From positions 1-49,485 of IMG/VR virus record IMGVR_UViG_3300044530_000685: a stretch of DNA of 49,485 nucleotides. One strand, 5' to 3'. Position 1 is the stretch's first letter; each line of letters opens with the position of its first letter. The translations under genes were made by a program, and so were the position numbers. Of the stretch, positions 1-49,485 are shown piece by piece. The DNA comes from a virus. The notes below the pieces were generated by a model, which did no database searches, was not told the DNA's origin, and saw only the letters and a list, made by a program, of their open reading frames with translations.

Positions 1-749
1 CCAAATTTGTCTGCATTCTGAGTTGCATAATCCATCCTCTCTACAAATGCTTCTTCTTTATACATGTTTTGTATGTCAGGTCTATTTCCATATTGTGCCC
101 AAAAAATTTGTTGAAGACCAGGAAGTAATTGTTCACCATTCTTTTTCCTTATCATGTACATTCCACTAGGAGTTTGTGTTACCATCCCAATGTCATACTT
201 TTTAGCAAAGTCCATGTACTCTTTTACATCATCAACTTTATTTACATACTGAGCATCTCCAAAACTTAATGTTTCATCAAGAGTAGCATCTTTAAACATT
301 TGTCTTCTATATTCTAAACCTTTCATACCAACATCCCAATATTTTGAAGACTGTTTAGGATCAGCAGAATTTGATAAAGCTTGTGCAGTAGTGTAAGTAT
401 TTTTAAAATTCTTTGTCCATGCCATATCTTTAATAAGATACTTATCTTCATAGAATGGTCTAAATACTTGTAGTGCTTGATTTACATTCTGCTCTAGGGA
501 AAGATCAAGTCCGGAAACTCTTTTAAGATTGAAGTCAATCTGTCTTAATAATTCATCTTTCTTTTTTATATTTTGATCATGAGTAAGGTCTGCACCATAC
601 AATTGACCATATAAATTATTTAACTGATTCCAGTTAGTATCATACTGAGTCTGCTTAGTCTGCATTAAATTTGCATAGAAATTTAAGTCAGGTTGAAACG
701 GCTGATAATCTGGTATATAATCTGTGACTCCTTGTAAATACGTTGCCAT
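1..749 (-). CDS. Partial crAss-type cargo/virion protein (N-terminal 249 residues)
   Basis: The gene starts at the ATG at 749-747 and runs off the window at base 1, so only the first 249 residues are visible. They begin MATYLQGVTDYIPDYQPFQP and continue with FYANLMQTKQTQYDTNWNQL, a helical, Gln/Asn/Tyr-rich N-terminus. I recognise this style from large uncharacterised virion proteins of crAss-like and aquatic Bacteroidota phages. The QTKQTQYD...LYG and DLSLEQNVNQALQVFRPFY segments are the most family-like. No enzymatic motif is visible in this part. It is the last gene of the cargo series, 57 bases after the end of the 1126-aa gene. The family assignment is from memory of the family's appearance, and the function (ejected or internal virion protein) is inferred from position. 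Confidence 0.75.
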   Translation of the reverse strand, partial: MATYLQGVTDYIPDYQPFQPDLNFYANLMQTKQTQYDTNWNQLNNLYGQLYGADLTHDQNIKKKDELLRQIDFNLKRVSGLDLSLEQNVNQALQVFRPFYEDKYLIKDMAWTKNFKNTYTTAQALSNSADPKQSSKYWDVGMKGLEYRRQMFKDATLDETLSFGDAQYVNKVDDVKEYMDFAKKYDIGMVTQTPSGMYMIRKKNGEQLLPGLQQIFWAQYGNRPDIQNMYKEEAFVERMDYATQNADKF

Positions 750-805
750 AATCTATCTTTGTGTAAAACTATTAAAATTTTTTAAGTTTAATAAACATAT
801 TAAGT

Positions 806-3800
806 TTACAGTATAAAAGGGTTAATATAAATATATCCTGAAGGATTTACATTACCACCTTTCTTTTTAGTTCTTGTTTGACTTCCATACATTCCCATTC
901 CAATATTTGCATTAGCTCCTGTGCTAGCAGTAGAACCTGCAGCAGCTGCTTTCTTAGCTTCTATACATGATTTTATAATTGCACTGTCTGCATTTGGATT
1001 AGCTTGAGTACATTCATTTTTTGCTTTCTGCCAGTCAAATCCAGTACCACCACTACCTTGTCCTGTAAACTTTCTATTACCTGGTTGATAGAACATTCTA
1101 CCACCTACTCCAGGAGAAACAGCATAGTTAGGATACATTTGGTTTAATGCATCTGTCTGCCATCTATTAGTAATAGCATTGGTATAATAGTTTCTTAAGT
1201 TGTTTCTCATTGCTAATTTAGAATTATCAAACTGTTGGTTAGCAATAGTATTCTGATCATATAATTTTTGAGCAGATGCTTGTTTCAACATTGATTCTTG
1301 GTTAGCTATGTCAGTACCTTTAAGTTCAAATTGATTTGCTATGTTAACATTAGCATTGTTGTACTTAGAAAGTATATCTGCAGCATTCTTAGCAGCTTGA
1401 CCTTGTACACTAGATGATCTTGCAGACAATGCTTGAGGTCCTGCAAACTGTGCCATACCTTGGGTTTGGATGTTTGCTTGTTCTGCATTAGCAGCAAGTT
1501 CTCTAGTAGGATCTAAGAATGTAGGTCTTGGTTGTTGTAGTTCAACTCCCGGTGCCCACGGCATATATTTCTTAATACCCATTAAGTCTCCAAATGCACC
1601 TGTAGTTTTAATAGTATCTTGTAACCACCATTCAGCAGGAGGTCCTGGTACATCTACATCTACCTCAGTTTCACAAGGAGGACAGTTACCATTTGCATCT
1701 GGTGTTAAAGGAATTTTATTACCTTGAGTATCAAAACATGGACAAGGATCTTCTTCTGGTTTTGGACAAAGTGCAGGATCACATTTTCCTTGTGGATCTG
1801 CTGCACCATAGTTAGGACCTTTAGGATCAGTACATTGACATATTGTTTTAGGATCATCAAAAGTCATAGTTCTAATCCCAACACCTGGTACATGACCTAT
1901 TGTTGAATTACCATGAGATGGTCTAGTTAGATCTCCAAAGTCATCAACTGGAGATATTCTAATTCCTTTGTTACTGGTATATATAGCAGACATTGATGAT
2001 TCATCATCAACACCTCTTTGAAGATTACCGTATAAATTTCTTAATGCATATTGTGTATCAGGATCAAGTTTATCATAATCTTCAATAGTTCTTGCATAAC
2101 CATGAAATGTTGCTTGTTGTAGTGCTCTTGTACTAGCATCATTTTCAAGTGGTTCTCCAATACCAGCAGATAGTTGTGTTACTGATAATTTTGGATCTGT
2201 AGCATCATCAACACCACCATAAGTTTTTGCAAGATATCTTTTTGCTGCAAGAAAATCTGCTTCAGTTTTTATAGGTTGACCTGTTCCAGGATTTTTAATT
2301 ACAATACCTTTATCTAGTGCAGCTTTGACACCACTCCAACTTCTAAATTCTCTTCCCCCATCACTAAATAATTCAGGATTAATTCCACGTCCTTGAATTT
2401 TAAGATTTCTTTCTTCATGCTGTAAAAATTGTTTTAATACTGTTGCTTTATCTGGTAAAGCATACCCTCTTTCTTCCCAAGTTGAACCTTGAACACCATG
2501 TTTATTTACATAAGATCTTGTATCTTTTAATGCTTCTATTGTTTTATTATATATAGCATCTGCAACTTTTTCATCTTTTAAGTTTTGTTCTAATAAATAA
2601 TATTGTGCAGCTGCAAATTTAGCATCATCACTATTAGAACCACCCCAATCATTTAAATCCATACCACCGGTGTCACTAGGTGCTACAGGATCAAATCCTT
2701 TAAGAGTTCTTGACTGACCTGATGCATCTATTACAGTAATAGGATCTGTAGTTTTATTTATTTGTTTATTTCTATATGCAGTATACACAGCTCTTTCATA
2801 ATCTGCATCAGAAGCGTAGTCAGATCTTTTTATTATTATACCATTATTTGCTTTAGGTAGTGGAAACATTGGTCCTGATCCAGGAATAGGTTTTGGTCTA
2901 CCTTGATAATTCTGAGACATACCAGATCCCATAGCCATACCATACTCTGCTTCAGGAATATCTTCTTCATCATAGTCTGGTTCATCATAAAACGGCATAT
3001 CATAACCACCCATAGACATACCATACATAGCCATAGGAGCTTGTTGTTGCATCTGTTGTTGCATCATCATGTCCTCTTCAGACATTTGTGGTTCTTCTTG
3101 ACCACCTTCTAACTCTTGTATAGTTTGTTGTATAAGACCAACTGCTTCTTCTTGTGAAGCACCTAACTGCATAAATACTTCTACTATAGCTTCAGGAGGA
3201 AGTTGATTTTCTAAAAGACTTGCAACTATTTCTTGAGGATCTACACCTTGTTCTAGTGCAGCACTAACTTCTTGAACAATTTGCATCATGTCATCACCAC
3301 CTTCTTCTTGTGGTTGCTCCATCATTTGTTGTTCCATACCTTCTTCTGCTCTTCTCAATCTCCTCATACCACCACCATACATCATCATTTCTTCTGGAGA
3401 TGGTTGCTGCATTTGTTGTTCTTCAGGTTGTGCAACAGGTTGACCTTGATTCATTTGTTCTGCTGCAGCAATTTGATCTTCTGATTGCATTGTTTCTTCA
3501 GAACTCTTTTGTTGAGCATACTTAGACTCTAGTTGTTCTGTAAGTTGTTTAATCTCTTGTTTAGGTAATACTTGTTCATCAGTAATACCTTTTGCTTGCA
3601 TACAAGGTCTAGCAACAGCAGGAATACCTTGAGGGAATCCTTTCTTTGCTTCTTGTGCAAGTGCAAGACATCCAAGTTTAACAACAAACTTTTTAATCAT
3701 TAACTCAGCTGTTGTTCTATCTAATTTATCTGAGTTAGGATCTTCTAGAATTTTTCTATATTTCTGTATGTCATATTGTTTAGCAAGTTCTGCAGGAGTA

Positions 3801-4186
3801 TATGCTTTACTAGTTCCTGCTTTACCAAACATTTCAAGTATCTCAGGATCTTTAATTCTCATACCTCTAGTATCACTAAAGATAAAAGTATCATCAGGAA
3901 GATTTAAAGGTACACCACCTGCATGGTGTCTTGGTCCTTTAATAATTTTGTGTTCTGGAAATCCATCACCATTGATATCACCATATACTGTTTCACCTCC
4001 TTCTGCCTCTAGATTTGCTTCTTCTCTAGGGACAGCGGTGATATATTTACTTTCCTTAAGTTTTGGTGCACCAATATATGCATTATAATCCCTACCTCCC
4101 ATTGCAGGTACATCATTAACTAATGCTCCTTGAACTTGATATCCAGTTCTTGCTGTTGGTAATTTTTTTATTTTAACTTTTATCAT
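806..4186 (-). CDS. Large cargo-type virion protein, 1126 aa, with Q/M-rich linker and duplicated helical domain
   Basis: No catalytic function is recognised. The N-terminus MIKVKIKKLPTARTGYQ carries the basic LPxAxxG signature seen at the start of several neighbours. Residues about 45-125 form a compact domain with a DINGDGFPEH calcium-loop-like segment at 70-79 and a LNLPDDTFIFSDT strand pair. A Q/M/E-rich linker follows (about 220-300) with a basic tag RRLRRAEEGM at 275-284. Next comes a short helical domain (299-359) that is clearly paralogous to one in the 1315-aa protein. A second basic tag, LPKANNG, precedes a long middle region. A cysteine-rich patch near residues 770-840 includes CQC, CPCF and CPPC. 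The C-terminal 250 residues are helical and Asn/Gln/Ala-rich, ending near KKKGGNVNPSG. I recall N-termini like this from uncultured marine phages. It is probably carried inside the virion, by inference from its place after the muzzle gene. Confidence 0.8.
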   Translation of the reverse strand: MIKVKIKKLPTARTGYQVQGALVNDVPAMGGRDYNAYIGAPKLKESKYITAVPREEANLEAEGGETVYGDINGDGFPEHKIIKGPRHHAGGVPLNLPDDTFIFSDTRGMRIKDPEILEMFGKAGTSKAYTPAELAKQYDIQKYRKILEDPNSDKLDRTTAELMIKKFVVKLGCLALAQEAKKGFPQGIPAVARPCMQAKGITDEQVLPKQEIKQLTEQLESKYAQQKSSEETMQSEDQIAAAEQMNQGQPVAQPEEQQMQQPSPEEMMMYGGGMRRLRRAEEGMEQQMMEQPQEEGGDDMMQIVQEVSAALEQGVDPQEIVASLLENQLPPEAIVEVFMQLGASQEEAVGLIQQTIQELEGGQEEPQMSEEDMMMQQQMQQQAPMAMYGMSMGGYDMPFYDEPDYDEEDIPEAEYGMAMGSGMSQNYQGRPKPIPGSGPMFPLPKANNGIIIKRSDYASDADYERAVYTAYRNKQINKTTDPITVIDASGQSRTLKGFDPVAPSDTGGMDLNDWGGSNSDDAKFAAAQYYLLEQNLKDEKVADAIYNKTIEALKDTRSYVNKHGVQGSTWEERGYALPDKATVLKQFLQHEERNLKIQGRGINPELFSDGGREFRSWSGVKAALDKGIVIKNPGTGQPIKTEADFLAAKRYLAKTYGGVDDATDPKLSVTQLSAGIGEPLENDASTRALQQATFHGYARTIEDYDKLDPDTQYALRNLYGNLQRGVDDESSMSAIYTSNKGIRISPVDDFGDLTRPSHGNSTIGHVPGVGIRTMTFDDPKTICQCTDPKGPNYGAADPQGKCDPALCPKPEEDPCPCFDTQGNKIPLTPDANGNCPPCETEVDVDVPGPPAEWWLQDTIKTTGAFGDLMGIKKYMPWAPGVELQQPRPTFLDPTRELAANAEQANIQTQGMAQFAGPQALSARSSSVQGQAAKNAADILSKYNNANVNIANQFELKGTDIANQESMLKQASAQKLYDQNTIANQQFDNSKLAMRNNLRNYYTNAITNRWQTDALNQMYPNYAVSPGVGGRMFYQPGNRKFTGQGSGGTGFDWQKAKNECTQANPNADSAIIKSCIEAKKAAAAGSTASTGANANIGMGMYGSQTRTKKKGGNVNPSGYIYINPFIL
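3110..3292 (-). repeat. Duplicated helical domain, copy in the 1126-aa protein (residues 299-359)
   Basis: This stretch encodes EVSAALEQGVDPQEIVASLL followed by ENQLPPEAIVEVFMQLGASQ. The same pattern appears in the 1315-aa protein at 8062-8244 (QALQQGGRPEEIITQLLQGQ, IPPEAIMQIFVELGMSQEQ). Both are preceded by a basic tag and a Q/M-rich linker. Confidence 0.8.
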
Positions 4187-4196
4187 TTTAGATATA

Positions 4197-4946
4197 TTAA
4201 ATATAATCTACTTCTCCTCCTGCTTTTAAAAATGCTTCTAATTCTGGAATTGACATTGTAACTTCATCTCCTATGTTATAACTATTTACACCACCATCTT
4301 GTAAAAATCCTCCAAGTTGTGCACTGTTACCACCAAAGTCACCATAAGTAGAATAACTATTTCTATCAGATCCCATCTCATCAAAATTCTGTAATCCTGC
4401 TTTATGACCAAAGTCTGTCCATGCACCTCTATATTTATTATATTGAGTAGCAACAAAGTTTGCAGGATTAACAGTATTTAAAATCATTGCTTTTTCTCTC
4501 CCTCTATTTTGAAAATTAGTTATTGCTCCTAACACACCTTTAGTAGCAGCATTAAATTTGTTTACCCCTTTTTCAAAATTTGTGTTTCTCATTTTTCTAC
4601 TTTCAACAGCTACTAAATTAGATATTTTATTAGGTGCCTTTTCTTGTTCTAATAATTTAGGTTTTAAAGTAGGCATTTTATCTGGTGTATCTAAATTAAA
4701 AGGTACAATAGAACTAGAAGGTGCTGTATTACTATTGTAATCCATTATATTACGTACATGTTTATTGTAAGGATTTACAGAATTACTTTGAATATTATCA
4801 GGTACACCATTTTTATCTGCATCATAAGGATCATTGATATTTCCTAAGTTCATATCAAAATTAAAATTTCCATCAGGAAAGTCCCATGAACCAGAATCAT
4901 TAGCTCCACCAGGTAAAAATCTTCTTAATTGTTTTTTACTATACAT
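4197..4946 (-). CDS. Small cargo-type protein with LPGG start and GG tail (249 aa)
   Basis: The product is not a recognised family. It starts MYSKKQLRRFLPGGANDSG, a basic-plus-LPGG N-terminus like those of its large neighbours. A DADKNGVPDN segment at residues 42-51 resembles a thrombospondin type 3 or dockerin calcium loop. The middle (about 120-190) is helical. The end, SIPELEAFLKAGGEVDYI, matches the tail of the 1412-aa protein in pattern (hydrophobic, E-I/L, aromatic, then GG). The gene is packed between two large cargo genes, with 1 base before it and 10 after, so it is almost certainly co-transcribed. An internal virion protein is the best inference. Confidence 0.75.
   Translation of the reverse strand: MYSKKQLRRFLPGGANDSGSWDFPDGNFNFDMNLGNINDPYDADKNGVPDNIQSNSVNPYNKHVRNIMDYNSNTAPSSSIVPFNLDTPDKMPTLKPKLLEQEKAPNKISNLVAVESRKMRNTNFEKGVNKFNAATKGVLGAITNFQNRGREKAMILNTVNPANFVATQYNKYRGAWTDFGHKAGLQNFDEMGSDRNSYSTYGDFGGNSAQLGGFLQDGGVNSYNIGDEVTMSIPELEAFLKAGGEVDYI
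4200..4262 (-). repeat. Tail motif copy 3 (PELEAFLKAGGEVDYI), end of 249-aa protein
   Basis: The last 21 residues follow the same pattern as the 1412-aa tail: E-L/I, x, x, aromatic, aliphatic, x, x or x, GG, then an acidic/aliphatic end. It is looser than the match between the other two copies. Confidence 0.55.
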
Positions 4947-4947
4947 A

Positions 4948-7900
4948 CTATTTCTTTTTAGTAAATGGTTTAATTATTTTTTTACCTAAACTTTTATAAT
5001 AATCTATTGGTGCTCCAAATGCTTGATCAAATCCTTGATTCAATCTATACTTCATTGCAGCTGAACTAAATTTAACTTCTTTAGGTCCTGACTTCTTTTT
5101 TTCTTTTCTTTCTTGTTTTTTGTCAGAATCATTAGATTTATTTTCTGAAGTTGACTTACGACCTCTTCTACCACCATAGTAAGAATCAATTATTGTTTGT
5201 AGTTCTTCTTTTCCATAAGATTTATTTGGATCATAAATTCTCAATGTAGGTGAAAACCAATTCTTTTTAAATTTAGCAACAGGTTTTCCTAAAGCAGTCA
5301 AATCTCCCATGTAAGGCATACCTGTATTTAAACCATAGGCTCTCAAGACTCTTTCATCCATAGATCTACCATTCCATAATCCTAATGTATTTAATAATCC
5401 TGGAGCCGATCTTACCAGTCTTGGATTATATCTTATACTTGCAACAGGAACACATCTATTTAATTGTGCATTCCATATTGTACCAGGACCACATTCATTA
5501 GTTGTATTAGTATTAAGATTAAGATTTTGATTTGGATCATCTTGGGGTATGTCACGAGATTCTAAATACTGATTGTATAATTTAAATCTATTTACATCAT
5601 TTGCTGATATTAAAAAATCTTGTATCCAATCATTATAATCTTGCTCTTCTTGTGGATCAGAACTAAATTGATGCATCATTTGCTGATCTTCTGGAAGACG
5701 TGGATCATAAGGAGTTGGATCATTAGTTTCATATGCTCCTGGCCAATTATCTGGACTTGTGTAGTCATCTAACCACTCTTCATAATTCATATATGGTACT
5801 TGTGGTTTATATTTTTCATTTAATTTTTTTATGTCTTCCGGAGTAAAAAAACCATATTTTGGAAAATTACCATTTTTTGCTTCAGGTAATGGATTATTTG
5901 ATTCATAATAATCTTCATCACCACCATAAATAAATCTTGTAAGTGGATTTTCTACATCCATATTTACATAACCACCCATTTCACCAAACTGAGGTTGTTG
6001 CATCATTTGATTATCTTGAGGTTGTTCTTGTTTATTATCACCTATAAAGATATTCATAAGCTGAGGATCACCAGATTCTTGAACAAGTTTATACAAATCT
6101 TCTGTAGCTCTTTTATCAGATTGCTGTTTAAGAGTACTGATAAAATTACTATATCTTTTAGAAACTTGACCATCATCCATCCTACTACCTTTTCCTAATG
6201 AAGTATCTTGTGCTTCTCCACCAGGTTCAAACATTTGTTGGACTCTTTTAATAAACTTCTTTTTATGAGCCCCACCATGTTTTTGTCCAGGTAAATCTCC
6301 AAACATACGACCATAACCTTTATCATGTATAGTATCTCCACTAGGAGAAACATACATAGAGTCATCATATTTATTTTCTCTCCTTAAAGGAATATCAATC
6401 CCAAAACCTAATGTATCAAATGATCTACCTGCTCCAAATTTATTCCATGTAGTATCTGCAGATGGTGTACGATTTTGAATCATACTTTTATCTCTCATAA
6501 CATTATCTCCTGGATCTTGATATAAATTATATCCTATAAGACCAGCACCTGTTAAAAATCCTGCTGTTCCTAAAAAGTTTCTACCAGTACGGAAGTTACG
6601 ATCTTTAAGTAATTGATAGTCTGCATACTGTGCACCAAATGGTTGATCTCCAAATGTCATTCCTCCTGGTACTTGTTCAGGTCCTATTTCTCTTTGTCTT
6701 CCTAAGAAATCTGCAGTAACCTTATCAGCATTAGGATAAAATTTACTTCTTGCTGCAAATCCAGGATATATAAAAGGATAGAAAGGAGTCATTAAAGACC
6801 CCCTACCTAAAGTATTCCAATAGATTCTAGCTAAAGACATAGGATCTTTCTTTAACGGTTCTTCAGAAATTACAGTAGGATACTTTTCTAATTTTAAATT
6901 AGGGTACTTTTTAGTAAAAGGAAAGGCAAATGGTTGATTATACCAATTTAACTGATTACCAGTATAGTAACTTTTTTTAATTTGTTCTAATGGCATTCCT
7001 GTTGATACATCAAGTATCTGTTTATTTTGTGGATCTATGTAAAACTCATCTTTTATTACTACAGCATCTTTATCATAACCTTTTAATTTAGTTTTAACAT
7101 CAGTTACAATAGATGCTTTTATAAAACCAGAAGCATCTTTTTCTAATTTTATTCTAGTATTATTATCTTTAGTATGTAAACTTAAAAAGTTTAATTCTGG
7201 AATTTTAGATGCAGGTAATGCTAATTCAATAGGTTTTTTACTTTTACCAAAACCATAACTAGTTCCTACATTTAAAATTGCTTCTGATAATTCAGGTCCT
7301 ATATTAAATGCTAAACCAGAGTTATATGTACCATCTGTATTTTTCTTAAGAACTTGAGGTTCATACTCTGGATTCTTAATTAAATTCATTATATCAACAA
7401 GAGGCAGAGTGGATGTAGTAGATGGTGCTACTTTTTCTTTACCTTTTTTTGTCCAAGTTGTAAGATAATTTATTCCTTGACCCAGTGCTTCTACACCTGC
7501 ACCCATCCATGATCTATTACTTAATGGATTTTGTGTATAGTAAGCATTTTGTACTCTCTCTATAAAATTAGGATTTAATACAGATTGTTGTGCTTCTCTA
7601 ACTACAGTAGGATTAAGATTCTCTGTTATCTTTGGAGTTGTTGGTTCTGTTTTATTTGTTTCTGTTGTAGTTGCAGCTGCTTTTTTTCTTTTACGTTTTC
7701 CTGGTCCTCCAGGTCCTCCATTTGCATACTGATCAAGTGCACCACCATACATTCCTTGTGACATAGGTAATAAGTCATCAGGAATAGAACCATCTGCTAC
7801 ACCTTGATAATCTTGTAAATACATATCTAAAGGAGCAAATCTAGATTTATCATATGGTGTAGTTCCAGGAGTTTGTAAGATCATGCTATCTAAATCTTGA

Positions 7901-8895
7901 GCAAACATTTCTTGATCACTCAATTGACCAGGATTAACATACTGATTAACTACCATGTCTTCTGGAGATAGTGTACTTTCATATGAATTATAAAAATCCT
8001 CAGCTTCACCACCATCATCAAAGTAACCACCATACTGCATCATCTGTTCTTGACCACCTTGTGATTGTTGTATAACAGATTGTATTATCTGTCCTACTTG
8101 TTCTTGAGACATTCCCAACTCAACAAATATTTGCATTATTGCTTCTGGTGGAATTTGACCTTGTAATAATTGTGTTATGATTTCTTCAGGTCTACCACCT
8201 TGTTGAAGTGCTTGACCAACTTGTTGCATTATCTGTTGCATTTGATCTCCACCACCTTGTTGTTGTTGAGGTTGTTGTTGACCTTGTTGCATTCTCATCA
8301 TCTCTTCTTCTGATGGTTGTTGCATTCCTTGTTGAGCTCGTTTAAGTTTCTTTGTATAAGGACCTCCATACTTACTTATTTCTTGTTGTTGTTCTTGTTC
8401 AACAGCTCTTGGTTCATTCAAACGATTTAATGTACTTTCATCAGTTTCTTCATCTGCCATAGAGAGTGCTAGTTCTTCATCTTCACCTGGTGTACCTGAT
8501 CCTTCATTTCCTGGTAATGCAATCGGTGCACTATTTTCATCTTCTCCTCCTAATGATTGATCTTGAGCTTGAGGTTGTTCTTCTTCAGAAGGTTCAGCAT
8601 ATCCACTTTGTTCTAATTGAGTTTTAACAATGGCAATCATTTCTTTTGCCATCATAGGATCTATACCATAATTAGTAATCAATTTTGTTTCTACAAAGTT
8701 TTCATCAGCTCCATTTACAAGATCTGAATAAACATTACCAAGTACAACTTTTAATCTTTCTTCAGGATCATTATTAGGACCTACTTGCATTCCCATATTT
8801 GCTTTTACAAGACCACCATATAGAAATTTTGCAGTTTTATTATAGTAACCTGGTTTCTCACCTGGAAGTGCTTTTCTTATTCTTACTGACTTCAT
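4948..8895 (-). CDS. Large cargo-type virion protein, 1315 aa, several basic/GG-tagged modules
   Basis: There is no recognised enzyme. The N-terminus MKSVRIRKALPGEKPGYY has the same basic-LP-G pattern as other cargo proteins. An acidic stretch (about 100-170) is followed by YGGPYTKKLKRAQQG (176-190) and a polyQ/M linker. A helical domain at 218-278 is duplicated in the 1126-aa protein. Further apparent boundaries are YANGGPGGPGKRKRKK (about 390), a glycine-rich hydrophobic segment FLGTAGFLTGAGLIGYNLY that could insert in a membrane (about 770), KRVQQMFEPGGE, and LPEAKNG. A disulphide-loop motif CGPGTIWNAQLNRC lies near residue 1130. The C-terminus is strongly lysine-rich. The gene has its own intergenic leader with a candidate promoter, unlike the gene before it. 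An ejected or internal virion role is inferred. Confidence 0.8.
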   Translation of the reverse strand: MKSVRIRKALPGEKPGYYNKTAKFLYGGLVKANMGMQVGPNNDPEERLKVVLGNVYSDLVNGADENFVETKLITNYGIDPMMAKEMIAIVKTQLEQSGYAEPSEEEQPQAQDQSLGGEDENSAPIALPGNEGSGTPGEDEELALSMADEETDESTLNRLNEPRAVEQEQQQEISKYGGPYTKKLKRAQQGMQQPSEEEMMRMQQGQQQPQQQQGGGDQMQQIMQQVGQALQQGGRPEEIITQLLQGQIPPEAIMQIFVELGMSQEQVGQIIQSVIQQSQGGQEQMMQYGGYFDDGGEAEDFYNSYESTLSPEDMVVNQYVNPGQLSDQEMFAQDLDSMILQTPGTTPYDKSRFAPLDMYLQDYQGVADGSIPDDLLPMSQGMYGGALDQYANGGPGGPGKRKRKKAAATTTETNKTEPTTPKITENLNPTVVREAQQSVLNPNFIERVQNAYYTQNPLSNRSWMGAGVEALGQGINYLTTWTKKGKEKVAPSTTSTLPLVDIMNLIKNPEYEPQVLKKNTDGTYNSGLAFNIGPELSEAILNVGTSYGFGKSKKPIELALPASKIPELNFLSLHTKDNNTRIKLEKDASGFIKASIVTDVKTKLKGYDKDAVVIKDEFYIDPQNKQILDVSTGMPLEQIKKSYYTGNQLNWYNQPFAFPFTKKYPNLKLEKYPTVISEEPLKKDPMSLARIYWNTLGRGSLMTPFYPFIYPGFAARSKFYPNADKVTADFLGRQREIGPEQVPGGMTFGDQPFGAQYADYQLLKDRNFRTGRNFLGTAGFLTGAGLIGYNLYQDPGDNVMRDKSMIQNRTPSADTTWNKFGAGRSFDTLGFGIDIPLRRENKYDDSMYVSPSGDTIHDKGYGRMFGDLPGQKHGGAHKKKFIKRVQQMFEPGGEAQDTSLGKGSRMDDGQVSKRYSNFISTLKQQSDKRATEDLYKLVQESGDPQLMNIFIGDNKQEQPQDNQMMQQPQFGEMGGYVNMDVENPLTRFIYGGDEDYYESNNPLPEAKNGNFPKYGFFTPEDIKKLNEKYKPQVPYMNYEEWLDDYTSPDNWPGAYETNDPTPYDPRLPEDQQMMHQFSSDPQEEQDYNDWIQDFLISANDVNRFKLYNQYLESRDIPQDDPNQNLNLNTNTTNECGPGTIWNAQLNRCVPVASIRYNPRLVRSAPGLLNTLGLWNGRSMDERVLRAYGLNTGMPYMGDLTALGKPVAKFKKNWFSPTLRIYDPNKSYGKEELQTIIDSYYGGRRGRKSTSENKSNDSDKKQERKEKKKSGPKEVKFSSAAMKYRLNQGFDQAFGAPIDYYKSLGKKIIKPFTKKK
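8062..8244 (-). repeat. Duplicated helical domain, copy in the 1315-aa protein (residues 218-278)
   Basis: It is the partner of the copy at 3110-3292. The shared core is ALxQGxxPxEIxxxLLxxQ followed by PPEAIxxxFxxLGxSQE. The preceding tag KKLKRAQQGM matches RRLRRAEEGM of the other copy. The DNA has diverged, so this is an old duplication or two captures of one module. Confidence 0.8.
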
Positions 8896-8912
8896 AATAA
8901 CATGTTATATAT

Positions 8913-8922
8913 AAATATACTA
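8913..8922 (-). promoter_or_regulatory. Candidate promoter motif TTAGTATATT upstream of the 1315-aa gene
   Basis: The minus strand reads TTTTAGTATATTTATATATA about 17 bases before the start codon, in a 58-base AT-rich gap. The same TTTTAGTATATT core occurs upstream of the IHF-like gene and the 525-aa structural gene, with looser versions elsewhere. It is only a pattern match in very AT-rich DNA. Confidence 0.35.
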
Positions 8923-8953
8923 AAATTTAATTTAATCAATAAACTTATAAAGT

Positions 8954-11900
8954 TTATTCTTCTTCTACAATGTATCCTCCTTGAACATATTTGTCTATTT
9001 CCTTTTTAGTAAGTTTCATAGCAATACCTCCATTTTTATTTTTCCAACCTGGTTGAGAGGTTATTTGATTCCAAGCATCTCTGCCTTTGAACGGTTTACC
9101 TTTATTTATATCTTTCATCAAATCTTGTTTAAACATTTGATGTCTTTTTTCTATTAGTGCATCCTGTAAAGCTTGTGCTTCTACACGGGACAAACCATAA
9201 ACAGTACGTGATAATGTATTAGAAATACTTTTATTTATTATATCATCAGCCCACGGTAGTCCTCGTAAACTTTCAATATAAGTAAATGGATTTTGTCTTC
9301 TTAACCAATCCTTATCAAAAGCATTAAATTTTTGAGCACTTGGAAATAGAGAATCAAATTTAATATCTGGTTCTCCTAACACTGAAGCTTTAAATGATGA
9401 ATAGTATTCACCAACTGTTTTAGGAAAAGGTTTACCTTTTGCAAGAGCACTTAAAGCTCCAGTACCTAAAGGATCAATCATTGTATATCCAAAACCAAGT
9501 GTATCATTTATTAATTTTCTTTGTGCTTGATTGCTATAAAATTTACCCTTTGGAAATTTAAATTCATCTGTAAATATTTCAGCCAAATGTGGATATTTTT
9601 TAATAAATCCAGGAACATCATCAACAGAAAGAAAATCCATAAATTCATTTTGATGTTCATCAAATTGTTTTCCTAATTCTACAGATTTATTTAAATCAGC
9701 ATCAGTCCAAAAGTCAGATTTAGATAATGTTTTTTGTGGTCCATCAAATGCATTCATCATAAACCTCCTTGCTTCCCAACCATCTGAAAAATCTTGAAAT
9801 CTAAAATCTCCTAATTTATTTAAATCAATACTAATATCAGAGCCCTTAACATTATTTACATTCTTTTCTAATTCAGGAAAATTTGTTTTTGTTTCTTTAG
9901 TTTGATAATCTAAAAAATCAAGTATACCTTGTTGTTGCCAATTTGCAGCATTACCATAATCTAAAGGATCAACATTATATATTGCTTCACCAAGTTTATT
10001 TTTATCATATGGAATACCTTCAAAATTAATTGGATATTCTCTTTTAACATTGCCATAGGTAGATATTCTTTCTGTAGGAGTAAAAACATTTCCAGCTTTT
10101 ATTCCTGTGTTAAAAATAGTACTACTTGGTCTATATACATCTCTACCAAAAACTGTTGGAGTTTTTCTTCTAAGTCTAAAACTTCCAGGAGGCCATCCCA
10201 TTTTTGCTTGAGGAAGATCTCCACCTTCTTTTCTTAATCTTAATGGTTCTTTAGGATTTAATCCAGTAGCATTTAATCCAGAACGATTAAAATATTGTTG
10301 ATTAAACAATGCAGGATCCATTTCAAAATTATATTTATCATTTAATAATCTTGTACCAGCAGGTAAATAATTTGGTGCTCCACGTAGTAAGTCTTTACCA
10401 AATCCTAAAGCAGTTTTTCCACCATGTAAACCTATCATTCCTGCCATACCTAAACCAAATAAATTTTCTTTTACTTTATCTGAATCCAAATGTGCTAAGA
10501 AATCTAATGATGATGATGAAGGTAAAGAGCTTGATATGTGTGCTTTTTCTTTTGCTTTTTGTATTTCATTCCATATATTTTGACCAGCTTCAACTCCAAA
10601 CCCTTGTATTTCTCTACCTGTGTATGGATCTATTTCTCCAGTTGGCATAAATGCATCTTTAACAAACAGACCAGTTAATCCGGCACCAGGTGTTACTAAA
10701 TTTCTAGTAGCATTATATAATGCATTTTTTGCTAACCCTCTTGCCCCTACTTTAGATAAAGTCTTTACACCAGGTAATAGTTTTGTAGCAGATGCTGCTC
10801 GTAATACTTTTGATACAGGTAAAACAGAAAATGCTGTATTTAATAAAACATCTCCAACTTCTTGTTCTGGATCTCCTTCATATAAATTACGTAGACCAAT
10901 ACCAACATTTGAAGCAAAATGTGCAGGGTTAAATAAATTAGCTATTTGAGTTCCAAAATCACTATTTAAATTATTATATCTATCTAAAAATAATCTTGAC
11001 CCACCTGGACCAAGATTTGCTTCCCATGCTCCTATGTTTCGTGATGTAGGTGCATCAGGCATAAGACCAATCATAGGATCTGCTGCATTTCCTGATGCCC
11101 ATTGATTTAAAGTATAAACAGGTTGATTAGCTAAACTACTTATTTGTTGACCAGCCTTTTCTAAAAAATTAGATAAGGTAGGTTTTTTCCATAATGAATT
11201 TTCATCTTGGTAGTCTTGCCATTTTTTTTCTGCACGGTTCTTTTCTACATCATATATCTTTTCACCATACTTAGGATCTTTATTATAATTTGCTATAAAC
11301 TCTTGTGCTTCAGGAGTTTGTTTCCATACATCAAAAGGCAATGTTTCATATTCTTCTTCTCCTGTGTACTTTGATCCATCATAACCTTTATAATTAAGAC
11401 TTTCTGAACCAGGATTTATTTTATTTGTATAAGCATATCTAAGAAGTTCTTCTGCTGCATTATTTCTTGCATCACCCATAGCTTTTTTAAGATCACCTGA
11501 GTTTTTATATGCTTCTGCATTTCTGGTACCTTTATAGTCTAAATAAACAACAGAAGCTTTGTCACCATAATTACCAAGTTGTGAAACATCTAATTTTTTA
11601 TCATGATAACTTTTTACACTACCATCAGCATTATATTCTTTAGGAACTTTTGCTATATAACTACTATTAAATGTTTTAGCTTTTGTAAAAAAGTCATTTA
11701 ATATTTTTGCTCTTTTAGCAACATCATCTTGTGAGTTTCCTTCAATAGAATTTATTTGTTGAGCAGCTTTGTTAAACTCATTTGCATAATCATTATGAAC
11801 ACCATATACAGGAGTTATGGGTGCTATTTTAGTACCAGTATTATTATAAACAGCATCATACAGCATATTATTCATTTCAGTATACCTTTCTTGCTGCTGA

Positions 11901-13192
11901 TCTACTTCAGAATCTTTTATTTGTTTTTCTGTATCTGTGTAATATTTATTTGTGTCACTTTTGTATTGAGATAATATATTAGCTTCATTTTTATCACCAG
12001 CTCTATTACCAAAACCATAACCATAGTAAGTTGTATTTTTACCATTTACATTTATATTTCCTTGAGCATCTGTTTTAACTTTTTTAGAATCTACTTTTTC
12101 CCAATTAAAAGGATTAATATATTCTTTACCACTTTCTTTATCTTTACTAAATGGACTTTCAGATTCTTTTGTTTCAGTTCCTTTAATTAAACTAAAATCA
12201 TCATTGGCATATTCATTAGTATACTTGTATACATTTCCATACTTATCTTTCTTATACAATACACCACTGTAATCTACAAAATAATTATCAGCATTATTTT
12301 GAAAATCAAGATCATTGGCAATTCCAGTAAATTGAGTAACACCTTGTTTTGAATTATAACCTGTTTTAACTAATTGTCTTTTAGCATCTTCAGCTGAATA
12401 ACCTTGCTTAGTTAAATTATTAATCATTTCAGCACCTTGTTTAATATGAAATTTATCAAGGGCTCCTAAGTAATCTCCAAATTCTGTTTGAAGTTGTTGA
12501 GCATTTAGTCCATGATGTTTTTCAAATTCACCAGGTTTCATACCTGCCTGAGACATCATGTGTGCTATTCCTTCTTTAGGGTAAAGATTAAATTCATAAT
12601 TACCATCACCCAAGTCTTTCTTTTCTACATAGTAATTTGCTCTATCAGGATCTTCAGTATTGTTATACCAAGCTTCAAAATTTGGATTAGATTCTACTTG
12701 TTCTTTAGATAAACTATAATATGGTTTAAGAGTTTCTTTTTTATATTTATTACCTTTGTCTACAGCTTTTTGTATACCAGATATATAAGATTGATATTTA
12801 TCTTTATCTTCTTGTTCTCTTCTGTTTTTGTTATATATATAATCACCTAACATCTTTGAAGCAAGTTCAGGATTTTCAAATGTACTATATGATTTATTTA
12901 ATTTTGCTAATCTTCTATCAAAATTCTTTTGTGTCATTTCTGTATTTCTAGCTTCTAGAATACTAAGAATTTCATCTTCAGTTAAACAATTTCCTTCAAA
13001 ATTTTCTCTTCCAGGAGGGCACTCTATACCTTGCACAACATCACTAGACATTTGATTCCAGTAAGAAGGTTGATCAACACCTTGGACTTCTACCATAGGT
13101 TGATCTTCATATGTTTTCTTTTTTCTTTTTGACCTATCAGTCTCTCCTCCTGGTGCATATTGTGGAATGCTTGTTATTCTATACTTTGCCAT
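8954..13192 (-). CDS. Large cargo-type virion protein, 1412 aa, YAPGG start and GGYIVEEE tail
   Basis: No known enzyme is seen. The protein starts MAKYRITSIPQYAPGGETD (YAPGG at 12-16), followed by a cysteine loop CPPGRENFEGNC. A long, polar, mostly helical central region follows. Glycine/alanine-rich hydrophobic patches occur near 830-880 and again around LFGLGMAGMIGLHGGKTALG, and could be membrane-active. A second tag, GGDLPQAKMGWPP, near residue 990 starts a separate C-terminal module. The last 28 residues contain NGGIAMKLTKKEIDKYVQGG, a motif also found inside the 1658-aa protein. Its start codon overlaps the stop of the preceding 1658-aa gene by one base (TAATG), so translation is probably coupled. 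It is likely an ejected or internal protein by position. Confidence 0.8.
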   Translation of the reverse strand: MAKYRITSIPQYAPGGETDRSKRKKKTYEDQPMVEVQGVDQPSYWNQMSSDVVQGIECPPGRENFEGNCLTEDEILSILEARNTEMTQKNFDRRLAKLNKSYSTFENPELASKMLGDYIYNKNRREQEDKDKYQSYISGIQKAVDKGNKYKKETLKPYYSLSKEQVESNPNFEAWYNNTEDPDRANYYVEKKDLGDGNYEFNLYPKEGIAHMMSQAGMKPGEFEKHHGLNAQQLQTEFGDYLGALDKFHIKQGAEMINNLTKQGYSAEDAKRQLVKTGYNSKQGVTQFTGIANDLDFQNNADNYFVDYSGVLYKKDKYGNVYKYTNEYANDDFSLIKGTETKESESPFSKDKESGKEYINPFNWEKVDSKKVKTDAQGNINVNGKNTTYYGYGFGNRAGDKNEANILSQYKSDTNKYYTDTEKQIKDSEVDQQQERYTEMNNMLYDAVYNNTGTKIAPITPVYGVHNDYANEFNKAAQQINSIEGNSQDDVAKRAKILNDFFTKAKTFNSSYIAKVPKEYNADGSVKSYHDKKLDVSQLGNYGDKASVVYLDYKGTRNAEAYKNSGDLKKAMGDARNNAAEELLRYAYTNKINPGSESLNYKGYDGSKYTGEEEYETLPFDVWKQTPEAQEFIANYNKDPKYGEKIYDVEKNRAEKKWQDYQDENSLWKKPTLSNFLEKAGQQISSLANQPVYTLNQWASGNAADPMIGLMPDAPTSRNIGAWEANLGPGGSRLFLDRYNNLNSDFGTQIANLFNPAHFASNVGIGLRNLYEGDPEQEVGDVLLNTAFSVLPVSKVLRAASATKLLPGVKTLSKVGARGLAKNALYNATRNLVTPGAGLTGLFVKDAFMPTGEIDPYTGREIQGFGVEAGQNIWNEIQKAKEKAHISSSLPSSSSLDFLAHLDSDKVKENLFGLGMAGMIGLHGGKTALGFGKDLLRGAPNYLPAGTRLLNDKYNFEMDPALFNQQYFNRSGLNATGLNPKEPLRLRKEGGDLPQAKMGWPPGSFRLRRKTPTVFGRDVYRPSSTIFNTGIKAGNVFTPTERISTYGNVKREYPINFEGIPYDKNKLGEAIYNVDPLDYGNAANWQQQGILDFLDYQTKETKTNFPELEKNVNNVKGSDISIDLNKLGDFRFQDFSDGWEARRFMMNAFDGPQKTLSKSDFWTDADLNKSVELGKQFDEHQNEFMDFLSVDDVPGFIKKYPHLAEIFTDEFKFPKGKFYSNQAQRKLINDTLGFGYTMIDPLGTGALSALAKGKPFPKTVGEYYSSFKASVLGEPDIKFDSLFPSAQKFNAFDKDWLRRQNPFTYIESLRGLPWADDIINKSISNTLSRTVYGLSRVEAQALQDALIEKRHQMFKQDLMKDINKGKPFKGRDAWNQITSQPGWKNKNGGIAMKLTKKEIDKYVQGGYIVEEE
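8957..9040 (-). repeat. Tail motif copy 1 (NGGI...EIDKYVQGGYIVEEE), end of 1412-aa protein
   Basis: This segment encodes the last 28 residues of the 1412-aa protein. It matches an internal segment of the 1658-aa protein (16726-16806) nearly position by position, and more loosely the end of the 249-aa protein (4200-4262). The common pattern is hydrophobic, hydrophobic, x, L, x, x, x, E, I, x, x, Y, V, x, GG, then an aliphatic/acidic end. Confidence 0.75.
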
Positions 13193-16100
13193 TATTTTAT
13201 TTTTTCAAATGTATAACCTAATTTTTTTAGTTTTTCCATAGTAGCTTTATTTATCTCATCACCTAGTTGGTAATCAGGTGTACCACCATATTGAGCTTGT
13301 TGAGGTGCATACTCATCTATTGATCTTGATTCATTCTTTGCCATCTTATTAAGAAGCATTTTTAAATCTTGAGGACTATTTATAAATCTTTGAAAATCAA
13401 TTAAAGCAGGAACAAATGCATCTGAATTAGGATCAGTCCATCCTTTAGTTTTAGCTTTCTGATAAAAGTTTTTTAGATCATCATCTGTAATTTCTTGATC
13501 TGGTTTAAATCCAGCAAGTCTTCTTAATTCCATAATTCTCTTACTGATCTCCTCACCATAATTACCTGAGATGTAATCATAAAACTTTCCTTCTTCTTTT
13601 GATACTTTATTTTTAGGAACTAATGCTTGATTAACTAAACCTGTTTCATACTCTCTTAGTTTGTGTACAGGATGATTTTTCATTTTTTTATATGTATCCA
13701 TTTCAGGATCTAGCATAGAAGGAGACGTAAGGTAATGACCTTTTTCATGAAACAAAACTTCATCTCTAATAAAAGGAGACGTTATCTGTGAAGAATTTAA
13801 AGATATTTTTCCTGTCATAGGATTATACATACCTGAAGAATCACCTAATCCTTTAGTATCATAATCTATTTCAGGAAACTTTTCTGTTCTTTTTAATAGT
13901 TTCGGTCTTGCTTCATTTAATAATTTTTGACCTTCTACATCTTGTATAACTCTATTAGTATACCAGTTCTTATACCATTCTTCAGCAGGTGTTTGTTCTG
14001 CAGATACATCTAAAACACACTCACCGGTAGCAGTACTTCTAATATATCCTTCTGGACATGGTTCACCACCTTCAGCATATTGATTATCTTCTAAATTACT
14101 TTCTGCACTAAATGGATTACCTAATAAAGCAGCTGTACCAGCACCTATTACATATGGAGCAAATGATGGAAGTTCATTCATTGTGTTAGACAATAAACCA
14201 AAGTTCTTAGGTTTATTTGTCATTATATCAAAAATTCTAAGTGGAAACTTATCTTCTTTTTTTAAGTAATCCTTATAGTAATCTTTTATCATTTTAGAAT
14301 TTACTTTTTGATAAGGATGTTTTATAATATTGTCTTGTAACATATTTTCTCTTAACTCAGCTAAAAAAGGACTTCTTTCAAAACCTCCATTAAGATTATA
14401 ATAAGATATAGCCTTTTGTAAATAATTACCATCTTTATTTAAATGTTTATAAAAAATATTATTATTAGATGCATTAGACAAATCAAAATCTAATTGATTT
14501 TTTAAATCTAAACCACCAAGTTTTTCATCTATTGATGTACGTCCTACTCCACGTTTAACACCTGGTAAATGAATTATCTCATGCATACCTACACTAGGTA
14601 ATTCTTCATTAGTAAAAAATTTAGGATTTATAACAAAAGCATTTTGATTTCTATCATAGAAAGCACCACCTTGTGTATTAGAATCTTCTAATAATTTAGC
14701 ATAAGTTTCTTCAGCTGTTTTGAGTTGATTATCTAAAGTTACTGAAGTATTAAAATAATCATTGTCACTTATTAAATTTTGCTCATGATATGAATCAATT
14801 TTATTTTGTTCAGCTATTATATCATTTATAGTTTTTGTATAAGTAATAGCCTCTTGATTTAGATTTCTTGTATTTGCTAAATCAGAAACCATATCTTTTG
14901 AATCAAAAAATAAATTAGCTTTTAAAGCAGGAGTAGTATTAATTAAATTTTGTAATCTTCTTTGACCTTCAGCTGAATTCCATAAATTAACAGTTCTATC
15001 TTGTACTGCCTTTATAGTTTGAGCTGCTGACAAATTTGTTGCACGATCTTTTGAATTACCAATTGTTATTTTATTTATTCTATGTTCAGGTTCAGGTAGT
15101 TTACGAGACTTACGTAATCCTTTAGGGGGCCAACCTCCTGGTGCATAACTATCCAATTGTCCACCATATTTATCACTAACTAAAGTTGATTCTTGTCTTA
15201 GTTTTTCATCATAAGCTTTTCTCTGCATTAATTCTTCAAGTTGTGTATTGTATTCTTCTTTAGCAACTCTATTTCTTTCACGTAATTTAGGAAGTTCATT
15301 TTTAACATAGTTCTTCCAATCTTTTTTATATTCTCTTCTTGCCCTGTAATCATCCCAACTTGCAATTGGTACACCTCTAAAACTTGGAAATTTTACATTT
15401 TCTGCATTCTCTAAATCTTGGTGCATCTTACTAGTTGCATCAATATATCTTTCATTCCAACCTTTACGTGATTTATACAATTCAGGAGTTCCCTTTTCTC
15501 TATCATACCCAGTTATAAATCTTAGTAAAGGATCTTCTTTTTTATTTACAATTTTTGAAGATTTTCTTATTAAAGGTTGTGTATCATATCTTTGATTTAA
15601 AAATAACTTATATGTATTCTTTCTTTTTGGATGTGATTTACCTTCTGGAAATTCATATCTAGAAATACCCAATCCCTCTAACTCTAATTCAGGTGTTTCA
15701 TATGTAGGTATTTTTCTATCAAGAGACGGATCAGCATATGTATATTGTTTTTCAAAATCAATATTTTGTGCATCTTCATAACCATCAGCATCCTTTTTAA
15801 AAATTACATCAGGATATTCTTTAGTTACTAAAGATAAATTCATATTTTCTCTAACATAGTCATCTCCAATATCATAAGTTGAACCATGATAAAGTGAACA
15901 TTCAGGACATGGTTTAGCTTCTATGTTACCTTTTTTTCTTTTCTTTTGATAATCATTAAATAATTGATTCTTGATATTATCTGGTATATATTCAGGATCT
16001 TCATATAATTTTTTAAAGGCATTAATTTCTTTACTCATCCTTTTAGTAAAGTCACTATTTGGATCTTGGTCTGCTATATCACCAGAAAAAGTTGAAAACT

Positions 16101-18168
16101 TATATTCAGAATCTGGATTATAAGTTTGTGTCTCTCCAATCTTAGTTTTTAAACCAGCTTTTTGTATTTTATCAAGATTTTCTTTTTCTTCTTGTTTAAG
16201 TATTTGCCATTGTCTGTACTTTTCATACTGATGTGAATCTTTAGAATTTACATAGTATGTATTACTAGACTTGTCATAACCTTCTTTTTTATTAGGATCA
16301 ACTTCAACTTTATAATTAAGATCAGGATAAAAAGGTACAGATGTTAAATACTCATTATTATCAGAATATATAGTGTATGATCCTGCTGGTTGAATATAGA
16401 TATCACCATACTCATCATCAAATTCAGTACGTGTGAGGTTTAAATCTTGTGGCCAGTCCGTATACTTTCTTTCAAGTTTACTTCTATCAATTACTTTTTT
16501 ATTTTCATCAAGTACACCTGGTATAACTTTATAACCAATAGATTTGCATTTTCCTGTCTCAGGATCTTTTACATAACCATCAGGACATTTATCACCATAT
16601 CCTTCACACCATCCAGTTTCTGGATTATATGTATATCCATCAGGACATCTAGGTTCTCCATTTTCATCCATCATTGGTTTTACAGCACCACCTGGTGCAT
16701 ACTGATTTAATTCAGGTACAGAAATATCATCTTCTACTATATAACCACCGTCAACATATTTTTGTATTTCATCTTCTGTAAGATTAATACTTATACCTCC
16801 ATTTTTATTTTGGCTACCAAAGGTTGTAGTTTTTACGTTATTATTAGAAGGTATAAATGGATCATTTTTAATTTTTTCATTAATTTCTTTCTGTGCTTTT
16901 TTTTGTTTGTATTGATTTAGTGGAAACTTCATCCCTGCATTAGCAGAAAAACTTCCAGGCAGCATTAGACTTTGGTTATAGTTTACATTACCATAGAAAT
17001 AACCAGGAAAATTCTTAGGCATAAATTTAGGTAAACCTTCTACACCTGCATTTAGATTAAAACCAAAATGTGGTCTTGTACCTATACCAGCTGTTACACT
17101 AGGGTTTACATTCCATTTATAACTACCCGGTCTATAATTTTTTGAGTGATATTTATCACCTCCATAAAACTCAAGACCACCTTTTAATCCTAAACCAATA
17201 TTGTTACTTGGATCCCAATCTAATTTTATTTCTCCTTCACCAGCTGCTTTGTAACCATGAGGTTGTTTAAATTTATCATAACGGTAATTAGCTGATAAAC
17301 CTCCTACAACAGGACTTTTTTCTACAGCTTTTCCAAAACCTTTTAAAAATTTACCAACACTTTCTTTAGGTTTTTCTTTTTCAGGATCCCATTTATCTGG
17401 ACCTTCCCTATATGCTGAACCAGTCATCTCACCTGCATTGTACATAGCAAGATCATCATAATATCTTTCCCAGGCTCCCTCATATTGATCCTTACCCATT
17501 TTTTGTATTGCCTGTCCTGCAGCTTGACCCAAAGATGAATCATAAGGTTTTCCTAAATAACCTTTTAATGCCCAACCACTATCTTTGTTTTTTGATATAT
17601 CTCTAGTCAATCCTGTAGTAAAGTTTACCCCATAAGAAGGATTTGACATTCCTATAGCTTTTGTGCCTTCTCCCAACAAACTTTTTCCAGAGGTAAAATC
17701 AGTAAGATTTTGTTTCATACCTATAGGATAAGCCTGTTCATTTGTCATATAAGGACTTATTCCTACTTCAGTATTCTGAATAGCTTTAACCATTCCTTTT
17801 GGCATCCATTTTGGAAGTATTCTTTTAGAATCACCATAATTTTTTTTCTTTGATCCTGGTGGCTCATCAGAATATCCTCCTGGTGCATATTGTATTAAAC
17901 CACCTTCAGCATAATATTGAGCTCTTGGATCAAAGATTTTATTCTTTTTAGATTTAGGTTTCTTAAATAGAGGATGTTGTGCAAACAACCTATTTGTTGC
18001 TTCAAAACTTCTTGAGTATGATTTAGGACTTTTACCTTTTGGTAGACTAGGTCTTTTATTAGATCCACCCCTCTTAAAATTATTATCTAAGCCATTATTA
18101 GTATTAGTAGAATTCTTAGTTTTACTAAGATTTCTAACAGCGTCAATAAGTACTTTTTTATTATACAT
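13192..18168 (-). CDS. Modular 1658-aa virion protein: porin-like beta region plus two HExxH metalloprotease-like modules
   Basis: The product reads as several proteins joined together. Residues 1-85 are basic. Tags YAEGG (86-90) and YAPGG (94-98) lead into a region rich in alternating Gly/aromatic strands (about 178-417), reminiscent of an outer-membrane beta-barrel and ending near AGMKFPL. A tail motif ending GGYIVEDD (455-481) is followed by YAPGG (490-494) and two CPDGY...PETG.C loops (508-541). A long charged middle region ends at YAPGG 1008-1012. The next module holds HEIIH at 1196-1200, and after YAEGG at 1364-1368 another holds HEKGH at 1474-1478. HExxH is the zinc-binding signature of zincin metalloproteases; I did not identify the third ligand with confidence. 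One-base overlaps link it to the muzzle gene before it and the 1412-aa gene after it. Fusion or polyprotein status is inferred. Confidence 0.8.
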   Translation of the reverse strand: MYNKKVLIDAVRNLSKTKNSTNTNNGLDNNFKRGGSNKRPSLPKGKSPKSYSRSFEATNRLFAQHPLFKKPKSKKNKIFDPRAQYYAEGGLIQYAPGGYSDEPPGSKKKNYGDSKRILPKWMPKGMVKAIQNTEVGISPYMTNEQAYPIGMKQNLTDFTSGKSLLGEGTKAIGMSNPSYGVNFTTGLTRDISKNKDSGWALKGYLGKPYDSSLGQAAGQAIQKMGKDQYEGAWERYYDDLAMYNAGEMTGSAYREGPDKWDPEKEKPKESVGKFLKGFGKAVEKSPVVGGLSANYRYDKFKQPHGYKAAGEGEIKLDWDPSNNIGLGLKGGLEFYGGDKYHSKNYRPGSYKWNVNPSVTAGIGTRPHFGFNLNAGVEGLPKFMPKNFPGYFYGNVNYNQSLMLPGSFSANAGMKFPLNQYKQKKAQKEINEKIKNDPFIPSNNNVKTTTFGSQNKNGGISINLTEDEIQKYVDGGYIVEDDISVPELNQYAPGGAVKPMMDENGEPRCPDGYTYNPETGWCEGYGDKCPDGYVKDPETGKCKSIGYKVIPGVLDENKKVIDRSKLERKYTDWPQDLNLTRTEFDDEYGDIYIQPAGSYTIYSDNNEYLTSVPFYPDLNYKVEVDPNKKEGYDKSSNTYYVNSKDSHQYEKYRQWQILKQEEKENLDKIQKAGLKTKIGETQTYNPDSEYKFSTFSGDIADQDPNSDFTKRMSKEINAFKKLYEDPEYIPDNIKNQLFNDYQKKRKKGNIEAKPCPECSLYHGSTYDIGDDYVRENMNLSLVTKEYPDVIFKKDADGYEDAQNIDFEKQYTYADPSLDRKIPTYETPELELEGLGISRYEFPEGKSHPKRKNTYKLFLNQRYDTQPLIRKSSKIVNKKEDPLLRFITGYDREKGTPELYKSRKGWNERYIDATSKMHQDLENAENVKFPSFRGVPIASWDDYRARREYKKDWKNYVKNELPKLRERNRVAKEEYNTQLEELMQRKAYDEKLRQESTLVSDKYGGQLDSYAPGGWPPKGLRKSRKLPEPEHRINKITIGNSKDRATNLSAAQTIKAVQDRTVNLWNSAEGQRRLQNLINTTPALKANLFFDSKDMVSDLANTRNLNQEAITYTKTINDIIAEQNKIDSYHEQNLISDNDYFNTSVTLDNQLKTAEETYAKLLEDSNTQGGAFYDRNQNAFVINPKFFTNEELPSVGMHEIIHLPGVKRGVGRTSIDEKLGGLDLKNQLDFDLSNASNNNIFYKHLNKDGNYLQKAISYYNLNGGFERSPFLAELRENMLQDNIIKHPYQKVNSKMIKDYYKDYLKKEDKFPLRIFDIMTNKPKNFGLLSNTMNELPSFAPYVIGAGTAALLGNPFSAESNLEDNQYAEGGEPCPEGYIRSTATGECVLDVSAEQTPAEEWYKNWYTNRVIQDVEGQKLLNEARPKLLKRTEKFPEIDYDTKGLGDSSGMYNPMTGKISLNSSQITSPFIRDEVLFHEKGHYLTSPSMLDPEMDTYKKMKNHPVHKLREYETGLVNQALVPKNKVSKEEGKFYDYISGNYGEEISKRIMELRRLAGFKPDQEITDDDLKNFYQKAKTKGWTDPNSDAFVPALIDFQRFINSPQDLKMLLNKMAKNESRSIDEYAPQQAQYGGTPDYQLGDEINKATMEKLKKLGYTFEKIK
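16726..16806 (-). repeat. Tail motif copy 2, internal in the 1658-aa protein
   Basis: It encodes KNGGISINLTEDEIQKYVDG followed by GYIVEDD, residues 455-481. The same motif ends the 1412-aa protein. Here translation continues without a stop into another YAPGG tag nine residues later. This supports an old gene end now lying inside a longer reading frame. Confidence 0.75.
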
Positions 18169-21100
18169 TACCTAGGAGAATATTGATTTTTACTATTACT
18201 AAGTTTTAATATCATATTGACATTATCACATTGTTTCTTTCTCAAACTTAAGAAATTTAAATAATGTCTGAACTTTTTTCTTTGTAATTCTGGTTTTCCA
18301 TAATTCATATTGTTCGGATTAAGCACCCTAGTGTAACCATCTACAGAAGTTATCCATGTATTTTCTGAAGAGTAATTACCTTGTAGAATTGTAGTACCTG
18401 GAATAAGAGCTCCTGTTGGAGGATAATTTGATCCTATTGGAAATTCATCTCTATTTCTTGTTATATCCCAGAATTGGTTAAACCTATATTTGTTTTCTTC
18501 TTTAGAGAAAAGGATGTCATACGAGAATTGATTGGCTCCTAACTTAGGGTATTGTAATGATAAGTTTACATCATTTTTAGGATACAGGTTTAGATTAAGA
18601 TATCCGGAAACTTGTTCTGTGTTATATACAACTGCTTGATCAAAATTATAATCAAGTACATGATGTTGATCAATACAACTTTCTCCATTTCGTCTGTAAC
18701 ATTCTAATGCATACTCCATAGATCTAGTAGTCATTACAGTTTGTCCAGTTACAATTGGAAACTCTAATTCAAACCCGTGTTGTTCACCATAGTAATTACA
18801 GAAGCTGTTACATACATAATTATGTTTCCATAAAGTATTATTTTTTACACTTATAAATATATCTTTTGTAGGTAATAGTGAATCTGGATGCCAGTCATGA
18901 AAACTAATCCAATACTGTGCTTTAGGGTCATAACTTAATGTCCATGAAGCATCTTCAAATAATCTTGGATCACCTAGTAAGTATCTTATATTTTGTTGAT
19001 TATCTACTATAAAATAATCACCAGTACCATTAGATCTTAATGGTACATATGTCACACGATTTTTAAATTCATCTTTTAATCCGTAATCTTTCTTACAAAA
19101 ATAAAGTACAGTACTAGAGCTATCATAGGTTGCTTGACAACCAATACCTGATACAGGATTATCTTGCCATGGGTAATCAGGAAAATCTTCAGTAAGTTTA
19201 TATGGCATATATAAAATAAACCACCATTTCATTCCATTCTGTGATATTTCTTTTAATCCTTCACCATAAGCAAATACTCTTCCTTGGTTTTGTGACATAT
19301 AATAAAGTCCAGCTGGAGTAGAAATAACAGATCTCCTATTTTGAGAAGATCCATATTCATATGCTTTATCAGAGTTACTTACTGATTGTTGAGGTTGAGA
19401 AAATAATCCACCATCACCAATAGTAATCTTAGTTCCTAAATCAGTTTGTAGTGTATCTACACCTTGATACATTAGTGGACTATCATTTTTAAATGTAATA
19501 AAAATACCACTTTTGTTAATTGCTTTTACACCACTAATTTGTGATTTAAATTCTTTATAGTTATTGACTAGATATATAAACCAACTATCTTTAACTGCTT
19601 CAGCTTGTTGAGGTAGAGAATATATTATTCTATCAGGGTAGTAAGTGTAACATAACTTTGCTACTTCAGGATCATAATATCTTGATTGAAGACTACCCGC
19701 AGAAAAATATTGGTTATAAAGTTTTGATACACTTAAACTGTAATCATATATGTACTCACTTAATCTACCCATGACAGCTGGATCCATATCAAACATTGCT
19801 TGATAATCTGTATATCTATATGGGTCATAATGTTTACCTCCTTCTCTTTCACTATTTTTTCTAAAGTCAACAAGTACTTCAGACTCAACAAAAAAATCTC
19901 TTATACCTGAATTAGCTAAATAAAAATATGCATTTTTTACTGACCAAATACCAGCATAGTATTGAATCCAAAAGAATGGTGGAAACGGAACAACTGTAAA
20001 AAATCCATTTCTTGTATCATTTGTATAATCATAAAATGCTGTTTGTCCTATTGCATTTTGTCTCCAATAGTCTAGTCTATAAGATGCACTTGGTCTTGCA
20101 CCTACACCTGGTATTGCAGGTGTTCCTGGAATAAAAGCTTCAGCTAAATTATTTATATCATACAGTTGACTATTTACTTTAAATCTAGCTTGAGGTATCA
20201 TGCTATGTAAATAGTAGTTGTACTCAAATCCATCAGGTTGATCATATAACCAATCATAAAAGAACATCATATTGTTCTTTTCTGTATATCTATTTATATA
20301 AGTATCTCCACCAAATAATACAGGAGTTCTTTGTATAGTTTTAAAGTTATATGTTTTATTATCTGTTGGACATATCCAATTTGTAGGAATTAAATTATAA
20401 TCTTTTAATTTTTGCTCACATGTTGTAATTACAATTTGATACTCACTTCCTAGTTGACCATACTGATTTCTAACTCTACCTTTTAAACCACCATAATGAC
20501 TAGCAATAGTTTGTCTAAAACCAACATCTTTATCATCTTCATTAAAATTAGGTGTAAATGTAGATGGAGTAGCTTGAGATTGTACCAAGCTTCCTAATGT
20601 AACTAATGATTTATCTTGAACACCTGATGTAATTAAATGAGGTCCAATGTTTGCACCATCAGGAACTCCTGGAATATAGTCAGGTCCTGAAGTAGTTCTT
20701 ATTGTTACGGCATCAGATCTTTTTAAATTATTTATTTTATAACCATATGTTATAGCAGGAAATATATTGTCTTGATACTTAGAAACATTTTGTATATTAT
20801 CTCTTAAATAAAAACTATCTCTTATTCTAAATCTTAATAGTTCATTATTTGAAATTTTTCTCATGTTAGAATAATAACCATGACTTATAGATTGTAATCC
20901 ATATTGTCTAAAAGGTACTATTGCATAAAATATTTTTAATGTAACATCTGCACCTTCTGAAAAATAAAACACAACTTGATTTAATGCACCTAATGATCTT
21001 GTAACAGGATCTAGATATGCCCATCTAGGAAACTCAATTGTTCCAGCAAGTGATAATAAACCTGGTATACCAGCATCATCTGCATTAGTATTTATAACAC

Positions 21101-23738
21101 CAATTAAACTATTTATTTCTGTTGCATATTGTGTATTACTATATCCTGCTGCAATAGCTGTAAATACATCACTATATGCAGTACCACTTGAATAATACGT
21201 GTTAATAAAAGGATTGTATCCAGTAAGTGGATTAGTTAATGCATTATCAATATTCCCTAAAGCATTGTTTTGTGCAAGTGCATCGTCAATTTGACCACCA
21301 GTTCCAGGTGTACTATTACCTCCAACAAATGTTCCTGAACCAGTTGGACCAAAACTAAGATTGATTGGATTAATTCCTCCTGTTCCTCTAACTTGTTCTG
21401 TATATGAATTTATAATTGGTTCATTTACTGTTCTCTTACCTAACATAGATATGATAGCTTCAGCTACACCAGCAACTATCATTGGTAGAATTACATCATC
21501 ACTTAATAGTTTCCATTTTGGATGACCATTAGGTTCTTGAAAATTTATATCGGCATAACCACTTAATGTTCCATATAATTTAAACTCTGTGGTAGAGAGA
21601 AATGGAGTACGGAACATTGTATCCGGGGAATGAAATGTAAATATATCATTAGGTATATTTTGATCTAAATCATTTCCTGCAGCATCTTGATTTCTAATAT
21701 ATGGATCATTATACAAGTAATTATGATCACCTGGTGTATTAGAATTATTTAATGGAAGAATAGTATTATAAGGATAGTTTGGATAAAGTCCAATTACATC
21801 AGAAGGAATATTATTTCTTATTTTATAACTTCTAAAATTATTAACCATTCCTTTGGCAATAATAGTTTTATTACCTTCTCTAGAACCTCTAAGAATTTCA
21901 TAACCAACTATACCAGGAATATCATTTCCATTTTGATCTTTTGGAAGCATTATGTTTTCAAAATAAACTCCCATTAATCTAATAAAATATTCATCAGCAC
22001 CAGCACTTGTTGTATTTGAATTTGGTCTAAAATGTAATGCTTGTGTAGCAGGACTGTTATTTATAAAATTTTCAGGAAACTTATGATGTCTTATTGGTAA
22101 ACCACACAAATCATAATTACCGACACTCTGTCCTGGTAGTAGTTGAGCAGCAGGTCCTGTCCAACAATATCTACTTGGATTCCAAATATCAGGTCTGTTA
22201 TCTGGATATATTTCTTCTGATTCCCAATAACCCATTTCTCCAATTGCAACTACAGTACCTCCATCATCAGTTGTTGTACCTACAACAGGACCCGGTGCTA
22301 TATTTATTGTAGCTGTATTATAAACTTCAAATACTTGATCATCTGTTGCTAATATATTTTTATCAGGATTTAATAAAAAATCAGATGTTTCATTTAATGC
22401 AGGTCCTCCTGGAATTTGAAATTGTCTTGGAGCACGTCCTGGAATATGATATGAAGAAGACTTATCTCCTGTATCATAAATCCATCTAATGTAGAAAGTA
22501 TAAACTTCATCTCTAAGATAATTTGTTTTATTACCTCCCTTCATGTAATAATCAGCAGGATACTCAACACTTGCCCATCTTGTGCTAATCATATTAGCAA
22601 GTGGTTGATAATTAAAATCAAATTTAGATCTAGGACCTACTCGTAATAAATAATCATTTACTTCTGCTATTTGATCAGATGTTTCAAATACAGGAGTTTG
22701 AATTGGTAATTGTTCTAAAGGAACTTTTATAAGACTAGGATTAATTTGATCAATTGCAATTCTATTTGTATTAGTAGAATAGATTCCCATTTGACTAGCT
22801 ACAGTTTGTTGATTTGTAGCTTCTACAATTACCAAAATAAATTCATCAAAGTTTTCTGAATCAACTTCTACATCTAATATTAACGAACCCTCTAGATCAT
22901 TTACAGTATAGATAAACTGAAAGTTACTTTGTGAAAACCAATCTGTTACTCTTTGTCCTTTAATACTATATGCAATAACTGCAAAATAAGTTCCATTGGC
23001 TAATGTTCCACCTGATTGACCTAGTGTTAAATTAAGACATGGTGTCTCCATTAATCTAGCAAGTCTGGTATCATCACAATTAAGTGAGTTTATATATGTT
23101 GTAAATTCACATGGTTGTGCTGGAGTTACTTTTTCATACCAAGGAACACCTGGCCAAAGAAAATTTACAACAGTACCATTAGAATAATAGTTCATATTTA
23201 AACCACCTAACCATTGATAATCAGATGTTGGCCATGTTTGAGGATCTCCAATATTTAAATATCTATCTGGATTAAATCCATCTGCCCAATACACTTGCCA
23301 AGAACAATCTTCTTTTTCTCTAGATGCTCCAGATATAAGATATCTTTTATCAAAGTTTAAACATGGGTCTTGTACAATTTCTCTGTATCTACAAGAGTCC
23401 TCTTCATACAACCCTATTTCAGAAGTTATTCTTTGTCCTTGTGAATTATGTCCTGCAGTAAATATTACCCATTTATCTGAATAAAGATATATAGCACCTA
23501 CTATATGTTTGTCTGTTGCTGTAGCTGGCATTGATAGTCCAGTAACACCACATGGTTCATTTCCTATTTCATTAGATAATGTATTAACATCTCCTTCAAT
23601 AGTATTGTTAACTACATTAATTGCATGAGTCCACATTCCTTCAGATACAAATGAAGGATCAGAATCTTTATTTAATCCTTTTGAAAAAGAATTAGTAAAT
23701 ACTTTAGACGTATCTTGTATACCCTGTTTCTTTGCCAT
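18168..23738 (-). CDS. crAss-like tail muzzle / stabilization protein (1856 aa)
   Basis: This is the large tail-tip-proximal protein of crAss-like phages, described as a stabilization protein (P22 gp10-like) and as the muzzle in the structural literature. The start, FSKGLNKDSDPSFVSEGMW (about residues 18-36), is the hallmark N-terminus I recognise, followed by the THAINVVNN and GNEPCG segments. The rest is a beta-rich, Tyr/Asn/Pro-heavy propeller-like sequence of about 1800 residues with no enzyme motif. It ends in a basic helix. It follows the two ring proteins directly (2-base gap) and overlaps the next gene by one base, as expected in a tail operon. In the virion it should line the short tail and meet the host envelope. 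The family call is firm; the detailed role is transferred from relatives. Confidence 0.88.
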   Translation of the reverse strand: MAKKQGIQDTSKVFTNSFSKGLNKDSDPSFVSEGMWTHAINVVNNTIEGDVNTLSNEIGNEPCGVTGLSMPATATDKHIVGAIYLYSDKWVIFTAGHNSQGQRITSEIGLYEEDSCRYREIVQDPCLNFDKRYLISGASREKEDCSWQVYWADGFNPDRYLNIGDPQTWPTSDYQWLGGLNMNYYSNGTVVNFLWPGVPWYEKVTPAQPCEFTTYINSLNCDDTRLARLMETPCLNLTLGQSGGTLANGTYFAVIAYSIKGQRVTDWFSQSNFQFIYTVNDLEGSLILDVEVDSENFDEFILVIVEATNQQTVASQMGIYSTNTNRIAIDQINPSLIKVPLEQLPIQTPVFETSDQIAEVNDYLLRVGPRSKFDFNYQPLANMISTRWASVEYPADYYMKGGNKTNYLRDEVYTFYIRWIYDTGDKSSSYHIPGRAPRQFQIPGGPALNETSDFLLNPDKNILATDDQVFEVYNTATINIAPGPVVGTTTDDGGTVVAIGEMGYWESEEIYPDNRPDIWNPSRYCWTGPAAQLLPGQSVGNYDLCGLPIRHHKFPENFINNSPATQALHFRPNSNTTSAGADEYFIRLMGVYFENIMLPKDQNGNDIPGIVGYEILRGSREGNKTIIAKGMVNNFRSYKIRNNIPSDVIGLYPNYPYNTILPLNNSNTPGDHNYLYNDPYIRNQDAAGNDLDQNIPNDIFTFHSPDTMFRTPFLSTTEFKLYGTLSGYADINFQEPNGHPKWKLLSDDVILPMIVAGVAEAIISMLGKRTVNEPIINSYTEQVRGTGGINPINLSFGPTGSGTFVGGNSTPGTGGQIDDALAQNNALGNIDNALTNPLTGYNPFINTYYSSGTAYSDVFTAIAAGYSNTQYATEINSLIGVINTNADDAGIPGLLSLAGTIEFPRWAYLDPVTRSLGALNQVVFYFSEGADVTLKIFYAIVPFRQYGLQSISHGYYSNMRKISNNELLRFRIRDSFYLRDNIQNVSKYQDNIFPAITYGYKINNLKRSDAVTIRTTSGPDYIPGVPDGANIGPHLITSGVQDKSLVTLGSLVQSQATPSTFTPNFNEDDKDVGFRQTIASHYGGLKGRVRNQYGQLGSEYQIVITTCEQKLKDYNLIPTNWICPTDNKTYNFKTIQRTPVLFGGDTYINRYTEKNNMMFFYDWLYDQPDGFEYNYYLHSMIPQARFKVNSQLYDINNLAEAFIPGTPAIPGVGARPSASYRLDYWRQNAIGQTAFYDYTNDTRNGFFTVVPFPPFFWIQYYAGIWSVKNAYFYLANSGIRDFFVESEVLVDFRKNSEREGGKHYDPYRYTDYQAMFDMDPAVMGRLSEYIYDYSLSVSKLYNQYFSAGSLQSRYYDPEVAKLCYTYYPDRIIYSLPQQAEAVKDSWFIYLVNNYKEFKSQISGVKAINKSGIFITFKNDSPLMYQGVDTLQTDLGTKITIGDGGLFSQPQQSVSNSDKAYEYGSSQNRRSVISTPAGLYYMSQNQGRVFAYGEGLKEISQNGMKWWFILYMPYKLTEDFPDYPWQDNPVSGIGCQATYDSSSTVLYFCKKDYGLKDEFKNRVTYVPLRSNGTGDYFIVDNQQNIRYLLGDPRLFEDASWTLSYDPKAQYWISFHDWHPDSLLPTKDIFISVKNNTLWKHNYVCNSFCNYYGEQHGFELEFPIVTGQTVMTTRSMEYALECYRRNGESCIDQHHVLDYNFDQAVVYNTEQVSGYLNLNLYPKNDVNLSLQYPKLGANQFSYDILFSKEENKYRFNQFWDITRNRDEFPIGSNYPPTGALIPGTTILQGNYSSENTWITSVDGYTRVLNPNNMNYGKPELQRKKFRHYLNFLSLRKKQCDNVNMILKLSNSKNQYSPR

Positions 23739-23740
23739 AA

Positions 23741-24796
23741 CTAAATAACTCTACTATTTGTGTTTCTTCTATAGTAAGGATTGTTAGGTGAGTGACTCAT
23801 AAACATATAGTAGTATTTACCATACTGAGCTTTTCTATTTGCCCACCAAAGTTTTTCCATTTCTCTAAAGTTTGGAGTATTAACTAGATTGAGTGCTTGA
23901 TTTCTTGCAACTCTTAGTCTTTGTTCTATAAGTTGCATTCTTTGAGCAACATCTTCTCCATTAATATAAAGATTCTCTAGTATTCTTGCTTTTAATGCAT
24001 ACTCATAATATTCATTAAGAAGGTCATGATCGGGAACCATTAGATTACCATTATCATCAAGTAGTTCACCTTGGTAATTTAAATAAACTTTTTCACTTTC
24101 AAAAGTTGTAAATAAAAACCCATCTTTTATCCAACCCTCATTTGGTGTATTATAATATAAGTTTGGACAGTCGCATTCAATTTCTTGACTTGACTTCATT
24201 CGTAGTGGTAAAAGTTTTGAATAGGTTCTTGTTGTTCCTGTATTTAAAACTTGTATTAGTTCATACTTCTCACCTTTACAGTTCATAAATACTCTTGGTC
24301 TAATACAGGTATCACCATATGGATTAAGTGGATCAACAGAATCAGGAATTACTACAGGAGCACATGTAGGAGGATTTGTATTACTAGAACATGCTGCAGT
24401 ATTATTACAAGGATTTGAACCACACGTAGAACAATTAATTGTTGGTGCTGCACACTGATTTACAGTAGATGGAACTTCTTTATAAGGTACTTCTTGTATG
24501 TTGGTACCACCAGCAGGATATCCATAACCTACAAAATCTTTATATTCTCCACAAACAAATGCAAAATTAAATGTATAAAAGTCATCAGGTAATTTTACTT
24601 TATTATGACATACTTCAAGTATTGTTTCTTTCTGCTGATTAATTCTTAAACCTAAATCATAATTAATCTTTTTTACAAGTTTAATTAATTGTTGAGGCTC
24701 AATCATATTTTCCAATGCAAATGTATGCATGTCAATAGTAACATCTTCCAACAACTGGTCAAATGTTCTGTATTTTAGTGTGTAGTTAAAATCCAT
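23741..24796 (-). CDS. crAss-like tail ring protein (351 aa) with a cysteine-rich insertion
   Basis: The N-terminus (KYRTFDQLLEDVTIDMHTFA) and the C-terminal half (LLNEYYEYALKARILENLYI, then a helix rich in Arg and Gln) match the ring/tail-tubular proteins that precede the muzzle in crAss-like phages. Between them, about residues 115-160, sits an unusual insertion with many cysteines (INCSTCGSNPCNNTAAC). It might be a disulphide- or metal-stabilised loop on the ring surface. The C-terminus is aromatic and basic. The start overlaps the stop of the previous ring gene by one base, and the muzzle gene follows after 2 bases. The family call rests on sequence appearance and context. Confidence 0.75.
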   Translation of the reverse strand: MDFNYTLKYRTFDQLLEDVTIDMHTFALENMIEPQQLIKLVKKINYDLGLRINQQKETILEVCHNKVKLPDDFYTFNFAFVCGEYKDFVGYGYPAGGTNIQEVPYKEVPSTVNQCAAPTINCSTCGSNPCNNTAACSSNTNPPTCAPVVIPDSVDPLNPYGDTCIRPRVFMNCKGEKYELIQVLNTGTTRTYSKLLPLRMKSSQEIECDCPNLYYNTPNEGWIKDGFLFTTFESEKVYLNYQGELLDDNGNLMVPDHDLLNEYYEYALKARILENLYINGEDVAQRMQLIEQRLRVARNQALNLVNTPNFREMEKLWWANRKAQYGKYYYMFMSHSPNNPYYRRNTNSRVI

Positions 24797-25464
24797 TATC
24801 TTAATGCATTTTGACCATCATCAGGCCCATCAGTTGGAACCTGCATAGCCATGGTTAATTCTTTTATAACAAACTGCTCTATTTCAGAAAATAAATATTC
24901 TGGAAAAGGTAATGGATCATTCTGTCTAATAAGACAAGGATCTGTATTACAATTATACTCTGCAGTACTTCCTTCAAATACAGCTTCAATTCTTATTGCT
25001 TCCCAGTCTATATTGGGACAATATAAGTAACCGTTAAGATACCAGAAGTAAGGTCTCTTATTATATTTAAATGTTGTTGACTTAGTTATAGAAACCCAAG
25101 TACCAGGATCTGTTCTGAACATTTCTATTGATCCATCTATAGAAGATACAGTACGAATAATAGGACCCATTGCTCCATCAAAAATTGTAGGTAGTTTATC
25201 TTTTGTTCTTTTAAAATAACATCCTGAATATACACCAATACATCCTGCTTCAACTCTATCAACATCAATAAGTTCAACATAAGAAAGAACATTGAAGATA
25301 GAACTTATCTTCATTAATCTAAATTGATTATCTTCTCTCTTTAAAAGAGTTTGCCCATACTTTGTTATTGCAGAATATATAACTCTGTCAGTAAGAAAAG
25401 GATCTTCCTTTACAGCTTTTAATGTATTTCTTACTCGTGATACGGCATCTCCAATTGTTGTCAT
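24796..25464 (-). CDS. crAss-like tail ring/adaptor protein (222 aa), P22 gp4-like position
   Basis: It begins MTTIGDAVSRVRNTLKAVKE, an amphipathic helix typical of head-tail adaptor proteins. The central part contains the FWYLNGYLYCPN strand that I associate with the conserved small ring protein of crAss-like phages. The C-terminus is a helix ending in polar residues. The likely role is the first ring below the portal, joining capsid and tail. It overlaps the IHF-like gene by four bases and the next ring gene by one, a tight tail operon. No anomalies were seen. Confidence 0.78.
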   Translation of the reverse strand: MTTIGDAVSRVRNTLKAVKEDPFLTDRVIYSAITKYGQTLLKREDNQFRLMKISSIFNVLSYVELIDVDRVEAGCIGVYSGCYFKRTKDKLPTIFDGAMGPIIRTVSSIDGSIEMFRTDPGTWVSITKSTTFKYNKRPYFWYLNGYLYCPNIDWEAIRIEAVFEGSTAEYNCNTDPCLIRQNDPLPFPEYLFSEIEQFVIKELTMAMQVPTDGPDDGQNALR

Positions 25465-26042
25465 AACTCAAATTCGTTATATGTTTTTAAAGTTGTTTTC
25501 TCAACTTTATTTAAATAATCTTTATACATAATACTATTGTAAACTTTATCTATTTTTGCCTTAGATAGAACAGGTACATATATATTCCAATTTTCAGGAT
25601 ATGTTTTAGCTACTGATCTTTTAAATTCTCTACATGCAGTAAACCCCCAAAATTCTCTATTCTTCATTTTGTGTTTTGGTGCATAGTTTGTAAAAAATAT
25701 CTTAGCTAGTTTTCCATCTGTTTCCCAATTATTGTTTGTTACCTTAACACCATACTTTTTAGATTTTGCATAATCAATATTGTCTTTCTTACTACGTTGA
25801 CATGTTCCAATAAATAACCAACCTAATTGCTCCGGCAATTGCACACCATCTCTTGTATCAATTACTGTCTGATAAACTATTTGATTAAATCGTTTAATGA
25901 TTTTTCTTAATAGTTTATTATCCAAGTTTTTATACTTAGGATATGCTTTTTTAAAGTTTTCAAAGAACTCTTTATTTAAGAGAGTTATTACTTCTGGTCT
26001 ATACCTTGAAGCTTTTACATTTGGTTTCTTAAACTCCTTCAT
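25461..26042 (-). CDS. IHF/HU-like DNA-binding protein of the crAss tail operon (193 aa)
   Basis: Residues about 38-125 follow the HU/IHF fold pattern. A helix pair (LLRKIIKRFNQIVYQTVIDT) is followed by a short beta hairpin (VQLPEQLGWLFIGTCQRSKK) and a basic arm. N- and C-terminal extensions make it about twice the length of HU. IHF-like genes next to the ring and muzzle genes are a known trait of crAss-like phages. Whether this one binds DNA or serves as a virion part cannot be read from the sequence. It opens a transcription unit: a terminator lies just upstream. The start codon is preceded almost at once by a GTATATTA box, which leaves little room for a leader. Confidence 0.72.
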   Translation of the reverse strand: MKEFKKPNVKASRYRPEVITLLNKEFFENFKKAYPKYKNLDNKLLRKIIKRFNQIVYQTVIDTRDGVQLPEQLGWLFIGTCQRSKKDNIDYAKSKKYGVKVTNNNWETDGKLAKIFFTNYAPKHKMKNREFWGFTACREFKRSVAKTYPENWNIYVPVLSKAKIDKVYNSIMYKDYLNKVEKTTLKTYNEFEL

Positions 26043-26044
26043 AT

Positions 26045-26057
26045 TAATATACTAAAA
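26045..26057 (-). promoter_or_regulatory. Candidate promoter-like box TTTTTAGTATATTA before the IHF-like gene
   Basis: The minus strand reads TATTTTTAGTATATTAAT directly in front of the ATG. The core is shared with other gap regions in this window. Only two bases separate the box from the start codon. If it is a -10 element, the transcript would be leaderless or the true start would lie downstream. Confidence 0.3.
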
Positions 26058-26082
26058 ATATTTGACATTAACAAATGTAACT

Positions 26083-26112
26083 AAAAAACAAAACCCCCAC
26101 AAGTGTGAGGGT
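26083..26112 (-). terminator. Rho-independent terminator after the 527-aa fibre gene
   Basis: On the minus strand an 8-bp stem (ACCCUCAC with GUGGGGGU, one G-U pair) closes a 4-base loop. It is followed by UUUGUUUUUU. It lies 47 bases past the fibre stop codon and separates the fibre unit from the tail unit. Confidence 0.85.
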
Positions 26113-26158
26113 ATTGCCTTGTTGTCACAGAAACCAACAACCTGTAACTTCTTTATAG

Positions 26159-27742
26159 TTATCCAACTCGTCTTATTGACCAGTCTATATTATCTCCAAT
26201 TACGGGTACATAATTAATATCTGTAAAGTTCAAAACTTTAAAAATCAATTGTGTACCTGCATTTAATACAGCACCTTGTAATGTTCCTGTTAAATATGCT
26301 GTCTTTAAGAACACTCCTTTTCTAATCATAATAATATCAGCAAAGTATATTATAGCTGTTCCTGTAGTATCAGTAACACCTATTTGTATATTTCCATCAT
26401 TTGAATCTCCCCAACCAGTAGTACCTGCAGGAGCAGTAAGATATAAGTTACAATTAATATCATATCTACCTGTTTGAGGACATGTCCAAACTCCTGTACC
26501 AGCATTATATTGTGACGTTGTTACTCCATTAACAATTTGATACTGAACAGTAGGAATAATAGTTTGACCTGTTCCAACAAATGAGTTTAAATAACTTTTA
26601 ACTTGAACATTAATAGTTGGAGGAGGTGATATTATTGCTCTAAATGCAGTACCAAATAAACCGGCTGTTTGTTCAATTACATCACCAGTACCATTAGTTA
26701 ATAGATTAAATGTAGGAGTTCCTGCAAATGTACCTATACCATATCTATTAAGTTTTAACTGCCCATTTCCTGATATCTCTAATTTAGTATCAGGTGTTGC
26801 AGAACCATTGTCTTTTGTAGTAATAAAAAATTTAGCTACATTTAAAAGTGGTAATGCACTATTTGTAGTAGATGTATAACCTATTCTTCCCGATGATAAT
26901 TCTGTTCCTAAAGTTGTTTGATAAGTAAAATTAATTGCTGCACCTATACCTGCAAGTGCGGGTGCTGCAGTAGATGCATACAATTTAAGAACATTAACTG
27001 TAACATTACCTAATGTAGGTTCTTCAGCAACTGCATATAATGCAGGATTAGTAGGAGCATTATTTGTTGTTACAAGCAAACCTTGTCCTAAACCACCTCC
27101 AAATTCAGCAGCTTTTGATGTAGCATCTGTAATAAGATTTCTAATTGTAAGACCAATTGTATTTGCATCAACACCACTTGTTACAATTGTCATAGCTGAT
27201 GATCCTGCAATAGGAGTTGCTGTAAAGGTAGTTGTGTATCCTGCTTGAGTTATAGTAGTATCTTGTATTAATGTTCCTCCCCATTGTACATTTGTTATTG
27301 TACTCATAGTAAGACCATTATCAGCTGTAATTGGTACTAGTGTAGAAATAGCAGTACAAAAATAATTTACTATAGCTTCAAATGCTTCTATAATACTAGA
27401 ATCAGCATCTACAACAATATCTGTATCACATGTTATTTCAGGAATAGTTGGATTAAATGCACAAAAATATCTTACAATATCTTCTAATGCATTCATTATA
27501 GATGTATCTGGAACAACTACTGTGTCATCATTACAAGTAATACCAGGTCCAGAATATATAACACAATTAGCATCTAATACTTCTGAACATGCAGGAGGAT
27601 CGGGACATCCTGCTGGTGTAGGGCATGGTGGTGGGGTAGTTAAAAAACTATCCTTGCAACCACACTTTGGACATTTAGTATTGCAACCACTACAAGTTGT
27701 ATTACAACTAGTACATGTTATATTTGTATTTGAACAAGCCAT
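26159..27742 (-). CDS. Fibre/appendage protein with Cys-rich start and C1q-like C-terminal domain (527 aa)
   Basis: The first 30 residues are packed with CxxC pairs (CTSCNTTCSGCNTKCPKCGC), plausibly metal-binding or disulphide-bonded. A NCVIYSGPGITC motif near residue 60 matches one in the upstream 568-aa protein. The middle is low-charge, Thr/Ala/Gly-rich and beta-strand-rich, as in fibre shafts. The C-terminal 140 residues (from about 385) fit a C1q/TNF-like jelly roll, including TGVWTCPQTGRYDINCNLYL and ending in IDWSIRRVG. Such domains often end trimeric receptor-binding fibres. It sits 11 bases after its fibre neighbour and just before a strong terminator. The role as a head or tail fibre is inferred; which one cannot be told. 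Confidence 0.7.
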   Translation of the reverse strand: MACSNTNITCTSCNTTCSGCNTKCPKCGCKDSFLTTPPPCPTPAGCPDPPACSEVLDANCVIYSGPGITCNDDTVVVPDTSIMNALEDIVRYFCAFNPTIPEITCDTDIVVDADSSIIEAFEAIVNYFCTAISTLVPITADNGLTMSTITNVQWGGTLIQDTTITQAGYTTTFTATPIAGSSAMTIVTSGVDANTIGLTIRNLITDATSKAAEFGGGLGQGLLVTTNNAPTNPALYAVAEEPTLGNVTVNVLKLYASTAAPALAGIGAAINFTYQTTLGTELSSGRIGYTSTTNSALPLLNVAKFFITTKDNGSATPDTKLEISGNGQLKLNRYGIGTFAGTPTFNLLTNGTGDVIEQTAGLFGTAFRAIISPPPTINVQVKSYLNSFVGTGQTIIPTVQYQIVNGVTTSQYNAGTGVWTCPQTGRYDINCNLYLTAPAGTTGWGDSNDGNIQIGVTDTTGTAIIYFADIIMIRKGVFLKTAYLTGTLQGAVLNAGTQLIFKVLNFTDINYVPVIGDNIDWSIRRVG

Positions 27743-27753
27743 TATTTAATATT

Positions 27754-29460
27754 TTAAGGACAAGAATAATTTTTAATATCTGTGTTACATGGATCAAGAT
27801 AAGCTATTAAACCATCTAAATCTATCCAACCAAATCCACCCAAATTAGTTTCATCATTAGCATCACAATCAAATTCATATCTTAATGTAGAATCATAATC
27901 TAATTCAACAGGTTGTACACCTGAAACAGGTGAACTTGCCATTACACTTGATGCACTTTGATATTTTGGTACAAATTCATTATTTCTTACATGTGATATT
28001 AAATTGTTTAAAAGTGAAGTACTGTGTGGATTACCTGGTGTTCCTCCAGTACCAGCCGTTTCTTCAATATCTTTTACTAATTGTAATACTAATCTTTTAT
28101 CTGCTGTAATTGATGGTCTTAATAAAGTTGATAAAGTTCCACTGTATGTAGGTGAAGTATCAATACGAATAAATCTAAGTGCTATTTTAAAACCCATAGA
28201 ATATGTATTATCAAAATTTAAAGCATTAGCAACTACAGATGTTGGTATAACTGACAAACCTTGATTAAATGTAATAGAACCACCAGAATTTAATACTACA
28301 GATCCAGGACCCGTTGTTGATGGTGTTACTGTTGAATTTCCAAAATAAGTATCTGTTAATGGAGAAGATCCTTTATAATCCCACTCTAATGGTTGATTAC
28401 CAGGAGGTTCTTGTAAAGGAATCATTAATATACCTCTAAAATGTACTTGATTACCAATTCTTCTACATTGAGGAACTCTTGTAGCACTATTTACCCCATA
28501 CCATAAAAATCCATTTAAATCTACCCATCCTGTATCTACAATGTTTGCTGTTAATACTCCTGAAGTATAATCAAGATCTATAGTGTTTGTATCTTGAACA
28601 GTTAAAGTTAATGTTGATACATATGTGTATATATCACAAAGTGCTATCCATAAATTATTTAGTGCATCAGCTGCAGTAATAGGATTGTTTTGCCAAGTTC
28701 CTGCTCCTGTATAAGGACCATATGCTGTTTGCATGTCTTGTCCAGGATTAGCAAGTGATGGTGAACCATTAAGAATACATTGAGATAATACTGCTGAAGT
28801 TATTTCTGCTGGTAATCCTGTTGATGCAAGTAATTCACAATATGAAATTAAAGGATCATTTACCAATGCATTTACTACAAGATCAATTGTTGCTGAAGGA
28901 TTTCCAATTGCACTTGCAAAACAATTTGTTGATATAGAAGGTAATGTATATGTACTACCTTGATTAACTATTATTTCTAATGAATTTACCTGAAGTTGTA
29001 AGTTATCAATTTGAGTTTGTATATCAGCTACTTGATCTACTAGATTACAAACTCTTATACCTATTGCAATAACATATTCAGTTAATGTCATTACTGTAAT
29101 TCCATTTACTATAAAACAAGGTGCTACTGTGATAAATGGATCACTTTTTATTTCATCAGGATTATTACTTGATTGTCCTCCAACAATATTATTTAGATTA
29201 CATACTTGATCAATTAAAAATTGTAAGAATGCTTGATAGGTATCAGGTTTACAACCTACTAAATCAAAACATGAAAGATCATAGTTTGATATATTTAATT
29301 GATCCATTATTGTACAAAGTTCAGTAGCTAGTTTAGCAACTACATCAGATACAGTATCTCCTGTACATAATTTAATACAATCTAAATTAGGTCCTTGCCA
29401 TATAACACAATTACTTGATATAGGACTACAAGGAGAATTATCAAAATTTAGTGGTTTCAT
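27754..29460 (-). CDS. Fibre/appendage protein with CVIWQGP motif (568 aa)
   Basis: It begins MKPLNFDNSPCSPISSNC, with the motif CVIWQGPNLDC and the helical GDTVSDVVAKLATELC. I have seen this N-terminal module repeatedly in fibres of crAss-like and related phages. A coiled-coil-like segment (IQTQIDNLQLQVNSLEIIV) near residue 150 suggests trimerisation. The remainder is beta-rich with no visible enzyme motif. It opens a two-gene unit with the 527-aa fibre and has an AT-rich leader with a GTATATTA box. The N-terminal module probably docks the fibre on the virion, and the C-terminus may bind the host or a partner protein; both statements are inference. Confidence 0.68.
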   Translation of the reverse strand: MKPLNFDNSPCSPISSNCVIWQGPNLDCIKLCTGDTVSDVVAKLATELCTIMDQLNISNYDLSCFDLVGCKPDTYQAFLQFLIDQVCNLNNIVGGQSSNNPDEIKSDPFITVAPCFIVNGITVMTLTEYVIAIGIRVCNLVDQVADIQTQIDNLQLQVNSLEIIVNQGSTYTLPSISTNCFASAIGNPSATIDLVVNALVNDPLISYCELLASTGLPAEITSAVLSQCILNGSPSLANPGQDMQTAYGPYTGAGTWQNNPITAADALNNLWIALCDIYTYVSTLTLTVQDTNTIDLDYTSGVLTANIVDTGWVDLNGFLWYGVNSATRVPQCRRIGNQVHFRGILMIPLQEPPGNQPLEWDYKGSSPLTDTYFGNSTVTPSTTGPGSVVLNSGGSITFNQGLSVIPTSVVANALNFDNTYSMGFKIALRFIRIDTSPTYSGTLSTLLRPSITADKRLVLQLVKDIEETAGTGGTPGNPHSTSLLNNLISHVRNNEFVPKYQSASSVMASSPVSGVQPVELDYDSTLRYEFDCDANDETNLGGFGWIDLDGLIAYLDPCNTDIKNYSCP

Positions 29461-29476
29461 ATTTTTTCTATTAATA

Positions 29477-29484
29477 TAATATAC
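29477..29484 (-). promoter_or_regulatory. Candidate promoter box GTATATTA before the 568-aa fibre gene
   Basis: The minus strand reads AAAATTATGTATATTATATT about 16 bases before the ATG, in a 39-base gap between the protease gene and the fibre gene. It is similar to, but looser than, the TTTTAGTATATT boxes elsewhere in the window. Confidence 0.3.
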
Positions 29485-29499
29485 ATAATTTTATTGAGA

Positions 29500-30762
29500 T
29501 TAACAAGGGTTATTTAGATAAGTTAATCCAACCTGCCAATATTTTCTAGCACTACAGTCTATATATTTATTAGAACTTCCGTTAGGAGTTGTAATATATT
29601 CAATTGATGTAGGGTCTACATATTTTACATTGTGTGTACCATCCCATGCCTTGATTCCCATTTCTATTGCAGTGTTATCTATTCTATTTGCATAACCAAA
29701 TATAAAATCACTTCCTACTTTAGTTCCTGCAAATACATGTCCTACAATCTTTCTTACCCCATTAAAATCTGCAATTAATGCAGAACCTGAATCTCCACTA
29801 TATACGGGATTAGGACATGTAGGAGATAAGGCAGGATCTGTTGCAGGATCTGTTTTTACATATGTAATCTGATCTGTAAATACTACTGGGGAAAATCCTC
29901 CTTGTTTTGCATACAAGATTGGAAATGCAGTAAAGATAGAAAAAATTCTAAGTGGACATAAAGGTCCTCCTTTTGGGCCTGTAGTTCTACCAGAACTATA
30001 TATCATAGGATTAGTAATAAGCAAATCATCTATCTCATCAGAAGTAGCAAATGGTAAAGGATCACTATATGTTTCTCCACTTTGCATAACTGACTTAGAT
30101 ATAATAGATTGTTCTATATCTGATTTTTGTAATGAAAATATAGCACAGTCTACTCTATTATCTGAGTTTGCTGATACAGGTACATACCTTAATGATAAAC
30201 CTATATTATAATTTGATGGTGGAATAAATCCACTTTCTCCATCTTGATAAACTGTATTTACTGGAGTATATTCATTTCTTATTAAACCTAACAAGTTTCT
30301 TTCAGAAGTTAAAAATGAATCTTGTATAATAACGTGATTATTTGTTACTCCAACTAATGCATTTGTTTCTTCATGTACTGCAATAAATCCAAATGTACCT
30401 ACTGAAAATACAGTGTTTGTAGAAGATATTGAAAGTCCACCTACTAAGGGTCTTGTTAAAGTTCTGTTTGCTGCAGAGTTAGGTCCTGCTACTTGTCCAC
30501 AAAAAGCATTACATACAAGTAATTCTGGCATAGGAGCTTCAAACACATCTGTTTTTATATCATCTGCACCAACAGATATTGTTCTAGGAATAATTTCTTC
30601 AGTAGATAGTTCAGCTAATGATTTCTTTTTTGCTACACCATATAGTATTGCTAACTCATTTGTTTGTATACCATTTATAAATTTATAACCATATGATATA
30701 CTTGTAACATTTGGTAATGACATTGAAGCTAATTCTTTTATCTTTTCTTTAATGTGTTTCAT
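29500..30762 (-). CDS. Chymotrypsin-fold serine protease (420 aa) in the fibre cluster
   Basis: A full catalytic triad can be read: His143 in VGVTNNHVI, Asp205 in NRVDCAIFSL, and Ser325 in the classic GDSGSAL. The segment SSGRTTGPKGG (from 257) is the strand pattern common before the active serine in this family. The first 80 residues (VTSISYGYKFINGIQTNELA, then EEIIPR and the TDVFE end) match the N-terminal domain of bacterial Nal1-like trypsin-type peptidases. There is no signal peptide, so the enzyme acts in the infected cell, in the virion, or after lysis. It lies 1 base after the 839-aa Cys-rich protein and 39 bases before a fibre gene. Peptide-bond hydrolysis is secure from the triad; the substrate is unknown. 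Capsid or tail maturation and cleavage of host surface proteins are both possible. Confidence 0.85.
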   Translation of the reverse strand: MKHIKEKIKELASMSLPNVTSISYGYKFINGIQTNELAILYGVAKKKSLAELSTEEIIPRTISVGADDIKTDVFEAPMPELLVCNAFCGQVAGPNSAANRTLTRPLVGGLSISSTNTVFSVGTFGFIAVHEETNALVGVTNNHVIIQDSFLTSERNLLGLIRNEYTPVNTVYQDGESGFIPPSNYNIGLSLRYVPVSANSDNRVDCAIFSLQKSDIEQSIISKSVMQSGETYSDPLPFATSDEIDDLLITNPMIYSSGRTTGPKGGPLCPLRIFSIFTAFPILYAKQGGFSPVVFTDQITYVKTDPATDPALSPTCPNPVYSGDSGSALIADFNGVRKIVGHVFAGTKVGSDFIFGYANRIDNTAIEMGIKAWDGTHNVKYVDPTSIEYITTPNGSSNKYIDCSARKYWQVGLTYLNNPC

Positions 30763-30763
30763 T

Positions 30764-33283
30764 TTAGATAGCTTTAAATGTTGTATATACTGTACTAATA
30801 AGTGGTGGAGGAGGTACAGGAGTTATTTTTGCAGGTGGTATCAATGCTTGTAAATCAACCAATTCTTTTTGGATAATATACTTTTCATCATCATCACCAC
30901 AACAGTTTGAAATACCATATCTTAATTCCATAACTTTTCTGTACATAGCTTCTGCTGCTCTACAAGATATTTCTTCATACTTCCAAGTCTCACAAGCTGG
31001 TGTATTATATCCAGGTCTTACAGATTTTTTAGTATGTTTTCTAGGAGGGCATATACCATTAACACAGTCTCCAAAATATTCAATTGTATTTTGACATTCT
31101 TTAGTTGTAATAACTGTAGTTACTTGCGTAGGAATACTTGATGATTGATGCCATGTACCAACTGGGCAATTTAAATTTACTACAGATTCTAAATAATAAT
31201 TATTTGATACTGTTTCTAATATCCATTTTGTACCATCATAATATATTATACTGTCATTAAAAGTCCAAACAGGTTTATTATTTTGATATTCTCCAGATGG
31301 ATATATAACAACATTTTGTGTAATTGTTCCATTAGTTTCAGTAAGAACTAAACAGTTACAACTTTCTGGTACTAACCATTTTATTACACATATCCTTTCA
31401 CTTTTTTGTCCAGGTGCAAGTGTAACAGTTTGTAACTGACCATAGCAATTAATATAACTATAGGTTTGTATTACAGCATCATAATTTTTAATTGTACTAC
31501 AAATACATTTTGCATCTGTAATACAATCAATACATTCCTCATATGAATTTTGTATATCAGATACAATACCTGCATTTTCAGTTTCTGTTGTAGTAGTTAC
31601 TTTCCAACATGTATCTGGACACCATTCTAATTTAATATACTGATCTAAGTATGCTGATAGATCCGTATAAGTAATTATAGTATTTAAAGGATTATAACAA
31701 TCTGTAAGTAGATAATGTATTCTTTCACATTCATCACAATTTGTAAATCCTTGTACAACCTCTATTGGTGTATTAGTTGGAATAGGTGTATTTATTTCAG
31801 TTACAATCCAACAACCACCACAGTCTTTTCTTATAATAGTTTGATCAATATAAAGTGAAAGATCCGATGATGTATAAATAAATACATTTGGATTTAAACA
31901 ACTAGTTAACTTGTAATTAGTATCTCCTTTACATACTCTACAACAACTACTTACAGTTAAAACAGTTACATTAATTGGACACTCACAATCTATAGGTGAT
32001 TCTTTTACTTCCCAACATTCTGTAAAACCATCAATTGTTATTATCTGATTATTTAATACAATCTGTTCTAAAGCTGCAGTTGTACTGTATATGATATTAG
32101 TAGGATTATCACACTCTGTAAGTTGATAACATTTAACTGGACATACCCATTCAACATTTTCTTCACAAGTTATAGGATCTAACACCTGTTGCTGAACACA
32201 ATCACCACTATTTGTAATAACTATTGTTTCATCAATTGGTGCATCAACTAATGGATATGCTCTTGCACAAAATTGATTATAAGTTGCTGGATTTAAAACC
32301 TGTACAAAATTACCTTCACAATCTATATAATTTATAGATGTTGCATTACCAATTACTGTATAACATGCACAATCACAATCACAATATATTACTGGATCTA
32401 TAGTAATATCAATAGGATCTGTACATGTAGTATTTGCTAGTTCTTCTACAAAAACACAAAGACTAGTTATGTTATCTGCTGGATCAACACTAGTTACAAC
32501 TATATTTAATCCTACATAAGCTGACAGATCTACATTTGTAGTAAATACAGGAATAGATCCATCACATGACCATAATGCATAACATGATGTATTACATGTA
32601 GGACATTCACTAATAAATGCAGCACAATTATCATTTATATAAGAACGGTAATTATAAGTACTAGGATTATCTGGTGGAGCTAATTGTAAATTATTATATT
32701 CAGCTGTTGATGTAATAAATGATGTTGGACCTACTGCAGAAGATGTTATACTATAACATGTATTAGTAATTAATCCTGGAGGCATAGACATTCCAGCTCC
32801 ATCTGTTGCTGGATAATTTGGACCAATATATAATGCTACTCCTGTAGAAGGAATTACACCCGGATAGTTTCCATTTATATCAGTGACTCTAAAATATAAA
32901 GAAGGACCACCACAACATGGACTATATATTAAAAATCTAGGTGTCCAGGTGTTGTCTGGTTGAGCAGTACAAGCATCAATACAATTTTGAGTAGCACAAT
33001 TTTTTGGATTTGCTACATTTAATGCAAAATTTCCAATTACTAATGGGGTACTTGTAACTGCAACAAAAGTACTTGTTATTGGTGCACTACCTCTAGAAAA
33101 AATATAACATTGTGGAGTAAGCAAAGTATCATACAAAGGTGTTCCTGTTGACGTACCTATTACAGGAGGCCCATTATAAATATAAACATTGTTATTAGTA
33201 AGACCTGGAATATCACCTTCAAAAGTAAGACTGCTTCCTGGACTACAACAAGGAGTAAATATTATAATTGTTTTAACTGCCAT
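30764..33283 (-). CDS. Cysteine-rich repeat protein, probable appendage/adhesin (839 aa)
   Basis: The N-terminal 170 residues hold two related units, each starting with a CC pair (FTPCCSPGSSLTFEGD at about 9 and YSPCCGGPSLYFRVTD at about 120). From about 234 come four or more diverged repeats of the form Y-x-L-T-x-C ... DLSxYxxQ ... CW: near 234-287, 384-433, 456-497 and 523-562. A C-terminal region has KNY...YINCYGQ and a helical segment with CCGDDDEKY. Even spacing of cysteine pairs suggests disulphide-stapled or metal-bound beta domains strung along a rod. No enzyme motif is seen. It lies 1 base after a zinc-ribbon protein and 1 base before the serine protease gene. A receptor-binding or decoration fibre is the best guess; the family is unnamed to me. 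Confidence 0.7.
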   Translation of the reverse strand: MAVKTIIIFTPCCSPGSSLTFEGDIPGLTNNNVYIYNGPPVIGTSTGTPLYDTLLTPQCYIFSRGSAPITSTFVAVTSTPLVIGNFALNVANPKNCATQNCIDACTAQPDNTWTPRFLIYSPCCGGPSLYFRVTDINGNYPGVIPSTGVALYIGPNYPATDGAGMSMPPGLITNTCYSITSSAVGPTSFITSTAEYNNLQLAPPDNPSTYNYRSYINDNCAAFISECPTCNTSCYALWSCDGSIPVFTTNVDLSAYVGLNIVVTSVDPADNITSLCVFVEELANTTCTDPIDITIDPVIYCDCDCACYTVIGNATSINYIDCEGNFVQVLNPATYNQFCARAYPLVDAPIDETIVITNSGDCVQQQVLDPITCEENVEWVCPVKCYQLTECDNPTNIIYSTTAALEQIVLNNQIITIDGFTECWEVKESPIDCECPINVTVLTVSSCCRVCKGDTNYKLTSCLNPNVFIYTSSDLSLYIDQTIIRKDCGGCWIVTEINTPIPTNTPIEVVQGFTNCDECERIHYLLTDCYNPLNTIITYTDLSAYLDQYIKLEWCPDTCWKVTTTTETENAGIVSDIQNSYEECIDCITDAKCICSTIKNYDAVIQTYSYINCYGQLQTVTLAPGQKSERICVIKWLVPESCNCLVLTETNGTITQNVVIYPSGEYQNNKPVWTFNDSIIYYDGTKWILETVSNNYYLESVVNLNCPVGTWHQSSSIPTQVTTVITTKECQNTIEYFGDCVNGICPPRKHTKKSVRPGYNTPACETWKYEEISCRAAEAMYRKVMELRYGISNCCGDDDEKYIIQKELVDLQALIPPAKITPVPPPPLISTVYTTFKAI

Positions 33284-33284
33284 T

Positions 33285-33494
33285 TTATTTAATAAATTTT
33301 TTCAAGTTCAGATATCTATTTGGTCCCCAAACATTTTTATTTACATTAGGTTGATTAGAAGATTTAGCTGTAGTTGGTTCTGGTTTTTTCTCAGCTTTAC
33401 TAGCACAACTACTACATCCTTGTTTTCCATTGGGAAGTGTTCTTTTCTGACATCCACAACTTAATTTGGCTCCACAATTAGGACAACTACTCAT
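33285..33494 (-). CDS. Small zinc-ribbon-like protein (69 aa)
   Basis: The start MSSCPNCGAKLSCGCQKR contains CPNC and CGC. A second pair, CSSC, follows at about residues 27-30, giving a typical treble of metal-binding cysteines. A Lys/Pro/Asn-rich linker and a short basic C-terminus follow. It could be a small regulator, a chaperone for the neighbouring Cys-rich fibres, or a minor virion component. The start codon is preceded by an AAACCAACAAAAA leader like those of two other genes here. Function is unknown. Confidence 0.6.
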   Translation of the reverse strand: MSSCPNCGAKLSCGCQKRTLPNGKQGCSSCASKAEKKPEPTTAKSSNQPNVNKNVWGPNRYLNLKKFIK

Positions 33495-33513
33495 TTTTTG
33501 TTGGTTTTAAAGT
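33495..33513 (-). promoter_or_regulatory. A/C-rich translation leader (AAAACCAACAAAAA) before the zinc-ribbon gene
   Basis: The minus strand reads CTTTAAAACCAACAAAAAATG. The same AACCAACAA segment precedes the ATG of the 340-aa gene and, in the form AAACCAACAAC, the scaffold gene. There is no Shine-Dalgarno sequence. A-rich leaders are common in Bacteroidota and their phages. Confidence 0.5.
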
Positions 33514-34071
33514 TTAACAATTTACACAATCCATTTTCTTTAATAATTTCAAAGCATAGTTATAAAGACTCATTCCTTTCTGAGGCTCGTGACAAAACTC
33601 TACTTTTGATTTTGCAGCATCAAGATACATCTTAATCATTCTCAGCATTTCTAATTTTTGTTTAACTTTTGCTGGTGGATCACAATCTGCTACATCTACT
33701 CTACAAAGAATATTATAATATCTATTTAATGCTTGTGTGATTCTCATATGATTATACTCTACATATACTACATCATTTGGAGATACACTATATTTAATAA
33801 TATATACTCCATCAGGTAGATCAGCACATGTAGTTCCACAATTTACAGTTTGAACACCAAGATCACAAGCACTTATATTTTCTAAAAATCCAGAACATCC
33901 AGCACATGCATCAACATCTAATTGTACTGAATAAGAAAAACCAGGTAATGTAATATTTAATGTTTCACATACCACTGGAATTGCTTCTGAATATATACTA
34001 GTATCAAAGACAGTAAGAATACATGCATTCATTACAGTTGGTACTTCTAAACTTAAAATATGATTTGCCAT
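33514..34071 (-). CDS. Uncharacterised Cys-containing virion-block protein (185 aa)
   Basis: I recognise the style (LPDGVYIIKYSVSPNDVVYV, then EYNHMRITQALNRYYN) from small conserved proteins next to structural genes in environmental phages, but know no function. The N-terminal half is beta-rich with a cysteine cluster (CAGCSG, CDLG, CGTTC). The C-terminal half is helical, with a Lys-rich helix and a CVNC end. It is the first gene after a strong terminator and precedes the Cys-rich fibre block. A connector between virion body and appendages is one possibility. Confidence 0.6.
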   Translation of the reverse strand: MANHILSLEVPTVMNACILTVFDTSIYSEAIPVVCETLNITLPGFSYSVQLDVDACAGCSGFLENISACDLGVQTVNCGTTCADLPDGVYIIKYSVSPNDVVYVEYNHMRITQALNRYYNILCRVDVADCDPPAKVKQKLEMLRMIKMYLDAAKSKVEFCHEPQKGMSLYNYALKLLKKMDCVNC

Positions 34072-34083
34072 GGTTTTTATAAT

Positions 34084-34118
34084 AAAAAAGGGGAGGAGTT
34101 TGAAACTCTTCTCCCCTT
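34084..34118 (-). terminator. Rho-independent terminator after the 525-aa structural gene
   Basis: On the minus strand AAGGGGAG pairs with CUCCCCUU. A further inner GAGUUU/AAACUC helix lies beyond a 2-base bulge. UUUUUAUU follows. It is 26 bases past the stop codon and is one of the strongest hairpins in the window, fitting a highly expressed upstream gene. Confidence 0.88.
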
Positions 34119-34143
34119 ATTGTTTATACTAATACTAGAAAGA

Positions 34144-35721
34144 CTAAGGAGTCTGACAAATTACTGTTACGTTAGGAGTGAAATTAGTTGTTAAAACTGG
34201 GAAGTTATAAACTGGTTCACAAACCGGTTCAACACATCCTTCAATTTCCATACCTGTACACTGAGAACACTCTTCTAACCATGCATCAACAAAAGTTTCA
34301 AATGCAGCAATACGATCACAAGTGATAACTTCTAACAAGTATTGATCATTATCAAATGTACTGGTTGGGTTATTGAAACGTGGAACATTGTGTTGCAAGA
34401 AATATCTTGTATACAAAGTATTTCTATTGATAAAATCAAACACACTGTAACCTTGAGTAATCTCACGGATACGGAAGTCTGAATGGAAGAAGTTTTGTCT
34501 GTATTGTTCAGATAAAATTATATCTCTTGCAACTGACTCACCTAATCCCATTGCTTGTCTTCCTTCACATTCTGTAACAACACATACTCCATCAAACAAA
34601 CATGGATCACCATTTAAGTCTACTTCAGAAGCATACAATCTTACTGGCTCTAATTCATAGAAGTCAGAGATTTGGAATGTACAGTTTTGGAATTTAGTAT
34701 CTACATAAGCTCCATTAAGAACTAATCCAGCACAACCATCAGGAGTGTGTCCTGGAGATACATAATGATCCCAAGTATCAACACCATTAGCAGCTAAGAA
34801 AGAAGCACTTGTTCCTGGTGCATACCAAGGAGTACCTGTCTCATCAACTAAGATGATTTGCATAAATGGAGAGATAACTGGATATCTTGTAATAGCCTCA
34901 GCCCATTGTTTGAAGATTAATGTAGAGTCAATTACTACTGGAGCAATTGCACCATCAGGACAACATCCACCATATGCAGAAGCAATGATGTAAGAGTTGT
35001 GGTTAAGTAATCTTAATGCAGGAGAACCTTTAACATCAACACGTAATGTATAAGTCTCACCACAGAAAAATTCTTTACAACAGTTAGCACCAACACCAGC
35101 TGTTACAACAAATATAGGTTGTGTACCATCACCATCTTCAGGAATAAGTTCATCACTAGTTGTAGCTGTATCAGCTGTTGTCCAATCTGAACCACCATTT
35201 ACAATTTCTACAAAAGTAACTACACCACCTACTACAGTGATATTAACTACTAATCCAGTGCCTGCACCAGATAATGGAATGTCTGTATACACACCATCAA
35301 CTAAGTTAACACCTGGATCACCAGCACCAGCCGTAGATAATGATAATGCAACACTATCAGTCCAAGCTGTGTTACCAATATGGATAACATTATTTTGTGG
35401 TAAACATGGATCTACACGGTAGAACTTGTTTACATATCTTGGATTAATTTCCTTAGACTTGTTAGATTCTAAGTATCCTCCGTGGAAAGGACCAATTTTA
35501 TCATTTTGATAAATTGAACCTGCAGCAAGAATAAGGTTACAACAACCAACCGTAACAGCATTATAAATTGTTGGAACTACAGTCCAGTTTCTAGGATTAA
35601 CAAATCCAAATTGACCACCTTCAAAAATATTTCCAGTAGTACCAAGTTGACCACCATTAAGATCAGTATAACCTTCTGTTCCCACAAAGGTTTTTCTAAA
35701 GGCATGATTAAAATAACTCAT
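34144..35721 (-). CDS. Probable abundant structural protein (525 aa) with inserted beta domain
   Basis: Although it is not a family I can name, several signs point to a major virion protein. It has its own unit, with a candidate promoter and inverted repeat before it and a strong terminator after it. Its length is close to that of the major capsid protein. Arginine is often encoded by CGT rather than the AGA used elsewhere. The N-terminus is MSYFNHAFRKTFVGTEGYTD. Residues about 140-210 form an insertion of the GGVVT...IVNGGSDW...ADT type, a small beta domain frequent in phage surface proteins. Cysteine pairs occur at 60-61 and in CCPDG, and the C-terminus is Cys- and Pro-rich. It might be a second capsid-shell, decoration or tail component; a capsid paralog cannot be excluded. 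Confidence 0.65.
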   Translation of the reverse strand: MSYFNHAFRKTFVGTEGYTDLNGGQLGTTGNIFEGGQFGFVNPRNWTVVPTIYNAVTVGCCNLILAAGSIYQNDKIGPFHGGYLESNKSKEINPRYVNKFYRVDPCLPQNNVIHIGNTAWTDSVALSLSTAGAGDPGVNLVDGVYTDIPLSGAGTGLVVNITVVGGVVTFVEIVNGGSDWTTADTATTSDELIPEDGDGTQPIFVVTAGVGANCCKEFFCGETYTLRVDVKGSPALRLLNHNSYIIASAYGGCCPDGAIAPVVIDSTLIFKQWAEAITRYPVISPFMQIILVDETGTPWYAPGTSASFLAANGVDTWDHYVSPGHTPDGCAGLVLNGAYVDTKFQNCTFQISDFYELEPVRLYASEVDLNGDPCLFDGVCVVTECEGRQAMGLGESVARDIILSEQYRQNFFHSDFRIREITQGYSVFDFINRNTLYTRYFLQHNVPRFNNPTSTFDNDQYLLEVITCDRIAAFETFVDAWLEECSQCTGMEIEGCVEPVCEPVYNFPVLTTNFTPNVTVICQTP

Positions 35722-35743
35722 TGTTTTTTGTTTTAGTTAATAA

Positions 35744-35761
35744 ATATATACTATAATATAC
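35744..35761 (-). promoter_or_regulatory. Candidate tandem promoter boxes TAGTATATTATAGTATAT
   Basis: The minus strand reads CTTTTAGTATATTATAGTATATAT, two TAGTATAT boxes ten bases apart, about 22-32 bases before the start of the 525-aa gene. The core matches boxes before the IHF-like and 1315-aa genes. Confidence 0.4.
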
Positions 35762-35762
35762 T

Positions 35763-35789
35763 AAAAGTTTTTGAAATATCAAAACTTTT
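35763..35789. repeat. AT-rich inverted repeat (aaaagtttttga / tcaaaactttt)
   Basis: Arms of 11-12 bases (AAAAGTTTTTGA and TCAAAACTTTT) flank AATA, with one unpaired base. It lies between the ferritin stop codon and the candidate promoter boxes of the 525-aa gene. It could be a weak terminator for the ferritin transcript or an operator. Confidence 0.5.
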
Positions 35790-35797
35790 AAAAAAAT

Positions 35798-36412
35798 TTA
35801 TCCGGCCATTTCATTATCAAGTAATCTAAGAGCAATCTTATCTGTACCAAAAGCTTCAAGTTTATCCATCCAAGTTTGAGTTTTATCATGTTCTTCCACT
35901 TGTTCTTTTAGATAAGCAAGACATAATTCATACAACATATGATCACCATCAGACAATGCATGATTAGCCATTTCTTTTATTTGTTTAGATACTTCTATTT
36001 CATGTTCAAATGACATCTTAATAATTTCAGGAAGACCTGAAAAAGTTTGTTTAGGTTGATCTAATCTAGGTGTAGCCGGTTGGATACCAAATGACAACAT
36101 ATACTTTCTTGCTATATCAGCATGTTTCATTTCTTCATCTGAGTATGTTCTCCATAATGCTGCTGCACCCATGTAACCTTCATTGTTTAACCACATAGAC
36201 ATTGATAGATATATTCTTGCTGAATATTCTTCTTGTTGTATTCTATAGTTAAGATAACTAGCACATGAATCATCTAGTAGAGGATTCTTTGTTTTAGTTG
36301 TAGGAACTTCTGTTGTAGTACCTTCACTAGGTTTAGAAATATCCATATGTTTATTTTCTAATCCCACAACTGTATTAGTTGGTCTTTTTAAAGATCTTGG
36401 TTTTGCTTCCAT
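35798..36412 (-). CDS. Ferritin (204 aa) inside the virion gene block
   Basis: Residues about 50-190 align by eye with bacterial ferritin of the FtnA type. All ferroxidase ligands are visible: Glu61 (QQEEYSARIYLSM), Glu94 and His97 (SDEEMKHA), Glu138 (FEHEIEV), and Gln171 with Glu174 (KEQVEEH). The YMGAAALWRTYS and LPEIIKMS segments also fit. Ferritins form 24-subunit shells that oxidise Fe(II) and store it as ferric mineral. A polar, Thr/Pro/Lys-rich extension of about 49 residues precedes the fold, longer than in cellular ferritins. The gene is 2 bases after the connector-like gene and upstream of a major structural gene, so it is expressed with virion genes. Whether it is packaged, controls Fe/oxidative stress during infection, or was taken from a host is open. 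Confidence 0.9.
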   Translation of the reverse strand: MEAKPRSLKRPTNTVVGLENKHMDISKPSEGTTTEVPTTKTKNPLLDDSCASYLNYRIQQEEYSARIYLSMSMWLNNEGYMGAAALWRTYSDEEMKHADIARKYMLSFGIQPATPRLDQPKQTFSGLPEIIKMSFEHEIEVSKQIKEMANHALSDGDHMLYELCLAYLKEQVEEHDKTQTWMDKLEAFGTDKIALRLLDNEMAG

Positions 36413-36414
36413 AA

Positions 36415-37113
36415 TTAGTTACTTCTTTCTGCAGATTCTTGTGTTCTAGAGAACTGATTTCCAGATTCTATATCTCCAGCTAAGATACTTACTGCTTCGT
36501 CTATTATTAATTCTATTATATCATCTTTGAATTCTGATTGTACTTCTGTAGTAGAAATGATTCCCGTGTAGGGATCTGAACACCCGTTTATTTGTATCTT
36601 AATAGGTTGTCTATAATAAGTAAGTTGTGCATCAGATACATCAAACTCATTGTTTGTATAAACGTGTACTGTATCATTAATCAAAGTAGCAAATGTTTCT
36701 GCCCAATCAAAACTTGGTTGCTTTAATTTATCTCTTAGAAGTTGATTTAAATTACCTTCTTCTGCAAGATAAACATTCATTCTTCTTTTATCACAACATT
36801 CTTTTTTAGCATAGACATCTACTCTTTTCCACTGTAAATAATCTTGAGGAATGTTTCCCTCATAGTATTGATCTTTTTTTATTGTGGAAAACGGTTCTTT
36901 TATTAATAACTTTTGTAAGTCATCTTTTCTACGAGTAGATTGTTCATCACCTTCTTTAACTATATTAAGACCATGAAGTTGTCTTCTAACCCATTCTACC
37001 TGAGCTTTATTAAAAGACTCAACAATTTGCCAGCAGTTTATATTATCATAATCCTGACTGTCAAGCTTGTTAAGCCTCTGTTTCATCTTTATGGTAATAG
37101 TACTATTAAGCAT
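36415..37113 (-). CDS. Probable head-tail connector/adaptor protein (232 aa)
   Basis: The protein is largely helical at the start (QRLNKLDSQDYDNINCWQIV). It has a middle with aromatic and charged strands and a C-terminal helix (DDIIELIIDEAVSILAGDIE) followed by a polar end, TQESAERSN. This C-terminal pattern is one I associate with adaptor/connector proteins of crAss-like and related phages. Its place between capsid and tail genes fits. It is 3 bases from the preceding gene and 2 from ferritin. The functional call is moderate; no enzyme motif is present. Confidence 0.55.
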   Translation of the reverse strand: MLNSTITIKMKQRLNKLDSQDYDNINCWQIVESFNKAQVEWVRRQLHGLNIVKEGDEQSTRRKDDLQKLLIKEPFSTIKKDQYYEGNIPQDYLQWKRVDVYAKKECCDKRRMNVYLAEEGNLNQLLRDKLKQPSFDWAETFATLINDTVHVYTNNEFDVSDAQLTYYRQPIKIQINGCSDPYTGIISTTEVQSEFKDDIIELIIDEAVSILAGDIESGNQFSRTQESAERSN

Positions 37114-37116
37114 GTC

Positions 37117-37599
37117 TTACTTCTTTTTTCTTTTTATAGCTCCACCTTTTTTTCTAATCAAAGGAGTTGTATGACCAAGAGTAGTATTTCCAAAACCTCC
37201 TCCTTTTATAGGACCCAAATCAGGAGGAACTAAATCTCTCATTCTTACACTATCTGGTGGAGTTGTATTTTGGCTTCCATAACCTCTTAATGGTATATGA
37301 CCAGGAGTAGTATTTCCATAAGGTCCACCAGGTACTGGTTTAGAAGGTTTTGGTGTACTAACTGGTGCAGATGATGTATTTATCAGTGCATCAAATGCTG
37401 CATCATCTGCTGCCATTCTACCCATACCAGATCCACCACCATTATCTTTTCTTGGCAATGGTGCATTTTTAGGAACATTATATCCTCCATTTTTAAACAT
37501 TGCTTTTATTTTTTCTCCACCTTCTCTAAAGAATTTAAGTGGATTACCTAGTGGAGCTCCAGTAGGACTTTTCTTAACTTGTGTTTTTTTAGTTGCCAT
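37117..37599 (-). CDS. Basic Gly/Pro-rich small protein with internal GNTTPGH repeats and KKGGAIK tail (160 aa)
   Basis: The sequence is low-complexity: a Lys-rich start (MATKKTQVKKSPTGAPLG), then FREGGEKIKAMFKNGGYN, and two related units with YGNTTPGHIPLRGYG (about 104) and FGNTTLGHTTPL (about 140). It ends RKKGGAIKRKKK. The GG-then-basic tail is shared with two other small genes nearby. Likely unstructured and nucleic-acid- or virion-associated; function is unknown. Confidence 0.65.
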   Translation of the reverse strand: MATKKTQVKKSPTGAPLGNPLKFFREGGEKIKAMFKNGGYNVPKNAPLPRKDNGGGSGMGRMAADDAAFDALINTSSAPVSTPKPSKPVPGGPYGNTTPGHIPLRGYGSQNTTPPDSVRMRDLVPPDLGPIKGGGFGNTTLGHTTPLIRKKGGAIKRKKK

Positions 37600-37601
37600 G
37601 A

Positions 37602-37748
37602 TTATTTATTTTTAGCCATTTTTTTAAAAGTTCTTGCAAGAGCTGCTCTCTTAGGAGTACAAGTAGGTTTAGACATTGGAGTACAGTAACCTTTATGTTT
37701 AGGGTTAACTGCTTTTTGTATCCATTTCTTATCCTTCTTTTCAGCCAT
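37602..37748 (-). CDS. Tiny basic protein (48 aa)
   Basis: The short frame starts MAEKKDKKWIQKAVNPKHKG and continues with CTPMSKPTCTPKRAALART, ending in lysines. It fits exactly between its neighbours with 2-base gaps, which supports it as a real gene. I recall very similar tiny proteins (MAEKKWIQKA...) from many environmental phages. The two cysteines sit in CTPxxKPTCTP. Function is unknown; DNA or capsid binding is possible given the charge. Confidence 0.7.
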   Translation of the reverse strand: MAEKKDKKWIQKAVNPKHKGYCTPMSKPTCTPKRAALARTFKKMAKNK

Positions 37749-37750
37749 GA

Positions 37751-38089
37751 TTATTTCTTTTTAGTAGTTTTTTTAATAACACCTCTACCGATCAAAATAT
37801 CTTTTTTTGTAATCTTACCATCTCCTGATAAGTCTTTAAATCCACCTGATTTAAATTTTCTTTTACCACAACTACCATCTGGCATTCTTACATCACCACC
37901 TTTACAAACAGGAAGTGAAGCAGAACCCCCATTTTTTAAACTACGACCACTATAGACTCTAGGATTATTATCATATAAAGGAATCATTTTTCCAGCAGCA
38001 CCACCAGCTGCCATCTTTTTTATTTTGGCAACTTTAGCACCACCATTTGACATCATCTTACCTCCACAGCCTGACATACACTTTTTCAT
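37751..38089 (-). CDS. Small Gly/Lys-rich protein with EF-hand-like loop (112 aa)
   Basis: It starts MKKCMSGCGGKMMSNGGAKV, followed by MAAGGAAGK and KNGG. A VCKGGDVRMPDGSCGK loop (61-76) resembles the CPxG...GxC motifs of the cargo proteins. DLSGDGKITKKDIL at 86-99 fits an EF-hand/dockerin calcium loop. The C-terminus is RGVIKKTTKKK. Its start overlaps the previous gene by 4 bases (ATGA). Function is unknown; Ca binding is a motif-level prediction. Confidence 0.65.
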   Translation of the reverse strand: MKKCMSGCGGKMMSNGGAKVAKIKKMAAGGAAGKMIPLYDNNPRVYSGRSLKNGGSASLPVCKGGDVRMPDGSCGKRKFKSGGFKDLSGDGKITKKDILIGRGVIKKTTKKK

Positions 38090-38394
38090 TTTTTCTTAGT
38101 TTTAGATTTTACACTTCCACCTCTTTTTGCTTCTGGTGTAGGATTGTTAATTGTATATCGTGATGCTTTTATTGCTTCCTTTTTTTTCAGGTTAGGATCA
38201 GCTTTTCTAAGTTCTTTTGCACCCTGTACAACAGCTCTTCTTTTTTTAATTGCATCACTAAGCATCTTAGTTCCAACACCTATTGCACCAGAAATTGTAG
38301 TTGCAAGACCAGCAATTCTACCACCTTTACCAGGATCTTTTTGTCCACCATTAGACATTTTTTTCATTTTTGTAGTTTTAATTGTTTTTTTCAT
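38086..38394 (-). CDS. Small basic protein with glycine-rich hydrophobic segment and KRGGSVKSK tail (102 aa)
   Basis: A lysine-rich start (MKKTIKTTKMKKMSNGG) leads to a glycine-spaced hydrophobic stretch IAGLATTISGAIGVGTKMLS (27-46) that could insert in or disturb a membrane. A charged helix follows, and the protein ends AKRGGSVKSKTKKK. The tail is nearly identical to that of the 70-aa protein nearby. It sits within a run of tightly packed small genes. A membrane-active or packaged minor virion protein is possible but unproven. Confidence 0.65.
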   Translation of the reverse strand: MKKTIKTTKMKKMSNGGQKDPGKGGRIAGLATTISGAIGVGTKMLSDAIKKRRAVVQGAKELRKADPNLKKKEAIKASRYTINNPTPEAKRGGSVKSKTKKK

Positions 38395-38406
38395 TGTATA
38401 TATAAT

Positions 38407-38688
38407 TTAACAGTTCCATTTTCTTAAAGACTTATTGATCCTTGAATCAGGATCATTAGCTGTCTTAGAGCTTGTTAGTTTTTTCTTCATCCCACTCATC
38501 CTAGCACAGAAACTTTTTCTTCTCTTAGCAGACTTACTGTCTGGATCAAGTTTAGAAGGTTTAGTAGTTACAGCTGTCTTAAGTTTACTACCAGGATTAG
38601 CTCTTCTATAACTAGCTACCCCTTTAGAATTAAGACCACCTTCTGGATTCTTACCTTCTTTTCTTTGCCATGCTGGAGACTTTCCCAT
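38407..38688 (-). CDS. DUF6321-like small basic protein (93 aa)
   Basis: It begins MGKSPAWQRKEGKNPEGGLN and contains ASYRRANPG, RRKSFCARMSGMKKKLTSSK and the end SLRKWNC. I recognise this as the small conserved protein family DUF6321, found in phages of aquatic bacteria and algae; its function is unknown. A longer frame up to 38751 exists, but the family starts at MGKSP. An AAAGGTAAAGGAA purine stretch precedes that ATG, so I chose 38688. The first 38 bases of the gene overlap the end of the previous gene in another frame. Confidence 0.75.
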   Translation of the reverse strand: MGKSPAWQRKEGKNPEGGLNSKGVASYRRANPGSKLKTAVTTKPSKLDPDSKSAKRRKSFCARMSGMKKKLTSSKTANDPDSRINKSLRKWNC

Positions 38689-38941
38689 TTCCTTTACCTT
38701 TATATTTATAGTCAGGATTATCTTTGTGCCACTTCTTAGTTGCAGCAACACCTTGTTTAACTGTTTTTGCTCTACCTTTTTTAGTTAAGTCTATAGTATC
38801 CCACTGTCCTTTATCTTTGGTAGGATGGTTGACCATTATGTGACCAACCTTTCCTTCACCTTTTTTTGTAGTCTTTTTATATACTACATGTTTCTCACCA
38901 CCGGCAGTAACTTTTACCTTCTTAGTTTTTGCCTGTGCCAT
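38651..38941 (-). CDS. Small lysine-rich protein (96 aa)
   Basis: The protein is basic throughout: MAQAKTKKVKVTAGGEKHVV, then GKVGHIMVNHPTKDKGQWDT, and a C-terminal KYKGKGNGKVSSMAKKRR. The central HIMVNHPTKDKG...DTIDLT part looks like a small folded beta unit that I have seen in other aquatic phages without a function. It is separated from the gene before it by 2 bases and overlaps the DUF6321-like gene by 38 bases, a strong sign of co-translation. Confidence 0.65.
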   Translation of the reverse strand: MAQAKTKKVKVTAGGEKHVVYKKTTKKGEGKVGHIMVNHPTKDKGQWDTIDLTKKGRAKTVKQGVAATKKWHKDNPDYKYKGKGNGKVSSMAKKRR

Positions 38942-38943
38942 AA

Positions 38944-39174
38944 TTACTTACTAAAGTTTTTTAAAACATTCATTTGTTCTTTAGCAAGATTTGCAATATC
39001 AGTCATCATCTTTTTATCCTTACGGATATCCTCTGCTCTTTTTAAAGTACTTAATGCAGATTCTACTTCCCATTTTCTCATCTCAGCTTTATTACTACCA
39101 AGTCCAATTGATATACTTGTTGTACTTGCTTTTTTAGCTGGTGCTTTTTTAGTTGTTGTTTTTTTAACAGCCAT
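38944..39174 (-). CDS. Small helical protein with Lys/Ala N-terminus (76 aa)
   Basis: A histone-tail-like start (MAVKKTTTKKAPAKKAS) is followed by about 50 helical residues (WEVESALSTLKRAEDIRKDK). The helix may form a coiled coil. Its ATG overlaps the preceding stop in TAATG, implying coupled translation. Function is unknown; DNA binding through the tail is conceivable. Confidence 0.65.
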   Translation of the reverse strand: MAVKKTTTKKAPAKKASTTSISIGLGSNKAEMRKWEVESALSTLKRAEDIRKDKKMMTDIANLAKEQMNVLKNFSK

Positions 39175-39386
39175 TACTTCTTCTTTTTAGATTTTACACT
39201 ACCACCTTTTTTAGCTAAAGTTGTTCTTCCTTTTGGAGGTTTTCTATTTATCATTTTAATCATACCAGGTCTACCCTTTTCTTTTTCCCAATCTTTATAA
39301 AATTCAGATGGTGTTATGCATTTTTCTTTACCAGTTACTGGGTCTGCATACAACATATATCCTTTTGGACATTTTCCTTTTTCCAT
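39174..39386 (-). CDS. Small basic protein with CPKGY...C loop and KKGGSVKSK tail (70 aa)
   Basis: The first 25 residues (MEKGKCPKGYMLYADPVTGK then EKC) repeat the CPxGY...TGxC loop pattern of the large cargo proteins. The rest is basic (RKPPKGRTTLAKKGGSVKSK). It overlaps both neighbours by one base. The shared loop and tail link this small-gene block to the cargo block at 1-18 kb. Function is unknown. Confidence 0.65.
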   Translation of the reverse strand: MEKGKCPKGYMLYADPVTGKEKCITPSEFYKDWEKEKGRPGMIKMINRKPPKGRTTLAKKGGSVKSKKKK

Positions 39387-39541
39387 TACTTTTTCTTTTT
39401 ATTAGTTGCTTTAATTTTCTTTTCCTGTTGCAGCATCTGTTTAGTAGGTTTCTTACCAGAACCTTTATTAGCACGGATGTTATCCCAGAGACCTCTCTGG
39501 GAATAACTACCGTCTTTTCTTTTTATCATATCTTTACCCAT
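39386..39541 (-). CDS. Tiny basic protein (51 aa)
   Basis: The frame starts MGKDMIKRKDGSYSQRGLWD and ends with a Lys-rich tail (KIKATNKKKK). It was read by hand and is short, but it overlaps the next start by one base (TAATG) and lies 5 bases after the preceding frame, as its neighbours do. The gene is likely real; function is unknown. Confidence 0.62.
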   Translation of the reverse strand: MGKDMIKRKDGSYSQRGLWDNIRANKGSGKKPTKQMLQQEKKIKATNKKKK

Positions 39542-39546
39542 TGTTC

Positions 39547-39717
39547 TTAACAAGAAGGTTTAGCTTTTTTAGGAGCTTTAGATATACCACCAACTTTTCC
39601 TTTTGGTTTAGTTGTTGATTTCAAATTAGGATTAGTTCCTCCTACTTTTCCACCTGGTGTTTTATCAGCACCTGTAATTTTCTTTGACTTTGTTTTAGTC
39701 ACGTTAGCAGCTTTCAT
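39547..39717 (-). CDS. Tiny Gly/Lys-rich protein (56 aa)
   Basis: It starts MKAANVTKTKSKKITGADKT and has two related PGGKVGG / PKGKVGG units, ending KAKPSC. It was read by hand. It fills the space between the 340-aa gene and the 51-aa gene in the same close-packed pattern. Composition suggests an unstructured nucleic-acid-binding or capsid-interior peptide; function is unknown. Confidence 0.58.
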   Translation of the reverse strand: MKAANVTKTKSKKITGADKTPGGKVGGTNPNLKSTTKPKGKVGGISKAPKKAKPSC

Positions 39718-39729
39718 ATTTATTGTATT

Positions 39730-40752
39730 TTATGTATTCCAATATTTCTCACAAGCTAGGTTAAGATCTTTTAAAATATCCTCATTTAAAGGATTTTTTA
39801 AGTGTTCAATAACATCAGGTACATTTCTTCCAAGTAAGGCATTTGTCTTAGAATGGTAAATATATCCATCGGGCTTATTAATAATATACTTAAAAAAAAC
39901 GGAATCACGTACAATTGATTTAATTTTTAATGATTCCATATCCATATTTACTGCATCAGTAAATGTTTTTGCTGCTCTTTCTTTGTTATTTTCAGCACCA
40001 TCACCAGAAATATATCTATCCATGTTTTCATAAAGAACATCTAATGGAGTTGATTTTCTGTATTGAGTACTATTAGCATCCACAACTTTTGCAATATAAA
40101 ATAATTTTGTACTGTTTTTATCATATAGTTTTTGTAATTCTGAGTAAGCTTTGTTACGGAGTTTTTTGTACTCTGTTCTTACCATTACAGTTTCTTCTTC
40201 CTTATCTAGATAAAACTTAGGGGGAACTGCTTTTGATCTTGCATCATCAAAACTTTTTGCAATCATTGCAAAGGCACCTGCTTCAATAGCATGTATTTTA
40301 ATTCTATCAAAAGGTTTTGTTGGATCTAAATAAACAGGTTCATTACCACATGACATGTCTATCTTATTCCAAAACTCTCTATTATCAGGTTTAAGAAGTT
40401 TTACTTGATTCCAAAAATCTTTATCCTCTGGATCAATAACATTTGCAGCCAACTCTCTTTCTAATTCAGCTACTGAACTTCTTATTTCTTTAATTCTTGC
40501 TTCTCTTTCTTCTATTTGTAGTAATTTAATTTCAGGAGCAAACTCATTTAATCCTGTAATATATCTTACTACACCATTATTTTCTAGACAAGCTAGTTGT
40601 TCATTATGAGTTACTCCGTCAAATAAACTCATTCCGTACTCTTCTAATCCCATGTTAGAAGCTTTTTTGTCAAAGTAAGGTCTAACAGCAATTGATGTTT
40701 TTTTAATACTGCCTACCTCTACTTCAACTTTTGTAAAATTTGTTGTTTCCAT
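39730..40752 (-). CDS. Uncharacterised protein following the major capsid gene (340 aa)
   Basis: The product is charged and helical, starting METTNFTKVEVEVGSIKKTS. No known domain is recognised. The segment IKEIRSSVAELERELAANVI (about 90-110) may be a short coiled coil. The C-terminal half is rich in Lys and Asp. It follows the capsid terminator, so it opens a new unit. Its leader carries the repeated AACCAACAAAAA sequence. In crAss-like phages genes at this place are often head-associated, so a head auxiliary role is possible. Confidence 0.6.
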   Translation of the reverse strand: METTNFTKVEVEVGSIKKTSIAVRPYFDKKASNMGLEEYGMSLFDGVTHNEQLACLENNGVVRYITGLNEFAPEIKLLQIEEREARIKEIRSSVAELERELAANVIDPEDKDFWNQVKLLKPDNREFWNKIDMSCGNEPVYLDPTKPFDRIKIHAIEAGAFAMIAKSFDDARSKAVPPKFYLDKEEETVMVRTEYKKLRNKAYSELQKLYDKNSTKLFYIAKVVDANSTQYRKSTPLDVLYENMDRYISGDGAENNKERAAKTFTDAVNMDMESLKIKSIVRDSVFFKYIINKPDGYIYHSKTNALLGRNVPDVIEHLKNPLNEDILKDLNLACEKYWNT

Positions 40753-40786
40753 TTTTTTGTTGGTTTTTGTTTTTGTTGGTTTTAAA
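40753..40786 (-). promoter_or_regulatory. A/C-rich translation leader with two ACCAACAAAAA copies
   Basis: The minus strand before the 340-aa gene reads TTTTAAAACCAACAAAAAC followed by AAAAACCAACAAAAAA and the ATG. The AAACCAACAAAAA unit is present twice and recurs before the zinc-ribbon and scaffold genes. No Shine-Dalgarno sequence is present. Confidence 0.5.
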
Positions 40787-40790
40787 ATTT

Positions 40791-40819
40791 AAAAAAAGGG
40801 AGGAGTTCCCCCCTCCCTT
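40791..40819 (-). terminator. Rho-independent terminator after the major capsid gene
   Basis: On the minus strand AAGGGAGG pairs with CCUCCCUU across an 8-base loop (GGGGAACU). A run of seven U follows, counting the end of the stem. It begins 15 bases past the capsid stop codon. Confidence 0.9.
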
Positions 40820-40834
40820 GTATATAGATTCTGA

Positions 40835-42454
40835 TTAGAATGATCCACCAGTGATTGGGTTTCTCATAACAATCTTCAATACCTTAGTTGGATCTTTAAC
40901 CCAAATTGCAGGCATAGTTTGAGACATCATTACACGGTATCCATTGAACTGACCAGAAGACTGGAATCCTTGAGTACGACCCATGTAATCCATTGTACCA
41001 TTTTGATACCACCATTTCAATTGATTATCCCAAGACAATTTCAATAAGTAGATATTGTCATTAGTATTATCAGTGATATCAAAGATAATGAATGAGTAAG
41101 AAGATAATGGGAAACCATCAATGATTGGGTTCTCAATATCATTTGTATGGATGTTGTCAAATGCTGGGTTAAGAACAAACTTAACATTTGCCAAGAATGG
41201 AATTACATATGAAGTATAAGCAAATCCAAAGTTCAAGTCCATACCTTTACCAGTGATTGCACCAATATCAGCAGCCTGAATAAGTAAACCTGATGCAACA
41301 GCTTCTCTTCTGATAGCTTCATTTACCATTCTCATACCACCCATACCTGTTTGTACAACTAAGCTACGTTTTGGATCTGGACCTTGGAATTCAACTTTAC
41401 CATTGAAGAAGTTGTAGATCTCTCCACGGAATAAATCCAATGTAAAGTTATTTTTGTTGTATACTCTTTTGAATGAGTTATCCAACTGTCTCCAAAGACC
41501 CACAGATAATCTAATATCATCTGGACCATCTTGACGTACTCTACCTCCTTGTCCCCACATTAAGTAAGTCTCAATGTCAGTAGCAATCTTAGTCAAGTGA
41601 GCAGCTTCCATTCCAGTTAAGAATGTTCTAGATAAATCTCCGTTGTCAAATGCACGTTTAACTTTATCTTTACCCATTACTTTAACCATATCTTCTAATG
41701 AAGTAATAGAAGGATCTTGAGTGTTTTTGTCAAATGTTCTCCAGATTTCAGTTACAGGAACTGTACCATCTGCATTCATACCACCTTTGATCATCAAATC
41801 TGCACGAGATGAAATAGAATAATGTACGTGAGCTTCAGCACCACCAACAAAGTTATAGAATTCACGGAATCCTGTTCTTGTTGTAATGTCTGAGAATCTT
41901 TCACCATATTCTCCACGAGCAGAACCTTTACGGAATACTTTAGTACCATTTGCCAAGTACTTGTTATCCAAGTATTTGAAGTTGTCATTGTTTACCAACT
42001 GTACAGTATAGATATAAGCATCTCCTAAAGGAAGAATATCTTCATCAGTAATGTACATCTCAACTCCGTTATATTTGTCATAAGTGATGATATCACCATG
42101 TCCAAACTCACGTCTGTTGATTTTGATACGGAATGTTGTTCCTTCAATACCTTTAAAATTATTTTCTGGTTCAATATCCTCAAGGATGTAAGGTAGATCT
42201 ACAGACACTGGAGTCTGCCATCTATACTCTCCACGAGCATTATCAACCATGATTACATTTTTACCACCAAAGCTAGACATTTGATAAAGAGGCATCTCTA
42301 CTTTCTGTGCCATAGCCCAAAGGTCTACTGGGCCCAGATCCATAGGTTCTGCATCCTTCAACATGTTAACCAAGTGGTAAGAGTCTACGTGTGAACTAGC
42401 TTGGTAGTTGGTATCCCGTAGAAATATACCATTGTTTAAAACTGGAGTTGCCAT
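40835..42454 (-). CDS. Major capsid protein (539 aa)
   Basis: The order portal, scaffold-like gene, this gene is that of HK97-fold capsid operons. The length and the segments YHLVNMLKDAEPMDLGPVDL and RREFGHGDIITYDKYNGVEM resemble major capsid proteins of crAss-like phages as I know them. Later parts (DTNYQASSHVD at the start, the end MRNPITGGSF) are soluble and lack signal or membrane segments. Codon choice favours CGT for arginine, more than in most neighbours, as expected for a very highly expressed gene. A strong terminator follows at once. Subunits would assemble the icosahedral head. The main uncertainty is the 525-aa gene, which has similar expression signs. Confidence 0.82.
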   Translation of the reverse strand: MATPVLNNGIFLRDTNYQASSHVDSYHLVNMLKDAEPMDLGPVDLWAMAQKVEMPLYQMSSFGGKNVIMVDNARGEYRWQTPVSVDLPYILEDIEPENNFKGIEGTTFRIKINRREFGHGDIITYDKYNGVEMYITDEDILPLGDAYIYTVQLVNNDNFKYLDNKYLANGTKVFRKGSARGEYGERFSDITTRTGFREFYNFVGGAEAHVHYSISSRADLMIKGGMNADGTVPVTEIWRTFDKNTQDPSITSLEDMVKVMGKDKVKRAFDNGDLSRTFLTGMEAAHLTKIATDIETYLMWGQGGRVRQDGPDDIRLSVGLWRQLDNSFKRVYNKNNFTLDLFRGEIYNFFNGKVEFQGPDPKRSLVVQTGMGGMRMVNEAIRREAVASGLLIQAADIGAITGKGMDLNFGFAYTSYVIPFLANVKFVLNPAFDNIHTNDIENPIIDGFPLSSYSFIIFDITDNTNDNIYLLKLSWDNQLKWWYQNGTMDYMGRTQGFQSSGQFNGYRVMMSQTMPAIWVKDPTKVLKIVMRNPITGGSF

Positions 42455-42482
42455 TTTATATTTGTTTTTGTTTGTTACTTAA

Positions 42483-43763
42483 TTAAAATCTTCTAAACAT
42501 TGTGTTTTTAGAAAGCTTCCTTGGTTCAGATCTAGAAGTAGTATTTCTTCTTGGTTCATCATCATACTGATTATTTATAGAAGATGCAATCTTTCTAGAC
42601 TGTTCCGTTTTCAATTGTCTTACTACTTTTTCTGTAGCTTGTTTTCCACCTTGTTCTTTTATCTTACTTTTATATCCATTTGGATCTGCAAGTAACCAAA
42701 GAGCTTCGGCAATTAAATCATGTCTTGGTTCTACAAACTGATACTTCTCTAGTAAGTGACCAAGTAGGTTGGTTGGTTTTCCTGAAATAGAAGGGTAGTT
42801 TGGTTGTACTAATCCGGAGAATAATAAACTCTGAATTTTTCTATCTAGTTTAACACCACCAATTGTTCCTGTTGCAAGAGTATTATAAACATTTTCTTGA
42901 TATGCTTTTGCTTGTTCTGCTTGCAATTGTTTTTTCTCTTCCTGTTCTGCAAGTTCTCTTCCAATAATTTCTTCTTGCATTGCATCCAATTTAGGTTTAA
43001 ATTGATTAGCTTTTTGTTCTAATCTATTTAAATCTTTCCAATCTTGGATCTCAGATTCTATTTCTTCTGGAGTTCCAAATCCTGTAGCATATAAATACTG
43101 TCTTGCAATTTCAGCTTGATCATACTCATCAGATGGATCAAGTTGTCTCATTTCTTCTACATGAGCAAGAGTTCTAAATAAACCTTTAAGATCTTCACCA
43201 CCATCAGCTACATATTTAGCTGCAATCTGAAGTTCTTCAGGAAGTGCTTCAAAAAATTCTCTTGGAGTATTTCTTCTAATTTCATTTTCTCTTTCTGCAA
43301 AGTTTGCTTCAAATAACTCTCTAAAATCTTTAGTAGTATACTCTTCTAAAGTTTTATCATCATCAAATGGAATAAGACTACCTTCCTCAATCATTTTTTG
43401 TGCTAAATCATAAAGACCAGATTTATCTACTTTAGGTCTTCCTTTATTTCCAGCATCTTCTTCTTGAGTAATTAAATCATTTAGTTCATTGATAGTCTCT
43501 TCAATTTCACCAGATTTAAGTTCAGGCTCATTCTTGTCATCAGTTTTTTCTTTTGCAGAACTAGCAGGTTTTTCAAAGAACGATGTGTCTACACTGTTTT
43601 CTTTTGAAAACATAGACTTAGGTTTATCTTCTTCTGCACCTGATGGAAGCATGACATTTTCTGCTCCCGGCATTCCAAAGATTTCATCAATATTTACATC
43701 TACTTGTTCTACCGCTGTAGAATCTTGTACCTGATCTTCAGGTTTTTTGTTGGTTGTTTCCAT
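42483..43763 (-). CDS. Probable scaffold / capsid assembly protein (426 aa)
   Basis: The first 150 residues are acidic and polar (METTNKKPEDQVQDSTAVEQ, then EIFGMPGAENVMLPSG). The middle (about 235-300) is a long charged helix with EEKKQLQAEQAKAYQ. The C-terminus is basic (SEPRKLSKNTMFRRF). Acidic start, coiled middle and basic end, placed between portal and capsid genes, is the standard picture of a scaffold protein that binds the capsid interior through a basic tail. No protease motif is visible. The family is inferred mostly from position and composition. Confidence 0.6.
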   Translation of the reverse strand: METTNKKPEDQVQDSTAVEQVDVNIDEIFGMPGAENVMLPSGAEEDKPKSMFSKENSVDTSFFEKPASSAKEKTDDKNEPELKSGEIEETINELNDLITQEEDAGNKGRPKVDKSGLYDLAQKMIEEGSLIPFDDDKTLEEYTTKDFRELFEANFAERENEIRRNTPREFFEALPEELQIAAKYVADGGEDLKGLFRTLAHVEEMRQLDPSDEYDQAEIARQYLYATGFGTPEEIESEIQDWKDLNRLEQKANQFKPKLDAMQEEIIGRELAEQEEKKQLQAEQAKAYQENVYNTLATGTIGGVKLDRKIQSLLFSGLVQPNYPSISGKPTNLLGHLLEKYQFVEPRHDLIAEALWLLADPNGYKSKIKEQGGKQATEKVVRQLKTEQSRKIASSINNQYDDEPRRNTTSRSEPRKLSKNTMFRRF

Positions 43764-43785
43764 GTTGTTGGTTTTGTTTATAGTT

Positions 43786-43796
43786 TAATATACAAA
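43786..43796 (-). promoter_or_regulatory. Candidate promoter box TTTGTATATTA before the scaffold gene
   Basis: The minus strand reads AATTTATTTTGTATATTAAAC about 22 bases before the ATG, in an 88-base AT-rich gap after the portal gene. TTTTGTATATTA is a variant of the TTTTAGTATATT boxes found elsewhere. Confidence 0.35.
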
Positions 43797-43851
43797 ATAA
43801 ATTTTAAAAATTTAAAAGGTGTAGAAAAAAAAATTGTAATATATAGCTAAG

Positions 43852-46596
43852 TTACTTTTCCTTACTTGGTTTAATATCATATTTGTTTTTGTTTTCCTGT
43901 GCAATCTGTAATTGTTTCTCAGCAATATCTTTCTCAGTTTGTAGTTTTTCACGTTCAAGTTGGTTCTTTTGATTTTCAATAACCATCCTGTTTGTTTCCT
44001 TTTCTCTTTGCAATCCTGTTTGTTCTTGATACTGTTCTGTTTCTCTTATCTCTTTCATTGCATCAGCATAGTCAGACATTTGATTTTGGTTAACATCTGC
44101 AGGAGCACCATAACCAGCAGCTCTAATTTCTGCAACCAAGATATCTCTTTGTCTATCTTTCTCTTTCTCAGCCATAGTAGCATCAATCTTCATTTGTTCA
44201 ATCTCTTGTTGTTTTTGAAGTTGTTCTTGTTGCATTTGTTGTTGCTGTTGCATTTCTTGTTGTTTTTGTTGCTCTTGTTTTTGTTCAGAAGCTTTAAGAA
44301 CAGAATTAAGAGATGCAATAGATTCTGATTGAACAACTTTACCAAGATCATAAATACTTGCACCAGTAGTATTATTCTGAAGAGCCATTTGTTTTAACTG
44401 TTCTAGAATAGCTCTATGGTTTGCATTTGTACTAACTGCAATATTTAAATCTCTAAGTAAAAGATCTGTACCATTAATTTCAAAGTTTACCTTTTCATCA
44501 GCTGATGTAATATATGTTAATCTTGAAGATGGTTTAGTAGAATGATAATACTGTGCTAGATCAGTTCTCATTTGATGAACTCTTGGCATTAAATAATCAC
44601 AGTGTTGAATGAAGTATATTTCTGTTTGTGCATATGATGCATTCATTGCTTGTTCTACTCCAGTAGCAGTTTGTTGTGATATTTGTTGTCCCATCCTTTG
44701 AGGATTAACACCAATTACTTCATATGCTTGTTGTTTAAAGTAGTTAGCTAATTGTATTCTTGACATCAACCTATTAGTTTGTTCAAGATCAAGTTTCTGG
44801 AAATGATTAAAGTTTAATGCATTCTCAGTGTTTGTAATAGAAGTATCCAATGGTAACATCTGGAAATTCTTCATTGCAACATAAGCTTTAGCTAAGTTAC
44901 CTTTCCCCCAGTCTTCTCCTAATGAGTGTCTAGGTAATGAATTTTGGTCAAGCATAATTACTGTACCAAGTTCATCTACTAGTATATCTGCTATTTGATT
45001 ATTAACAATGTTATATCCAATCTGGTATGGTTTCATTAAGTCAATAAGAGCAGTAGACTTAGTATTTCTGTCTGAGAATACAGATCCTTCTACAGGAAGT
45101 TTAGATCCATATAAACTTGAGTCACCTTTAAATTGAAACTTAAGTGGACCAATATGGTTTTTATCTATACCTAAATAGATTGGAGAAAATCCACCAGGGT
45201 TATTCATACCCCAGAATGAAGGAATGTTTGGTCCAATCTTTACACCTCCCCAAACTTCATTAATCCAGATCCAATCTATATGTTCACCAAAAAGTAAATT
45301 ATCTTTATTTTTATTTTTAAAGAGTCTTGTATCATAAATTGCTTTATCTGTAATCTGATAATCTTCAGTAACTATATCATTTGTTACTTCTCCTTCTTCA
45401 GTAATCTTAGTAAGATGTCCTACTTTTCTTTGTGATTTCCAATAACAGGTACTTACTCTAAGTAGATAAGCTGTACCTTGATCATAATAGTCTTCTCCTT
45501 CTGCTAATATCTGAGTAATTATATCTGATCCATCTAATACATTACCTGCCATAAAAGATGTATACTGTCTATAACTTAATGAAGGCATACTTGTATTCCA
45601 GTCATGAGATCTAACACCATCATAAAAACTACCATCATTTTGAAGACCTCCAATTGTATAACCGGCAGATCTAATTGGATAAACTGATTCAAGAGCTTTG
45701 TGTTGTTCTTCAGTTAAAACATGTCCAAACTTATCTATAACATCCGATACAGTAAACATATCAGTTTTACCTACCCAGTTAGATTGTGATATATATCTTA
45801 TATCTGGTGACTTATGATAGAATGTAAGAACAGGATTCCAAAGTTCTACTTCATAATCATCTTCCATCATACGGAAATGCCAGAACTCTCTATCTGTAAT
45901 TAACATGTCACGGAAACCTCTTTCCTCTAACTCATCCATTCTAAATCTTTCTACATCCACTTTATGTTGATGTTCAGCCCATTGTTCTACCATAGAACGA
46001 TAATCTTTCTTAAAGAACTGTTCTATTTCAGGTAATGATTTTAAACTTTCAGGTTGTAGTTGTTGTTTTGCTTCTTCAGAATTTGGATCCAATCCTTGTT
46101 CTAACATTGCTGCTAACATTTTAGTTGCAGCATCTGCCATTAAAGTTTGTTCAACCATTCCTCTTTTTTGTTCTAACATCTCATTATATGAAAAGTCATC
46201 AACAGCTCTATAAGTTAATCTTGTAGATCTTTTTGCAAATTCAGCTACTAGAACATTAACTACATTAGGAATAATTGGATAGAATTTTAATTCAAGTGCA
46301 GATACATCTTCTTTAGTAAGAGTTTCTACAACATCTCTATATTCATTATCATCTTCAATTATATAGTCTGTTCTATCAATAATACCTTTTGCTAGTTTAT
46401 AATTTTTCATTAATCTTCTAGCATTTCTACGGATTTGTTTAAGACCTTGCCACTCTAACCAGTCTAGATTCCAAGCTGCCCACTCATCTGTTTTATCTTT
46501 TTTAGGTAAGAACTGCAGAGGTTGGGTAATACTACCTAACCTATTCTGTGAAGTCTTAGCACCTTTCTTAGCCTGTAATGCGTTATATATTTGCAT
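43852..46596 (-). CDS. Portal protein (914 aa)
   Basis: It directly follows the large terminase gene and has the size of a large crAss-like portal. The N-terminal part (AAWNLDWLEWQGLKQIRRNA) and NNQIADILVDELGTVIMLDQ in the stem region fit portal sequences. The C-terminal 130 residues are an uninterrupted Gln/Glu/Lys-rich coiled coil (QKQQEIEQMKIDATMAEKEK), longer than a usual portal end. It may form an inner barrel. The portal is the twelve-subunit ring through which DNA enters and leaves the head. The family call is from context, size and sequence style. Confidence 0.82.
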   Translation of the reverse strand: MQIYNALQAKKGAKTSQNRLGSITQPLQFLPKKDKTDEWAAWNLDWLEWQGLKQIRRNARRLMKNYKLAKGIIDRTDYIIEDDNEYRDVVETLTKEDVSALELKFYPIIPNVVNVLVAEFAKRSTRLTYRAVDDFSYNEMLEQKRGMVEQTLMADAATKMLAAMLEQGLDPNSEEAKQQLQPESLKSLPEIEQFFKKDYRSMVEQWAEHQHKVDVERFRMDELEERGFRDMLITDREFWHFRMMEDDYEVELWNPVLTFYHKSPDIRYISQSNWVGKTDMFTVSDVIDKFGHVLTEEQHKALESVYPIRSAGYTIGGLQNDGSFYDGVRSHDWNTSMPSLSYRQYTSFMAGNVLDGSDIITQILAEGEDYYDQGTAYLLRVSTCYWKSQRKVGHLTKITEEGEVTNDIVTEDYQITDKAIYDTRLFKNKNKDNLLFGEHIDWIWINEVWGGVKIGPNIPSFWGMNNPGGFSPIYLGIDKNHIGPLKFQFKGDSSLYGSKLPVEGSVFSDRNTKSTALIDLMKPYQIGYNIVNNQIADILVDELGTVIMLDQNSLPRHSLGEDWGKGNLAKAYVAMKNFQMLPLDTSITNTENALNFNHFQKLDLEQTNRLMSRIQLANYFKQQAYEVIGVNPQRMGQQISQQTATGVEQAMNASYAQTEIYFIQHCDYLMPRVHQMRTDLAQYYHSTKPSSRLTYITSADEKVNFEINGTDLLLRDLNIAVSTNANHRAILEQLKQMALQNNTTGASIYDLGKVVQSESIASLNSVLKASEQKQEQQKQQEMQQQQQMQQEQLQKQQEIEQMKIDATMAEKEKDRQRDILVAEIRAAGYGAPADVNQNQMSDYADAMKEIRETEQYQEQTGLQREKETNRMVIENQKNQLEREKLQTEKDIAEKQLQIAQENKNKYDIKPSKEK

Positions 46597-46602
46597 AACT
46601 TT

Positions 46603-48810
46603 CTATTTAATATTTTTAAATGCAGATTTTTTAAATCCTCTATTCATAGTAGATGTTTTATGACCCATGTGTTTAAATGGACTCTTATTTAATTTAAACA
46701 AATTTTCTGACTTTTGCAAGTTTTTAGCTGCATCATCCATGATTGTTCTTGTTGCAACACCTCTATTTGATTCTTGAATCCTCATGAATGCAACAAGAGC
46801 AGCAAAAGAAACTAGTCTATCCACATTGACTCCATCTGCATATTCTCTCATTTCTTTGATTAACATAGGATCAGGAATCCTCTCTATACCATAGGTAGTT
46901 CTAACTACTGTACCATCTGGTTTTAATTCTTGATCTAATTCTTCTTTAGTAAATTCTATGGCATAACTAAGAAGATGTGCTTTAAAAAGAGTACCTGTAT
47001 TTTTCCAACCATATTCTTGATACACATTATTATTAGAACCTAAATCTTTTAAAAACATAATCTGTCCTTTTGGTACAAGATATTTTTGTTTACGTCTTGC
47101 AATCATGTGTTGAATAAAATAAGATATGTTATTTTCTACAAGTGCCCATGCATTATACCATTCAATAATAAGTTCTAGTTGTTTATGTGTTTGATTTATA
47201 TCATCATATCTACCACACCAAGCAGCCACTATCTTACCTTGTTCTATGTAAGTCTCTACTTCAGTACCCGTAACTTTTTGCACTCTTATTGGAGCTTTCA
47301 TTATGTAGATTGAACATAATGATTCTGATGTTGTAGTTTTACCTTCACCTACGGGGTCAATAGATGCATAATATGTTTTACCAAACTCAGGATTTGGAAT
47401 TGGTCTTTCCCATACAACAATACATCCTGTTTTATCTTCAGTCTTTTTGTTTATTGGAAATTGCATTATTGGACTTTTATTACTTTTAGTAACTACAGGC
47501 CTTCCCTCTATATCAGTTGATATATCTAAATATTCATATGCATAGTCTTTTTCTTCAATTCTTCTTTCTTGTGCTGCAAGTAAATGAGGAGGAAATACAG
47601 ATACTGTTCTGTATGCAAATGCTTCTTTTATATTTCTAGGATGCTGAGATATACGAAGCTGGTAGTCTTCTGGAGATAACTCATCTTTCCATTGTTTAAA
47701 CTGTTTTTTTAATGCTTCTATTGCTTCTTCTACTAATGAATTACCATAATCATCTATGTAAGGAGGCATAGACCATTGTTCAGGAATAAATAAACCTGAC
47801 ATACCTGTAGTACCTTTATCATCTATTAAATCTGTTTGTACAGCATATATATCTTTAGACAAAGGATTTAATATCATATCCTTTAAAGGATTACACTGAG
47901 ATAAATCTCCTACAGATCCTGCAGCAATAAACATCCCTGTAGTAATTAAACCAGATCTCATTGCCGGTCTCATGTACTCATATGTCTGATCCATCTTAGG
48001 AGCAATTCCTGCCTCCTCATGGAAGAAGTATTTAACTGGACCCCCTACACCATTTGTTGGATCTTTCTCAAATGACATACCTTGTATAGTACCTTTAAGA
48101 CCAACTTCATTCTTTCTATCTCCTTTTCTTACCTCAATCTTTTGCTGCCACATCATTACTTTATCCGGTGACATAGGTCTATACCATGCTGTATGTTCAT
48201 TTAAGAATGCAGCATATTCTTGTAAGAACTTCCAGGATCCTTTCTCATTAATGTAGTCTTTAAGACTTGCACCCATTTTTAAAGTAACCCCTGCCTCAAA
48301 CCATTGCTGATTTATAAACTTACCCATGTGGTAGTAAGAAGATGCAATCTGACGTTTTTTTAATATAGCTGCATGTTTATAGTTAAGTTCTGCAAGAAGT
48401 TCATAGAGTGCCAAATGATACTGTGCATCTCTGATTTTAGCAAAACCAAAGTTCTGTTCTTCCTTATCAAAAATTGGTAGAAAGTTTAACCACATGTAGT
48501 ACTCTCTACAAACAAACCAGGTTAAATCACCATCTTTAACTATAATACCTTTTCTACATTTAGTCTTTTGGTCATCCCAATAACTTATGTAGTCTTTTGA
48601 TTTAAAGGGAGCTGTACAATATACTCTATCTTTTTTAAATTTTGTTGACTCAGATATGAAAATCTTATTGGTAGTTTCATTAAATTTATATTCTCCTGGT
48701 TCTTTAAATACTCCAAAGATAAACTTAGTGAAGTCCTCTCTGGAATCAAAACTTGTAATTGTCCAGTTTCCATTTTCATAGGTTGGTATATCTTGATAAA
48801 TTTCACTCAT
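46603..48810 (-). CDS. terL: Terminase large subunit (735 aa)
   Basis: The ATPase and nuclease halves can both be traced. LKKRQIASSYY at about 150-160 stands in the place of the Walker A motif, in a divergent form common in this terminase group. YFFHEEAG at 261-268 is Walker B with the catalytic glutamate. In the nuclease half, YYASIDPVGEG (Asp485), ALVENN (Glu559) and NVDRLVSF (Asp664) match the acidic metal-binding residues. The enzyme pumps DNA into the head through the portal and cuts the concatemer. It starts at the stop of the putative small-terminase gene (one-base overlap), and the portal gene follows by 6 bases. Confidence 0.92.
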   Translation of the reverse strand: MSEIYQDIPTYENGNWTITSFDSREDFTKFIFGVFKEPGEYKFNETTNKIFISESTKFKKDRVYCTAPFKSKDYISYWDDQKTKCRKGIIVKDGDLTWFVCREYYMWLNFLPIFDKEEQNFGFAKIRDAQYHLALYELLAELNYKHAAILKKRQIASSYYHMGKFINQQWFEAGVTLKMGASLKDYINEKGSWKFLQEYAAFLNEHTAWYRPMSPDKVMMWQQKIEVRKGDRKNEVGLKGTIQGMSFEKDPTNGVGGPVKYFFHEEAGIAPKMDQTYEYMRPAMRSGLITTGMFIAAGSVGDLSQCNPLKDMILNPLSKDIYAVQTDLIDDKGTTGMSGLFIPEQWSMPPYIDDYGNSLVEEAIEALKKQFKQWKDELSPEDYQLRISQHPRNIKEAFAYRTVSVFPPHLLAAQERRIEEKDYAYEYLDISTDIEGRPVVTKSNKSPIMQFPINKKTEDKTGCIVVWERPIPNPEFGKTYYASIDPVGEGKTTTSESLCSIYIMKAPIRVQKVTGTEVETYIEQGKIVAAWCGRYDDINQTHKQLELIIEWYNAWALVENNISYFIQHMIARRKQKYLVPKGQIMFLKDLGSNNNVYQEYGWKNTGTLFKAHLLSYAIEFTKEELDQELKPDGTVVRTTYGIERIPDPMLIKEMREYADGVNVDRLVSFAALVAFMRIQESNRGVATRTIMDDAAKNLQKSENLFKLNKSPFKHMGHKTSTMNRGFKKSAFKNIK

Positions 48811-49328
48811 TACATGTCATATGCTAGTCCTTGTCCACCTCTTACTTTACTTTGTTGTTCCTCTTGAAGATCTTTATAGGCTCCTTTGAAAGACTGTCTA
48901 ATTGCATCATAGTTTTTAGCTGCAGCAATCAAAGAGTTAAAGTTACCATCTCTACCTGTAGTAATCTGACTAGTTTCCATATATCTTCCTAATCTATCTA
49001 GCATAGATGCAATACCTTTGTATGCTCTGGATGTAGGTGTTTCATACATTCTTTCACAGAATCTAAGTGCTGCAAAAATTGTGTCATCTTCAGTAGAGAA
49101 ATCCCCGTCAATTTGTTCTAGAATCAATGATTCCTTATCTATGTCTGGTGTAAAGAAAAAGGGATTTAAATCCGGATTTGGACAACACATATAGAATAGA
49201 TAAAGATATATCTTAAGATGTTCTTCTGGATATTCATCCATCACATCTTTCAGAGCCTTCAGTGTGTAGCAATGTTCAGTAGGAATAACTACTCCGTTCT
49301 GTACATCAAACAATTTTGTAAAACTCAT
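48810..49328 (-). CDS. Putative terminase small subunit or conserved packaging-operon protein (172 aa)
   Basis: The protein is helical, with LKALKDVMDEYPEEHLKIYL, an aromatic stretch CCPNPDLNPFFFTPD and a C-terminal part with SLIAAAKNYDAIRQSFKGAY. It immediately precedes the large terminase (one-base overlap) and overlaps the gene before it by 3 bases. Position is the main argument for a small terminase. No helix-turn-helix is obvious, so a different conserved role is possible. I recall similar proteins next to terL in aquatic phages. Confidence 0.5.
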   Translation of the reverse strand: MSFTKLFDVQNGVVIPTEHCYTLKALKDVMDEYPEEHLKIYLYLFYMCCPNPDLNPFFFTPDIDKESLILEQIDGDFSTEDDTIFAALRFCERMYETPTSRAYKGIASMLDRLGRYMETSQITTGRDGNFNSLIAAAKNYDAIRQSFKGAYKDLQEEQQSKVRGGQGLAYDM

Positions 49329-49485
49329 TTCTTTTTAATTTTATTTCTGTTATCACTAAGGTAGTGAATAATTGCCAATACCTCATCTACTAAATAAGGT
49401 ATTGAAATTGGTGTAACTTCTTTTACAATAGGTTCTCCATTTTCATCTAACTTACTTATAGGATATCCCCAATTATCTTCTTTTT
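49325..49485 (-). CDS. Partial CDS, C-terminal 52 residues
   Basis: The frame enters from beyond the window edge and ends at a TGA (49327-49325) that overlaps the ATG of the next gene. The visible part includes WGYPISKLDENGEPIVKEVT and the helical VDEVLAIIHYLSDNRNKIKK. The family is not recognised. The stop/start overlap (ATGA) supports a real, co-translated gene. Confidence 0.6.
   Translation of the reverse strand, partial: KEDNWGYPISKLDENGEPIVKEVTPISIPYLVDEVLAIIHYLSDNRNKIKKK

Follow-up and report, generated by a model that had tools for sequence, protein, structure and literature searches.

The 49,485-nucleotide stretch of DNA analyzed in this study (hereafter the window) has PHROG matches to portal, terminase and major head proteins and carries CrAss_Ring_1 and CrAss_Ring_2 together with a crAss_MUZ muzzle gene. 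Judging from these sequence matches, it is a crAss-like phage. The gene of principal concern, P0001, adjoins the ring and muzzle genes, and by this gene order it appears to occupy the crassvirus cargo position, which follows those genes. Its frame runs uninterrupted from ATG to stop over 4977 bp. The features of P0001 and of its neighbors are collected in Table 1.

Table 1. Features of P0001 and of neighboring genes in the window.
Feature	Residues	Coordinates	Strand	Basis or remark
Muzzle gene, directly upstream of P0001		18168..23738	-	Pfam crAss_MUZ, E 5.8e-29
Mosaic cargo gene g1 (P0001), 1658 aa		13192..18168	-	Open frame; first gene past the muzzle
Basic core domain (ATNRLF) of ~60 aa, ending YYAEGG	32-91	17896..18075	-	HMM
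YAEGG and YAPGG, exit of core domain	86-98	17875..17913	-	Motif; model mostly coil
Module A, earlier called porin-like	100-445	16834..17871	-	Homolog in L011; low-confidence model
Internal tag	454-480	16729..16809	-	HMM, E 2.0e-13; resembles P0003 C-terminus
Seam tail DISVPELNQYAPGG	481-494	16687..16728	-	Alignment; relatives DISVPxLTKAQxG
Module B, two Cys loops (508, 528)	499-1000	15169..16674	-	Homologs in L038, L008
YAPGG between modules B and C	1008-1012	15133..15147	-	Motif; coil in both models
Module C, HEIIH at 1196	1015-1360	14089..15126	-	Homologs in L034, L068, L047, L008, L041
YAEGG	1364-1368	14065..14079	-	Alignment with module C relatives
Module D, Cys loop at 1371, HEKGH at 1474	1370-1625	13294..14061	-	Homologs in L005-L008
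C-terminal variant tag, ending YQLGDEINKATMEKLKKLGYTFEKIK	1628-1658	13195..13287	-	Beyond reach of the 27-residue HMM
P0003, neighbor of 1412 aa		8954-13192	-	YAPGG at residues 12-16
P0003 N-terminal motif MAKYRITSIPQYAPGG		13145..13192	-	Motif
P0003 C-terminal tag	1385-1411	8960..9040	-	HMM, E 1.6e-12
C-terminal tag (variant III) of P0005, 249 aa		4200..4283	-	HMM, E 1.9e-8

Pfam gave only one weak match in P0001, to the metallopeptidase DUF6782, which we take to be a member of the polyvalent-domain catalogue. The match lies inside module C and has an E-value of 0.0036; its 17 bits fall short of the family's cut-off of 27. P0001 has no match in PHROG, no match when the whole protein is compared by tblastn with 50,697 phage records, and none at E <= 0.1 among the sequences of solved structures. 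The protein itself was recovered from one other record only, where it is 100% identical, and a search of genome contigs with the tag alignment and the muzzle gave no relative.

Relatives were gathered via the muzzle neighbor of P0001, which yielded 68 loci. The muzzle end lies inside the locus in 62 of these, one being this phage's own duplicate, and 60 of the 62 contain at least part of the gene directly behind the muzzle, which we call g1 in all related loci. Complete g1 proteins (38 with P0001 included) range from 307 to 2191 aa. Among 37 g1 proteins compared with Pfam at E <= 0.01, where some matches fall under the curated cut-off, we found SET 14 times, Phage_lysozyme seven times, PG_binding_1, YkuD, DUF6782 and SAF twice each, and Amidase_2, SLT, GNAT, ART-PolyVal and others once each; 12 g1 proteins were examined in detail. 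Unrelated domains can share a chain, as is evident from SET with GNAT (L056), SET with ART-PolyVal (L018) and lysozyme with amidase (L034), all above Pfam cut-offs. The modules exchanged in this slot include SET, lysozyme, amidase, ADP-ribosyltransferase and acetyltransferase.

The modules of P0001 turn up again in these relatives, where they sit elsewhere in the chain, follow a different order with respect to the core domain, or close a gene. Residues 86-459, which include module A, align at 74% identity with residues 514-886 of the g1 protein of L011, a different position. Module B precedes the core in one relative (L038, residues 49-532) and follows it in another (L008, residues 203-674). 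In L047, L034 and L068, module C comes ahead of the final tag, and module D is C-terminal in the g1 proteins of L005, L006 and L007 and internal in that of L008. Over the whole family, 219 of 661 g1-g1 matches (those under 80% identity and at least 100 aa long) are displaced by more than 150 aa. P0001 is a mosaic whose modules are swapped between relatives. The original prediction had offered repeated fusion of once separate cargo genes as one origin of this chain. Fusion and exchange of modules are well supported by the comparison, as also by short g1 genes that terminate in a tag (below). None of modules B, C and D was found as a stand-alone gene among the relatives.

Modules C and D, each with an HExxH motif, are putative enzymes. 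In module C the motif is HEIIH in P0001 and HEFGH in L034, and the remaining aligned homologs stop short of the region. It is not kept across the module D family, where HEKGH of P0001 corresponds to HEFGH in L008, to HEGTSH in L005, and to HEERT in both L006 and L007. The module D alignment gave weak, unrelated rows only when compared with solved structures (best E 0.12). Module A had been called porin-like, a description that finds no backing in Pfam or PHROG, neither of which gave a match, or in the structure model, which is of low confidence in this region.

The basic core domain near the N-terminus of P0001 is found by its HMM as one copy in 40 of 52 g1 proteins and never as two, at positions that range from residue 4 to residue 683; the HMM has no match in other cargo genes. 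Among complete g1 proteins it is present in 29 of 38 and absent in nine. To describe the core as fixed in every phage would be too strong, since it is single where found but is found in only these 40 proteins.

In addition to the short glycine motifs, P0001 carries a longer conserved element that was absent from the original prediction, a tag of 27 residues at 454-480 with a variant at the C-terminus. A self-search of P0001 matched residues 427-483 to the end of the neighbor P0003, and the tag HMM, built from cargo-gene C-termini, has a consensus of roughly xxGGxIExxLTxEEIxxYxxGGYIVEDI. The internal tag is followed directly by DISVPELNQYAPGG, which has its counterpart in relatives, and the YAPGG at 490 is therefore the tail of this seam. 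Two of the YA[PE]GG motifs of P0001 are edges of the larger tag element.

Across 129,511 aa of cargo sequence (132 proteins) the tag HMM gave 99 matches, against none across 226,367 aa of upstream sequence from the same loci (438 frames, each 100 aa or longer). Because one and the same cargo set served to train the HMM and to count its matches, it is the upstream control that provides a fair measure. The upstream genes examined are thus free of the tag. Merging near-identical proteins leaves 90 tags in 120 representatives. Tags are either internal or C-terminal: in 49 of 82 complete cargo proteins the tag lies no farther than 25 residues from the end, and the other 50 copies were counted as internal, a number that includes copies in frames cut by the locus end. 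When whole records were searched with the seam alignment, which does not reach variants III and IV, all 34 selected IMG/VR records were matched, 29 of them with two copies, three with three and two with one. This set comprises 24 records from the muzzle or P0001 searches, several of which supplied alignment rows, and 10 found through the tag itself, and some of the records are near-duplicates of one another. The matched frames were confirmed as cargo genes for the records whose loci were read.

Within the 38 complete g1 proteins, an internal tag is present once in 27, twice in six and not at all in five, and the C-terminus is formed by the tag in 17, by the terminal variant (class IV) in 12 and by neither in nine. 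The variant was recognized by regular expression in 10 proteins and by eye in two (L010 and L038), the class IV HMM having had one seed. Five of the nine proteins without a terminal tag carry a second internal tag with an extra stretch behind it, such as the amidase in L034. With nine of 38 proteins lacking the core, nine lacking a terminal tag and five lacking an internal tag, no "fixed" part is therefore universal. Module D ends in YQLGDEINKATMEKLKKLGYTFEKIK in P0001 and in a tag of the internal type in L008, and hence the two types occupy the same place. One tag per module was considered as a rule and rejected, because 29 of the 34 records have two seam-type matches regardless of gene length, and because the B-C and C-D seams of P0001 have YxxGG only.

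Some g1 genes are short (307-458 aa in L051, L053, L024 and L044) and terminate in the tag. The 444-aa gene of L127 was also considered as one that stops in a seam, as its last residues repeat the seam tail (NDISVPSLNQ), with the following gene beginning about 70 bases later. This candidate was rejected, since its full tag lies at about residues 143-165 and its end has the seam tail without the tag helix.

The original prediction had placed YAEGG and YAPGG motifs just before each new module of P0001, and had noted the YAPGG near the start of P0003. We confirmed the latter, and found the motifs in P0001 as YAEGG at 86-90, YAPGG at 94-98, 490-494 and 1008-1012, and YAEGG at 1364-1368. When P0001 was shuffled 2000 times, YA[PE]GG appeared 0.00 times on average and never more than once, against five copies in the actual chain. 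The broader motif [YF]xxGG occurs 369 times in the 132 cargo proteins versus 72.5 expected, and 144 times versus 109.6 expected in the 438 upstream control frames. The boundary position of the motif holds for the family because homology breakpoints cluster at it. In 43 g1 proteins (one per near-identical group, with breakpoints within 10 aa merged), 116 of 514 internal breakpoints lie no more than 15 aa from a [YF]xxGG, versus 51.0 expected and a maximum of 74 in 2000 circular shifts. After removal of the tag and core neighborhoods, 37 of 274 breakpoints are at such motifs, versus 11.5 expected and a maximum of 23. Most breakpoints, 398 of the 514, are away from [YF]xxGG. At one boundary, the YAEGG at 1364 aligns with YQDGG of L034 and L068, where the full tag comes next, and in P0001 it is followed directly by module D, with no tag between.

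Structure models were made with AlphaFold2 from shallow alignments, comprising 10 sequences for residues 1000-1658 and 15 for residues 1-1012, and have mean pLDDT values of 54.7 and 50.0, respectively. Module D is mostly at pLDDT 60-90. The internal tag is predicted to form a helix at 465-473 and a strand at 476-481, with pLDDT of about 71-76 and flanks below 50. In the segments 86-98, 490-494, 1008-1012 and 1364-1368, almost every residue falls below 50 and almost every residue is coil, the exception to the latter being a four-residue helix at 84-87 that overlaps the first YAEGG. Motifs lying inside continuous domains, which would have refuted the original prediction, were not seen in the models. 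These segments of low predicted order agree with linkers, although low confidence may equally reflect the few sequences; given the mean values, the designation "linker" therefore rests in part on low confidence. Foldseek found nothing at E <= 0.001 for the model of residues 1000-1658, the metallopeptidase zymogen 4jix appearing at E 1.8, and VIA-align rows on this model mostly span model residues 31-187.

Taken together, we consider it probable that P0001 is a crassvirus cargo mosaic of the polyvalent type, ejected from the particle and built of docking tags and swappable modules, with packaging and docking being what we infer. According to this explanation, a set of conserved elements (an N-terminal helix, the basic core, the internal seam tag and the terminal tag) would hold changing folded modules, and flexible [YF]xxGG linkers would join these modules, here A, B and the HExxH modules C and D. 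Relatives would swap modules via recombination at the linkers and tags, with genes splitting or fusing at these points. The 27-residue helix-strand tag would most likely dock the cargo protein to some partner within the particle as it forms, and the string of modules would be able to travel unfolded through the narrow tail thanks to the glycine linkers. Once delivered, the modules may work in the cytoplasm or envelope of the host, where they would cut peptidoglycan or modify host proteins.

A further and more tentative possibility is that the tag is the portable cargo-loading code of this clade, a mini-fold that docks any fused module on one particle site. Such a code might work inside a chain or at its end, usually with two seam-type copies per genome. 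No account that we are aware of explains how crassviruses select proteins for loading into head and tail. The restriction of the tag to cargo genes in these loci, its near-constant number per record and the changing modules around it make it a short candidate signal for loading or docking. If the loading code is real, then unrelated effectors could be swapped behind conserved tags, in what would be a phage counterpart of polymorphic-toxin delivery. Injected effectors of uncultured phages might also be found by this punctuation, without homology to known effectors.

Several known systems resemble the g1 family in part. Polyvalent proteins, as described in the available text of Iyer et al. 2017 (PMC5512222), are large phage chains of unrelated enzyme domains, presumed to enter the particle and to be injected. 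The likeness is that matches to ART-PolyVal, GNAT, lysozyme and DUF6782 occur in the g1 family, and that the phage has portal-terminase packaging. However, the shared short tag, the core and the YxxGG seams are not mentioned in that text, and P0001 scores DUF6782 only, below cut-off, the domain pairs coming from relatives. In crAss001, gp45, gp46 and gp47 sit behind the muzzle protein gp44, and gp45-47 together with gp49 and gp50 were found in virions by mass spectrometry by Bayfield et al., who infer partial unfolding of cargo at tail constrictions under 50 A (PMC10172136, main text). These cargo proteins are large, and gp45-47 occupy the same genomic slot as g1, but neither the core HMM nor the tag HMM matches crAss001 gp44-47, gp49 or gp50 (E 0.66 or worse), and gp47, gp49 and gp50 are related to RNA polymerase. 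Nowhere does that main text use the words signal, tag, cleavage or protease.

Podovirus ejection proteins of the T7 gp14-16 type are internal virion proteins whose domains, such as the lysozyme, move from one partner to another (PMC8954989). In the available part of that source they have no shared repeated tag, and the module set of the g1 family is more diverse. The capsid targeting sequence of T4, as covered in the portion of PMC7411985 available to us, is a short peptide common to otherwise different internal proteins (IPI-III and Alt). Unlike the tag, which is internal or C-terminal, it sits at the N-terminus as a propeptide that gp21 cleaves off, and no protease of the S78 type was found in our set of records, as detailed below.

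It is also conceivable that the tags and GG motifs are passive spacers, which tolerate recombination and fusion and are kept because modules swap there, without any binding partner. Consistent with this idea, bare [YF]xxGG without the full tag also marks breakpoints, predicted order is low around the motifs, [YF]xxGG is enriched throughout the cargo genes, and some g1 proteins have no tag at one end or the other. A mere spacer, however, would not need a specific tag sequence and a predicted helix and strand kept between unrelated modules, two copies in 29 of 34 records whatever the number of modules, or a distribution that leaves out the upstream frames, and we regard this explanation as unlikely.

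The other origin proposed in the original prediction was a polyprotein cut at or near the tags. In such a case the chain would be made whole and cleaved at the GG of the tags or close to it, whether by a protease of the phage or host or by the HExxH modules acting in cis, and would give separate mature cargo proteins. Boundaries of the GG type, modules that finish genes in relatives, two HExxH motifs in the chain and a gene for a trypsin-like protease (P0010) within the window are all suggestive of such processing. Moreover, the available text of Iyer et al. 2017 (PMC5512222) proposes that metallopeptidase domains process polyvalent proteins in cis, and cites proteolytic processing of P1 DdrB. 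Nevertheless, the tag is the true C-terminus in the 49 of 82 complete cargo proteins mentioned above, which leaves nothing beyond it to cut. A GG precedes the strand in 42 of 48 internal tags but in only 31 of 51 terminal ones (a split that counts cut frames as terminal), and it comes after the tag in 23 of 48, so that the GG is variable at recurring boundaries. Tag counts do not follow module counts, given two seam-type matches in 29 of 34 IMG/VR records, and some homologs of module D have lost HExxH.

The protease comparison covered P0010, Peptidase_S78 and Peptidase_C48; the first two gave an informative result and do not track the tags. P0010 was rejected as the processing protease because it occurs in one of 35 records, its own; among the 48 loci with 10 kb of upstream sequence it is present in two, this phage and L044. 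Peptidase_S78 was found in none of the 35 records, with a control that worked, and Peptidase_C48 in none either, but with a silent control, so that this last result carries no weight. Cleavage at the tags is thus unsupported, and we consider a polyprotein improbable. Finally, the metagenomic origin of the contig and the recovery of the protein from a single other record might suggest a chimeric assembly or a chance open frame, but the 4977-bp frame and the dozens of other contigs that share this architecture contradict it and leave it almost no likelihood.

The tag is not general to crassviruses. Besides the crAss001 proteins, the regions read of Cellulophaga phi17:2, csAssE-Sib and Flavobacterium Fpv1 gave no match to it, and we found no description of it in the open-licence literature searched, including term searches of PMC7886860 and PMC11054128. 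Leptolyngbya phage Lbo-JY46, the one cultured phage among the hits, has a weak C-terminal match to the tag HMM (E 0.0034) and none to the seam alignment. In a few proteins of the g1 loci, a hydrophobic, glycine-rich stretch lies ahead of the tag.

The proteins encoded directly behind the muzzle gene in this crAss-like phage and related loci (g1 proteins), which include the 1658-aa mosaic cargo protein P0001, commonly share an N-terminal start. M-x-NKKxL opens 36 of the 52, and a near-match is found in three more (L011, L044 and L061). This start might be helical and bind within the tail, although that is a guess. Pfam scanning of 37 g1 proteins identified a SET domain in 14 of them, and such domains, which are of the protein methyltransferase type, lie close to the start of the g1 cargo proteins of L018, L005, L048, L056 and L061.

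Cysteine loops of the type CPxGYxxxxxxGxC occur 2-33 residues downstream of a GG. Cargo proteins account for 15 of these loops, near-duplicates among them, versus three in the larger control set of upstream frames from the same loci.

Whereas P0001 is hypervariable, the 1126-aa cargo gene is widely kept, with a homologue in 34 of the 35 records searched whole (its own included). The C-terminus of its product is a brief hydrophobic stretch of YPFIL type, a kind of ending that several relatives' cargo genes also encode. The trypsin-like protease was found only in this phage and L044 among the 48 loci and 35 records checked. The ferritin-domain gene is located amid virion genes and adjoins one whose protein has a PHROG virion structural match.

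A C-terminus resembling the tag, the 27-residue helix-strand element of cargo proteins, is encoded by a gene of Leptolyngbya phage Lbo-JY46, and the neighbouring gene begins MKIRIIGLPKAQIG. The stated host of this phage is a cyanobacterium, which would be unusual for a crAss-like phage.

Locations of the features discussed (window coordinates unless another locus is named)
Feature	Location	Strand	Details
g1 N-terminus of P0001	18109-18168	minus	
1126-aa cargo gene	806-4186	minus	
Trypsin-like protease	29500-30762	minus	GDSGS motif; PHROG protease, E 2.6e-18
Ferritin-domain protein	35798-36412	minus	204 aa; Pfam Ferritin, E 1.6e-24
Lbo-JY46 gene with tag-like C-terminus	L074 24065-26089		PP438436.1
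Cys loops of P0001	residues 508, 528, 1371		
Cys loops in relatives' g1	L008, L011, L014, L016, L026, L034, L038, L048
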